A DNA stretch of 40,890 nucleotides from NCBI GenBank assembly GCA_016787295.1, contig JAEUUX010000156.1:1-40890 (forward strand), given 5' to 3'. The notes under the pieces were generated by a model that searched no databases, was not told the DNA's origin, and was given only the letters and a program-made list of their open reading frames with translations. Position 1 is the stretch's first letter, and every line of letters begins with the position of its first letter. Made by a program: the position numbers and the translations under genes. Source of the DNA: Chitinophagales bacterium. Lineage in GTDB: Bacteria; Bacteroidota; Bacteroidia; Chitinophagales; UBA2359. This document shows positions 1 to 40,890 of this stretch, piece by piece.

Positions 1-87
1 TACCGCATCATTTATGTGGACGACAGTATGCAGCCTGTTGGCGAATATAGCGACATTGTAAGCGTGGTTGTGGGTGGTGCTATGTAG
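1..87 (+). CDS. C-terminal end of a protein cut by the window edge
   Basis: Frame 1 is open from the first base and ends at TAG, giving 28 residues that finish YSDIVSVVVGGAM. The alternating hydrophobic beta-strand pattern resembles the last strands of a fibronectin type III or similar beta-sandwich domain of an extracellular protein, but the piece is too short to assign a family. It is followed 39 bases later by a clear intrinsic terminator, which supports it being a real gene end. No sorting domain is recognisable in the visible part. Confidence 0.5.
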   Translation, partial: YRIIYVDDSMQPVGEYSDIVSVVVGGAM

Positions 88-126
88 TGGCATTCATCAA
101 TGCGTCCATAAACGGTAGTAAAAAAG

Positions 127-162
127 AATCCTTCGAAAGTTTATTACTTTCGAAGGATTTTT
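127..162 (+). terminator. Intrinsic terminator of the first gene
   Basis: A perfect 13-bp stem (AATCCTTCGAAAG paired with CTTTCGAAGGATT) with a 7-base loop is followed by a short T run. It sits just downstream of the partial gene that ends at 87. Confidence 0.8.
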
Positions 163-320
163 GATTCTATATGCACAATAATTGCTATCGATGGGGTGGA
201 GATATGGGAAAAAAAGCGGGTACATTAAAAACATCAATACCCAAATCTATTCCACTATTCTATTTTATCTATTTTGTCGGAAAAAAACTCTTTTTGCGGT
301 AAAAAAATAAGGGTATAAAT

Positions 321-441
321 GTTCGAATGGCGAAGCGCGTTAGGGATGCGTAGGGTGGCGTTAGCCAGTGCGTAGCTTGCGAAGCACCGTAGCGCAGCGA
401 AGCCCGTAGCAGCCCGACCCGCAGGGGAACGCCCAAATAAA
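321..441 (+). repeat. GC-rich dispersed repeat, copy 1
   Basis: This GC-rich block stands out from its AT-rich surroundings. It contains GCGTTAGGGATG near its start, AGCCCGACCC in the middle and GGGAACGCCC at its end. The same order of blocks recurs at 12424-12530 in the same orientation and at 17200-17315 inverted, so this is a dispersed non-coding element. Similar GGGCGTTCCC...CCCTAACGC elements are common between genes in Bacteroidota genomes (from memory, not searched). No open frame is conserved between the copies. Confidence 0.8.
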
Positions 442-574
442 TCAATGTGTTATTATTGGATTGTTTAAGCTAAAGGGAACGCTACTGTAAAAAAAAAGCC
501 AATATTTCGCAACGAAATACACCATACTTTTGTCAGTTTATAGGTACAGTATAGCATTTCTCAAAAAACTACCC

Positions 575-583
575 TATCTTTGC
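575..583 (+). promoter_or_regulatory. -7 promoter element TATCTTTGC
   Basis: This exact match to the Bacteroidota primary sigma-factor -7 consensus TAnnTTTG lies 42 bases before the ATG at 626. No good -33 TTTG is seen at the usual 19-20 base spacing. Its position makes an upstream in-frame start at 530 implausible, because that codon would not be transcribed. Confidence 0.6.
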
Positions 584-625
584 GTGTTTTATTGTTTGAT
601 AGCTAAACGATTGCCACCACACAAT

Positions 626-2500
626 ATGTCGTTTCCTTTTGACCAAATCGTTCCTTCGATAATAAACCATTATCAGCTTAGGATACCACCACAAGAATTA
701 CCGATTATTTATTTTACTCCCGCATTTGTCGATATCCAAACCCAGCAACAACTGATAGAGGTGCTATGGAAACCCGACGAATTGGCGGAATTGTTGCCCG
801 CGCCTATGGGTGTGTTGACGGTGGCAGATGTGGTGCATTTTAAGAGCAAAAAACGACTGACCAACGATTTTTGGACACAGAACCTATCCATTCAGCCCGT
901 TCCTGCCCCCATAGCTGCTTTTTTACAACTCATCGAGGCAGCGTGGCTACAACAACTATTGATACACCTTCCCACTATTTGGCTCTCTACTGATTGGGGA
1001 AAACAAATACAACTGTACTTGCTCGACCATTTCGTGGTGCGACTCGTGCTGACTTTTCCATATACCGAAACACACTGCTTGCTCATAGAAAGACAAACAA
1101 ACGAGGTATTGCGAAACCAACACAAAGCTGTTTTTGTGGAATGGCAACAAAAAGATAGCCACTCATTGGATTCGCCCGTCACCATTAAGCGCCTCTTAGA
1201 GGCTCGCCATAACGAAGCCACCGAAATATGCAAAATAACCACCGTCTCCCAATTTATGTTGCGCGCCAACGCATACCATTGGAGCGACTATTGCCATGCT
1301 CCAAATGTTTATTGGGATATTTTGCAACGCACCAAAAACAAACTAAGTACCTTACAACACTTTTGTACCCTACAAATAGGTATCGAAACGCCTTGCGACG
1401 ATTTTTTTATTGTAGAAAACATGATGCCGCAAGTTGCAGTTGACATCAAAACGGTCATTAGCGATTCCTATATCTTAGCGAATATCCAAAACAATATCGG
1501 CAATTTTCAATACTATATCGATATCCTTAATAGCGACCTTTGTATTGTCCGAAACACTTGGGGCAGTTGGTGGCTCATCGAAACCGACTATCTAATACCT
1601 TTTTATAAGCCTGAACAAACAAACGAATGGTACATATTGCGCATTGGTGCCAGAAAACAACACTTGGGCATATACCTGAAAGCCTACCTCGCAGCAGGCG
1701 AACACAAAAAAATACCACAAAGGGTAATGGATTACCGAGCGGCTTTGCTCACACCCATTGCACCCAACGTGGCATGGTATCATACCCCCCTGCCCGCTCC
1801 AGCACCGCTCATACTTGCCTTAAACAATGAAAACAAATTGCTATTACACACCCAAACAGCCCTCACAACTGCCAAGGCATTGCTATGTTATCCCAACAAC
1901 AAAAACAGGCATTTGCCCGCCTTATTCCTATCATCTTGGTTTAATTTATTGGTGCAAATGAATGCCGCCGATAGTTTGCGAGCAGAAGTTGTACAGCGTT
2001 TTTGGGTGCCAACGCACGAAATGCCGCCACAAGAACTGCCATTTTGGAGCGAAACATGGACAAAAGATATTGGATTTGACACCAACGGAGCTTGGGCGAT
2101 GGAACAGGTAAGACCCGAACGGCTATCATTAGACGAGAAGATGTTAAGCGTCATGGGCGTTGTTAACCCCAAAGAACGCAGACAATTATTAACCGCCCTC
2201 TATTTGGCATTGTATCAGTACCAACAAACCCACACAGCCATAGACAAGGCAAACCTTCCGTCAAACAAAAACAAAACCATAAAAACGCAGCAATTTATCA
2301 GCTTAACGCAACAGATAACAAACCAAAAACTGCCCATCTCCAAAACCATCGAATTTGCCTACCAGCTAAGAGCTTTGGTACAGCAAATCACTCCCGACAC
2401 GCGTCAACAAAAGCGCTTATTTTCCGACTTCTGGAAACAACAGTTTGGCGAAAGGTTCGATTTCAAAGCTTTTAATCACCATGATAATGCTTTGTTTTGA
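626..2500 (+). CDS. Orphan protein resembling the C-terminal half of an N6-adenine DNA methyltransferase (TaqI/Eco57I type), without catalytic motifs
   Basis: The product has 624 residues. I chose the ATG at 626 because the promoter -7 element lies at 575-583. Residues about 116-150 (WLSTDWGKQIQLYLLDHFVV, then a CLLIER strand) look like the helix-strand units that follow the NPPY motif in gamma-class adenine methylases. Residues about 235-265 (FMLRANAYHW...IGIETPCDDFFIVEN), WWLIETDYLIPFYKP near 314 and WYHTPLPAPAP near 382 resemble the TaqI-like target-recognition domain. The segment LSLDEKMLSVMGVVNPKERR matches the C-terminal helical part of such enzymes. I see no SAM-binding FxGxG motif and no NPPY/F, so methylation activity is unlikely. 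It may be a stand-alone DNA-binding or specificity protein, or a decayed enzyme. There is no partner gene nearby. The family assignment comes from pattern recognition only. Confidence 0.5.
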   Translation: MSFPFDQIVPSIINHYQLRIPPQELPIIYFTPAFVDIQTQQQLIEVLWKPDELAELLPAPMGVLTVADVVHFKSKKRLTNDFWTQNLSIQPVPAPIAAFLQLIEAAWLQQLLIHLPTIWLSTDWGKQIQLYLLDHFVVRLVLTFPYTETHCLLIERQTNEVLRNQHKAVFVEWQQKDSHSLDSPVTIKRLLEARHNEATEICKITTVSQFMLRANAYHWSDYCHAPNVYWDILQRTKNKLSTLQHFCTLQIGIETPCDDFFIVENMMPQVAVDIKTVISDSYILANIQNNIGNFQYYIDILNSDLCIVRNTWGSWWLIETDYLIPFYKPEQTNEWYILRIGARKQHLGIYLKAYLAAGEHKKIPQRVMDYRAALLTPIAPNVAWYHTPLPAPAPLILALNNENKLLLHTQTALTTAKALLCYPNNKNRHLPALFLSSWFNLLVQMNAADSLRAEVVQRFWVPTHEMPPQELPFWSETWTKDIGFDTNGAWAMEQVRPERLSLDEKMLSVMGVVNPKERRQLLTALYLALYQYQQTHTAIDKANLPSNKNKTIKTQQFISLTQQITNQKLPISKTIEFAYQLRALVQQITPDTRQQKRLFSDFWKQQFGERFDFKAFNHHDNALF

Positions 2501-2538
2501 TAATAAACAAGAAGCAACGCTCAATAGTATTGACAAAA

Positions 2539-2573
2539 AAAAGACCGTTCAAATATCCTTTGAACGGTCTTTT
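2539..2573. terminator. Bidirectional terminator between convergent genes
   Basis: A 15-bp perfect stem (AAAAGACCGTTCAAA with its complement) around a 5-base loop lies between the convergent ends of the methylase-like gene and rfbD. A runs upstream and T runs downstream allow it to work on both strands. Confidence 0.85.
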
Positions 2574-2602
2574 GAGATTAATAATCGGTAGGACATCAAC
2601 AT

Positions 2603-3484
2603 TTATTCCTTCAGGCTGCCCATTGTTTTCAAACAACGTTCCAAAGCCTCGCGCCAATAAGGTGGCTGAATATCCCACTCTTGTTGCAATGTTTGTGTAG
2701 ATAAGACACTATAAGGCGGACGGCGCGCAGGTGTGGGATATTGGTGCGTCAAAATTGGCTCTATGTGGCAGGTACTGCCGCTTAGTTCGTTAATAGCCAT
2801 CGCAAAATCGTACCAACTTGCCACTCCTTTGCTCACAAAATGATGTATGCCGCCTTGCATGGCTTTGGGGCTATGAATAATGGCAAGGGCGGTTGCTGCA
2901 ATATCAGCCGCATAAGTAGGACAACCTATTTGGTCATACACCACATTAATTTGCGGTCTTTCGGCAAACAAACGAAGCATTGTTTTCACAAAATTGTGTC
3001 CAAAAGAGCTATACACCCAAGCTGTACGCAGAATAATCGTATTAGGATAATGCTGCAAAGCCTTTTGTTCGCCTTCATATTTCGTTCGAGCATAAACGCC
3101 CAAGGGGTTTGCCGTGTCGGTGGGTTCGTAGGGTGTGTTTTTGTTGCCATCAAATACGAAATCCGTCGAAAAATGTAGGAAGGGAATTTGATGATTATTC
3201 GCCACACGTGCCAAGTTTTCGACCGCCACCACATTTGCCAAATATGCTTGTTCAGCGTCTGTTTCGGCTTTGTCTACTTGTGTGTAAGCGGCACAATTGA
3301 TAATTGCCGCGATGCGATGTTGCGTTAGATATGCTTCGATAGCCTCCATTTGAAGTAAATCGAGTGTTGTTCTACCTACGCAAAAAGCAGTGGTGTATGG
3401 ATAGTTTTGGCGCAACAAAACTTGCAATTCAGACCCTACTTGTCCTGTTGCGCCAGTAATCAAAATGTGTTTGGGAGGATTCAT
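2603..3484 (-). CDS. rfbD: dTDP-4-dehydrorhamnose reductase
   Basis: This enzyme reduces dTDP-4-dehydro-L-rhamnose to dTDP-L-rhamnose, the last step of precursor synthesis for rhamnose-containing surface polysaccharide, in the cytoplasm. The 293-residue protein is normal in length for RfbD/RmlD. It has the short-chain dehydrogenase/reductase nucleotide-binding motif GATGQVG near residue 10, the HFSTDFVFDG strand, and the catalytic YxxxK in YARTKYEGEQ. The C-terminal RPPYSVLST segment is also typical of the family. It lies 6 bases downstream of rfbC, so the two are co-transcribed. rfbA and rfbB are not in the window. Confidence 0.93.
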   Translation of the reverse strand: MNPPKHILITGATGQVGSELQVLLRQNYPYTTAFCVGRTTLDLLQMEAIEAYLTQHRIAAIINCAAYTQVDKAETDAEQAYLANVVAVENLARVANNHQIPFLHFSTDFVFDGNKNTPYEPTDTANPLGVYARTKYEGEQKALQHYPNTIILRTAWVYSSFGHNFVKTMLRLFAERPQINVVYDQIGCPTYAADIAATALAIIHSPKAMQGGIHHFVSKGVASWYDFAMAINELSGSTCHIEPILTHQYPTPARRPPYSVLSTQTLQQEWDIQPPYWREALERCLKTMGSLKE

Positions 3485-3490
3485 ATTGGT

Positions 3491-4057
3491 CTAAAAAGGA
3501 CTATTGGAAGGGTCAAATAGGGCTTGTTGTTGGTCTTTGGGCGAGATAATGAGGTCAGATTCGGGCAAAAGCCAATCTATATTTAATTGTGGGTCATTGT
3601 ATAAAATACCGCCTTCGTATTGTTTGCTATAAAGGTTATCGCATTTATACACAAACATTGCTGTCGGGCTTAGGACAACATAACCATGTGCAAAACCGCG
3701 CGGCACGAGCAATTGTTTGTGGTTTTTTTCGGAGAGGATGAGGCTATAAACTTTGCCAAAAGTAGGAGAGAGGCTTCGCAAATCTACCACCACGTCCAAC
3801 ACTTCGCCTTGTACTACACGCACCAATTTAGCTTGTGACATTGGGTCGATTTGGTAGTGCAAACCGCGCAACACGCCGTAGGTAGAAAAAGCTTGGTTGT
3901 CCTGCACAAAGTTGTAATACAAGCCATGTTTTTCGAACAATTGTTGGTTGTAACTTTCATAAAAATAGCCGCGCTCGTCTCCCCAAACGATGGGATTAAT
4001 CACTACGAGTCCTTCAATGCCTGTTTGTTCTACGAAAGAAGTTTGGGTATTTGTCAT
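3491..4057 (-). CDS. rfbC: dTDP-4-dehydrorhamnose 3,5-epimerase
   Basis: This enzyme epimerises C3 and C5 of dTDP-4-dehydro-6-deoxyglucose, the step before RfbD. The 188-residue protein is a cupin with the family signatures GDERGYFYESYN, FVQDNQAFSTYGVLRGLHYQ (the His is the catalytic base in the family) and VPRGFAHGYVVLS. It is the first gene of the rfbCD pair. The likely promoter -7 element is at 4158-4166, about 100 bases upstream, inside the terminator hairpin of the preceding regulator gene. Confidence 0.95.
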   Translation of the reverse strand: MTNTQTSFVEQTGIEGLVVINPIVWGDERGYFYESYNQQLFEKHGLYYNFVQDNQAFSTYGVLRGLHYQIDPMSQAKLVRVVQGEVLDVVVDLRSLSPTFGKVYSLILSEKNHKQLLVPRGFAHGYVVLSPTAMFVYKCDNLYSKQYEGGILYNDPQLNIDWLLPESDLIISPKDQQQALFDPSNSPF

Positions 4058-4157
4058 AAACGAAAAGGTTTAATTGGGATTTTTAAGGTGAATAGGAATA
4101 GGTTTGCAAAAATTGCGCCATTTTTGGTGAAAAGAAGCCGAATAAGCGCAATAAAAT

Positions 4158-4166
4158 GCAAAGGTA
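4158..4166 (-). promoter_or_regulatory. -7 promoter element of rfbCD (TACCTTTGC on the minus strand)
   Basis: Read on the minus strand this matches TAnnTTTGC and is the only consensus match between the regulator gene and rfbC. It coincides with the 3' arm of the upstream gene's terminator stem. No convincing -33 box is seen. Confidence 0.5.
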
Positions 4167-4196
4167 GCAATAATTTGGGAATTATTGCTACCTTTG
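4159..4196 (-). terminator. Terminator of the NtrC-family gene, overlapping the rfbCD promoter
   Basis: A perfect 16-bp inverted repeat with a 6-base loop begins 27 bases after the stop codon of the regulator gene. A short T-rich stretch follows on the minus strand. The arm nearest rfbC contains the -7 element TACCTTTGC. Confidence 0.7.
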
Positions 4197-4222
4197 AGGG
4201 ATTGTAGAGTATTCTAAGCAAG

Positions 4223-5587
4223 TTACTCACTCTTTTTCAAGCCATATTTTTCTATTTTGCTATAAAGATGGCTACGTTGTATGTCTATTTCGTCGGCAGT
4301 TTTGGAGATATTCCAAGCATTTTTTTGCAGTTTCTGCTCGATAAACAATTTTTCGGTGTGGTCTTTAAACTCCTGCAAGGTGCTAAATTGGTCATAAATA
4401 TTGACATTGCCATTTGTAGGAGCTTTACCCGATGGCATAACATAAGTTTGCACATCTTGCAAGGTGATTTCGGCATCGCTCAAAATCACTAAACGCTCTA
4501 TGACATTGCGCAACTCACGCACATTGCCCGACCATGTCATTTGTTGTAGTTCGCGCATTGCATCTTTGCCAATAGTTTTGACCTTCATGTTATATTCGTT
4601 ACAAGTATCGGTCAAAAACTGTTCCACCAACAAAGGAATATCTTCGTTGCGTTTGTAGAGTTCGGGAACATGAATTTGTATGACATTGAGGCGGTGATAG
4701 AGGTCTAAACGGAATTGTCCGTCTTCTGTGGCTTTGATAAGGTTTTTGTTGGTAGCCGACAGGATTCGGACATCAACGCTAATATCTTTGTCACCACCAA
4801 CGCGTGTAATTTTGTTTTCTTGCAAAGCTCGCAACACTTTGGCTTGTGCCGAGAGGCTCATATCGCCAATTTCGTCCAAGAACAGAGTACCGCCATTGGC
4901 TTGCTCAAATTTTCCGATTCGTTGTTTGTGGGCAGAGGTGAATGAGCCTTTTTCGTGTCCAAAAAGTTCGCTTTCGATAAGTTCGCTTGGGATAGCGGCG
5001 CAATTGACCTCGATGAAAGGACCATCTTGGCGACGGCTTTTTTCGTGCAACCATCGTGCGACCAATTCCTTTCCTGTACCATTTTCGCCTGTAATGAGGA
5101 TTCTGGCTTCGGTTGGTGCAACGCGGTCAATGGTTTCTTTGATTTTGATAATAGCAGGCGAAATACCGACAATTTCTTTGATTCTGTTGACGCGCCTTTT
5201 GAGGGCTTTGGCTTCGGTGATGAGGTTAGATTTGTCTAAGGCATTGCGCACCGTAATCAATAAACGGTTCAAATTAGGCGGTTTGGCGATGAAATCGAAA
5301 GCTCCTTTTTTCACGGCATCGACGGCGGTTTCCATCGTTCCGTGTCCCGAAATCATAATGATGGGCAGGTCAGGTTTGATTTTTTGGATTTGTTCTAAAA
5401 CCTCCATACCGTCCATTTTGGGCATTTTGATGTCACAAAAAACCAAATCATAGTGATTGCTTTTCATTTTTGCCATACCTTCTAAGCCGTCGGCGGCGGT
5501 ATCGACTTTATAGTTTTCGTATTCAAAAATGTCGGTTAAAGTACGACGAATAGCTACCTCGTCGTCGATGATTAAAATTTTTGCCAT
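4223..5587 (-). CDS. NtrC/AtoC-family sigma-54-dependent response regulator
   Basis: The 454-residue protein has three domains: an N-terminal receiver with acidic pocket DDE at 8-10 and phospho-acceptor Asp52 in FCDIKMPKMDG; a central AAA+ domain with Walker A GENGTGKE, Walker B GGTLFLDEIGDMS and an arginine-finger region; and a C-terminal Fis-type helix-turn-helix (NISKTADEIDIQRSHLYSKI). It opens sigma-54 promoters when phosphorylated. The sigma-54 contact loop reads GSFTSA instead of the usual GAFTGA. I chose the start MAKILIIDDE because the longer frame adds 25 residues unlike a receiver domain. A -7 element lies at 5677-5685. No histidine kinase is adjacent, so it is an orphan here. Confidence 0.93.
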   Translation of the reverse strand: MAKILIIDDEVAIRRTLTDIFEYENYKVDTAADGLEGMAKMKSNHYDLVFCDIKMPKMDGMEVLEQIQKIKPDLPIIMISGHGTMETAVDAVKKGAFDFIAKPPNLNRLLITVRNALDKSNLITEAKALKRRVNRIKEIVGISPAIIKIKETIDRVAPTEARILITGENGTGKELVARWLHEKSRRQDGPFIEVNCAAIPSELIESELFGHEKGSFTSAHKQRIGKFEQANGGTLFLDEIGDMSLSAQAKVLRALQENKITRVGGDKDISVDVRILSATNKNLIKATEDGQFRLDLYHRLNVIQIHVPELYKRNEDIPLLVEQFLTDTCNEYNMKVKTIGKDAMRELQQMTWSGNVRELRNVIERLVILSDAEITLQDVQTYVMPSGKAPTNGNVNIYDQFSTLQEFKDHTEKLFIEQKLQKNAWNISKTADEIDIQRSHLYSKIEKYGLKKSE

Positions 5588-5676
5588 AATGAGTTTGCTA
5601 AAAAGAATTTGTTCGTTTAAGCAGTAAGGTGTGCTTATGAGTAAGTATAGGAAGGGTCGCATTTATGATTGCAGCC

Positions 5677-5685
5677 GCAAAGCTA
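5677..5685 (-). promoter_or_regulatory. -7 promoter element of the NtrC-family gene (TAGCTTTGC)
   Basis: This exact TAnnTTTGC match on the minus strand lies about 90 bases before the chosen start at 5587, between the YwqK-like gene and the regulator. Confidence 0.55.
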
Positions 5686-5734
5686 CCACTTTTTTTTAGA
5701 AAAAAATACTATTTACGCCAAGAAGTTTTGCAGT

Positions 5735-6568
5735 TCAAGGTTTTATTTTTGTTTTTTCCTCTATTAGTTGGTCATTTTTGTATTTTTCGGTCTTACTTAT
5801 CTTGCCTTCTTCGGTATAATACGTCCAAATTCCTTCTTTTTTGCCACTTTTGTATTTACTTTCTATCTTAATTTGGTGATTAGGATAATAAAATTTGGCA
5901 ATGCCTTCCATTTCATTATGTACAAAATTGGTTTCGCTTTTGATTTGTCCATTTTCGTAATAAGACAAAACGCTACCTTCGATTTGCCCATTTTGATAAT
6001 GGTAAACCGTCAAGATTTGTCCCGATTCATAATACCAAACAGCTTCGCCACTTTTTTTGCCTTTGACATAACTACATCGTTCTGCGACTTTTCCACTTGT
6101 GTACCAACGCTCCCATTTGCCGTCCAAAATGCCTTGTTCATAATGTTCTTCTAATTGCTTTTGGCGTGTATTACTAACAAACACCCTTCGCAAACCGTGT
6201 AGCCAACCGTTGCGGTAATTTTCTTCGGTTTCTATGCCACCACTTTCGCCAAAAATAAGGCTAATGCCATCTTTTTTGTCTTCTTTGTAGGTTGATAAAC
6301 TTTGGAGGGTGCTGTCGGAAGGATAAAGTACTGCCCAATTGCCATCGCGCTTGCCTTTGTAATAACAACCATATTCAATAGGTTTCTTAAATTTGTCGCG
6401 AATCAAGACGGTGGCATAATCCGATTTTTCGGCAATGGGTGTAATTAGAGTGTCTCCATTGGTATCCCAACCAAAAGATTGTGGCGGAGTTTTGGCGCTA
6501 TTTTGTGCTATGGTTACTTGTTCTCCACACCACAAACACCACAGTATACTATAGTAAACAAATCGCAT
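5735..6568 (-). CDS. Secreted YwqK/MORN-like repeat protein
   Basis: The 277-residue protein has an N-terminal hydrophobic signal segment (residues about 1-21) followed by repeated modules of about 23 residues of the form G.WxxYYxxGxIxxxxxYxxGxxxG, for example WERWYTSGKVAERCSYVKGK, WYYESGQILTVYHYQNGQ and YYENGQIKSETNFVHNEM. This is the pattern of the YwqK family, often annotated as an antitoxin, and of MORN repeats. In Bacteroidota such proteins are common, and the antitoxin label is not well founded. No toxin gene is adjacent. It is likely periplasmic or cell-surface and its function is unknown. A -7 element at 6595-6603 fits the chosen start. Confidence 0.75.
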   Translation of the reverse strand: MRFVYYSILWCLWCGEQVTIAQNSAKTPPQSFGWDTNGDTLITPIAEKSDYATVLIRDKFKKPIEYGCYYKGKRDGNWAVLYPSDSTLQSLSTYKEDKKDGISLIFGESGGIETEENYRNGWLHGLRRVFVSNTRQKQLEEHYEQGILDGKWERWYTSGKVAERCSYVKGKKSGEAVWYYESGQILTVYHYQNGQIEGSVLSYYENGQIKSETNFVHNEMEGIAKFYYPNHQIKIESKYKSGKKEGIWTYYTEEGKISKTEKYKNDQLIEEKTKIKP

Positions 6569-6594
6569 GAAAGGTATTTTTAGTGTTTTTTAGG

Positions 6595-6603
6595 GCAAAG
6601 GTA
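6595..6603 (-). promoter_or_regulatory. -7 promoter element of the YwqK-like gene (TACCTTTGC)
   Basis: This TAnnTTTGC match on the minus strand lies 26 bases before the start codon. It is paired divergently with the element at 6658-6666. Confidence 0.6.
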
Positions 6604-6657
6604 GGTAAAAAATCAAAAGCTGGGGGCATAATCATACAACTAATTCGAAAAAAGCAG

Positions 6658-6666
6658 TAACTTTGC
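6658..6666 (+). promoter_or_regulatory. -7 promoter element of the enoyl-CoA hydratase gene (TAACTTTGC)
   Basis: This TAnnTTTGC match lies 38 bases upstream of the ATG at 6705. It overlaps the earlier in-frame ATG at 6663, so that codon cannot be the start. Confidence 0.65.
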
Positions 6667-6704
6667 CTTTGTTTAACCTTATTAATACGCAAAAAAACAA
6701 AAAA

Positions 6705-7487
6705 ATGTACGAAACCATCTTGTTTGAAGTCAAAGACCGTGTTGCCACCATCACGCTCAACCGTCCCGACCGTTTTAATGCCTTTACACCTGAAATGCTG
6801 CAAGAGTTGCACGATGCCCTAAAAAAATGCGCCAAAGACGAGGAGGTGCGTGTTATTGTTATCACAGGTGCGGGCAAAGCCTTTAATTCGGGACAAGATT
6901 TGAAAAATGTACATGGCGCTATTGGCGAACGCAATTTGGGCGATTCCGTAGAGCAGTTGTTCAATCCTGTTATCAAGTTTATGCACGCCCTACCCAAACC
7001 TATTATTGCTCGCCTCAATGGTGTGGCGGCGGGTGCGGGTTGTTCGCTGGCTTTGGCTTGCGACATGGTGATTGCTTCCGAAGAAGCCAAAATGATAGAA
7101 GTGTTTATCAATATTGGTTTGGTGCCAGATTCGGGTTCGTCCTATTTTTTGCCGCGCGTAGTTGGCAGCAAAAAAGCCTTTGAGTTCTGCACGATGGGAA
7201 CACGAATAACCGCCCAAGAAGCCTACGAATTGGGTATGATAAATAGCGTTGTGCCACACAAAGAATTGGACGCAGCCGTCAAAAAAGTAACCGATTATTT
7301 TGCTAATGCGCCCACAAAAGCCATTGGGTATATCAAAAAAATGCTCAACAAATCGTTGCAAGCCGACCTCGATACCATGTTGCAACAAGAAGCTTATTAC
7401 CAATCTTTGGCAGGTTATAGCGCCGACTACAAAGAAGGTGTTACAGCTTTTATCGAAAAACGTCCTGCGATGTTTCAGGGTAAATAA
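6705..7487 (+). CDS. Enoyl-CoA hydratase/isomerase, PaaG-like
   Basis: The 260-residue crotonase-fold protein acts on acyl-CoA thioesters in the cytoplasm. The oxyanion-hole segments ITGAGKAFNSGQDL and NGVAAGAGCSLALACD are present. The VPDSGSSYFLPRVVG motif with Asp142 is the pattern of PaaG-type 2-(1,2-epoxyphenylacetyl)-CoA isomerases rather than of classic hydratases, which carry Glu there. The AFNSGQDL form, with Asn-Ser where Cys-Ala is usual, is a small deviation. No other phenylacetate genes are nearby, so the substrate is uncertain and a general beta-oxidation role is possible. holA follows after 27 bases and is probably co-transcribed. Confidence 0.88.
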   Translation: MYETILFEVKDRVATITLNRPDRFNAFTPEMLQELHDALKKCAKDEEVRVIVITGAGKAFNSGQDLKNVHGAIGERNLGDSVEQLFNPVIKFMHALPKPIIARLNGVAAGAGCSLALACDMVIASEEAKMIEVFINIGLVPDSGSSYFLPRVVGSKKAFEFCTMGTRITAQEAYELGMINSVVPHKELDAAVKKVTDYFANAPTKAIGYIKKMLNKSLQADLDTMLQQEAYYQSLAGYSADYKEGVTAFIEKRPAMFQGK

Positions 7488-7514
7488 AAAATCTTTTTTC
7501 TATTAGTTGTTCTT

Positions 7515-8528
7515 ATGAAAACAGAAAAATCAGAGGATTTGCTCAAAGATTTGCAACAAAAAAAGTTTTTGCCTATCTATTTGTTGCAAGGCGAAGAAAA
7601 TTTTTTTATTGACGAAGTGAGCGATTATATTGAAAAATATGCTTTGACCGAATCAGAAAAAAGTTTTAACCAAACTATCCTCTATGGCAAAGATATTGAT
7701 GCCGATACTATTGTGGCAACGGCTCGGCGATACCCAATGATGGCAGACCGACAAGTTGTTATTATCAAAGAGGCACAAAACCTCAAAGATATTAACCAGC
7801 TTTTGTCTTATTGCGAAAAACCAACACCCAGCACCCTTCTTGTATTGTCACACAAATACAAAACAGTGGCGAGCAACACCAAACTTTTTAAAGCCGTAGA
7901 AGCAAAAGGAGCTGTTTTGGTGTCCAACAAATTGTATGAAAATCAAGTGCCTGCTTGGATTCAGCGCCATCTGAAACAGCGTAACTATCGCATAGAGCCA
8001 GATGCTGTTTCGTTATTGGTAGAACATTTGGGCAATGATTTGTCAAAAATAGCCAATGAACTTAGCAAGTTGCAACTTAATATTTCTGCGGGCAGCTTGA
8101 TTAGTATGCAGCAAGTAACGGACCACATCGGCATTAGCAAAGAATACAATTTGTTTGAATTTCAAAAAGCTTTGGCACAAAAACAAGTGACACGTGTCTT
8201 TACTATTGCCCAGCACTTTGCCGATAATCAGCGCAACACACCTTTAATAATGGTCATAGGCAGTTTGTATAGATTTTATAGTCGTCTATATGTATACATG
8301 CACCTCAAAAATAAACCTGAAGCCGATATTTTGAAGGCAATGGATTTGCGAAATAGTTATGCTTTGCAAGACTACAAAGAGGCAGCAGGCAAATATAGCC
8401 TTCTACAGGTCAAAAAAAGTGTTGATATTTTACACCAATATGACCTCAAATCAAAAGGCGTAGACAACCTTGCCCCACCCGAAGCCTTGATGATGGAAAT
8501 GACCTATCGCCTTTTAACAGGTGAATGA
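7515..8528 (+). CDS. holA: DNA polymerase III subunit delta
   Basis: The 337-residue protein has the layout of the delta subunit of the clamp loader, which opens the sliding clamp. The N-terminal segment LPIYLLQGEENFFIDEVSDYI is the characteristic start. It is followed by the Rossmann-like half (VVIIKEAQNL, STLLVLSHKYK), the NDLSKIANELSKL helix and the NLFEFQKALAQK segment, then the helical collar domain ending in LAPPEALMMEMTYRLL. Length is normal. It overlaps no other gene and follows the enoyl-CoA hydratase gene closely. It is an essential housekeeping gene. Confidence 0.93.
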   Translation: MKTEKSEDLLKDLQQKKFLPIYLLQGEENFFIDEVSDYIEKYALTESEKSFNQTILYGKDIDADTIVATARRYPMMADRQVVIIKEAQNLKDINQLLSYCEKPTPSTLLVLSHKYKTVASNTKLFKAVEAKGAVLVSNKLYENQVPAWIQRHLKQRNYRIEPDAVSLLVEHLGNDLSKIANELSKLQLNISAGSLISMQQVTDHIGISKEYNLFEFQKALAQKQVTRVFTIAQHFADNQRNTPLIMVIGSLYRFYSRLYVYMHLKNKPEADILKAMDLRNSYALQDYKEAAGKYSLLQVKKSVDILHQYDLKSKGVDNLAPPEALMMEMTYRLLTGE

Positions 8529-8541
8529 ACCTAATAGCAAA

Positions 8542-8579
8542 AGGCGGTCATCTCACCTTGTTGGGGAGATAAACCGCCT
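8542..8579. terminator. Terminator between holA and the DksA-like gene
   Basis: Outer stem AGGCGGT/ACCGCCT plus inner stem ATCTC/GAGAT form one long hairpin between two convergent genes. The T run on the minus-strand side is the better one. Confidence 0.75.
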
Positions 8580-8613
8580 AAAGTTCTATACTAATAACGC
8601 TAATAAACCTAAA

Positions 8614-8991
8614 TTATCTCGCCAAACGTTTGGCTTCGATGCTCAAGGTAGTGTGAGGAACAGCGCGCAAACGTGCTTCGCTAATCAATTTGCCTGTTAT
8701 GCGACAAATGCCATACGTTTTGTTTTCGATGCGCACCAAAGCATTTTCTAAATGTTGTATATACTGTCCTTGACGGTATGCCAACTGATTGAGATACTCT
8801 TTCTCAAGAGTTGCAGAGCCGCCTTCCAAACCCAAACCTTTTTCTTCGGGTGTATCATGGAAAGCACGCATTTGTTCTTGCAGGTCGCTCAATTCTGTGC
8901 GAGCAGCAGCTAATTTGCTAAGAATAATACCTTTAAACATTGCTAATTCAACATCGGAATAGCGTGTTTTTTGAATACCTAAGTCGCTCAT
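8614..8991 (-). CDS. DksA/TraR-family RNA-polymerase-binding-like protein
   Basis: The 125-residue protein starts with a long coiled-coil-forming helical region (residues about 10-90) and ends with the TraR/DksA zinc-finger region YGICRITGKLISEARLRAVPHTTLSIE. Family members insert the coiled coil into the RNA polymerase secondary channel. Only one of the four zinc-binding cysteines remains, which I recall as typical of the Bacteroidota branch. I chose the second in-frame ATG because a -7 element at 9030-9038 overlaps the earlier ATG at 9033. It is monocistronic and convergent with holA. Confidence 0.85.
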   Translation of the reverse strand: MSDLGIQKTRYSDVELAMFKGIILSKLAAARTELSDLQEQMRAFHDTPEEKGLGLEGGSATLEKEYLNQLAYRQGQYIQHLENALVRIENKTYGICRITGKLISEARLRAVPHTTLSIEAKRLAR

Positions 8992-9029
8992 ACTTACTAT
9001 TAGATTTTGGAATAAAAAGTTAAACAAGT

Positions 9030-9038
9030 GCAAATTTA
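9030..9038 (-). promoter_or_regulatory. -7 promoter element of the DksA-like gene (TAAATTTGC)
   Basis: This minus-strand TAnnTTTGC match lies 38 bases upstream of the chosen start at 8991 and rules out the start at 9033. Confidence 0.55.
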
Positions 9039-9586
9039 TGGCTTTTTGATGTTATAGCCAAGAATATACAGTAAACGAGAAAAAGTGTAAAAAAGTTGCA
9101 TGACATAAAAAATTTTTTTTATTCGACCCTCATTTTTTTTATTGATTGTGCCAAAACGAAGAATAGAACACAAGACATCTTACATAGCGACAATGTAAGA
9201 TGTTTGTGTTACCATTATAAAGTATTACGAAGTTTTACAACACAAAAGTAATGGCTTATATCGATTATTACAATTAAAATAAAACTATTTTATCGGAGCT
9301 TAATTTTGTATATAGTTGTCATAACTGCCTGATTATCAAATAGATATATTGAAATATCAAAATTTTTATCGGATTATAATGGCGCTGAAACATGGCAATT
9401 ATCTTACAAAAAAAAGCATAATTGCTAAAATACTGCCAAAATTTTAGTACTTTTGCCCTGTTTTTCTACATTATTCATTATTTTTTTCATACCCTTCATG
9501 TAACTTTTGAGCTGATATACTATCTAAAAATCTCGAAATAAATATCTACTGTTTTTTAAAATCAAACTTATTACAACCAAAGTAAA
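9039..9586. other. AT-rich intergenic region with a hairpin, no gene seen
   Basis: This region lies between divergent genes. It holds a strong hairpin (9167-9210), arms AACACAAGACATCTTACAT and its near complement around a 7-base loop, and the -7 element at 9448-9456. A minus-strand TACTTTTG at 9243-9250 could start a short transcript toward the hairpin. No convincing coding frame was found. Confidence 0.5.
9448..9456 (+). promoter_or_regulatory. -7 promoter element of the TPR gene (TACTTTTGC)
   Basis: This TAnnTTTGC match lies about 130 bases upstream of the ATG at 9587, implying a long 5' leader of about 125 nt. A TTG at 9422-9424 is a weak -33 candidate with a 23-base spacer. Confidence 0.5.
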
Positions 9587-10816
9587 ATGGCAAAGAATTT
9601 TTTTTTCCTCCTATTTGCTTTATCTTTTAGCTTGGTAGTTTTTGCACAAAAAGACTACAATACGGCTTATAATAGCTACAAAAGCTATATGGACTATGAC
9701 AAATCCGACAAAAAAACCGGTTCACTTCAAAAAGCGCTTGAGGCTGTTTTAAAAGCCGAAGAAGCAGCTAATGCACAAATGTCAACCGAATCGAAACCCA
9801 AAGATTCTTATATGGCTAAGGTGTACAACTTGAAAGCAAAAATTTATGCCGAAATGCTGCAAGTCAAAGGTAGTCCCTTAGCCGAAGGAGCAGGAACAGA
9901 AGTGTTTAAAGCGGTTCAATCTGTTTCCAAATATGACAAAAAAGGCGAGTACACAGAAGAAAGTAAATTGGCGTTGATGCTTATCTACTCCGATATTTAC
10001 AACAGAGGCGTAGAAGGGTTTAAGGTGCAAAACTATCAGGTGGCTTATGATAACTTTAATACTGCTATCGAGGTTACCAATTTGACCAACAAAATGACCA
10101 ACCAAAAAGGCATAGATACAGCAGCTATCCAGTCGGCGGCTGTAGCTGCACAAAAACTCAAAAACAGCGACAAAGCTATCGAACTATATGAGTCTTTGAT
10201 TAACGCCAACGTTAAGGACGAAAATGTGTACTTGGCTGTTATGGACTTGTATAGTGGCAAAGGCGATAAAGCTAAAGCTGAAGAAACCATGAACAGAGCC
10301 AAAAAGGTGTTTCCCAATAGCAATGCCTTTTTGCTCAACGAAATTAACTCCCTCTTAAATGCAAACAAAAAAGAAGAAGCCGTAGCACAGTTGGAGAAAG
10401 CCGCTGCTTTGTATCCCGACAATGCTTCTTTGTTTGTGGCGATGGGTTCTACTTATGAAGGCATGAAAATGCCTCAAAAAGCCGAAGAAGCCTACAAAAA
10501 AGCTATTGCTATCGACCCCAAAACTTTTGATGCCCAATACAATTTGGGCGTAATGAACTATCAACGAGCTGCCGACATCATCAACGAAGCCAACAAATTG
10601 CCACTGAACGAAGAGAAAAAATACGATGCTTTGATGAAAGAAGCCAATGAATGGTTCAAAAAAGCATTGCCTTATTTCAGTGCTGCCCTCGATTTGAATG
10701 GCAAAGATGCTAACACCTTGTTGGCACTCAAAGAAATTTATGCCAAACTTAATGATGCCACCAAAGCCGCTGAATTTAAAAAACGCTTGGACGAGTTGCC
10801 TACTCCTAAAAAATAA
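9587..10816 (+). CDS. Secreted tetratricopeptide-repeat protein
   Basis: The 409-residue protein has a signal peptide with a predicted cut after VVFA (residue about 20). The rest is alpha-helical and includes clear TPR units, for example AAALYPDNASLFVAMGSTYEGMKMPQKAEEAYKKAIAIDPKTFDAQYNLGVMNY around residues 270-325 and earlier NSDKAIELYESLINANVKDENVYLAVMDLY. TPR proteins of this kind act as periplasmic scaffolds. No partner can be named from the context. It is a single-gene unit with its own promoter and a strong terminator. Lys, Ala and Asn dominate the composition. Confidence 0.85.
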   Translation: MAKNFFFLLFALSFSLVVFAQKDYNTAYNSYKSYMDYDKSDKKTGSLQKALEAVLKAEEAANAQMSTESKPKDSYMAKVYNLKAKIYAEMLQVKGSPLAEGAGTEVFKAVQSVSKYDKKGEYTEESKLALMLIYSDIYNRGVEGFKVQNYQVAYDNFNTAIEVTNLTNKMTNQKGIDTAAIQSAAVAAQKLKNSDKAIELYESLINANVKDENVYLAVMDLYSGKGDKAKAEETMNRAKKVFPNSNAFLLNEINSLLNANKKEEAVAQLEKAAALYPDNASLFVAMGSTYEGMKMPQKAEEAYKKAIAIDPKTFDAQYNLGVMNYQRAADIINEANKLPLNEEKKYDALMKEANEWFKKALPYFSAALDLNGKDANTLLALKEIYAKLNDATKAAEFKKRLDELPTPKK

Positions 10817-10845
10817 AATGCTTAGGGTTAATTAACCTAAACACC

Positions 10846-10882
10846 AAAACGCAGATAGAGGTTTTTGCCCTATCTGCGTTTT
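10846..10882. terminator. Bidirectional terminator
   Basis: A 13-bp stem (AAAACGCAGATAG with CTATCTGCGTTTT) lies between the convergent TPR and lipoprotein genes. A small palindrome (TTAGGGTTAATTAACCTAA) precedes it. Confidence 0.85.
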
Positions 10883-10916
10883 ATTGTTGACCAAATTTTT
10901 TGTGATGGTAGGTGTC

Positions 10917-11363
10917 TTACCAACTCAGTTTTTTCCACTTTTGTCGCGTACCTTCTTCTTCTCCTTCTGCATACGAAGACACCAACAGAATGTCGTCATT
11001 TTTTAGTTCAAAATATACCTCTTCGTAGCGTTTATAACGCACTGCTCCTTTGGTATCAACACCCTTGAGTAGGTCGCTACCTTCATAATGCGATTCGTCT
11101 TTTGAGTCGACGTGTCGCCATTTGATGTCTCCTTCCACAAAACCCATATCTGCCAAATCACCCGACACTTTGAGCAGTTTTCCTTCATATTTGTCACCAA
11201 TTTTTTCTACTTTGATGATACTGCCTGCCGATTTATCGTCATAGCGCTCCCACTTGCCCAAAAACCTATCAGGTTCTTGAACACAACCATATAACACCAC
11301 CAATAGTAAAAGGCACACCACTATTTTATGTAAACCAATAGAGAATAAATATCGAATGTTCAT
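10917..11363 (-). CDS. Small lipoprotein of unknown function
   Basis: The 148-residue protein has an N-terminal hydrophobic segment ending in the lipobox LYGC (Cys27), so it should be lipidated and membrane-anchored. The mature part is beta-rich and begins FLGKWERYDDKSAGSIIKVEKIGDKYEGKLLKV. This is the pattern of small lipocalin-like or DUF2147-like beta-barrels, but I cannot assign a family firmly. A -7 element on the minus strand at 11441-11449 lies about 78 bases upstream. It is monocistronic and convergent with the TPR gene. Confidence 0.75.
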   Translation of the reverse strand: MNIRYLFSIGLHKIVVCLLLLVVLYGCVQEPDRFLGKWERYDDKSAGSIIKVEKIGDKYEGKLLKVSGDLADMGFVEGDIKWRHVDSKDESHYEGSDLLKGVDTKGAVRYKRYEEVYFELKNDDILLVSSYAEGEEEGTRQKWKKLSW

Positions 11364-11440
11364 AGTCTAACAAGTATGATTTTAGAACGGTGTAGATGAA
11401 GGAATGTTGCACTATTTTTGTGATAGGCATGTTTCTGGGT

Positions 11441-11449
11441 GCAAAGATA
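11441..11449 (-). promoter_or_regulatory. -7 promoter element of the lipoprotein gene (TATCTTTGC)
   Basis: Exact TAnnTTTGC match on the minus strand. It is the only one between the two divergent genes in that orientation. Confidence 0.55.
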
Positions 11450-11458
11450 CCAACAACC

Positions 11459-11499
11459 ATGCCTTTTTTGAAACGAAAAGGCATTTGTGCTTTTTTTTG
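11459..11499 (+). terminator. Orphan terminator-like hairpin on the plus strand
   Basis: Stem ATGCCTTTT/AAAAGGCAT with an 8-base loop is followed by TTGTGC and eight T. No plus-strand gene precedes it; the neighbouring genes diverge from here. A plus-strand TATTTTTG at 11413-11420 lies just upstream, so a small RNA of roughly 75 nt is possible. Confidence 0.5.
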
Positions 11500-11591
11500 A
11501 CAATACTATGAAAAAAGCCGCACTTTTTTTCTCAAAATGGTCAATAAAAATTGTTTTTTCGTTGGACGCACAATTTCTAATTTTATTTCGC

Positions 11592-11600
11592 TATCTTTGC
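11592..11600 (+). promoter_or_regulatory. -7 promoter element (TATCTTTGC)
   Basis: Exact TAnnTTTGC match 38 bases upstream of the ATG at 11639. It shows that the longer frame beginning at 11537 is not used. Confidence 0.65.
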
Positions 11601-11638
11601 GCCATGAAAACCCCTGTCACCCAAAACTTGATAAATGT

Positions 11639-12418
11639 ATGAAAAAGTGGCTGTTATTTTTGGTTTGTTGTATGCAGCATGGAATCTTATCAGCACAAGT
11701 AGATTGTATTATAGCGTTTCCTCCTCATTTGTCTGTTTGCCTTGGTGATGTGGTGCAATTATTCGCCTCAACGACAGGCAGCAATATTCATTGGTATCCA
11801 TCGGACGGACTTTCTGCCAATAATATTGTTAATCCTACTGCCACTGTTACGGAAACTATTACCTATCAGGTTACAACAGATGGTTGTGCCGATACGGCAT
11901 ACATCACTATAACAATTGATGACAGTTTTGCATCGCAAGTACCTACAAGTTTTGGTTATTGTGTAGGTGAGCCACTTGTGTTGAATATGCAAGGAGGTAC
12001 GGTTACCGTCTGGGACGAAGATGAACATTTGAGTTGTTTGTTTTGTAATGCTCCTGTTTTTATTAGCAACGAACCCGATATGATTTACGACCTTAGTGTG
12101 ACTTTATACGATAATATAGGTTGTTCTTATGAATATCCTATCTCGATTTATCCGAGTGCGTTGTGTAATGTAGGCAATGATGTGGTGACAGATGTGTTAT
12201 GGAAAGCAACATATCAGACTAATACACACACCATTGTTTGGAACGCACCAGCGGGCGAAGGGAAAGTTTATTTGTTTGACTTGTTGGGACGAATGCTTGT
12301 TGCTACTGATTTAACTGAACAGCGATTATTGGTGGCTAATCTACCCAAAGGAGAATACATCATGGTCGCAAACGCACAACATACACCACCGCAACGACAA
12401 AATATTGTAATCTACTAG
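11639..12418 (+). CDS. Secreted protein with Ig/PKD-like domain and T9SS type A sorting domain
   Basis: The 259-residue protein starts with a signal peptide (MKKWLLFLVCCMQHGILSAQ). A beta-sandwich region follows (LSVCLGDVVQLFASTTGSNIHWYPSDGLS...TYQVTTDGCADTAYITI), the pattern of PKD/Ig-like domains in Bacteroidota surface proteins. The last 80 or so residues (GKVYLFDLLGRMLVATDL...LPKGEYIMVANAQ...RQNIVIY) form a T9SS type A C-terminal sorting domain, so export through the type IX system to the cell surface is expected. I chose the start at 11639 on the basis of the promoter and signal peptide. Ligand or function is unknown. Confidence 0.82.
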   Translation: MKKWLLFLVCCMQHGILSAQVDCIIAFPPHLSVCLGDVVQLFASTTGSNIHWYPSDGLSANNIVNPTATVTETITYQVTTDGCADTAYITITIDDSFASQVPTSFGYCVGEPLVLNMQGGTVTVWDEDEHLSCLFCNAPVFISNEPDMIYDLSVTLYDNIGCSYEYPISIYPSALCNVGNDVVTDVLWKATYQTNTHTIVWNAPAGEGKVYLFDLLGRMLVATDLTEQRLLVANLPKGEYIMVANAQHTPPQRQNIVIY

Positions 12419-12423
12419 AAAAC

Positions 12424-12530
12424 CTGTTCAACGAACGACCACGCGTTAGGGATTGGAAGGGCAGCCGTTAGGCTGGTGCTTGCACCGTTAGCCCTGCAAA
12501 GCCCGACCCGTAGGGAAACGCCCAAATAAA
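12424..12530 (+). repeat. GC-rich dispersed repeat, copy 2
   Basis: It shares the blocks GCGTTAGGGAT, AGCCCGACCCGTAGGG and ACGCCCAAATAAA with the copy at 321-441, in the same orientation, but is shorter and more diverged in the middle. It begins just after the stop codon of the T9SS cargo gene. Confidence 0.75.
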
Positions 12531-12585
12531 AAAACAACCACTTTTCAATAATTCCTAAATTGTTTAACCATAAAATAGTGATATA

Positions 12586-13626
12586 ATGCGTCTAACTCCA
12601 CTATCTAAACTATTACTTGTTTTGGCGATTGTTGCCGCCATTTACTTTGCCTTGCGTACTTTTGTCTTAAAAAAAGACACGACAGGCTCTACACCTGCCA
12701 ACACCGAAACAACGGCAAACGGTACCAACACCAATTCTAACTCCACTAACCCTGCCAACGGTGGCGGCAATGCTCCATCGACTAACAATGGTGGCAGTAG
12801 TAGCACCGCAGCAGCGACAACTCCCTCGTTTGACTACACACCACCTGCACCGGTTAATGGCACTTTGCGCGGTGTGGTTGAGTTGGGTGCCTCGGGCTTC
12901 AATTCTTTTGTGGCACGAATGGACAAAGACAAACGTTGGAAAATGGAAAGAAAGGCTTTCGGCGAAAGTTTGGCTATCGAAAATATGGCAACCACCGAAG
13001 ACGTGAAAACTGGTTTGAAGAAATATATTAGCCAGATGTTTAACTTTGGTGTTAGCAACAAAGATATTCATTTTGTAGTCAGCTCAGGTGCTGCCAAATC
13101 ACCCGAAATCGTGAAAATCAGCAATGCTCTCAAAGAGATGAAATATGTGGTCAATGTGGTAACGCCCGAACAAGAAGGACGTTATGCTTTTGCGGCTACC
13201 ATGCCCAAAGATTTCGAAAAAGATGCCTTTGTGGTTGACATTGGTTCGGGTAATACCAAAATTTCTTGGAAAGAAAACGGTGTTGCCAAAGCCTTAGAAG
13301 GGTCAGGTGCTAAATACTTCCAAAGCGGTAAAGATCCACAAACAGTTTATAACGAAATCAAAATGTTGGCGGCGAAAATACCTGCCAGCAACCGCAAAAT
13401 GTGTTTTATCATCGGCGGCGTGCCTTTTGAGTTGGCGAAAAGTCAAGGACAACCGAACGGACGTTATACTACCCTCAAAAAACCTGATGCTTATAGCTTA
13501 GAAGGTGAAAAAAACAAAGCAGGTCTCAACATCTACAAAGCTATTGCTGATGGAACTAAATGCGAGTCTTTCGTATTTGACTGGGATAGTAATTTCACTA
13601 TTGGGTTCTTATTGGGACTTAAATAA
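12586..13626 (+). CDS. Membrane-anchored Ppx/GppA-like (ASKHA fold) protein, paralog 1
   Basis: The 346-residue protein has one transmembrane helix (residues about 8-26), a Thr/Asn/Ser/Gly-rich linker (about 31-85) and a C-terminal domain resembling exopolyphosphatase/GppA phosphatases. GVVELGASGFNSF at 96-108 matches the first phosphate-binding loop, VVSSGAAKSPE matches the TsAlReA region, VVTPEQEGRYAF matches the SGxEEA helix holding the catalytic Glu, and VVDIGSGNTKISW at 216-228 matches the DIGGGSTE loop. Family members hydrolyse polyphosphate or pppGpp. The N-in, C-out topology implied by the linker would place the domain outside the cytoplasm, so activity on those substrates is uncertain. 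It is followed by a paralog 96 bases downstream. Confidence 0.65.
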   Translation: MRLTPLSKLLLVLAIVAAIYFALRTFVLKKDTTGSTPANTETTANGTNTNSNSTNPANGGGNAPSTNNGGSSSTAAATTPSFDYTPPAPVNGTLRGVVELGASGFNSFVARMDKDKRWKMERKAFGESLAIENMATTEDVKTGLKKYISQMFNFGVSNKDIHFVVSSGAAKSPEIVKISNALKEMKYVVNVVTPEQEGRYAFAATMPKDFEKDAFVVDIGSGNTKISWKENGVAKALEGSGAKYFQSGKDPQTVYNEIKMLAAKIPASNRKMCFIIGGVPFELAKSQGQPNGRYTTLKKPDAYSLEGEKNKAGLNIYKAIADGTKCESFVFDWDSNFTIGFLLGLK

Positions 13627-13644
13627 GGCAACTACCTTTATTGA

Positions 13645-13685
13645 AGGAGTGCTTTAGACAAACCTTGTTGTCCTGAAGCACTCCT
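13645..13685 (+). terminator. Hairpin between the two Ppx/GppA-like paralogs
   Basis: AGGAGTGCTT pairs with AAGCACTCCT, and inside them GACAA pairs with TTGTC. A weak T-rich stretch follows. It could be a partial terminator that lowers expression of the second paralog, or an RNA-stability element. Confidence 0.6.
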
Positions 13686-13722
13686 AACTTTCACATTTTT
13701 ATCAACCTAAAAAGTTAGAATC

Positions 13723-14778
13723 ATGCGCCTAACAGGATTTTCTAAATTTTTATTGGTCTTAGCCATTGTATTAGGTTTGTTTTTTGCAGCTAAACGCTTT
13801 ATGCCACAATGGTTCGAAAAAAACAATACCGAAGTAGTAGATACAACAAATGGTGAGACACCTAATACTACTGATTCGAATCCTACCACTACCACCACCG
13901 AAACAACAAGACCTGCTCCTAATGTAGCACCCGCCGAAACGCCCGCTAACGACAATAGCAATAATGCCAGCAGCAATTTTACCTATACAGCGCCCAAACC
14001 GGTCAATGGTAAGTTGCGCGGTGTGGTGGAGTTAGGTGCGTCGGGTTTCAATTCGTTTGTTGTTTTGACAGACCAAGACAAAGCTTGGGAGCTAAAAAAA
14101 TCGGCTTTTGGCGAAAGTTTGGTGTATGAAAACATGGCAACGGAAGACGACATTAGGACAGGTTTGAAAAAATACATCTCCCAAATGTTGAACTTTGGTG
14201 TTTTGCCACGCGATATTCATTTTGTGGTGAGTTCTGCGGCTGCCAACGCGCCCGAAGTAGTGAAGATTACCAAAGCGCTGAAAACCTTGGGTTATGTGGT
14301 CAATACTGTGACCGCAGCCAAAGAAGCAGAATACGGACTGAAAGCCACGCTCACGCGCGATTTTCTGCAAGATGCTTTTATGGTCGACATTGGGTCGGGC
14401 AATACCAAAATTGCTTGGTATGAAGGCAATGCAGTTAAAACGTTGGAAACATACGGCTCAAAATACTTTCAAAAAGGTATTAGCGCCGATGTGGTGCATA
14501 ACGAAATCAAAACCTTAGCCGCCAAAGTGCCTGCTGACAAACAAAAGATGTGCTTTATTATCGGTGGTGTGCCGTTTGATTTAGCAAAAACCCACCGCAA
14601 AGACAAAGAACGTTATACCCTTTTGAAATCGCCTGCTGACTATAGTAGTTTGAGCGGCGAAAAAGTAAAAGCAGGTGTCAATATCTATGACGCTATTGCC
14701 AAAGGCGCACAATGCGACCGTTTTGTCTTTGACTGGGATAGCAATTTTACCATCGGCTTTTTGCTTGACCTAAAATAA
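13723..14778 (+). CDS. Membrane-anchored Ppx/GppA-like protein, paralog 2
   Basis: The 351-residue protein is collinear with its upstream neighbour: transmembrane helix at about 8-26, low-complexity Thr/Asn/Pro linker at about 36-85, and a Ppx/GppA-like domain with GVVELGASGFNSF, VVSSAAANAPEVVKI, AAKEAEYGL and MVDIGSGNTKIAW. Both end in the same motif, FVFDWDSNFTIGFLL. The core domains are highly similar while the linkers differ, so this is a tandem duplication with diverging linkers. The NUDIX gene begins 8 bases after the stop codon, which suggests one operon. Function is inferred only from fold similarity. Confidence 0.65.
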   Translation: MRLTGFSKFLLVLAIVLGLFFAAKRFMPQWFEKNNTEVVDTTNGETPNTTDSNPTTTTTETTRPAPNVAPAETPANDNSNNASSNFTYTAPKPVNGKLRGVVELGASGFNSFVVLTDQDKAWELKKSAFGESLVYENMATEDDIRTGLKKYISQMLNFGVLPRDIHFVVSSAAANAPEVVKITKALKTLGYVVNTVTAAKEAEYGLKATLTRDFLQDAFMVDIGSGNTKIAWYEGNAVKTLETYGSKYFQKGISADVVHNEIKTLAAKVPADKQKMCFIIGGVPFDLAKTHRKDKERYTLLKSPADYSSLSGEKVKAGVNIYDAIAKGAQCDRFVFDWDSNFTIGFLLDLK

Positions 14779-14786
14779 ATCGAACT

Positions 14787-15209
14787 ATGACCTTACAAAG
14801 ATTTTCGGTGCGTGTATATGGTCTCTTGACCAACGAAAAACAGCAAATTTTGGTGAGTCACGAACATTTCGATGGCATTGAGTTGGTGAAATTTGCAGGT
14901 GGCGGGGTGGAATTGGGCGAAGGTATTGTAGCAGCACTTCATCGCGAGTTTAGGGAAGAATGTGACATTACTATTGCTATCCAAGAACACCTATACACGA
15001 CCGAAAATCTCATTATCTCCACTTTCAAACCGCATGTACAAGTTATTTGTGTCTACTATTGGGTCACAACTACCGACCCCATCAACCACCAATTATTGCC
15101 TAATATATACACTGTTTGGCAAGACATCGCCCAAATTTCTGATAATTATTTCAGTTACGAAGGCGAACAATTAGCTTTTTGCACCTTAAAAAAACGATTA
15201 TTGCTTTAA
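14787..15209 (+). CDS. NUDIX hydrolase
   Basis: The 140-residue protein carries a complete Nudix box, GGVELGEGIVAALHREFREE, matching Gx5Ex7REUxEE, so it should hydrolyse a nucleoside diphosphate linked to another group with a divalent metal. The short N-terminal strand region (RFSVRVYGLLTNEKQQILVSHE) is typical for the fold. The substrate cannot be told from the sequence. It starts 8 bases after the second Ppx/GppA-like gene and is probably co-transcribed with it. That would link two nucleotide- or phosphate-handling folds in one operon. Confidence 0.88.
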   Translation: MTLQRFSVRVYGLLTNEKQQILVSHEHFDGIELVKFAGGGVELGEGIVAALHREFREECDITIAIQEHLYTTENLIISTFKPHVQVICVYYWVTTTDPINHQLLPNIYTVWQDIAQISDNYFSYEGEQLAFCTLKKRLLL

Positions 15210-15225
15210 TTTCGCTTTTTTGGCG

Positions 15226-15234
15226 TAACTTTGC
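15226..15234 (+). promoter_or_regulatory. -7 promoter element of the Mrr-like gene (TAACTTTGC)
   Basis: TAnnTTTGC match, 25 bases before the ATG at 15259. It separates the Mrr-like gene from the preceding operon and makes the TTG at 15244 an unlikely start. Confidence 0.6.
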
Positions 15235-15258
15235 AGGAGAAATTTGTTATGGACTATT

Positions 15259-16179
15259 ATGGCTAAAAAAAATAAAAACCCTCTCCCTAACTATTTTAAA
15301 TTAATGCGCCCCACCTTACACGCTTTAGTAAAGTTAGGTGGTTCAGGCACCAACGACGAAATTAACGAAACAGTTTACCAAATCTGCCAGTTTTCGGACG
15401 AAGCCTTAACCATACCACATGGTAAAAATGGACTTACTTCCGAGATAGATTATCGCCTATTTTGGACAAGAACATATCTAAAAAAAGCTAACCTCATCCA
15501 AAACTCCTCACGCGGCGTGTGGACTTTGGTAGACTCACACCTACAGCCCGACAAAGTAGACATAGATACCATTGTAAAAAATATTACAGACGAACTAAAG
15601 AAAAATCGTACAGAAATGCCAACATCTGCCGACCAGCAGGATTCCTCCACAGCCAGCGATAATGTTGCTGTCGAGACAGAAGCGGCTTCTTTCGTCATTT
15701 CCGAAGACCCTAGCGAACTAGACTGGAAAGAAAAACTTTTGCAAACCTTACAAAGCATTTCACCCGCTGCCTTCGAACGTTTGGCACAGAGATTGCTGAG
15801 AGAGAGTGGTTTTATCCAAGTCGAAGTGACCGGCAAAAGCAATGATGGCGGCATAGACGGCAAAGGTATTGTGAAAATAAATGGCTTGTTGAGTTTTCAT
15901 ATTATTTTTCAATGCAAACGCTACAAAGGGTCAGTCGGTTCGAGTCAGATTAGGGATTTTCGCGGCGCTATGCAAGGCAGAGCAGATAAAGGAATGATCA
16001 TAACCACAGGCACTTTTACGCGTGAAGCTGTTAAAGAAGCTACACGTCCCGGTGCCGACCCTATCGATCTCATCGACGGAGAACAACTGTGCGATAAATT
16101 GAAAGAACTTGGCTTAGGCGTAAAAACCGTTTTGGTTGAGCAAGTAGAAATACAAAGACAATGGTTTTTGGACATATAG
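15259..16179 (+). CDS. Mrr-family restriction endonuclease
   Basis: The 306-residue protein has an N-terminal Mrr_N winged-helix domain (residues about 8-95, YFKLMRPTLHALVKLGGSGTNDEINE...RLFWTRTYLKKANLI) and a C-terminal Mrr_cat nuclease domain (about 160-300) with FERLAQRLLRESGF, KSNDGGIDGKG and FQCKRYKG. This gives the D...QxK variant of the PD-(D/E)xK site. SSQIRDFRGAM and GMIITTGTFTREA are also family hallmarks. Such enzymes typically cut modified foreign DNA (type IV restriction). I use the ATG at 15259, 18-20 bases after the predicted transcription start. No cognate methylase is adjacent, as expected for this type. Confidence 0.9.
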   Translation: MAKKNKNPLPNYFKLMRPTLHALVKLGGSGTNDEINETVYQICQFSDEALTIPHGKNGLTSEIDYRLFWTRTYLKKANLIQNSSRGVWTLVDSHLQPDKVDIDTIVKNITDELKKNRTEMPTSADQQDSSTASDNVAVETEAASFVISEDPSELDWKEKLLQTLQSISPAAFERLAQRLLRESGFIQVEVTGKSNDGGIDGKGIVKINGLLSFHIIFQCKRYKGSVGSSQIRDFRGAMQGRADKGMIITTGTFTREAVKEATRPGADPIDLIDGEQLCDKLKELGLGVKTVLVEQVEIQRQWFLDI

Positions 16180-16273
16180 CAAAACGTTCTTAGCCTTTGA
16201 AAATTGAATATTTATGAAAAAACTACCACAACCCACTAAATACACCCCCAAAAAATACCAAAAATTGTATACC

Positions 16274-17080
16274 ATGAAAAAGTTAAACACCTTCTTGTTT
16301 TGTTTAGCCCTGATGTGTAGCACCGCTTTGTTGGCAGGAACTGTCGATGTCCGCTTCAGCAACCCACACGTCGAAAACAGCAAATATGTTGTCGACGTAC
16401 AAGTGCGGGCAGAGGACATACACTTCGAATTGGGTAGCGCCACCATCTTTTTTACCTACAACACCACCCAAATCGCGCACCCCACTTTTGCCGCCCTCAA
16501 TTTCAACGAATCCAACCAATGTGCAGCCAATAGTTCAGTAGCTCCCTATAAAAACAGTTTCAACTATTTGGAACACAGCGGCACTATTGGCGAAGGCAAC
16601 TACTCCATTTCGCTCATGATTCCCAACATGGGCTGCCCCACTGTCACCAACGAATGGATAAACGTAGCAAGTTTTAGCTTCGATATTGTAAATCCCACCT
16701 TGCAACCGTCTCTAAATTTCAACAGCAATTATACCGCTTTTAACACCGTAGAAAACACAGGTTTGGCACTTAATATCGGCACTTTGGGCAGCACCGAAAG
16801 TAGCACAGGCATCAACAACCCGTCTAACAACACTTTTAGCGTTGCTCCCACCGTGACCACAGGCAAAGTGACCCTCAATTGCCTTTTGCCGCAAAGCACC
16901 GACCTTAGCATTAACATATACGATATGGCAGGAAAAATAGTACAATCCATGAACCGCAAACAACAAGTAGGCAGCCAGCAAATAGAACTCGACCTAAGCC
17001 GCCTACCCAATGCCGCTTATCTGGTTGAACTCAGCACAAACGGCAGTACCCAAACTCAAAAAGTTATGGTACAACGCTAA
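16274..17080 (+). CDS. Secreted protein with T9SS type A sorting domain
   Basis: The 268-residue protein has a signal peptide (MKKLNTFLFCLALMCSTALLAG). A central beta-rich region of about 150 residues (VDVRFSNPHVENSKYVVDVQ...ATIFFTYNTTQIAHPTF) is reminiscent of cohesin/dockerin-type or other extracellular beta-sandwich domains. The C-terminal sorting domain (VTLNCLLPQSTDLSINIYDMAGKIVQSMN...LPNAAYLVELSTNGSTQTQKVMVQR) directs export by the type IX system. The upstream in-frame ATG at 16214 would put 20 charged residues ahead of the signal peptide, so I chose the second ATG. Function is unknown. A strong terminator follows. Confidence 0.82.
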   Translation: MKKLNTFLFCLALMCSTALLAGTVDVRFSNPHVENSKYVVDVQVRAEDIHFELGSATIFFTYNTTQIAHPTFAALNFNESNQCAANSSVAPYKNSFNYLEHSGTIGEGNYSISLMIPNMGCPTVTNEWINVASFSFDIVNPTLQPSLNFNSNYTAFNTVENTGLALNIGTLGSTESSTGINNPSNNTFSVAPTVTTGKVTLNCLLPQSTDLSINIYDMAGKIVQSMNRKQQVGSQQIELDLSRLPNAAYLVELSTNGSTQTQKVMVQR

Positions 17081-17105
17081 ACCGTCTTGTTATTATAGAT
17101 GAACA

Positions 17106-17149
17106 AACGCCTTTTCGATAGCAAAATCTATCGAAAAGGCGTTGCTGTT
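17106..17149. terminator. Bidirectional terminator
   Basis: A 16-bp perfect stem (AACGCCTTTTCGATAG and complement) with a 6-base loop is followed by GCTGTTTTG. It lies between the convergent ends of the T9SS cargo gene and the giant adhesin gene. Confidence 0.85.
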
Positions 17150-17199
17150 TTGTCATTAGTATGTTAAATGTTGGTATTTATATGGTCTCTAAATACTTT

Positions 17200-17315
17200 T
17201 TGGGCGTTCCCTGCGGGCGGGCTGTTATGGGCTTCGCTTTGCTTGGTGCTGCGTTACTCTCCGCACTGGCTAACGCCACCCTCCACATCCCTAACGCGCT
17301 TCGCCGCTCGAACAA
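17200..17315 (-). repeat. GC-rich dispersed repeat, copy 3 (inverted)
   Basis: Its reverse complement follows copy 1 (321-441) closely: GTTCGAG, GCGAAGCGCGTTAGGGATG, GAGGGTGGCGTTAGCCAGTG, GAAGCCC and GGGAACGCCC in the same order. It lies just downstream of the stop codon of the giant adhesin gene. An apparent open frame across it is an accident of its GC content. Confidence 0.8.
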
Positions 17316-17378
17316 GTTGGATAACCAGCATCAAAAGTATTTTCAACAAAGTATAAACAATACGCCATCTTGCGAACC

Positions 17379-20300
17379 TCATCGTATCAAACTAACATTA
17401 CCTTTCAAAAACTCTTCTTCACCATTGTCAAAAACAACTTTGACATAAAAGACATATACCCCCAACTCGCACTCCTTACCCGCTTTGTTTTGTCCGTTCC
17501 AGACTTGGGCAGTATCTGTGCTGTTTTTCTCCAACACCACAGTTCCCCAACGGTCATAAATAGCCACTTCATAATGCGAAATATTGTGTCCTTGTAAGAT
17601 AAAAAAGTCGTTGATATTGTCGTTGTTTGGCGAAAAAGCTGTAGGTATAATCAGGCTGTTTAGGTATCGCACTTGCACCAACATAGAGTCGGCGGCTTGG
17701 CATTGCCATTCGTCCGTAACCATTAAGGTATAGGTGTCGGTGCTAGTGATAATAGCAGTAGGAGTAGGGCAGTCGTTGCACGACAAAGCTGTGTTACTGC
17801 TCCACGCATAACTCAATGGGCTATCTACCAAAGTCTGAACAATAGGCTGCCAACTCACCACACTACCCGCCAAAACAGTCGTATCATTACCCACCGAAAC
17901 ACTCACTTGATTGACAAAGAAACTAATCGTATCGCTATAATAACACGACTCCGCACTTTCGGCGGTCACAACAACAGTTTGATTACCCGATACATTGGCA
18001 ATATTACTGAAACTACTACCCACTTCTTGCATACTGCCCCATTGCCACGTATAGACCGTATTACTTGACGGACTGCCGACATTCAGGTTTATGGCATCGC
18101 CTACACACACAGTATCGGGTGCGGTTACTTCAAAAAAAGGCAGGTCTACAATATTGATGGTAGTGTTGGCTGCATAACTACATGCGTTGGCATCGGTATA
18201 GGTGTAGGTGATCGTGTGGCTGCCCACTCCCAAAACCATTGGGTCAAAAATATTACTATTGTTACCAACAAAACTACCACCTGCGGGAATAGGTTGGACG
18301 GTAATAGGGGCTTCATTAATGCACCAGATTGAGTCAAGAATACCCGTGCTAATGGCAATAGTTGGGCAATTATTCGTTACACATTCGGCGGTGCTGGCTT
18401 CGCTATCTCCACACCACAGTCCATCACCCAAGGCTATTAGCTGAACGCTAATACTTTCGTTGGGCAATAAGTTGTTGAGTGTATAACTATTGCTGGTTGT
18501 CAAAATAGTATCATTGTTGTAGATAAACGCATAACCGTTGGCATTTGGGTCGTCGTTCCATGCAAAACTAAGGCTACTTTCGGTGCTGCCATTGCACCAG
18601 ATAGGCGGCGAAGGCAGTGTTCCTGTAACGATGGCGGTAGCTGTGGCAGTGCAGTTATTGGCATCGGTTGCCATGACGCTATAACTTCCAACAGCTAAAT
18701 TATCGACAAACGACGTGTTACCTATTGTGGCATTATCCCAAGAATAGCTAATAGGGGCGGTAGCAAAATCGACATTAGTGGCGACACTGCCGAACTCCTG
18801 CCCACAAATTGTTGTTTCGCTGCTGATAGTCATGCTTATCGGTTGAGAACCAGCTACTTCAAAAGGGACAATTAAACTACAGTTGTTACTATCTGTAACA
18901 GTAACAGTATAGTTACCTTCAGCTATGTTGTTGAGCGTTGAGCCAGATTCTCCTGCTACTGACCAAACATAATTTACAACTAATGGACTATTAATTACCA
19001 ACGATATAGCTCCGTTATTCTGTCCACAAGTCGTGGGGGTGACATTGGAGTTGTTAAGCGTTGGTACATTGTCAGCACTAACGGTTGCGGTTGCGGTTGC
19101 GGTACAAGCATTGGAATCGGAGACGGTGAGGATATAAGTGCCTATGCCTACATCAACAGGATTGGCTCCCATCAAATTATTGTCTGACCAAATGTAGGTG
19201 AGTGGTAAAGGACTATCTACTATGGTGCTAATCGTGCCATTGTTTTGCCCACAAGTGGCATTGGTGGTCGTAATGGCGCTGATAGTTGGCGGTGTTTCGG
19301 CAGTAATAGTCAGGCTGATGGTAGCGCTACAATCGGCTGCATCGGTAACAGTTACCACATAATTATTAGGAGCTAAGTTGTTGGCAATACTATCGTTGCT
19401 CACCCCTTGACTCCATGTCCAGTTAAAAGGAGCCGTTCCATTGCCCACGATTATGCTAACCGCGCCATTGTTTTGACTGCATGTAGCTGGGCTAAGATTA
19501 TTAATGCTCAAAGTGGGTGTATTGGTGGTTGTTACTTCGGCGCTGGCTATGCTTTGGCAGTTATTGGCATCGCTTACTGTTACAAAATAGATAGCAGGCA
19601 ACAAATTGCTGGCAGTAGCGTTGTTGCTCACCCCATCAGTCCAAGTATAGGACAAATTACCCACACCACCTGTTACGCTTATACTTATAGCGCCATTATT
19701 ATTGCTACAAGTAGAAGGTTGTACATTTTGCACGCTAATACTTGGCGCTCCTTCGTTGCCAATAGCCAAAGTCAAAGTTGCGCTACATTGTGTATTATCC
19801 GTAACGGTGACATTATAAGTTCCTGCGGCTAAATTATTGGCAGTTTCGTTGTTACCATTGGGTGTATCCCAAACAAAACTATAAGCTGTGCCGCTGCCGT
19901 CAGCCGCCGCCACACTAACACTACCATTGCTTTGTCCGCAATTGGCATTCACTAACGAAACAACAGATAGGGTAGGAGAGGAGGTGCTATTGATTTGGAA
20001 ACTTTGCGAGGCACTACAGCTATTATCGTCAGTAACAGTAAGGGTATATGTACCTGCCGACAAATTGGTGATGTTTGCGGTATCATAACCATTGTTCCAA
20101 CTATATTGCAAGTTGCCCGTTCCGCCTATAACTTCGGTGCTAATACTGCCATTGCCTAAACCGCAATTTTCGTCTGTGAGAGTCGCATTATTGATAATGG
20201 GTGCATCAGCAGCGGCAATATTGGTGGTGACAGTTGCACTACATTGCTCCGTATTGGTCACAGTGACGCTGTAGGTATTGGAGCAAAGGTCGATTATGTC

Positions 20301-23300
20301 CGCCAGCATCGCTCCATTGTTCCAGCTATAGGTATAAGAGTCGTTGGAAGTGGGATTGTTGATAGTTATGCCTAATTGTCCGTTACATTGTCCGCAAGTG
20401 GGGTTTATAGTTGTGCCAAAAGCAATGCTCAAAGGTTCGGAGTCGGCTATGACAAAACTTGCTGTGGTGGTACATTGTGCATTGTCCGTAATTGTCACCG
20501 TATAAGTATCGGCACAAAGGTTGGTGCGAAGGTCGGTGGTATTGCCGTCGTTCCAAAGATAGGAGAGGGGTTGTTGGGTGCTATTGATAGTATAATTGAT
20601 ACTGCCATTACACACTCCGCAAGTGGTTGGAATGACATTGCTGTTCTCCACAAGTGGCAAAGCAGTACCCGTGATATTTTGCGAAGCCGTTGCGCTACAT
20701 TGTTGGCTGTCGGTGATGGTGAGCGTGTAATTGCCTTCGGCGAGTTGGTCTTGTGTCCATGTATCGTTGGGGCTTTGCCATTGGTAAGGCGGCGTACCAC
20801 CACTGATAGTCCATGTAATTGCGCCATTGCTTTGTCCGCAAGTGCTGTTTTCTACATTAGCCACAATTATTTGCGGCGAAGCAGTGCCTACAATCTCAAA
20901 ACTTTCGATAGCTTGGCAATTAGCAGCATCTGTAGCAGTGACACTATACACACCATTAGACAAATTTTGCAAAGTGTTGCTATTGCTGTCATTGCTCCAT
21001 AACAGTGTGATATTGCCCGTCCCGCCGGTGGCGCTAATGCTTAAACTAGCATTCGCATTGCCGCAAGTGGTATTTTGTTGGTTGAGCAAACTAATACTTG
21101 GTGCATTGTTGTTGGCAACCGCAACGGTGGTGCTGGCAGTACAATTATTGCTATCCGATACCGTTACGGTATAGACTCCTGCCAATAGGTTTTGCGGATT
21201 ATTGGTGTTGGGAGCGGCATTGCTCCAGACGTAATTGTAAGGTTGCGTTCCACCATTGGCAGTCAATTGTATCTGCCCATTATTGGCATTACAAGTAGCA
21301 TTGGTGGAAGTGGCAGAAAGGTTTATGGCGGTCGGTTGATTGAGGATATAAGAAGCTGTAGCCGTACATTGATTAGCATCGGACACAGTTACGCTATAAG
21401 TTTGTGCCGAAAGATTAACAACATTAGCACTAATATTGCCATTATTCCACAAAAAAGCATAAGGAGCATTTCCGCCTATGACAGACAAATTAATGCTGCC
21501 TGTATTAGCGCCATTACACACAATAGGCACAACCGTATCATCAATTTGCAGCGCATTGGGCGAACTAAGGCTAATAGCAAGGCTTTGTGAACAATTATTT
21601 TGGTCAGTGACCGTCACAGTATATGTTTGTGCTACCAAATTGTTGAGGTTGGTATTGGTAGCAGCATTGTTCCATGCAAAACTATAAGGTATTGTACCAC
21701 CATTAGCGTTGATATTGATTTGTCCGTTATTAGCGCCAAAACAAGTCAGATTTTGGTGTTGTTCGCTCAAAGATAAAGCCATTGGCGCAACCAAAGTGGC
21801 GCTAATAGTTGCGCTACATTGATTACTATCGCTAACGGTTACGGTATAAGTGCCAGCAGTTAAGTTAGTCGGATTTTGTTGATTTCCTATTGTGGCATTA
21901 TTCCAAGCAAAAGTATAAGGTGCATTACCATTAGTAACACTAATAGCAATACTGCCATTGTTTTGTCCTGCACAAGCTGGAGATATAGCAGTAGCACTCA
22001 AAACCAATGCAGCATTAGCGCTAACGGTCACGCTTTGGGTGGCGGTGCAGTTGCCTGCATCAGATACTGTTACGGTATAAACGCCTGCGGGAACGTTAGA
22101 AAGATTAGCTATTTCGGGCAAGCCATTTCCCCAAAAGAAGTTGTAGGGAGAAGTACCACCGCTGGAGCTGGCAGCGAGGTTGGCAGTAGTACTATTGCAA
22201 GCGGCTTGTTGAACAGATATATTAGCTGTGAGTGCAGTAGGAGCAGCAATTACCATTTCGCTTGTTTGAGAACAACCTATGGCATCGGTTACAGTCACGC
22301 TATAGGTGTCGGCGGCAAGACCTATCAAATTGTTGCCTTGCAAGGTGTTGTCATTCCAAACATAACTAAAAGGAGTTGTGCCACCTACGGGTAGTATGCT
22401 AATGCTACCTGTCGCTTCGTTGGCACAAAATAAATCAAAAGCACTAATTTCGAGTCCAAAACTATCGTTTTGAATAGTAACAGAGGCGGTCGCTGTACAA
22501 GCATTGATGTCCGTGACGGTGAGGGTATAAGTACCTGTTATGCTGGTGTTAATGCAATTATCTACCTGTCCTGAACTCCATTCATAGTTAACAAAAGGAC
22601 TTTGGGAACATAAAGTAGTGCTAGTATTTTCACAAATCAAAGTTTGACCTGTGATGTTGGTGTTGGGAGCGGGATAGTTAGTAACAACAACTGTTGTTTG
22701 GCTACTACAATTATTGGCATCGGTCACTAGTACGTCATAGCTATCAGCGCCAAGATTATTAAGCAGGATATTGTTGGTATTTTGTTGTCCTGTAGACCAA
22801 GTATAAGGCAGCGTTCCACCATTGGCAGATAATGCCAAACTACCTTCGTTGAGATTGGGGCAGGTAGCTACCAAATCTTCGAGATGGATTTGTAGGGCAG
22901 AGGGAGCGGTAAGGGTGGCTTGAGTAGTAGCAGTGCAGTTATTGGCATCAGTAATCGTGACGGTATAAGTATTGGCGGGTAAGTTGTTAGCGATGTCTGT
23001 ATTCCCAACGCTGGTATTGCTCCATTGATAACTATAAGGCAAAGAACCGTTGATAGGTACAGCCTGTATACTGCCATTGGAACCAAAACAAAGTGCATTC
23101 GTGGCAGTGGCAGTAGCGGATAAATTGCTCACCGAAATAGTAGCAGACCCAAAAACATTGCCCACACAGCCATTAGCATCGCTAACACTCACCACATTGT
23201 AGGTGCCAGTATTGCCCGATATATTAAAAACAGCATTTGGATTATTGATAGTAATGTTGTTTTGAGTAGTATTGTTAATGGTATAACCTACCTGCCAAGG

Positions 23301-25199
23301 TCCCACGCCTGTAAGACTTGTTTGTAGCGGAATTGCCTGACCAGCGTTGCAGATAGTACCACCACCACTCAAGGTAATAGTTGGTACAGGATTGACCGTA
23401 ATGGTCAAATCATCGCTACCACCACAACTGCCCGCTATAGTATATGTAACAATGTAGGGTGGTGGGCTTTGGGCAGCCAGCACAGGGTCAAACTGTCCCG
23501 TAGTGTTGGTGCCTCCCACAATACCGCTACCCGACCACACGCCATTAGGTTTGTTGGCAGTCAATACCAAAGGCGAGCCGTTGGCACACTGCACAGGAAT
23601 AGGGTTGATAACAATAGGTATTGGGGTATCCACAACGATAGTAATTTGGTCACTATCAGACCCACAATTATTGCTAACATTATAACTAATAGTATAGTTG
23701 CCGGCATTGAGATTGGTGGGATTAAACACACCTGTTGTCGGGTTGACTCCTGTGCCACTAAATGTACCTCCTTCTGTTGCCACTTCCAAAGTAATAGCAC
23801 CATCAGCACTACACAAGGGCGGCACATCGCTAATATCGGCAGTAGGCGGCACATTGTCAACCGTAACATTCACCACTTGTGTAATGCTGCGCCCACAAGC
23901 ATCAGTAACTGTAACACTATAGGAAGTGTTAACAGCAGGAGCAACAGGAATGATGGGACCCGAAGCTCCGTTGCTCCATTCGTAAGTATAAGGCTGAAAT
24001 TGGCTACCACCTGCAATAATAGCAATTAATGCACCCGACCCTGGACAAATAGTAGGGTCACTACTGCTGGCAGCTTCAAAAATTTCAGGACTATCATAGA
24101 TGACAAGTGTGTCGGGTGTGGGTTGTTGGCAGTTGCATAAAAACATATCGGGCGTGACAATAATGCTTTCCTCGCCTTCGGAAAACAAATCGCTATAAGC
24201 AATAATAGGTAGAATAACAGAAGTATCCCCTGCTTGAATAACGGCTTGATTCGGCAAGGCATCATAGTCGACATTGGGTTGTGCTGTGCCGTCAATGAGG
24301 AGCGGAATAACCAAAGGTTCAGATAAATCACTGTCGGAAGGGCGCGTGAAAATAAAATACCCATCTTGACACCCTTCGTAAGCAGCAGCGGAGTTTGTGC
24401 TGGGAACAAAGGCTTGAACAGCAATGGATTGCCCCGCATTGAAACTATTGGCAGCCAAAAAAACAGCAGAGTCATAAGCCGCATCACCTGCATCAGCTAA
24501 AGCTAATTTGATGTGATAGGATTGGCAAGGGGTAAGTCCTTCCATAACAGCCGTTAGGACTTTGGTATAACCATCATATTGAGTTGTTGTGCCAATGTTG
24601 GGTGTATAGTATTGGGAGTTGGTAATGGCATTGATAGTATTGATGGTAATGGGCGTTGTCGTACCGGGAACAAGGGCAATATTTTGCTGACCCGCAATGC
24701 CAGGACCAGACACAAAAAAACCAAATACATCATTAAAAGTAGTGCCAACGAATTCGGGATATTCTTCGGAAGCAAAAATAAAGTCAAACGAAACAGAACT
24801 ACTAAGGGGTAAAAAATCAAACTCAATAATGGCAGCATCTTGGGTAGTGCTACCGGGTAGTGCATTGAGGTCGGCATCGCCCGCGCCAAAATAACTCGTA
24901 TTTGCAAAGCTATTGGGCAAGCCTCCCGCTTGGTTAACATTGCCCGATGAAAGGATAATGCCTTCTGTAATGCCAATAGGAGTAGCATTATTAAAATACC
25001 CTATGCTATTGGCGTTGCCTGAATAGGTGATATTGTTCACTGTCAAACAACCTCCTACCAATACATTTTGCACCAAATAAGACACATTGCCATTATTGCC
25101 CACATTGGACACATTAAGGGATTGCGCCACAGCGGTATGACTCCTATAACAAAGTAAAAAAGTTAGTAAAAGGTAGCAATAAGGATACACTGACTTCAT
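17379..25199 (-). CDS. Giant SprB-repeat adhesin-like protein with choice-of-anchor L domain and T9SS type B sorting domain
   Basis: The 2606-residue protein starts with a signal peptide ending TAVAQ. An N-terminal choice-of-anchor L domain follows (about 30-270, with FDFIFASEEYPEFVG and FNDVFGFFVSGPG). Then come PKD-like units and about 20 SprB-type repeats of 75-80 residues. Each repeat runs from a Cys near its start (TCGQNNGxI) to LxAGTYTVTVTDxNxCTA, so each probably has one disulfide. A fibronectin-like unit and two more beta domains precede the C-terminal gliding-type T9SS B domain (IIPTAFSPNNDNINDFFIL...YDRWGTVVLE...GVYVFYVKV). SprB-repeat proteins are surface adhesins, in some species moved by the gliding machinery. 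A -7 element at 25258-25266 lies 58 bases upstream. It is monocistronic. Confidence 0.9.
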   Translation of the reverse strand: MKSVYPYCYLLLTFLLCYRSHTAVAQSLNVSNVGNNGNVSYLVQNVLVGGCLTVNNITYSGNANSIGYFNNATPIGITEGIILSSGNVNQAGGLPNSFANTSYFGAGDADLNALPGSTTQDAAIIEFDFLPLSSSVSFDFIFASEEYPEFVGTTFNDVFGFFVSGPGIAGQQNIALVPGTTTPITINTINAITNSQYYTPNIGTTTQYDGYTKVLTAVMEGLTPCQSYHIKLALADAGDAAYDSAVFLAANSFNAGQSIAVQAFVPSTNSAAAYEGCQDGYFIFTRPSDSDLSEPLVIPLLIDGTAQPNVDYDALPNQAVIQAGDTSVILPIIAYSDLFSEGEESIIVTPDMFLCNCQQPTPDTLVIYDSPEIFEAASSSDPTICPGSGALIAIIAGGSQFQPYTYEWSNGASGPIIPVAPAVNTSYSVTVTDACGRSITQVVNVTVDNVPPTADISDVPPLCSADGAITLEVATEGGTFSGTGVNPTTGVFNPTNLNAGNYTISYNVSNNCGSDSDQITIVVDTPIPIVINPIPVQCANGSPLVLTANKPNGVWSGSGIVGGTNTTGQFDPVLAAQSPPPYIVTYTIAGSCGGSDDLTITVNPVPTITLSGGGTICNAGQAIPLQTSLTGVGPWQVGYTINNTTQNNITINNPNAVFNISGNTGTYNVVSVSDANGCVGNVFGSATISVSNLSATATATNALCFGSNGSIQAVPINGSLPYSYQWSNTSVGNTDIANNLPANTYTVTITDANNCTATTQATLTAPSALQIHLEDLVATCPNLNEGSLALSANGGTLPYTWSTGQQNTNNILLNNLGADSYDVLVTDANNCSSQTTVVVTNYPAPNTNITGQTLICENTSTTLCSQSPFVNYEWSSGQVDNCINTSITGTYTLTVTDINACTATASVTIQNDSFGLEISAFDLFCANEATGSISILPVGGTTPFSYVWNDNTLQGNNLIGLAADTYSVTVTDAIGCSQTSEMVIAAPTALTANISVQQAACNSTTANLAASSSGGTSPYNFFWGNGLPEIANLSNVPAGVYTVTVSDAGNCTATQSVTVSANAALVLSATAISPACAGQNNGSIAISVTNGNAPYTFAWNNATIGNQQNPTNLTAGTYTVTVSDSNQCSATISATLVAPMALSLSEQHQNLTCFGANNGQININANGGTIPYSFAWNNAATNTNLNNLVAQTYTVTVTDQNNCSQSLAISLSSPNALQIDDTVVPIVCNGANTGSINLSVIGGNAPYAFLWNNGNISANVVNLSAQTYSVTVSDANQCTATASYILNQPTAINLSATSTNATCNANNGQIQLTANGGTQPYNYVWSNAAPNTNNPQNLLAGVYTVTVSDSNNCTASTTVAVANNNAPSISLLNQQNTTCGNANASLSISATGGTGNITLLWSNDSNSNTLQNLSNGVYSVTATDAANCQAIESFEIVGTASPQIIVANVENSTCGQSNGAITWTISGGTPPYQWQSPNDTWTQDQLAEGNYTLTITDSQQCSATASQNITGTALPLVENSNVIPTTCGVCNGSINYTINSTQQPLSYLWNDGNTTDLRTNLCADTYTVTITDNAQCTTTASFVIADSEPLSIAFGTTINPTCGQCNGQLGITINNPTSNDSYTYSWNNGAMLADIIDLCSNTYSVTVTNTEQCSATVTTNIAAADAPIINNATLTDENCGLGNGSISTEVIGGTGNLQYSWNNGYDTANITNLSAGTYTLTVTDDNSCSASQSFQINSTSSPTLSVVSLVNANCGQSNGSVSVAAADGSGTAYSFVWDTPNGNNETANNLAAGTYNVTVTDNTQCSATLTLAIGNEGAPSISVQNVQPSTCSNNNGAISISVTGGVGNLSYTWTDGVSNNATASNLLPAIYFVTVSDANNCQSIASAEVTTTNTPTLSINNLSPATCSQNNGAVSIIVGNGTAPFNWTWSQGVSNDSIANNLAPNNYVVTVTDAADCSATISLTITAETPPTISAITTTNATCGQNNGTISTIVDSPLPLTYIWSDNNLMGANPVDVGIGTYILTVSDSNACTATATATVSADNVPTLNNSNVTPTTCGQNNGAISLVINSPLVVNYVWSVAGESGSTLNNIAEGNYTVTVTDSNNCSLIVPFEVAGSQPISMTISSETTICGQEFGSVATNVDFATAPISYSWDNATIGNTSFVDNLAVGSYSVMATDANNCTATATAIVTGTLPSPPIWCNGSTESSLSFAWNDDPNANGYAFIYNNDTILTTSNSYTLNNLLPNESISVQLIALGDGLWCGDSEASTAECVTNNCPTIAISTGILDSIWCINEAPITVQPIPAGGSFVGNNSNIFDPMVLGVGSHTITYTYTDANACSYAANTTINIVDLPFFEVTAPDTVCVGDAINLNVGSPSSNTVYTWQWGSMQEVGSSFSNIANVSGNQTVVVTAESAESCYYSDTISFFVNQVSVSVGNDTTVLAGSVVSWQPIVQTLVDSPLSYAWSSNTALSCNDCPTPTAIITSTDTYTLMVTDEWQCQAADSMLVQVRYLNSLIIPTAFSPNNDNINDFFILQGHNISHYEVAIYDRWGTVVLEKNSTDTAQVWNGQNKAGKECELGVYVFYVKVVFDNGEEEFLKGNVSLIR

Positions 25200-25257
25200 T
25201 CTACAAAGGTTTAGAGGGTATTAAAGAACATTAAAAAGGATAATGGGAATTAAGGAG

Positions 25258-25266
25258 GCAAAAATA
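25258..25266 (-). promoter_or_regulatory. -7 promoter element of the adhesin gene (TATTTTTGC)
   Basis: TAnnTTTGC match on the minus strand, 58 bases before the start codon. It is the only match in the gap between the two minus-strand genes. Confidence 0.5.
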
Positions 25267-25350
25267 GTAATAATTTTTCAGATTTTTAGCGATATTGTTG
25301 GATAAGGGATGGAAAATAGTAGAATCATAGTTCAATTTAGTGAACAAACT

Positions 25351-25395
25351 AATCCCCCAAAGATGCTACTTTTTGTAGTGGCTCTTTGGGGGATT
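25351..25395 (-). terminator. Terminator of the beta-propeller gene
   Basis: A long hairpin with 13-bp arms AATCCCCCAAAGA/TCTTTGGGGGATT and an inner GCTAC/GTAG pairing begins 57 bases after the stop codon of the minus-strand gene ending at 25453. The T tail is weak. Confidence 0.7.
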
Positions 25396-25452
25396 GCTTT
25401 GTTGGGATGGGGTGTTTTTTTTCATGTAAACTGTTTTTTATTTTTTAAACAA

Positions 25453-26880
25453 TTATTTCTTCACAAAACGAGCGGTATAGCTATTGTCGTGGGTATAGAT
25501 TTGTACAAAATACTGTCCTTGGGCAAGCGAAGCAATGTCTATGCTGTGAGGAAGATTAGGTGGTGCTTGGATGTGTAGGCAGGAACTACCCCATATATCC
25601 CGCACAATAATCCGTTCTACCTTTGCCGCACCATACCAATGGAGGTATAATTGCTCTTGTGCAGGATTGGGATACAAGCGCAAAGGTATTGGAGAATGAG
25701 ACGGTATGCCTATAATGGTCGTGGTGTCTATAATGGGATTATATTTGGAAAAATGTTGTAGATTCAATCCATTAATAGAAATGCTACCTACTCCATATAA
25801 AGTATCATTAACAGCAGTAAAGCCACGAGAAAAAGTTCCGTATGTTACACCCACATTACTTGTCACCCAAGTAGTATCTTCCAAATAGGCAACATGCTGG
25901 GCGGCATGACCGTCTATTTCGTCAAAAGAGCCGCTTATAAATAGCTTATTTTGATAGGTACCAATCTTTAAGAGGTTTCCAAAACTTAAAGACCACAGCA
26001 TATTATCTACTGCGGGAAGCCATGTTATACCATTCCATTTAGCCAATCCAAAAGGAGTGAGAATGCCTTGGTTATTGGAAATAGTAGCCACATCGCCTGC
26101 TTGTCCAAATCCTCCGCTCACAAATAATTCATCCTTGTACACGTCCATATTCAAAATGGTGCCATCTGTACCTGTTCCCACTGCCTGCCATTGGCTACCG
26201 TCCCATCGGGCGATATTGCGGATATTGGGATTGTCGTAGCTCAAAAAGTCTCCACCGATGTAGATTTCGTCATGGTATTTGGCTATGCAATACACTTTAC
26301 CTACCACATTACTTAGGTCGGGAGAGTACATAGCAGGGAAAGGAATGTAGTGCATACCACCATTTTTGTCTATCTTCATCACTCTCCCTTCTTCTGAGGT
26401 GGTGTCGGACAGGAGATGAGTAAATATACCTCCAAAGTAGAGGGTATCTTCTTCGCGCCAGTAGGCACGTGTGCAGCCTGCATATAGGCTGTCGGACACG
26501 CGGTGCCAGGCTGTTCCATTAAACTTTGCAAGCCCCGCCAGACTGCTATCCCAGTTGTGGAAGCAGCCGCCGGCATACAAATCGCCATTAAATTCTGTTA
26601 ATATATAAACGCTTTTGTCCGTGCCAGGGCTTATGCTTGGTATGCCACCGCCGAGGTCTTCCCATTCACTGCCGTTCCACATAGCTACTCGTTCAAAGTC
26701 GCAGTCACTTTCATCGGAAAATGAACCGCCTATCACAATATTGCCATTATAACCAGCAATACAGTTGACAGAATAAATATTGTTAGGAAAATAGGGTACC
26801 GGTGCTATCCATTGTGCGAATAGCTTTGGGGTTGCAAAGATTATGGTGCAAACAAAAAGCAGGAAATAGTTGTGTTTCAT
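25453..26880 (-). CDS. Secreted beta-propeller-like protein with T9SS type A sorting domain
   Basis: The 475-residue protein has a signal peptide (MKHNYFLLFVCTIIFATPKLFAQ). About six repeats of the form YNGNIVIGGSF / FNGDLYAGGCF / YHDEIYIGGDF / YKDELFVSGGF / YQNKLFISGSF alternate with VAMWNGSEWEDLGGGI-type strands. That is the spacing of a Kelch-like or galactose-oxidase-like propeller (residues about 30-385). The C-terminal domain (IPLRLYPNPAQEQLYLHW...ERIIVRDIWGSSCL...LAQGQYFVQIYTHDNSYTARFVKK) is a T9SS type A sorting domain. It is likely displayed on the cell surface. Function is unknown. A -7 element lies at 26912-26920. Confidence 0.82.
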   Translation of the reverse strand: MKHNYFLLFVCTIIFATPKLFAQWIAPVPYFPNNIYSVNCIAGYNGNIVIGGSFSDESDCDFERVAMWNGSEWEDLGGGIPSISPGTDKSVYILTEFNGDLYAGGCFHNWDSSLAGLAKFNGTAWHRVSDSLYAGCTRAYWREEDTLYFGGIFTHLLSDTTSEEGRVMKIDKNGGMHYIPFPAMYSPDLSNVVGKVYCIAKYHDEIYIGGDFLSYDNPNIRNIARWDGSQWQAVGTGTDGTILNMDVYKDELFVSGGFGQAGDVATISNNQGILTPFGLAKWNGITWLPAVDNMLWSLSFGNLLKIGTYQNKLFISGSFDEIDGHAAQHVAYLEDTTWVTSNVGVTYGTFSRGFTAVNDTLYGVGSISINGLNLQHFSKYNPIIDTTTIIGIPSHSPIPLRLYPNPAQEQLYLHWYGAAKVERIIVRDIWGSSCLHIQAPPNLPHSIDIASLAQGQYFVQIYTHDNSYTARFVKK

Positions 26881-26911
26881 ATAGAGAGGGGGTTTTGTGG
26901 GTTTATTGTTT

Positions 26912-26920
26912 GCAAAGGTA
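26912..26920 (-). promoter_or_regulatory. -7 promoter element of the propeller gene (TACCTTTGC)
   Basis: TAnnTTTGC match on the minus strand, 31 bases upstream of the start codon at 26880. Confidence 0.6.
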
Positions 26921-27183
26921 AGAAATGTTTCCCAAAATAGCTCCTCAAACTGTTGATTCGTAATACATTTCTATATTAGCAATGCGTAAAACGTTCATAG
27001 TCAAGCCTTTGCACAATTACTTTTAAAAAATTGTACTATCGAAGCACTAAATCATTGATGTTTTAATACTTTTGCATACACAAAAACGACTTTGAAGTAA
27101 GCAAATATTTTGTATTCACACGCTATGTTTAATGCAAACAAACAAACAAATTTTAGTAAAAAAAAACAAAAATGTAGCACAAT

Positions 27184-27215
27184 TTTGTCAGATAATAAAA
27201 AAACGCTATCTTTGC
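27184..27215 (+). promoter_or_regulatory. Complete Bacteroidota promoter (-33 TTTG, 19-bp spacer, -7 TATCTTTGC)
   Basis: TTTG at 27184-27187 and TATCTTTGC at 27207-27215 are separated by exactly 19 bases, the textbook arrangement for the Bacteroidota primary sigma factor. The start codon at 27244 lies 28 bases downstream. A second -7-like TACTTTTGC at 27067-27075 lies further upstream without a -33 box. Confidence 0.8.
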
Positions 27216-27243
27216 AGACAAAATTCTAAAATCCACCTAGACA

Positions 27244-27471
27244 ATGACTAAAACAAAGAAACTTCAGGGAACTATCCAATACCACGAATTAGCTTCAGGC
27301 TTCTGGGGCTTGACCGACGCACGCGGCAAACATTGGCGCCTCACCAATGTCCCCGATGCCCTTAAAAAAGAAGGATTGAAAGTGCAAATTACTGCAAAAC
27401 TACTACCCACCGAATTTTCTATTTTCATGTGGGGACAACCTGTCGAAGTCCTCGATTACTATATCGATTAA
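27244..27471 (+). CDS. Small OB-like beta-barrel protein
   Basis: The 75-residue protein begins GTIQYHELASGFWGLTDARGKHWRLTNVPDALKKEGLKVQITAKLLP and continues to FMWGQPVEVLDYYID. This pattern of strands (GTV-Y-GFxGI-DGKxYxPxNLP-LRVxFxAK-MWGxPVEIL) recurs in a family of small stand-alone or appended beta-barrel domains that I recognise but cannot name. There is no signal peptide, so it is cytoplasmic. It is transcribed from a strong promoter and lies 24 bases upstream of the membrane subtilase, so the two form an operon. Whether it modulates the protease is unknown. Confidence 0.7.
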   Translation: MTKTKKLQGTIQYHELASGFWGLTDARGKHWRLTNVPDALKKEGLKVQITAKLLPTEFSIFMWGQPVEVLDYYID

Positions 27472-27495
27472 ATCACCCCAAAAAAACACAACACC

Positions 27496-29073
27496 ATGTT
27501 TGCAGAAACCCTATATGCCGTTGGCTATACCAGCCTCATTGCCTCTTTGATGATTCGCACCGTTTTTCAGCATAGTATAACGGGCAAAAAAATACCCGAT
27601 AATTTTATTCTCATCGCTTTCATCACCTACATTGTTTCGCTTTTCCTCAACAAAGTCACCATTATTGACCATACTTGGATAATTCCGCGCGATATTTTGG
27701 TGGGACTTATTGTGTGGGGACTCTCCAAAATGTTCTCCGACCATTGGCTATGGCTGCTCGGAGCTTGGGGAACATTTGTATATTTTCACTATTTTGAACA
27801 ACTCCAACACAGTTTTGACGACCGCCACCAACTTCCTGCCACTGCCATCACCGCTCCCTATTCTGACAGCGAAGGCAGTATAGACTCTTCCGCCGAATTG
27901 CTATTCGACCTTAACGACCGCCATACACTTGCCGAAGTTGAACAACTGTTGCAACCCTACCAAGCGCATTTGCGTCCCGCTTTTTCGCTGCAATACGCCG
28001 ACGAAACCGACCTCGACGACTATTATGTAGTGGACATTCCTACAACTACTGATTGGGAAAAAATTGCAGCTTTGCTCGAAAAAAGTACCTTGACCGACGA
28101 TGTAATGCCTAATGCCATGATGAGCATTAGCCCCATCGAACGCCAACAAACTGCAACCATTACGCCTCCTATTGCTGCCAACGATTTGCCCTATAACGAT
28201 CCTTTTGCTAACCAACAATGGGCATTGCAACAACTCCATATTGACCAACTTCAGCACCTCATTAACCAACAACACATACAACCCACCCAAAAAGTACTAT
28301 TAGCTATTTTGGATACAGGCGTAGATGCTGCCCACGAGGATTTGCAAGCCAATTTTGTGAGTACAAAAGAACAGTACAACAAAGATGTTGTTGGACATGG
28401 CACACATTGCGCAGGTATTGCCGCTGCCGTGAGCAACAATAGTGTTGGCATTGCCTCTGCCATTCCGAGCAACGATTTTGTGACCGTCACTTCTATCAAA
28501 GTGCTGGGAGACAATGGTAGCGGCTCCTACGAAACCATTATTGACGGTATAACAGAAGCCGCAGACAAAGGAGCAGCCGTTATTTCCATGTCTTTGGGTG
28601 GTCCCGATTTGTTTGGTAAAAAACGCCTTTTTAACAAAGCCATACAATATGCCAACGAACGCGGAGCAATTGTCGTGGCTGCCGCAGGTAATTCTAATCG
28701 CGATGCAAACAAATATGCACCTGCTGGTTGCAAAAACGTCATTACAGTAGCAGCCGTCGACGAACAACTCAACAAAGCCTCTTTTTCTAACCATGTCAGC
28801 AATGTTCCAATGGGTATTGCCGCTCCGGGTGTTGGAATTTACTCCACCATTCCCAACAACCAATATACCAATTTTAGTGGCACATCTATGGCAACGCCTT
28901 ACGTGGCAGGAACAGTAGCTTTGCTAAAAGCCATTCGTCCTGATATGACAACTGCCGAAATGTACCGCTTACTGCACGACACAGGTATCGAAACCAAAAA
29001 TACTACGGAAACTTCGCGCTTCATGCAGCCCGAAAAAGCCTTGCGCCTTTTGTTGCAGCAACGCGAACAATAA
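27496..29073 (+). CDS. Membrane-anchored subtilisin-like serine protease (S8 family)
   Basis: The 525-residue protein starts with about four hydrophobic helices (residues about 5-110). An acidic linker follows (about 110-235), then a subtilase catalytic domain with Asp273 (AILDTGVDAAHEDL), His301 (GHGTHCAGIAAA), the oxyanion Asn399 (VAAAGNSNRD) and Ser464 (FSGTSMATPYVAG). All catalytic residues are intact. No signal-peptidase site or T9SS sorting domain is seen, so it should stay in the inner membrane. Which side the catalytic domain faces depends on the exact helix count. The linker segment DLDDYYVVDIPTTTDWEKIAALLEKSTL resembles an inhibitor-type prodomain. It is the second gene of an operon with the small OB-like protein and is followed by a strong terminator. 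Confidence 0.9.
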   Translation: MFAETLYAVGYTSLIASLMIRTVFQHSITGKKIPDNFILIAFITYIVSLFLNKVTIIDHTWIIPRDILVGLIVWGLSKMFSDHWLWLLGAWGTFVYFHYFEQLQHSFDDRHQLPATAITAPYSDSEGSIDSSAELLFDLNDRHTLAEVEQLLQPYQAHLRPAFSLQYADETDLDDYYVVDIPTTTDWEKIAALLEKSTLTDDVMPNAMMSISPIERQQTATITPPIAANDLPYNDPFANQQWALQQLHIDQLQHLINQQHIQPTQKVLLAILDTGVDAAHEDLQANFVSTKEQYNKDVVGHGTHCAGIAAAVSNNSVGIASAIPSNDFVTVTSIKVLGDNGSGSYETIIDGITEAADKGAAVISMSLGGPDLFGKKRLFNKAIQYANERGAIVVAAAGNSNRDANKYAPAGCKNVITVAAVDEQLNKASFSNHVSNVPMGIAAPGVGIYSTIPNNQYTNFSGTSMATPYVAGTVALLKAIRPDMTTAEMYRLLHDTGIETKNTTETSRFMQPEKALRLLLQQREQ

Positions 29074-29097
29074 AATAGACTTATTTAAAAAATGAAC

Positions 29098-29149
29098 AAC
29101 CGCACGCCCTTTTCCGAAAGTCTTGTTTTCGAAAAAGGGCGTGCGGTTT
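29098..29149. terminator. Bidirectional terminator
   Basis: A long stem (AACCGCACGCCCTTTT pairing with AAAAAGGGCGTGCGGTT) lies between the convergent protease and TPR genes. Confidence 0.85.
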
Positions 29150-29195
29150 GATTCAAATAAGATAAACACACAACAAAGACAAACCTAATGCCTCC

Positions 29196-30035
29196 TTATT
29201 TAATTGGATTGTGGATATGGTCAAACAGCGGATTGCGCAACACCAACAAAGGCGGCAATTGTTGATCATTAGCAGACAATTTGTTTAAAAACTCTTCTGC
29301 TTTTGCATAATAAGTAGTAGCTTTTTCGGTCTCTCCAACATCTAAACAACATTGAGCCAGCGAATAATAGAGACTTGCCATTTCTCCGTATTTTTCTTTC
29401 AATTCAACCTCCGTAAGTGTTTCAGCTTGTTGGTAGTATTGGGTTGCCAATTCCAAGTCCTCTTTCTCCTCATAAAATATAGCCAAATGGGTATAAACAT
29501 CTGCCTTGTCTTCGTTACTTAAACAAGCTTGTGCGGTTTCGGCGGCTAAGGCTTTTTGAAAATAATGGAACGACTCCTCCGATTTTTCGAGAATATTATA
29601 ATCTACTGCCAAAACCTTATAAATCATTGCAATATTATCAGGTTGTGTGGCAATAAAAGCCTCTCTCAAATCGCGCGACATTTGTATGTACCTATCAGCC
29701 TCCTCGAACTGCCCAAGCCGATGTTTCAACAAAGACATCATGCCATAGCTATTTCCTAAATGAATATCATTCTCAATAGCCAAAGCTTTTTGCGATGTGA
29801 TAAATTGCGATAGATAGTGCGCACTTTTTTCGTATTGCTGGATTTTTTGATAACCCAAAGCAATTTTATGATACGTCAACCTTGCGATAGTATTTTTTTC
29901 TTCCGCAGAACCTTCATACAACAAAACAACTTTGTGGTAATAATAGGCCGCAGATTGCATACTTCCTGCATCACCAAATTGTTCCGCTTTTTTTATAAAC
30001 ACTTCTGCCAGCATTTCGGTTTCATTATTTACCAT
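29196..30035 (-). CDS. Cytoplasmic tetratricopeptide-repeat protein
   Basis: From the chosen start MVNNETEMLAEVF the protein has 279 residues and is almost entirely TPR helices. Examples are SAAYYYHKVVLLYEG, YEKSAHYLSQFI, EEADRYIQMSRDLREAF, SEESFHYFQKALAAE, LELATQYYQQAETL and TEKATTYYAKAEEFL. The frame stays open to an ATG at 30140, but the additional 35 residues have no TPR character. A -7 element at 30175-30183 would allow either start. No signal peptide is evident from the internal start. It is probably a protein-interaction scaffold; no partner is identifiable. It is convergent with the protease operon. Confidence 0.75.
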   Translation of the reverse strand: MVNNETEMLAEVFIKKAEQFGDAGSMQSAAYYYHKVVLLYEGSAEEKNTIARLTYHKIALGYQKIQQYEKSAHYLSQFITSQKALAIENDIHLGNSYGMMSLLKHRLGQFEEADRYIQMSRDLREAFIATQPDNIAMIYKVLAVDYNILEKSEESFHYFQKALAAETAQACLSNEDKADVYTHLAIFYEEKEDLELATQYYQQAETLTEVELKEKYGEMASLYYSLAQCCLDVGETEKATTYYAKAEEFLNKLSANDQQLPPLLVLRNPLFDHIHNPIK

Positions 30036-30174
30036 AACAATAGAATAAATTTGGGGTGAATAAACAATAAAAATACTACAAAAACAAACAACACTCATAT
30101 CCACTCCGAACAATGAAGAGGAGTATTGCAAATCCCGCATTCCTCAAAACAAATAAACAAACAACTTTATGCGG

Positions 30175-30183
30175 GCAAAGTTA
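30175..30183 (-). promoter_or_regulatory. -7 promoter element of the TPR gene (TAACTTTGC)
   Basis: TAnnTTTGC match on the minus strand. It lies 34 bases from the first possible start and about 140 bases from the start I chose. Confidence 0.5.
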
Positions 30184-30282
30184 GCATTATTTTTTAGGTA
30201 TTAGGACAAATTTTGTGAGCTTTTGCGTTTTTAAGTTTCTTTGTTGATAAGTGTAAAACAAAGAACGATGTTTTGCACTAAT

Positions 30283-30733
30283 TAAACTAAATTGAATACA
30301 GTCTTCGGATTTTGTAAAATGCTGACAGTCGAATAATTGCGGTCACAAAAAACGTGCCTCTGCCTACACTATTTTCGCTGTCCGAAATAGTGCTGTAGTC
30401 GGTCGTTGAGGCACCGAAGTCACGAAAAAAACAGACAAAGAATGATAAATTGCCTCAACGATTGCCTACATTTTGTGGTAGCTAATACGACAAAACAAAC
30501 AAAATGCTTACTAATTTGCTTGCTACCACAAAATTAAGCAAAGACCACAGCACGCCGGACGAATCCACTCGAAAAAAAAACACCCTTTTTTGCTACTTTT
30601 TTGGGTGAGCAAAAAAGTAGAATCACCATTTGTTGCTTACGATAATAGTATTTCGAGGAATGGCAAATGGTCGTTAGACGAGTAAGTAACATCATTCATT
30701 ATCAAATCCGAAAAGTATTTTCAATTCAGTATA
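30283..30733 (+). mobile_element. MITE-like structured non-coding element, copy A
   Basis: This 451-bp element is matched along its whole length, inverted, by 37295-37762. Its ends are imperfect inverted repeats: TAAACTAAATTGAATACAG with TCGGATTT on the left, and on the right the reverse complement reads TATACTGAATTGAAAATAC with TCGGATTT. It contains several hairpins: CACTATTTTCG at 30367-30377 with 30383-30392, TCGTTGAGGCA at 30403-30413 with 30451-30461, and TTTTGTGGTAGC at 30471-30482 with 30522-30533. No coding frame is shared by the two copies. It looks like a non-autonomous transposable element. A TA dinucleotide at the ends hints at an IS630/mariner-type target, which is an inference. 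Confidence 0.75.
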
Positions 30734-30753
30734 AACTGTCATTTTGGCAGTTT
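30733..30753. promoter_or_regulatory. Palindromic candidate operator upstream of htpG
   Basis: The core CTGTCATTTTGGCAG (30736-30750) extends by AAA on the left and TTT on the right to a 21-bp palindrome with one imperfect pair. It ends 9 bases before the -24 GG of the sigma-54 promoter and begins at the last base of element A. It is probably a heat-shock or activator binding site (inference). Confidence 0.6.
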
Positions 30754-30760
30754 ATTTCAA

Positions 30761-30778
30761 TTGGCACACACTTTGCTT
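30761..30778 (+). promoter_or_regulatory. Sigma-54 (-24/-12) promoter of htpG
   Basis: TTGGCACACACTTTGCTT matches TGGCAC-N5-TTGC(T) exactly, with the required 10 bases between GG (30763-30764) and GC (30775-30776). Transcription should start near 30788, about 30 bases before the ATG. No TAnnTTTG element is present in the same gap. Confidence 0.75.
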
Positions 30779-30818
30779 CTTATCTACATAAACGTCTTAA
30801 ACCCAACATTTATTGTAT

Positions 30819-32672
30819 ATGCAAAAAGGAACGATTAGCGTACAAACGGAGAATATATTGCCGATTATCAAGAAGTATTTATACTCCGACCAAGAAATAT
30901 TCTTGCGCGAATTGGTAGCCAATGCCGTTGATGCTACCCAAAAATTACAAACTTTAGCCAATCGTGGCGAAATAAGCGGCGAAATTGGCGATACTACTAT
31001 CCAAATCTTTGTTGACCCAGAAGCCAAAACTTTGACTATTAGCGACAAAGGGGTGGGCATGACACAAGACGAAGTTGTCAAATACATCACCCAAGTAGCT
31101 TTTTCGGGTGCAAAAGAATTTTTGAGCCAATACAAAGATGCCACTAATATTATCGGACATTTTGGCTTAGGTTTTTACTCCGCTTTTATGGTAGCTGACA
31201 AAGTAGAAATTTTTACCAAATCGCACAAAGATGAAGCAGGCGTACATTGGTCTTGTGATGGCGGAACCGACTATGAAATTGCAGCCACAGACAAACAAGA
31301 GCGCGGTACAGATATTGTGTTGCACCTTAACGACGAAGCCACAGAATATTTGGACGACCATCGCATCGAAGAATTGTTGAAAAAATACTGCCGTTTCTTA
31401 CCCGTTCCCATACAATTTGGCACCGAAGAAATAGAAGAACCCGATGCCGAAGGCACAGCACAAACCATTATCGAACCCAGAATCATTAACGATACCCAAC
31501 CTATTTGGGCACGCACACCAACAGATAATACCGACGAAGATTACCAAAACTTTTATCGCCAACTATATCCTTTTGCCGATGAACCTTTGTTTTGGATACA
31601 TCTCAATGTTGATTATCCCTTCAATTTGACGGGTGTATTGTATTTTCCTAAGTTGAAAGGAAATTTTGAATTAGACAAAAACAAAATTCACCTCTATTGC
31701 AACCAAGTTTTTGTGACCGACCAAGTCGAAAATATCGTACCACAATTCCTTACCTTGTTGCATGGTGTTATTGATTCGCCCGATATTCCGCTTAACGTAT
31801 CGCGAAGCTATTTGCAAAGCGACCCCGAAGTCAAAAAAATTAACAAATATATCACCAAAAAAGTTGCCGATAAATTGGACGAAATGTTTAAAAGCAACCG
31901 CTCCGATTTTGAAGAAAAATGGAAAGATATTAGTTTGTTGATTAAATATGGTGTCTTGACCGATGACAAATTTGCAGAACGCGCCGACAAATTTTCTTTG
32001 CTCACCAATGTAGACAACAAATCATTTACATTGACCGAATATGTCGACCACATCAAAGCAGAACAAACCGACAAAAACAATAAAATTATTGCACTATATA
32101 CCACCAATGCCGACGAACAACACGCATACATCGAAACGGCTCGTTCAAAAGGCTATGATGTTTTGTTGATGAACCAGCAATTGGACGGACACTATATGCA
32201 ATACGTCGAATCCAAACCCGATTCTGTTCAGTTCAAACGCGTTGATGCTGATACCTTAAACGCGCTTATCGAAAAAGACGAAGCCAACGAATCTATCCTC
32301 TCCGAAGAAGAAACCAACCAACTACAAAGTTTGTTTTCCGAAGTGGTTAGTATGACCAACAACCAATTGAGTTTACAACCATTATCGCCCAACGATGCGC
32401 CAGTGGTCATTACCCAACCCGAACTTATTCGCCGCATGAAAGAAATGTCAAAAGTGAGCGGCGGCATGGATTGGTATGGCAATATGCCCAATATGTTGAA
32501 TGTGGTGGTCAATACAAATCACCCCGCTATTGCTAAATTGTTGGCAGCCAACGGCGAACAAAAAGACATGGCGAAAAACTTGTACGACTTGGCTTTGTTG
32601 CAACAAAATATGCTAAAAGGTGCCGATTTGACTAATTTTGTAAACCGCACTATTGGTTTGATGAGCCATTAA
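30819..32672 (+). CDS. htpG: Molecular chaperone HtpG (Hsp90)
   Basis: The 617-residue ATP-dependent chaperone is cytoplasmic and slightly shorter or more divergent than typical. The N-terminal GHKL ATPase motifs are present: FLRELVANAVDATQKL (Glu/Asn for ATP and Mg), SDKGVGMTQDEV and NIIGHFGLGFYSAFMVAD. The middle domain includes ARTPTDNTDEDYQNFYRQLYPFADEPLFWIHLN, and VDSPDIPLNVSRSYLQSDP is recognisable as GVIDSPDIPLNVSRSYLQ. I chose the ATG at 30819; a TTG two codons earlier is unlikely. It appears to be driven by sigma-54 rather than the primary sigma factor, and it sits between two inverted copies of a mobile-like element. A strong terminator follows. Confidence 0.95.
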   Translation: MQKGTISVQTENILPIIKKYLYSDQEIFLRELVANAVDATQKLQTLANRGEISGEIGDTTIQIFVDPEAKTLTISDKGVGMTQDEVVKYITQVAFSGAKEFLSQYKDATNIIGHFGLGFYSAFMVADKVEIFTKSHKDEAGVHWSCDGGTDYEIAATDKQERGTDIVLHLNDEATEYLDDHRIEELLKKYCRFLPVPIQFGTEEIEEPDAEGTAQTIIEPRIINDTQPIWARTPTDNTDEDYQNFYRQLYPFADEPLFWIHLNVDYPFNLTGVLYFPKLKGNFELDKNKIHLYCNQVFVTDQVENIVPQFLTLLHGVIDSPDIPLNVSRSYLQSDPEVKKINKYITKKVADKLDEMFKSNRSDFEEKWKDISLLIKYGVLTDDKFAERADKFSLLTNVDNKSFTLTEYVDHIKAEQTDKNNKIIALYTTNADEQHAYIETARSKGYDVLLMNQQLDGHYMQYVESKPDSVQFKRVDADTLNALIEKDEANESILSEEETNQLQSLFSEVVSMTNNQLSLQPLSPNDAPVVITQPELIRRMKEMSKVSGGMDWYGNMPNMLNVVVNTNHPAIAKLLAANGEQKDMAKNLYDLALLQQNMLKGADLTNFVNRTIGLMSH

Positions 32673-32692
32673 AAATATAAACTTGCGCCAAT

Positions 32693-32731
32693 AAAAAAAC
32701 CGTCTTTCTCCAATGAAAGACGGTTTTTTTT
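32693..32731 (+). terminator. Terminator of htpG
   Basis: Perfect stem AAAACCGTCTTTC with its complement GAAAGACGGTTTT, a 6-base loop and a run of eight T. Confidence 0.9.
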
Positions 32732-32779
32732 GTGTGAAAATAAGAACGAAAGATAAAAAAAATTGGGATAGGCTGTAAT

Positions 32780-32957
32780 ATTGTTGCCTTGTTGTGCTTA
32801 AATAATTTTTTATGCCAAACACAAAACACGCACACAAAACTATAAATACCGCTCCAAAACCAAACGCTTCAAAGCTCCCGATTGTTGTATAAGCCTTTCG
32901 TTTTCCGAAATAATGCCCTCCAACAAAATAATCTCCGAAACTAATTGTTTTTAGATG
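32780..32957 (-). repeat. Direct repeat of the restriction gene's 3' end, copy 1
   Basis: These 178 bases align without gaps to 33332-33511 at a constant offset of 552, with only scattered substitutions. The repeat includes the last codons of the specificity region, its stop codon and about 60 bases downstream. Confidence 0.85.
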
Positions 32958-32988
32958 GAGAGAGGAAGATCATGATTTGGCACAATAC
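32840..32988 (-). pseudogene. Truncated 3' remnant of a second hsdS-like specificity gene
   Basis: On the minus strand this piece encodes the same C-terminal tail as the intact restriction gene (EIILLEGIISENERLIQQSGA.KRLVLERYL, stop TAG at the homologous position). An in-frame TAA replaces the Gln codon just before QLVSE. Weaker similarity continues upstream over the IQIPVPPL segment until it is cut at 32989 by the border of a 344-bp inverted-repeat element. It is non-functional and is evidence of past rearrangement of specificity domains. Confidence 0.75.
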
Positions 32989-33332
32989 TTTGATAACGAC
33001 ATTAAAAAGTAGTTTTAGCTTGTATTGTTGTAAAAAAATGACAAATGCGGAATGATATTTTGATAGTGACACTCTGATAAGAAGATTATCGAGGTTGTTA
33101 TTTGTATTATCAAAACAAACCGATTAGCTGACAAGATTACAACATCAAAATAATAAAAACCCCGACGGGGTGACATTATTTGACAAAACATGACACATTT
33201 CACCCCTTCGGGGTTTGTGCCTTTTTTTGTTCCGTTTTTTTGCTATAAACCTATCACCCTTTCAGGGTTTATTTAAATACTTTCTTATCGTTGCTATTTT
33301 CAGAAATACCACTTAATAATGTCGTTATCAAA
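32989..33332. mobile_element. 344-bp MITE-like element with perfect 15-bp terminal inverted repeats
   Basis: The ends are TTTGATAACGACATT (32989-33003) and its exact complement (33318-33332). Similarity extends imperfectly a further ten bases inward. The interior has two GC-rich hairpin-forming blocks (AACCCCGACGGGGTGA near 33160 pairing with TCACCCCTTCGGGGTT near 33200, and CACCCTTTCAGGGTTTA near 33257). It has no coding frame. It lies exactly between the hsdS remnant and the duplicated 3' end, so its insertion probably truncated the remnant. Confidence 0.7.
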
Positions 33333-33511
33333 TTGTTGCCTTGTTGTGCTTAAATAATTTTTTATGCCAAACACAAAACACGCACACGAAACTATAAATA
33401 CCGCTCCAAAACCAAACGCTTCGAAGCACCCGATTGTTGTATAAGCCTTTCGTTTTCCGAAATAATGCCCTCCAACAAAATAATCTCCGAAACTAATTGT
33501 TCTTGGATAGC
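33332..33511 (-). repeat. Direct repeat of the restriction gene's 3' end, copy 2 (within the intact gene)
   Basis: This is the intact-gene partner of 32780-32957. It covers about 60 bases downstream of the stop codon and the last 40 codons. Confidence 0.85.
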
Positions 33512-36500
33512 TAACGGAGGAACGGGGATTTGAATTTCTTGCATATCAGTCCAAGAAGTTCGTGGTAATTGTTGTCCGCTAACCGTTTTTATAACTGCTT
33601 GATTAAAGTCTGTAGATAAGAAATAATGAGCGTAGTATTTGGCTATAAGAGCATTTTCAAACCTAAAAACTAAAATGTCAGTAGAGCAAATACCATTTTC
33701 TTTTGCTAAATAAACTTTATTTAAATTAGGACGTAATTTTCCATACAAAACATCATTTTCTTGAAAACGAGTTTTAGTACTTTTAATGTTTGAAAATAAA
33801 GTTCGGATATTTCCAACTAATACCCCCGTTTGACTTTCTATGTTTTCTAAGCCAATATAAATTACTTCTCCATTTTCATTTTGCGGTTCTATGTTATCTG
33901 TTACTTTTTTAGCAACTTTAGATAGTTTTTTAACAGCAAAATTATCAAAGTGTAGTAACCTATTTATTTCCCCTTTCGCTTTTTCCACCGCATTTTTCGC
34001 TGCTTCGGTGGCACGATCTATTGCCTCGCATTCCGACACAATTTGTTCTTGAACAGATAAAGGTGGAAGGGGGATTTTAGTTGCTCTTACCCTCTCTGTA
34101 TTCAAATTTTGAACAACTCCACCTGCTGCACTTGCAGCAAATTGTTCTTGTGTATCTCTGTATGATAAAATTTCATACAAATAATCTTTATTTAGTTTTT
34201 CACTAAAATTAGATAATAAAAGCCAGCCATCGTGTATACAGCCCGAAACTTTCATAATGTAAGGTCTTCCAAAACTCATAGAATTAGACAAAATGAAATC
34301 ACCTTCATTTACAAAACGAGAAAGTTCAGCTCCCGCTTTTGTAATTTTTTCGGCTGTTTGGGTAATATATTTTGACCCTTCGGCAACGTCACCTATTTTA
34401 ATCCAATTTACGCCATTTTTATCTTCCGTAATGTATTTGTCAATAGGTCTTGGTGAAGCACCTCTTGAAATTTGCATTACATTTTCCAACTTTACCAACT
34501 CCCATTGGGTATCGATGGATATAGATTTTTTAAGCGTGAGTGAAAGTGCTTTGTTGAAATCTTTGCGCGAAAAATCTAAAAGCTGGGTCAAAGGCGCATA
34601 AGTGAGCCATTCCTTCAAATTATCAGGAATGGTATAATTTTGTGTGCTGTTCTCAAAATTGTTGGCGATGTGGTGCGCAACTTTGCTGGCATCGTCGCGC
34701 AAATTGGGATTAAAAAGCGGTGTTATAATATCATAGACCGTTTCGCCGCCCGTATATTTAATCCCTTCTTGTCCTTTGGCATTAGTCCATTCATAGCCCA
34801 AAAACTTTTTTTGCTCCTTGCCGTCTGCTGGGCTTTTGACCAACAACACCTGCTGCGGGTTATGTTGGGCAAGCATAAAATAAAACAGTTTTTGCTGTTC
34901 TACCTTTCGAATGTATTCCAACAACAACAATGTGCTTTTCTCTTGTTGTTCTTCGGGCTTAAGTTTTTTAAATTCTGTTTTTTTGAGCAAATTATTGAGT
35001 TCTGTACTTTTTTCAAAAGCACTTTTATAAGCTATGCCTATCTCATATTGCCACCATTCGGCAAGCCGTTGTACTTCGCTGCGGAGCAAAATTTGATAAT
35101 GTTCAAAAGCCATATTGATGTGTTGACAATAATTTTTTAGCACCGCAAGGTCTTGGTAAACGCCGCCATTGCTGTCGATTTCTTCTTGGGCATTTTCAAA
35201 AAAGTCGAGCGTTCTGTTCCAAAAATGCTCCGCTTGTTCAGGTTTTTGCGCTTTTCTTTTCAAAAACAAGACAACCGTATTAGTGCCTGTTTTGCCAAAA
35301 GTACCGCTGCCCAATTCCACAATACTCACAAAGTCGAAATATTTAAGCAGTATTTCGCGCGTTTGTATGTGCATCTGGTCGGAGTTAGAAAGGATAGAAG
35401 TAGGCACAATAATCCCTGCCACACCATTTTGGGCGAGCAAATGTTTGGCGCGTTCTAAAAAAAAACATTGGATATTGTTGGTGCCAATTTTATCTTTATC
35501 AAACAATTCGTAAGTATTTGCCTCTTTTTCGTCGTTTTGCACCAACACATCTAAAAAGTCTTCTACCGCAAAAGGCGGGTTAGCCACCAACACATCGAAG
35601 CGTTCTTTTTGTAATGCTTCGTGATTGGCAAGAGCATCGGTGTCAATTACATTAATTTCTTTTTGCCCATACATACAAGCCGATACCGTGGCTACTTTGG
35701 CAAGGCGGTCTTCTTTTTCTATGCCAAAAATATGTTGATAATGCTGGTCGGGCGGTGTTGTTTTATATTTTTCGATAATAGGCTTTGCGGCAACAGCATA
35801 TTCCGTCAAAAAATGTCCCGACCCGCAGGCATAATCTATTACTGTTAAAGGTTCGGATTTTTGACTAATTTTTTGTTCGAGGGGCAGTGCGGCAATAATA
35901 AATTTACAGATAGGAATGGGCGTAAAAAATTGCCCTTCTGTTTGCTTGATACCATTATCCAAAAAGAACTCGAACATATCGCCCAAAAATTGGTTTTGTG
36001 TTTGAGACGTAAGCCGCACACTCTGCCACATTTTAATAATGTCAATCAAAATCTTGGCGTTTTTATCAAAACCTTTATTATTATGCACCTTAATAAACTC
36101 AAAATCGAGTCCTTTATAGAATTTTAATTCCCTAAAAATTTCTTTAATGCGTTTTTTAGTAGCATTTCGGTTGCTTTTAGTTGTCCAAAAAGCCTGGTCT
36201 ATTTCTTCGTTGCTGACGTACAAAATGTCTTCTTTCAAGAATTTTTTCATACCGATTTGATATAAGCCTTGCAACCTATCCACTAAATCGTAATAATTAT
36301 CGTAGGCAATACCTTTCCAGCGGAATTTTAGGTCGGTTTTGTTTTCGGTTTCATCAATAATTTTGCACAAAAACAAATTCACCAACACATCAAAAGCATT
36401 TTCGCGCCGCGAAACGTTGTGTTTCCGCAAAATAGTTCGGAACTCATGATACAATCCTTTTTTGTCAATAGAACTCAAAGGTTTGGTATCTTCTTCGAGG

Positions 36501-37204
36501 GTGTATTTGTTTTTGCCAATTTGGTAGGTCTGAATACTTTCTTCAAAAATTCCTGTTTCGGTACTTTCCAATTTATAAGTATTTTTCCAGACTTCGTATC
36601 GTTGGTTGATGTCGGCGGCTTGTGCAAAAGATTTCAGGTTTTTATCCTGCTCCAACACATCATGATTATCTTTGTGCGACACAATTTGTTGCGAAATAGT
36701 GATTTCTTGCGCTTTTTCCTCAAAATCGGAGGCATAAAGGCACAAAAATTCTGTTTCTTGGATTTGTTGGGCATAGCTAAACAATTGTCCGCCATTGCGC
36801 AACATTTCTTTCCAAGCATCTTTAAACTCTTTGCCCGGCGTTTTGCACTCTATCAACAACAAAGGTTTTCCTGCTTGGTTGCGCACCAAAATATCTGCGC
36901 GTCCGCCGCTTGCTCCGCGCCCAACTTTCCATTTGGGTTCGAGTTCTATATGTTCGGGGTGATAGCCTTTTGCCAACAAACGATGCACACACTCAAACAC
37001 AACAAAATTTTCATTAGCCTCAAAATTACAAGTTTGGCGTTCGTTGACTTTCATGCCCAAGACTTCGGGATAAATCAATTGCTTTGTAACAAAATCTACC
37101 TTTAAAAAAGCGCCTGTTTGAGGAAAATGTTTCTCAAAAACATGGTTTTTTTCTTCAAAACCCAAATGGCGTAATAATGATTGTAGGTTGTCTGCTGTTA
37201 TCAT
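33392..37204 (-). CDS. Single-chain restriction-modification-specificity enzyme (type I-like / type IIG)
   Basis: The 1270-residue protein fuses three functions. Residues about 60-135 form an HsdR_N-like PD-(D/E)xK nuclease (GGRADILVRNQ...LLLIECKTPGKEF; D104, E119, K121). About 180-400 is a helical HsdM-type N-terminal region. About 400-720 is an N6-adenine methylase with motif I VIDYACGSGHFLTEY near 455 and motif IV NPPF near 542. From about 900 there are two HsdS target-recognition domains, each followed by a PLPPLSVQEQIV or PVPPLAIQEQLV coiled-coil spacer. It should methylate and cut DNA at a bipartite site on its own. No helicase/translocase domain is present, unlike HsdR. The start lies 90 bases from element B; I see no consensus promoter there. 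Confidence 0.9.
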   Translation of the reverse strand: MITADNLQSLLRHLGFEEKNHVFEKHFPQTGAFLKVDFVTKQLIYPEVLGMKVNERQTCNFEANENFVVFECVHRLLAKGYHPEHIELEPKWKVGRGASGGRADILVRNQAGKPLLLIECKTPGKEFKDAWKEMLRNGGQLFSYAQQIQETEFLCLYASDFEEKAQEITISQQIVSHKDNHDVLEQDKNLKSFAQAADINQRYEVWKNTYKLESTETGIFEESIQTYQIGKNKYTLEEDTKPLSSIDKKGLYHEFRTILRKHNVSRRENAFDVLVNLFLCKIIDETENKTDLKFRWKGIAYDNYYDLVDRLQGLYQIGMKKFLKEDILYVSNEEIDQAFWTTKSNRNATKKRIKEIFRELKFYKGLDFEFIKVHNNKGFDKNAKILIDIIKMWQSVRLTSQTQNQFLGDMFEFFLDNGIKQTEGQFFTPIPICKFIIAALPLEQKISQKSEPLTVIDYACGSGHFLTEYAVAAKPIIEKYKTTPPDQHYQHIFGIEKEDRLAKVATVSACMYGQKEINVIDTDALANHEALQKERFDVLVANPPFAVEDFLDVLVQNDEKEANTYELFDKDKIGTNNIQCFFLERAKHLLAQNGVAGIIVPTSILSNSDQMHIQTREILLKYFDFVSIVELGSGTFGKTGTNTVVLFLKRKAQKPEQAEHFWNRTLDFFENAQEEIDSNGGVYQDLAVLKNYCQHINMAFEHYQILLRSEVQRLAEWWQYEIGIAYKSAFEKSTELNNLLKKTEFKKLKPEEQQEKSTLLLLEYIRKVEQQKLFYFMLAQHNPQQVLLVKSPADGKEQKKFLGYEWTNAKGQEGIKYTGGETVYDIITPLFNPNLRDDASKVAHHIANNFENSTQNYTIPDNLKEWLTYAPLTQLLDFSRKDFNKALSLTLKKSISIDTQWELVKLENVMQISRGASPRPIDKYITEDKNGVNWIKIGDVAEGSKYITQTAEKITKAGAELSRFVNEGDFILSNSMSFGRPYIMKVSGCIHDGWLLLSNFSEKLNKDYLYEILSYRDTQEQFAASAAGGVVQNLNTERVRATKIPLPPLSVQEQIVSECEAIDRATEAAKNAVEKAKGEINRLLHFDNFAVKKLSKVAKKVTDNIEPQNENGEVIYIGLENIESQTGVLVGNIRTLFSNIKSTKTRFQENDVLYGKLRPNLNKVYLAKENGICSTDILVFRFENALIAKYYAHYFLSTDFNQAVIKTVSGQQLPRTSWTDMQEIQIPVPPLAIQEQLVSEIILLEGIISENERLIQQSGASKRLVLERYL

Positions 37205-37294
37205 CTTGGCTTATTATTTAGAAGTAAGGGGTGAAAAATAGTTAAGGCTATGCTCCACCAAATAGTGCAGCAAAAAAATGTAGTGGCTACATAC

Positions 37295-37762
37295 TATACT
37301 GAATTGAAAATATTTTTCGGATTTGATAATGAACAATGTTACGTACTTGTCTCAAAATGCAACATCAATTAACAGCAATTTGCCATTCCTCCAAATGCTA
37401 CTTTCGTAAGCGGAAAATGGTGATTCATCTTTTTTGCTCACCCAAACAGCAGCAAAAAAAGGTGTTTTTTTTTCGAGTGGATTCGTCCGGCGTGCTGTGG
37501 TCTTTGCTTAATTTTGTGGTAGCAAGCAAATTAGTAAGTGTTTTGTTTGTTTTATCGTATTAGCTACCGCAAAATGTAGGCAATCGTTGAGGCAATTTAT
37601 CATTCTTTGTCTGTTTTTTCGTGACTTTCATGCCTCAACGACCGACTACAGCACTATTTCGGGTGACGAAAATAGTGTAAGCAGATGTACGTTTTTTTGT
37701 GACTGTAATTATTCGACTGTCAACATTTTACAAAATCCGAAGACTGTATTCAATTTAGTATA
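37295..37762 (-). mobile_element. MITE-like structured non-coding element, copy B (inverted)
   Basis: The reverse complement of this 468-bp element follows copy A (30283-30733) throughout, with scattered substitutions and small indels. Ends are TATACTGAATTGAAAATA (left) and, as complement, TATACTAAATTGAATACAG (right). The CACTATTTTCG and TCGTTGAGGCA hairpin stems are kept while the loop of the first differs. It lies between the divergent restriction gene and the AAA ATPase operon. Confidence 0.75.
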
Positions 37763-37883
37763 CAAAAAATAATGCCACAAAGGTACAAACTTTTGTTGTT
37801 ATTACAACTGTTGAAAGCGTTTTTTGTTACAAAAGCGCTGTATTTTTTTAGCTATGCAAAACACAAAAAAATTACTACCAATC

Positions 37884-37916
37884 TTTGGGAATTTGGGGAA
37901 TTTATTTTACCTTTGC
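37884..37916 (+). promoter_or_regulatory. Promoter of the ATPase/TOPRIM-like operon (TTTG, 20-bp spacer, TACCTTTGC)
   Basis: -33 TTTG at 37884-37887 and -7 TACCTTTGC at 37908-37916 are separated by 20 bases. Transcription should begin near 37923, giving a leader of about 105 nt before the ATG at 38029. Confidence 0.7.
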
Positions 37917-38028
37917 TCCGAAAATACAAATCATTGTTTTACTTCTTTTCAAATATTTTCACAACAACTACACAAAGCAAGCCAAACCAATGAAAATATT
38001 AGTTTCATAAAAACCAAATCAGCAACCC

Positions 38029-39237
38029 ATGTTTACAACTTTCAAAATATCAAATTTTAGAACCCATATAGATACAGAACTAAAAATACAGGACATAACC
38101 CTTATCATAGGTTCTAATAATTCGGGCAAAAGTAATTTGTTAGCCGCTCTACGTTGCTTTTCCAAACTTGTTAGCAAAACTTTTTTTGATAGCGATAGAG
38201 ATAAAACAGTCAATAAATCTTATTATTTTGGCAATAAACACAGCTTAAGTGATAACGACAAACCCATCATTTTTGCTTGTGAATGGCAACAAAATAACAC
38301 AAAAATTAACTATCAACTTGAACTCTATTGTTTAAATAAGGAAGAAGAAGTTTACTGCAAAGAACGCTTGACCATCAACGAAAATAAATACGAAAATGGT
38401 TTTACCAATCTCTCCAATGAATTGTTGTTGAGAACCATTATACAAGAACAAGAACAAAACAAACAAACAGCGACATTTATTGACAACTTTTTTCGGTCAT
38501 TAGCAAGCATTTATTACTATAATTTTCAACCTTCTTCGCTAAAAGGACAAGTAAAACGCACTTCCAAAAGAATTTTTCACGAAACAATAAGAGGAAAACA
38601 CTTAAATATAGCCAACGATATAGGCAGAGACGGTTCCAATTTTCAAGAACTAATCAAGTACGTAAAAGAAGAAGAAAACGAAACTTACAACAAATTTCTC
38701 GGGTTATTGCAAGAGTTCGAAAGCAGTTTTGTGGGTATCCTTATTGACAAAGATGGACAAACTAGATGGCAGTTTAATATGGGCAATAATAATTTTCCGT
38801 ATTATGCAGCCGATAAAATTTCAGACGGATTGATGAAAGCCGCAGCAGTTGCCTTGTTGTGTGCCATGAAACATCCGCCCGCTATCATTATGATAGAAGA
38901 AATTGAAAACGGAATAAACCAAAAAAATCTAGCTAAATTTCTTCATTGGCTAACAGATACGCCCAACGGCAGCAACAAAACACAGTTTATTATCACTTCG
39001 CATAGCCCTTCGGTTATCAGAGAATTTGCCGACCGAATCGACTGTGTCTATAATGTGCATCTAAAAAAGAAAAAAGGTTATGTAAGCGAAATCACCAACC
39101 TTAATGACGCTATTAAACCCCTTGTTCGATTTGGTGCCATAAAAGAAGAAGAAGTAAACGAACAAAATGGCATCTATCACATAAGCCCGCACGCCTTGAC
39201 CGAAATGTTTTATAATGGCGTTTTGGCAGAACTATAA
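38029..39237 (+). CDS. OLD/AAA_21-type ATPase, probable defence-system sensor
   Basis: The 402-residue ABC-like ATPase has FKISNFRTHIDTELKIQDIT at the start, Walker A GSNNSGKS at 28-35, a signature-like ISDGLMKAAAVALLC from 264, Walker B AIIMIEEIENGIN at 285-297 (E290, E291) and the switch motif ITSHSPSV with His325. This is the layout of stand-alone OLD-family/AAA_15/AAA_21 ATPases, which usually work with a nuclease partner in phage defence (Gabija GajA, PARIS AriA, Septu PtuA are relatives by fold). It lacks a fused TOPRIM domain. The next gene starts 16 bases after its stop codon and is likely its partner. It is not one of the named systems as far as I can tell from the sequence. Confidence 0.82.
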   Translation: MFTTFKISNFRTHIDTELKIQDITLIIGSNNSGKSNLLAALRCFSKLVSKTFFDSDRDKTVNKSYYFGNKHSLSDNDKPIIFACEWQQNNTKINYQLELYCLNKEEEVYCKERLTINENKYENGFTNLSNELLLRTIIQEQEQNKQTATFIDNFFRSLASIYYYNFQPSSLKGQVKRTSKRIFHETIRGKHLNIANDIGRDGSNFQELIKYVKEEENETYNKFLGLLQEFESSFVGILIDKDGQTRWQFNMGNNNFPYYAADKISDGLMKAAAVALLCAMKHPPAIIMIEEIENGINQKNLAKFLHWLTDTPNGSNKTQFIITSHSPSVIREFADRIDCVYNVHLKKKKGYVSEITNLNDAIKPLVRFGAIKEEEVNEQNGIYHISPHALTEMFYNGVLAEL

Positions 39238-39253
39238 ATCATCTCTTAATAAT

Positions 39254-39991
39254 ATGAACCCACAAATTGCAATTATAAGGGACGGTCCTAGCGATTTTTT
39301 AGTCCTAAAAAAGTTTATTTCTTGTATTTTTCAGCACCACCATCAAATTGAGTTGGAAGAAGATAATTTTTTTGAGTTCGAAAATACACTAAACATTATC
39401 AACGCACTTTCGAAGTATTTTGACAAATCTACTTCCGAACACGCTTTGTTTAGTAATATTGCTGGTGATGTTAGAAGGCAAATACAACAAATCATACTTA
39501 CTGCCATACTTAAATTTTCTAAAGAAAAAGACCTATCTTTGACCAACAAAGATGTATTAGTCTTGTATGGTGATGCAGAAAAAATATTAGGGTCAAAAGA
39601 AAAATACTTTGAACCATGGGCATACACCATCAACAGTATTATGTGGCTTGCTATCGAAGAATTTTACCACAAAATGGTAAGACAAGGCTACGAATACCAA
39701 CAATTACCGCTCATTTTACCAATTGTACTGTATCCAAGTTCCGAAATTTTGGTAGCCTCTTGTATGGACGATTTCGACAAAACAAATTATCGCCAATTTA
39801 ATGCCAGACCAGCACTTAAACAACATGTTTATGAAACAGAAAGCATTCCATTGGCAATACATAATGGCACCCTTGCCGAAGTCTTAAATACTTTTGTCGT
39901 GCCTGAAAGTTTAAGCAAAGTTTACAAAGATTTGCCCGAAGTAAGAAAGTTTATGCAAATCCTTACTTTTTCAAACCCACCTCAAAAATAA
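39254..39991 (+). CDS. Possible TOPRIM-like effector partner of the ATPase
   Basis: The 245-residue protein begins MNPQIAIIRDGPSDFLVLKKFI. A short strand followed by (E/D)GxSD at residues 10-14 is the start of TOPRIM-like domains in OLD nucleases and DUF4276/DUF4435 proteins. A second strand, DVLVLYGDAEKIL at 100-112, ends in acidic residues D107 and E109 that could be the other metal ligands. YPSSEILVASCMDDF near 160-174 is a further conserved-looking acidic segment. I chose the ATG at 39254 because an earlier in-frame ATG lies inside the preceding gene. The TOPRIM assignment is tentative; the protein may be a novel family. It is followed by a terminator, closing a two-gene operon. Confidence 0.6.
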   Translation: MNPQIAIIRDGPSDFLVLKKFISCIFQHHHQIELEEDNFFEFENTLNIINALSKYFDKSTSEHALFSNIAGDVRRQIQQIILTAILKFSKEKDLSLTNKDVLVLYGDAEKILGSKEKYFEPWAYTINSIMWLAIEEFYHKMVRQGYEYQQLPLILPIVLYPSSEILVASCMDDFDKTNYRQFNARPALKQHVYETESIPLAIHNGTLAEVLNTFVVPESLSKVYKDLPEVRKFMQILTFSNPPQK

Positions 39992-40037
39992 GTAGCGCAG
40001 GGTTTAAAATCTTAATTACATCAACTAACATTTTTCC

Positions 40038-40075
40038 ATAGCGTAGAGCCTCAGTTCTACGCTATTTTTATTTTT
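40038..40075 (+). terminator. Terminator of the ATPase operon
   Basis: Stem ATAGCGTAGA/TCTACGCTAT with an 8-base loop is followed by a T-rich tail, 47 bases after the stop codon at 39991. Confidence 0.85.
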
Positions 40076-40091
40076 ACTCCAGAAAACAAAA

Positions 40092-40554
40092 CCCCCATGC
40101 AACCCTTTCCTTCCCATATACGTCTTATTACAAAAAAGTAAAAAAATATTACCCAAAAACACACATCAACACAATAAACCGATAATCAGCAGCGTTTTGC
40201 CATAAAAAAAATATAAACTCCCATGCAACCCTTTCCTTCCCATATACGTCTTATTACAAAAAAGTAAAAAAATATTACCCCAAAACACACACCCACACAA
40301 TAAACCGATAATCAGCAGCGTTTTGCCATAAAAAAAATATAAACTCCCATGCAACCCTTTCTTTCCCATATACGTCTTATTACAAAAAAGTAAAAAAATA
40401 TTACCCAAAAACACACACCAACATAATAAACCGATAGTCAGCAGCGTTTTGCCATAAAAAAAATATAATCGCTATGCAACCCTTTCCTTCCCATATACGT
40501 CTTATTACAAAAAAGTAAAAAAATATTACCCAAAAACACACACCCACACAATAA
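40092..40554. repeat. Tandem array of about four 126-bp units
   Basis: The landmark ATGCAACCCTTTC recurs at 40097, 40223, 40349 and 40474, giving periods of 126, 126 and 125 bp. The units are nearly identical, with the last less complete. Each unit contains CATATACGTCTTATTACAAA and GCAGCGTTTTGCCATA. The unit length is a multiple of three, which creates an apparent repeat-coding frame on the minus strand, but the 125-bp step breaks it. No unique spacers are present. Confidence 0.85.
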
Positions 40555-40683
40555 GCTACGAAATGATAACGTTTTTCACCTAATTTTATTAATATAAAGC
40601 GAATACCACTGTTTATTTGGGGCAAAATGTCATTTTTAGCAGTAAAAACGTGATTTTTTAAAACAAACAGACAAATGTGCAGG

Positions 40684-40890
40684 CGACAAATAAATATTTT
40701 TCCCAAAAAAAATAAATTTTGGGGCGACAAATAAATATTTTCTTCTCCAAAATAAATATTTTCGGGTAACAAATAAATATTTTTCCCAAAAAAAATAAAT
40801 TTTGGGGTGACAAATAAATATTTTCTTCTCCAAAATAAATATTTTCGGGTGACAAATAAATATTTTTCCCAAAAAAAATAAATTTTGGGG
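40684..40890. repeat. Tandem array with 83-bp period running off the window end
   Basis: The landmark ACAAATAAATATTTTTCCC recurs at 83-base steps (near 40686, 40769 and 40852). Each unit consists of two related halves that begin with GACAAATAAATATTTT and end in palindromic AT-rich blocks (CCCAAAA...TTTTGGGG and CCAAAATAAATATTTTCGG). It continues past the window edge. Confidence 0.85.

Follow-up and report, generated by a model that had tools for sequence, protein, structure and literature searches.

The window analysed here, a stretch of 40,890 nucleotides from a Chitinophagales bacterium (GenBank assembly GCA_016787295.1, contig JAEUUX010000156.1), carries a gene pair which raises the question of what proteins with a Ppx/GppA fold might do at a membrane. 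Ppx/GppA proteins are known as cytoplasmic enzymes of polyphosphate and (p)ppGpp. According to the list of open reading frames, the two tandem paralogous genes are located on the forward strand at positions 12586-13626 (copy A, 346 amino acids) and 13723-14778 (copy B, 351 amino acids), and the encoded proteins share the same layout, in which a single N-terminal helix is followed by a disordered linker and this in turn by a compact Ppx/GppA fold. A tandem pair combining a membrane tether with this fold had been proposed in an earlier, sequence-only reading, and the reading frames, the helix in the computed model and a clear fold match confirmed it; the motifs quoted there, DIGSGNTK included, are also present. 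The description of the two copies as having diverged linkers and near-identical core motifs holds for the linkers, in which 16 of 48 aligned residues are identical, and for the motifs themselves, but the core as a whole is only 172/263 identical. The anchors agree at 16 of 30 residues, and the BLAST alignment of the complete proteins gives 56% identity.

The AlphaFold2 model of copy A, computed from an alignment of 47 rows, has a mean pLDDT of 82.9, with 212 of the 346 residues at pLDDT ≥90. It starts with a single helix formed by residues 5-31 (the anchor, 12598-12678), continues with a region of low confidence (pLDDT <50 at residues 31-76) and ends with an actin-like fold. The low-complexity, disordered linker was assigned to residues 32-83 (12679-12834) and the core to residues 84-346 (12835-13623). 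In a Foldseek search with this model, ranks 1-36 were all occupied by Ppx/GppA proteins, after which mainly NTPDases followed. Structural re-alignment to H. pylori PPX/GppA (6pc0_A) gave a Z score of 22.2 over 247 residues at 3.3 Å, whereas NTPDases reached a Z of about 18. Structure prediction, the check suggested in the first reading, thus returned an actin-like, two-lobed Ppx/GppA core. With the Pfam model Ppx-GppA (PF02541), the copies score 21.9 and 21.3 bits, below the curated cut-off of 27; the model matches 38 of the 47 alignment rows at E 0.01, and one relative (L024) reaches 27.2 bits. The source genome holds two other Ppx/GppA genes which are above the Pfam cut-off (contigs C202 and C187). 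An hhalign comparison of the family with these two ordinary Ppx proteins, the template consisting of two rows, gave a probability of 39%; the hhalign residue pairing was used because the profile alignment to the PDB matches gives the same pairing.

The active site of this family is reworked yet strictly kept. The conserved acidic residues of DrPPX are D7, E114, D136 and E143, and alanine at each of these four positions lowered kcat from 38 to 1.8-4.5 per second, as stated in PMC11234463. Profile alignment pairs E114 with E197 of copy A (13174-13176), D136 with D218 and E143 with K225, and the pairing of D7 with E99 follows from the motif and from the place where the structural alignments begin. 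E99, E197, D218 and K225 are each invariant in the 47 rows, i.e. two of the acidic residues (E114 and D136) are kept, and D7 and E143 are replaced by Glu and Lys, respectively, throughout. Phosphate loop 1 (ELGASGFN, residues 99-106, 12880-12903), in which E99 stands at the place of the Mg-binding Asp of PPX, has E99, G101, A102, G104 and N106 in 47/47 rows; T10, S12 and H14 of the PPX loop, which was matched by motif and alignment start, are replaced by Ala, Gly and Asn. In phosphate loop 2 (DIGSGNTK, residues 218-225, 13237-13260), D218, S221, N223 and K225, the last at the place of catalytic E143, are found in all 47 rows. The earlier observation that the phosphate loops are altered is supported.

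We read this site as a probable phosphoryl-ligand site with changed or lost catalysis; a possible alternative is a hydrolase. Working outside the inner membrane, such a periplasmic phosphohydrolase would break down polyphosphate, nucleotides or alarmones and thereby serve phosphate salvage or signal removal, as the NTPDases of this superfamily do. The presence of the counterparts of the two catalytic residues E114 and D136 in every row and the position of NTPDases as the next-best fold matches are in agreement with this activity. The lysine at the place of E143, a residue whose replacement by Ala cuts the kcat of DrPPX about tenfold (PMC11234463), is not, nor are the exchange of the Mg-binding Asp for Glu and the three replacements in loop 1, and we consider a hydrolase possible though doubtful. 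We regard it as unlikely that the protein is a pseudoenzyme scaffold which has lost ligand binding and whose fold serves in the envelope as a head for binding other proteins. Ligand-contacting residues of PPX are indeed exchanged at several positions, and a similar tether is found in another envelope protein (see below), but a lost pocket should drift, whereas the pocket residues are invariant in 47/47 rows, and E-x-G and DxGSGNxK recur in a second exported group.

The side of the membrane on which this pocket lies was approached through the relatives of the family. Two genomes of one genus in the same class contain two copies each, about 5 kb apart, which have no anchor helix but a short hydrophobic start ending in Cys; with the core of copy A they share 44-51% identity across 267-281 residues. 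A lipobox pattern fits two of these four anchor-less relatives and also L021, compared with 0/47 anchored rows and 0/13 rows of the second exported group. The members of this second group (L152-L163 and L012) have Sec-like starts, as judged by eye, contain TPRs in 8 of 13 cases (counted with the most frequent TPR model) and carry the motifs E-x-G and D[IV]GSGN[TS]K; profile comparison connects the group with the family at 98% and E 2.6e-13. The anchor itself is found elsewhere as well. The family profile matches just the first 30-90 residues of long open reading frames, at least 59 among the matches listed, and those inspected are substrate-binding/OmpA proteins: L013/L142 was recognized by Pfam, L060 by BLAST to the protein so recognized and L143 by appearance. 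At least 35 of the 59 listed frames lie within 500 bases of a listed PspA-like match and two others at 884 and 1641 bases, and the remaining 22 have no PspA-like partner on their contig among the matches listed.

Substrate-binding/OmpA domains work in the periplasm, and since the anchor is common to the proteins carrying them, the same side is suggested for the Ppx-like domain. We strongly infer from these comparisons that the Ppx/GppA-fold domain is very probably located outside the cytoplasm. The envelope function put forward in the sequence-only reading is consequently upheld as far as the extracytoplasmic location is concerned, on the strength of lipoprotein-like relatives and a shared anchor, but its other element, a conserved operon with a NUDIX gene, is not. 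Basic residues flank the anchor helix on both sides, so that charge alone does not settle the topology. These residues, together with the cytoplasmic location of known Ppx/GppA proteins, would also fit a membrane-anchored cytoplasmic protein with its domain facing inward. This arrangement is very improbable in view of the lipoprotein-like relatives at 44-51% identity, the Sec-like starts in the second group and the anchor common to substrate-binding/OmpA proteins.

Gene neighbourhoods were counted in the best 80 of 417 relatives confirmed by a genome-wide scan; 44 of these 80 loci come from Spirosomataceae or Cytophagaceae. In 55/80 loci, the Ppx-like gene is preceded on its strand by a PspA-like gene, the product of which resembles a membrane-protection protein. 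The PspA-like gene is the direct neighbour in 53 of them, in L052 it is about 1 kb off, and in L060 it lies beyond substrate-binding/OmpA, permease and ATPase genes. The link was found in 16 of 17 named genera (in Emticicia in four of five loci) and is missing from the loci of Saprospiraceae (0/13), Arcicella (0/2) and Lewinellaceae (0/1). One locus, L098 (Segetibacter), was counted through its own gene used as query, the best E with the other two queries being 0.001; leaving it aside gives 54 loci and 15 genera with the link. On the same strand, 53/80 loci have a coiled-coil gene (about 240 residues), and a small gene, one member of which is without a Pfam match, follows in 34/80. One locus may be misnamed, as Flavobacterium sp. 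SUN052 clusters with Rudanella.

In genome G015 (L142), the PspA-like and coiled-coil genes are followed by substrate-binding/OmpA, permease and ATPase genes, and the substrate-binding/OmpA protein fills the slot which the Ppx-fold gene holds in PspA-linked loci. Both heads occur in one gene row in Emticicia sp. BO119, where 35 of 42 anchor residues agree. In the source genome, whose assembly consists of 296 contigs and is 98% complete, the PspA-like gene (66% identity to its G015 counterpart) is found on a separate contig, C142, which is why this partner could not be seen from the window. C142 carries the coiled-coil gene too, and an Orf5-type gene (PADLOC) lies between the two. The substrate-binding/OmpA protein was not found in the source genome, where the query matched only OmpA parts and the two anchors of the window. 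A 455-residue OmpA-type frame with a start match at E 0.56 was discarded as a candidate since it has no substrate-binding part.

Within the order, a PspA-like gene was detected in 38 of the 48 genomes with the family and missing at E 1e-10 in the other ten, as compared with 155/396 overall; this co-occurrence largely follows family-level ancestry and is thus not independent support. The PspA label is weak and is used here provisionally. PF04012 scores on these proteins are below the cut-off and were obtained for 4 of 13 members. The model of the PspA-like protein has a pLDDT of 61, and Vipp1 occupied 9 of the top 12 rows of its Foldseek search, in which no match was found at E 0.001. The search of the PspA-like alignment against solved structures by sequence gave nothing below E 0.08.

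Judged by sequence, the tandem pair is a duplication of this lineage. A quick tree places copies A and B as sisters (SH-aLRT 95), and among the 48 of 396 genomes of the order that have a full-length match (E 1e-100 or better, source genome included), two family members are listed only in the source genome. In a sample of the phylum, 8 of 395 genomes match at E 1e-20, including the source genome and two others of the order, and the family is therefore patchy.

The NUDIX hydrolase gene (14787-15209; PF00293, 39.7 bits against a cut-off of 21.1) is on the same strand and starts 8 bases after copy B, exactly as first described. Its proposed membership in a conserved operon with the pair failed: tblastn at E 1e-5 detected a match to this NUDIX in 0/80 loci, 9 of which are shorter than 8 kb, and a second copy of the Ppx-like gene likewise in 0/80. 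Inspection by eye of the open reading frame lists of seven relatives, three of whose genomes recur among the named loci, showed a single Ppx-like gene and no recognizable NUDIX gene beside it. NUDIX relatives at E 1e-10 were present in 29 of 60 searched genomes, source genome counted. In all four other related genomes having both genes (G005, G016, G018 and G034, draft assemblies), the two lie on different contigs, and the NUDIX partnership was rejected as a conserved feature. A Nudix-box pattern failed to match even the NUDIX protein of the window and so provides no evidence.

A hairpin of 17 pairs with no T-run directly after it (13645-13685, forward strand; -24.2 kcal/mol, z -6.0 for a 56-base stretch) separates the two copies, so that a single transcript through both genes and the NUDIX gene is not assured. 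Rfam at gathering scores and the tRNA search gave no match in the window, and a promoter/terminator scan returned counts near the shuffled mean. A single functional operon of the pair and the NUDIX gene, serving the turnover of nucleotides or polyphosphate, is, despite the shared strand and the 8-base spacing, hardly credible given the 0/80 loci, the separate contigs and the hairpin. A role in anti-phage defence was dismissed, PADLOC giving no match at E 0.01 for copy A, the copy searched, and the nearby Mrr-type gene (15259-16179) being regarded as a separate neighbour.

In the model which we tentatively favour, the protein would be a periplasmic receptor for a phosphoryl ligand and would be coupled to a PspA-like module. 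One helix would hold each protein in the inner membrane, and with the linker of about 50 residues the two-lobed domain could extend into the periplasm. A phosphoryl ligand such as polyphosphate, pyrophosphate or a nucleotide would most likely be bound in the cleft between the lobes, and lobe closure driven by this ligand may be passed to the PspA-like membrane protein, whose gene is located upstream in many relatives and on a different contig in the source genome. In this picture, the Ppx-fold protein and the substrate-binding/OmpA protein, similar in anchor and operon slot, would be alternative heads. Several findings weigh against the model: the absence of the PspA-like neighbour from the Saprospiraceae, Arcicella and Lewinellaceae loci, the ten genomes of the order in which the family occurs but the PspA-like gene was missing at E 1e-10, the location of the two genes on separate contigs in the source genome, the co-occurrence that tracks ancestry, and the weak PspA label. 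In its widest form, the proposal would be that Bacteroidota export a Ppx/GppA-fold receptor which reads a phosphorylated compound in the periplasm, either polyphosphate or nucleotides leaking through damaged membranes, is interchangeable with a similarly anchored solute-binding/OmpA head and drives a PspA/ESCRT-III-like membrane-repair module from outside. We consider this wide form speculative and somewhat unlikely.

The two proteins appear to belong to a branch of the Ppx/GppA fold which Bacteroidota export. The fold itself is already known, and so is its use outside the cytoplasm, where NTPDases (ectonucleotidases) work. NTPDases such as Legionella NTPDase1 and CD39 have the same superfamily fold; however, they are weaker fold matches than Ppx/GppA proteins, and none is among the PDB sequence matches at E 1. 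With the Ppx/GppA phosphatases (PF02541), the proteins of the window share the two-lobed fold over the whole core and the equivalents of E114 and D136. They differ from them in being anchored and most likely exported, in their shorter core and sub-cut-off Pfam score, and in having Lys in place of E143 and Glu in place of the Mg-binding Asp. The second exported group has the same E-x-G in loop 1, SSG near helix 1, Q/E-E before lobe 2 and D[IV]GSGN[TS]K, but its members of 370-510 amino acids have no membrane helix beyond the signal, and many contain TPRs. If the exported branch is real, a domain of the phosphoryl-ligand type operates in surroundings which usually contain few of these ligands.

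Searches of the open-licence PMC literature yielded no exported Ppx/GppA-type branch next to PspA-like genes, and the term Ppx is absent from the main text of PMC11237479. This paper by Ravi et al. describes PspA/Snf7 operons with an AAA ATPase, ABC parts and a PBPB-OmpA protein. In L142 and L060, genes for PspA-like, substrate-binding/OmpA, permease and ATPase proteins form a row like that of the operons described there, whereas many of our loci have in the third slot a Ppx/GppA-fold protein with a similar anchor. This recurrence beside PspA-like genes in the substrate-binding/OmpA slot makes it testable what, if anything, PspA-type systems outside Proteobacteria sense on the outer side of the membrane.

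A second exported group with a Ppx-like domain occurs in genomes of the order (L152-L163 and L012). Its proteins combine a Sec-like start with this domain and often with TPR repeats, and the domain contains the motif D[IV]GSGN[TS]K. Two lipoprotein-like Ppx-fold genes, separated by approximately 5 kb, are present per genome at L168 and L169, which belong to one genus; this two-copy arrangement is independent.

Immediately upstream of copy A, a dispersed repeat of approximately 85-95 bases was found at 12442-12528. Of 232 candidates for this repeat in the window's genome, 40 matches were scored; they show 82-100% identity and include the window's own copy. Downstream of the NUDIX hydrolase gene and on the same strand lies a gene for an Mrr-type restriction endonuclease (15259-16179; PF04471, 109.8 bits). 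The minus strand carries an ORF of 2606 residues with repeated modules (17379-25199); judged by eye, it resembles a surface protein whose C-terminus is of the gliding type.

At the PspA-like locus of the window's genome (L141, on contig C142), the coiled-coil gene and the PspA-like gene are separated by a gene of 660 residues (positions 9116-11098 of L141) that matches PADLOC Orf5 at 645.9 bits; at the relatives' loci L142 and L143, these two genes adjoin each other without an Orf5-matching gene between them.
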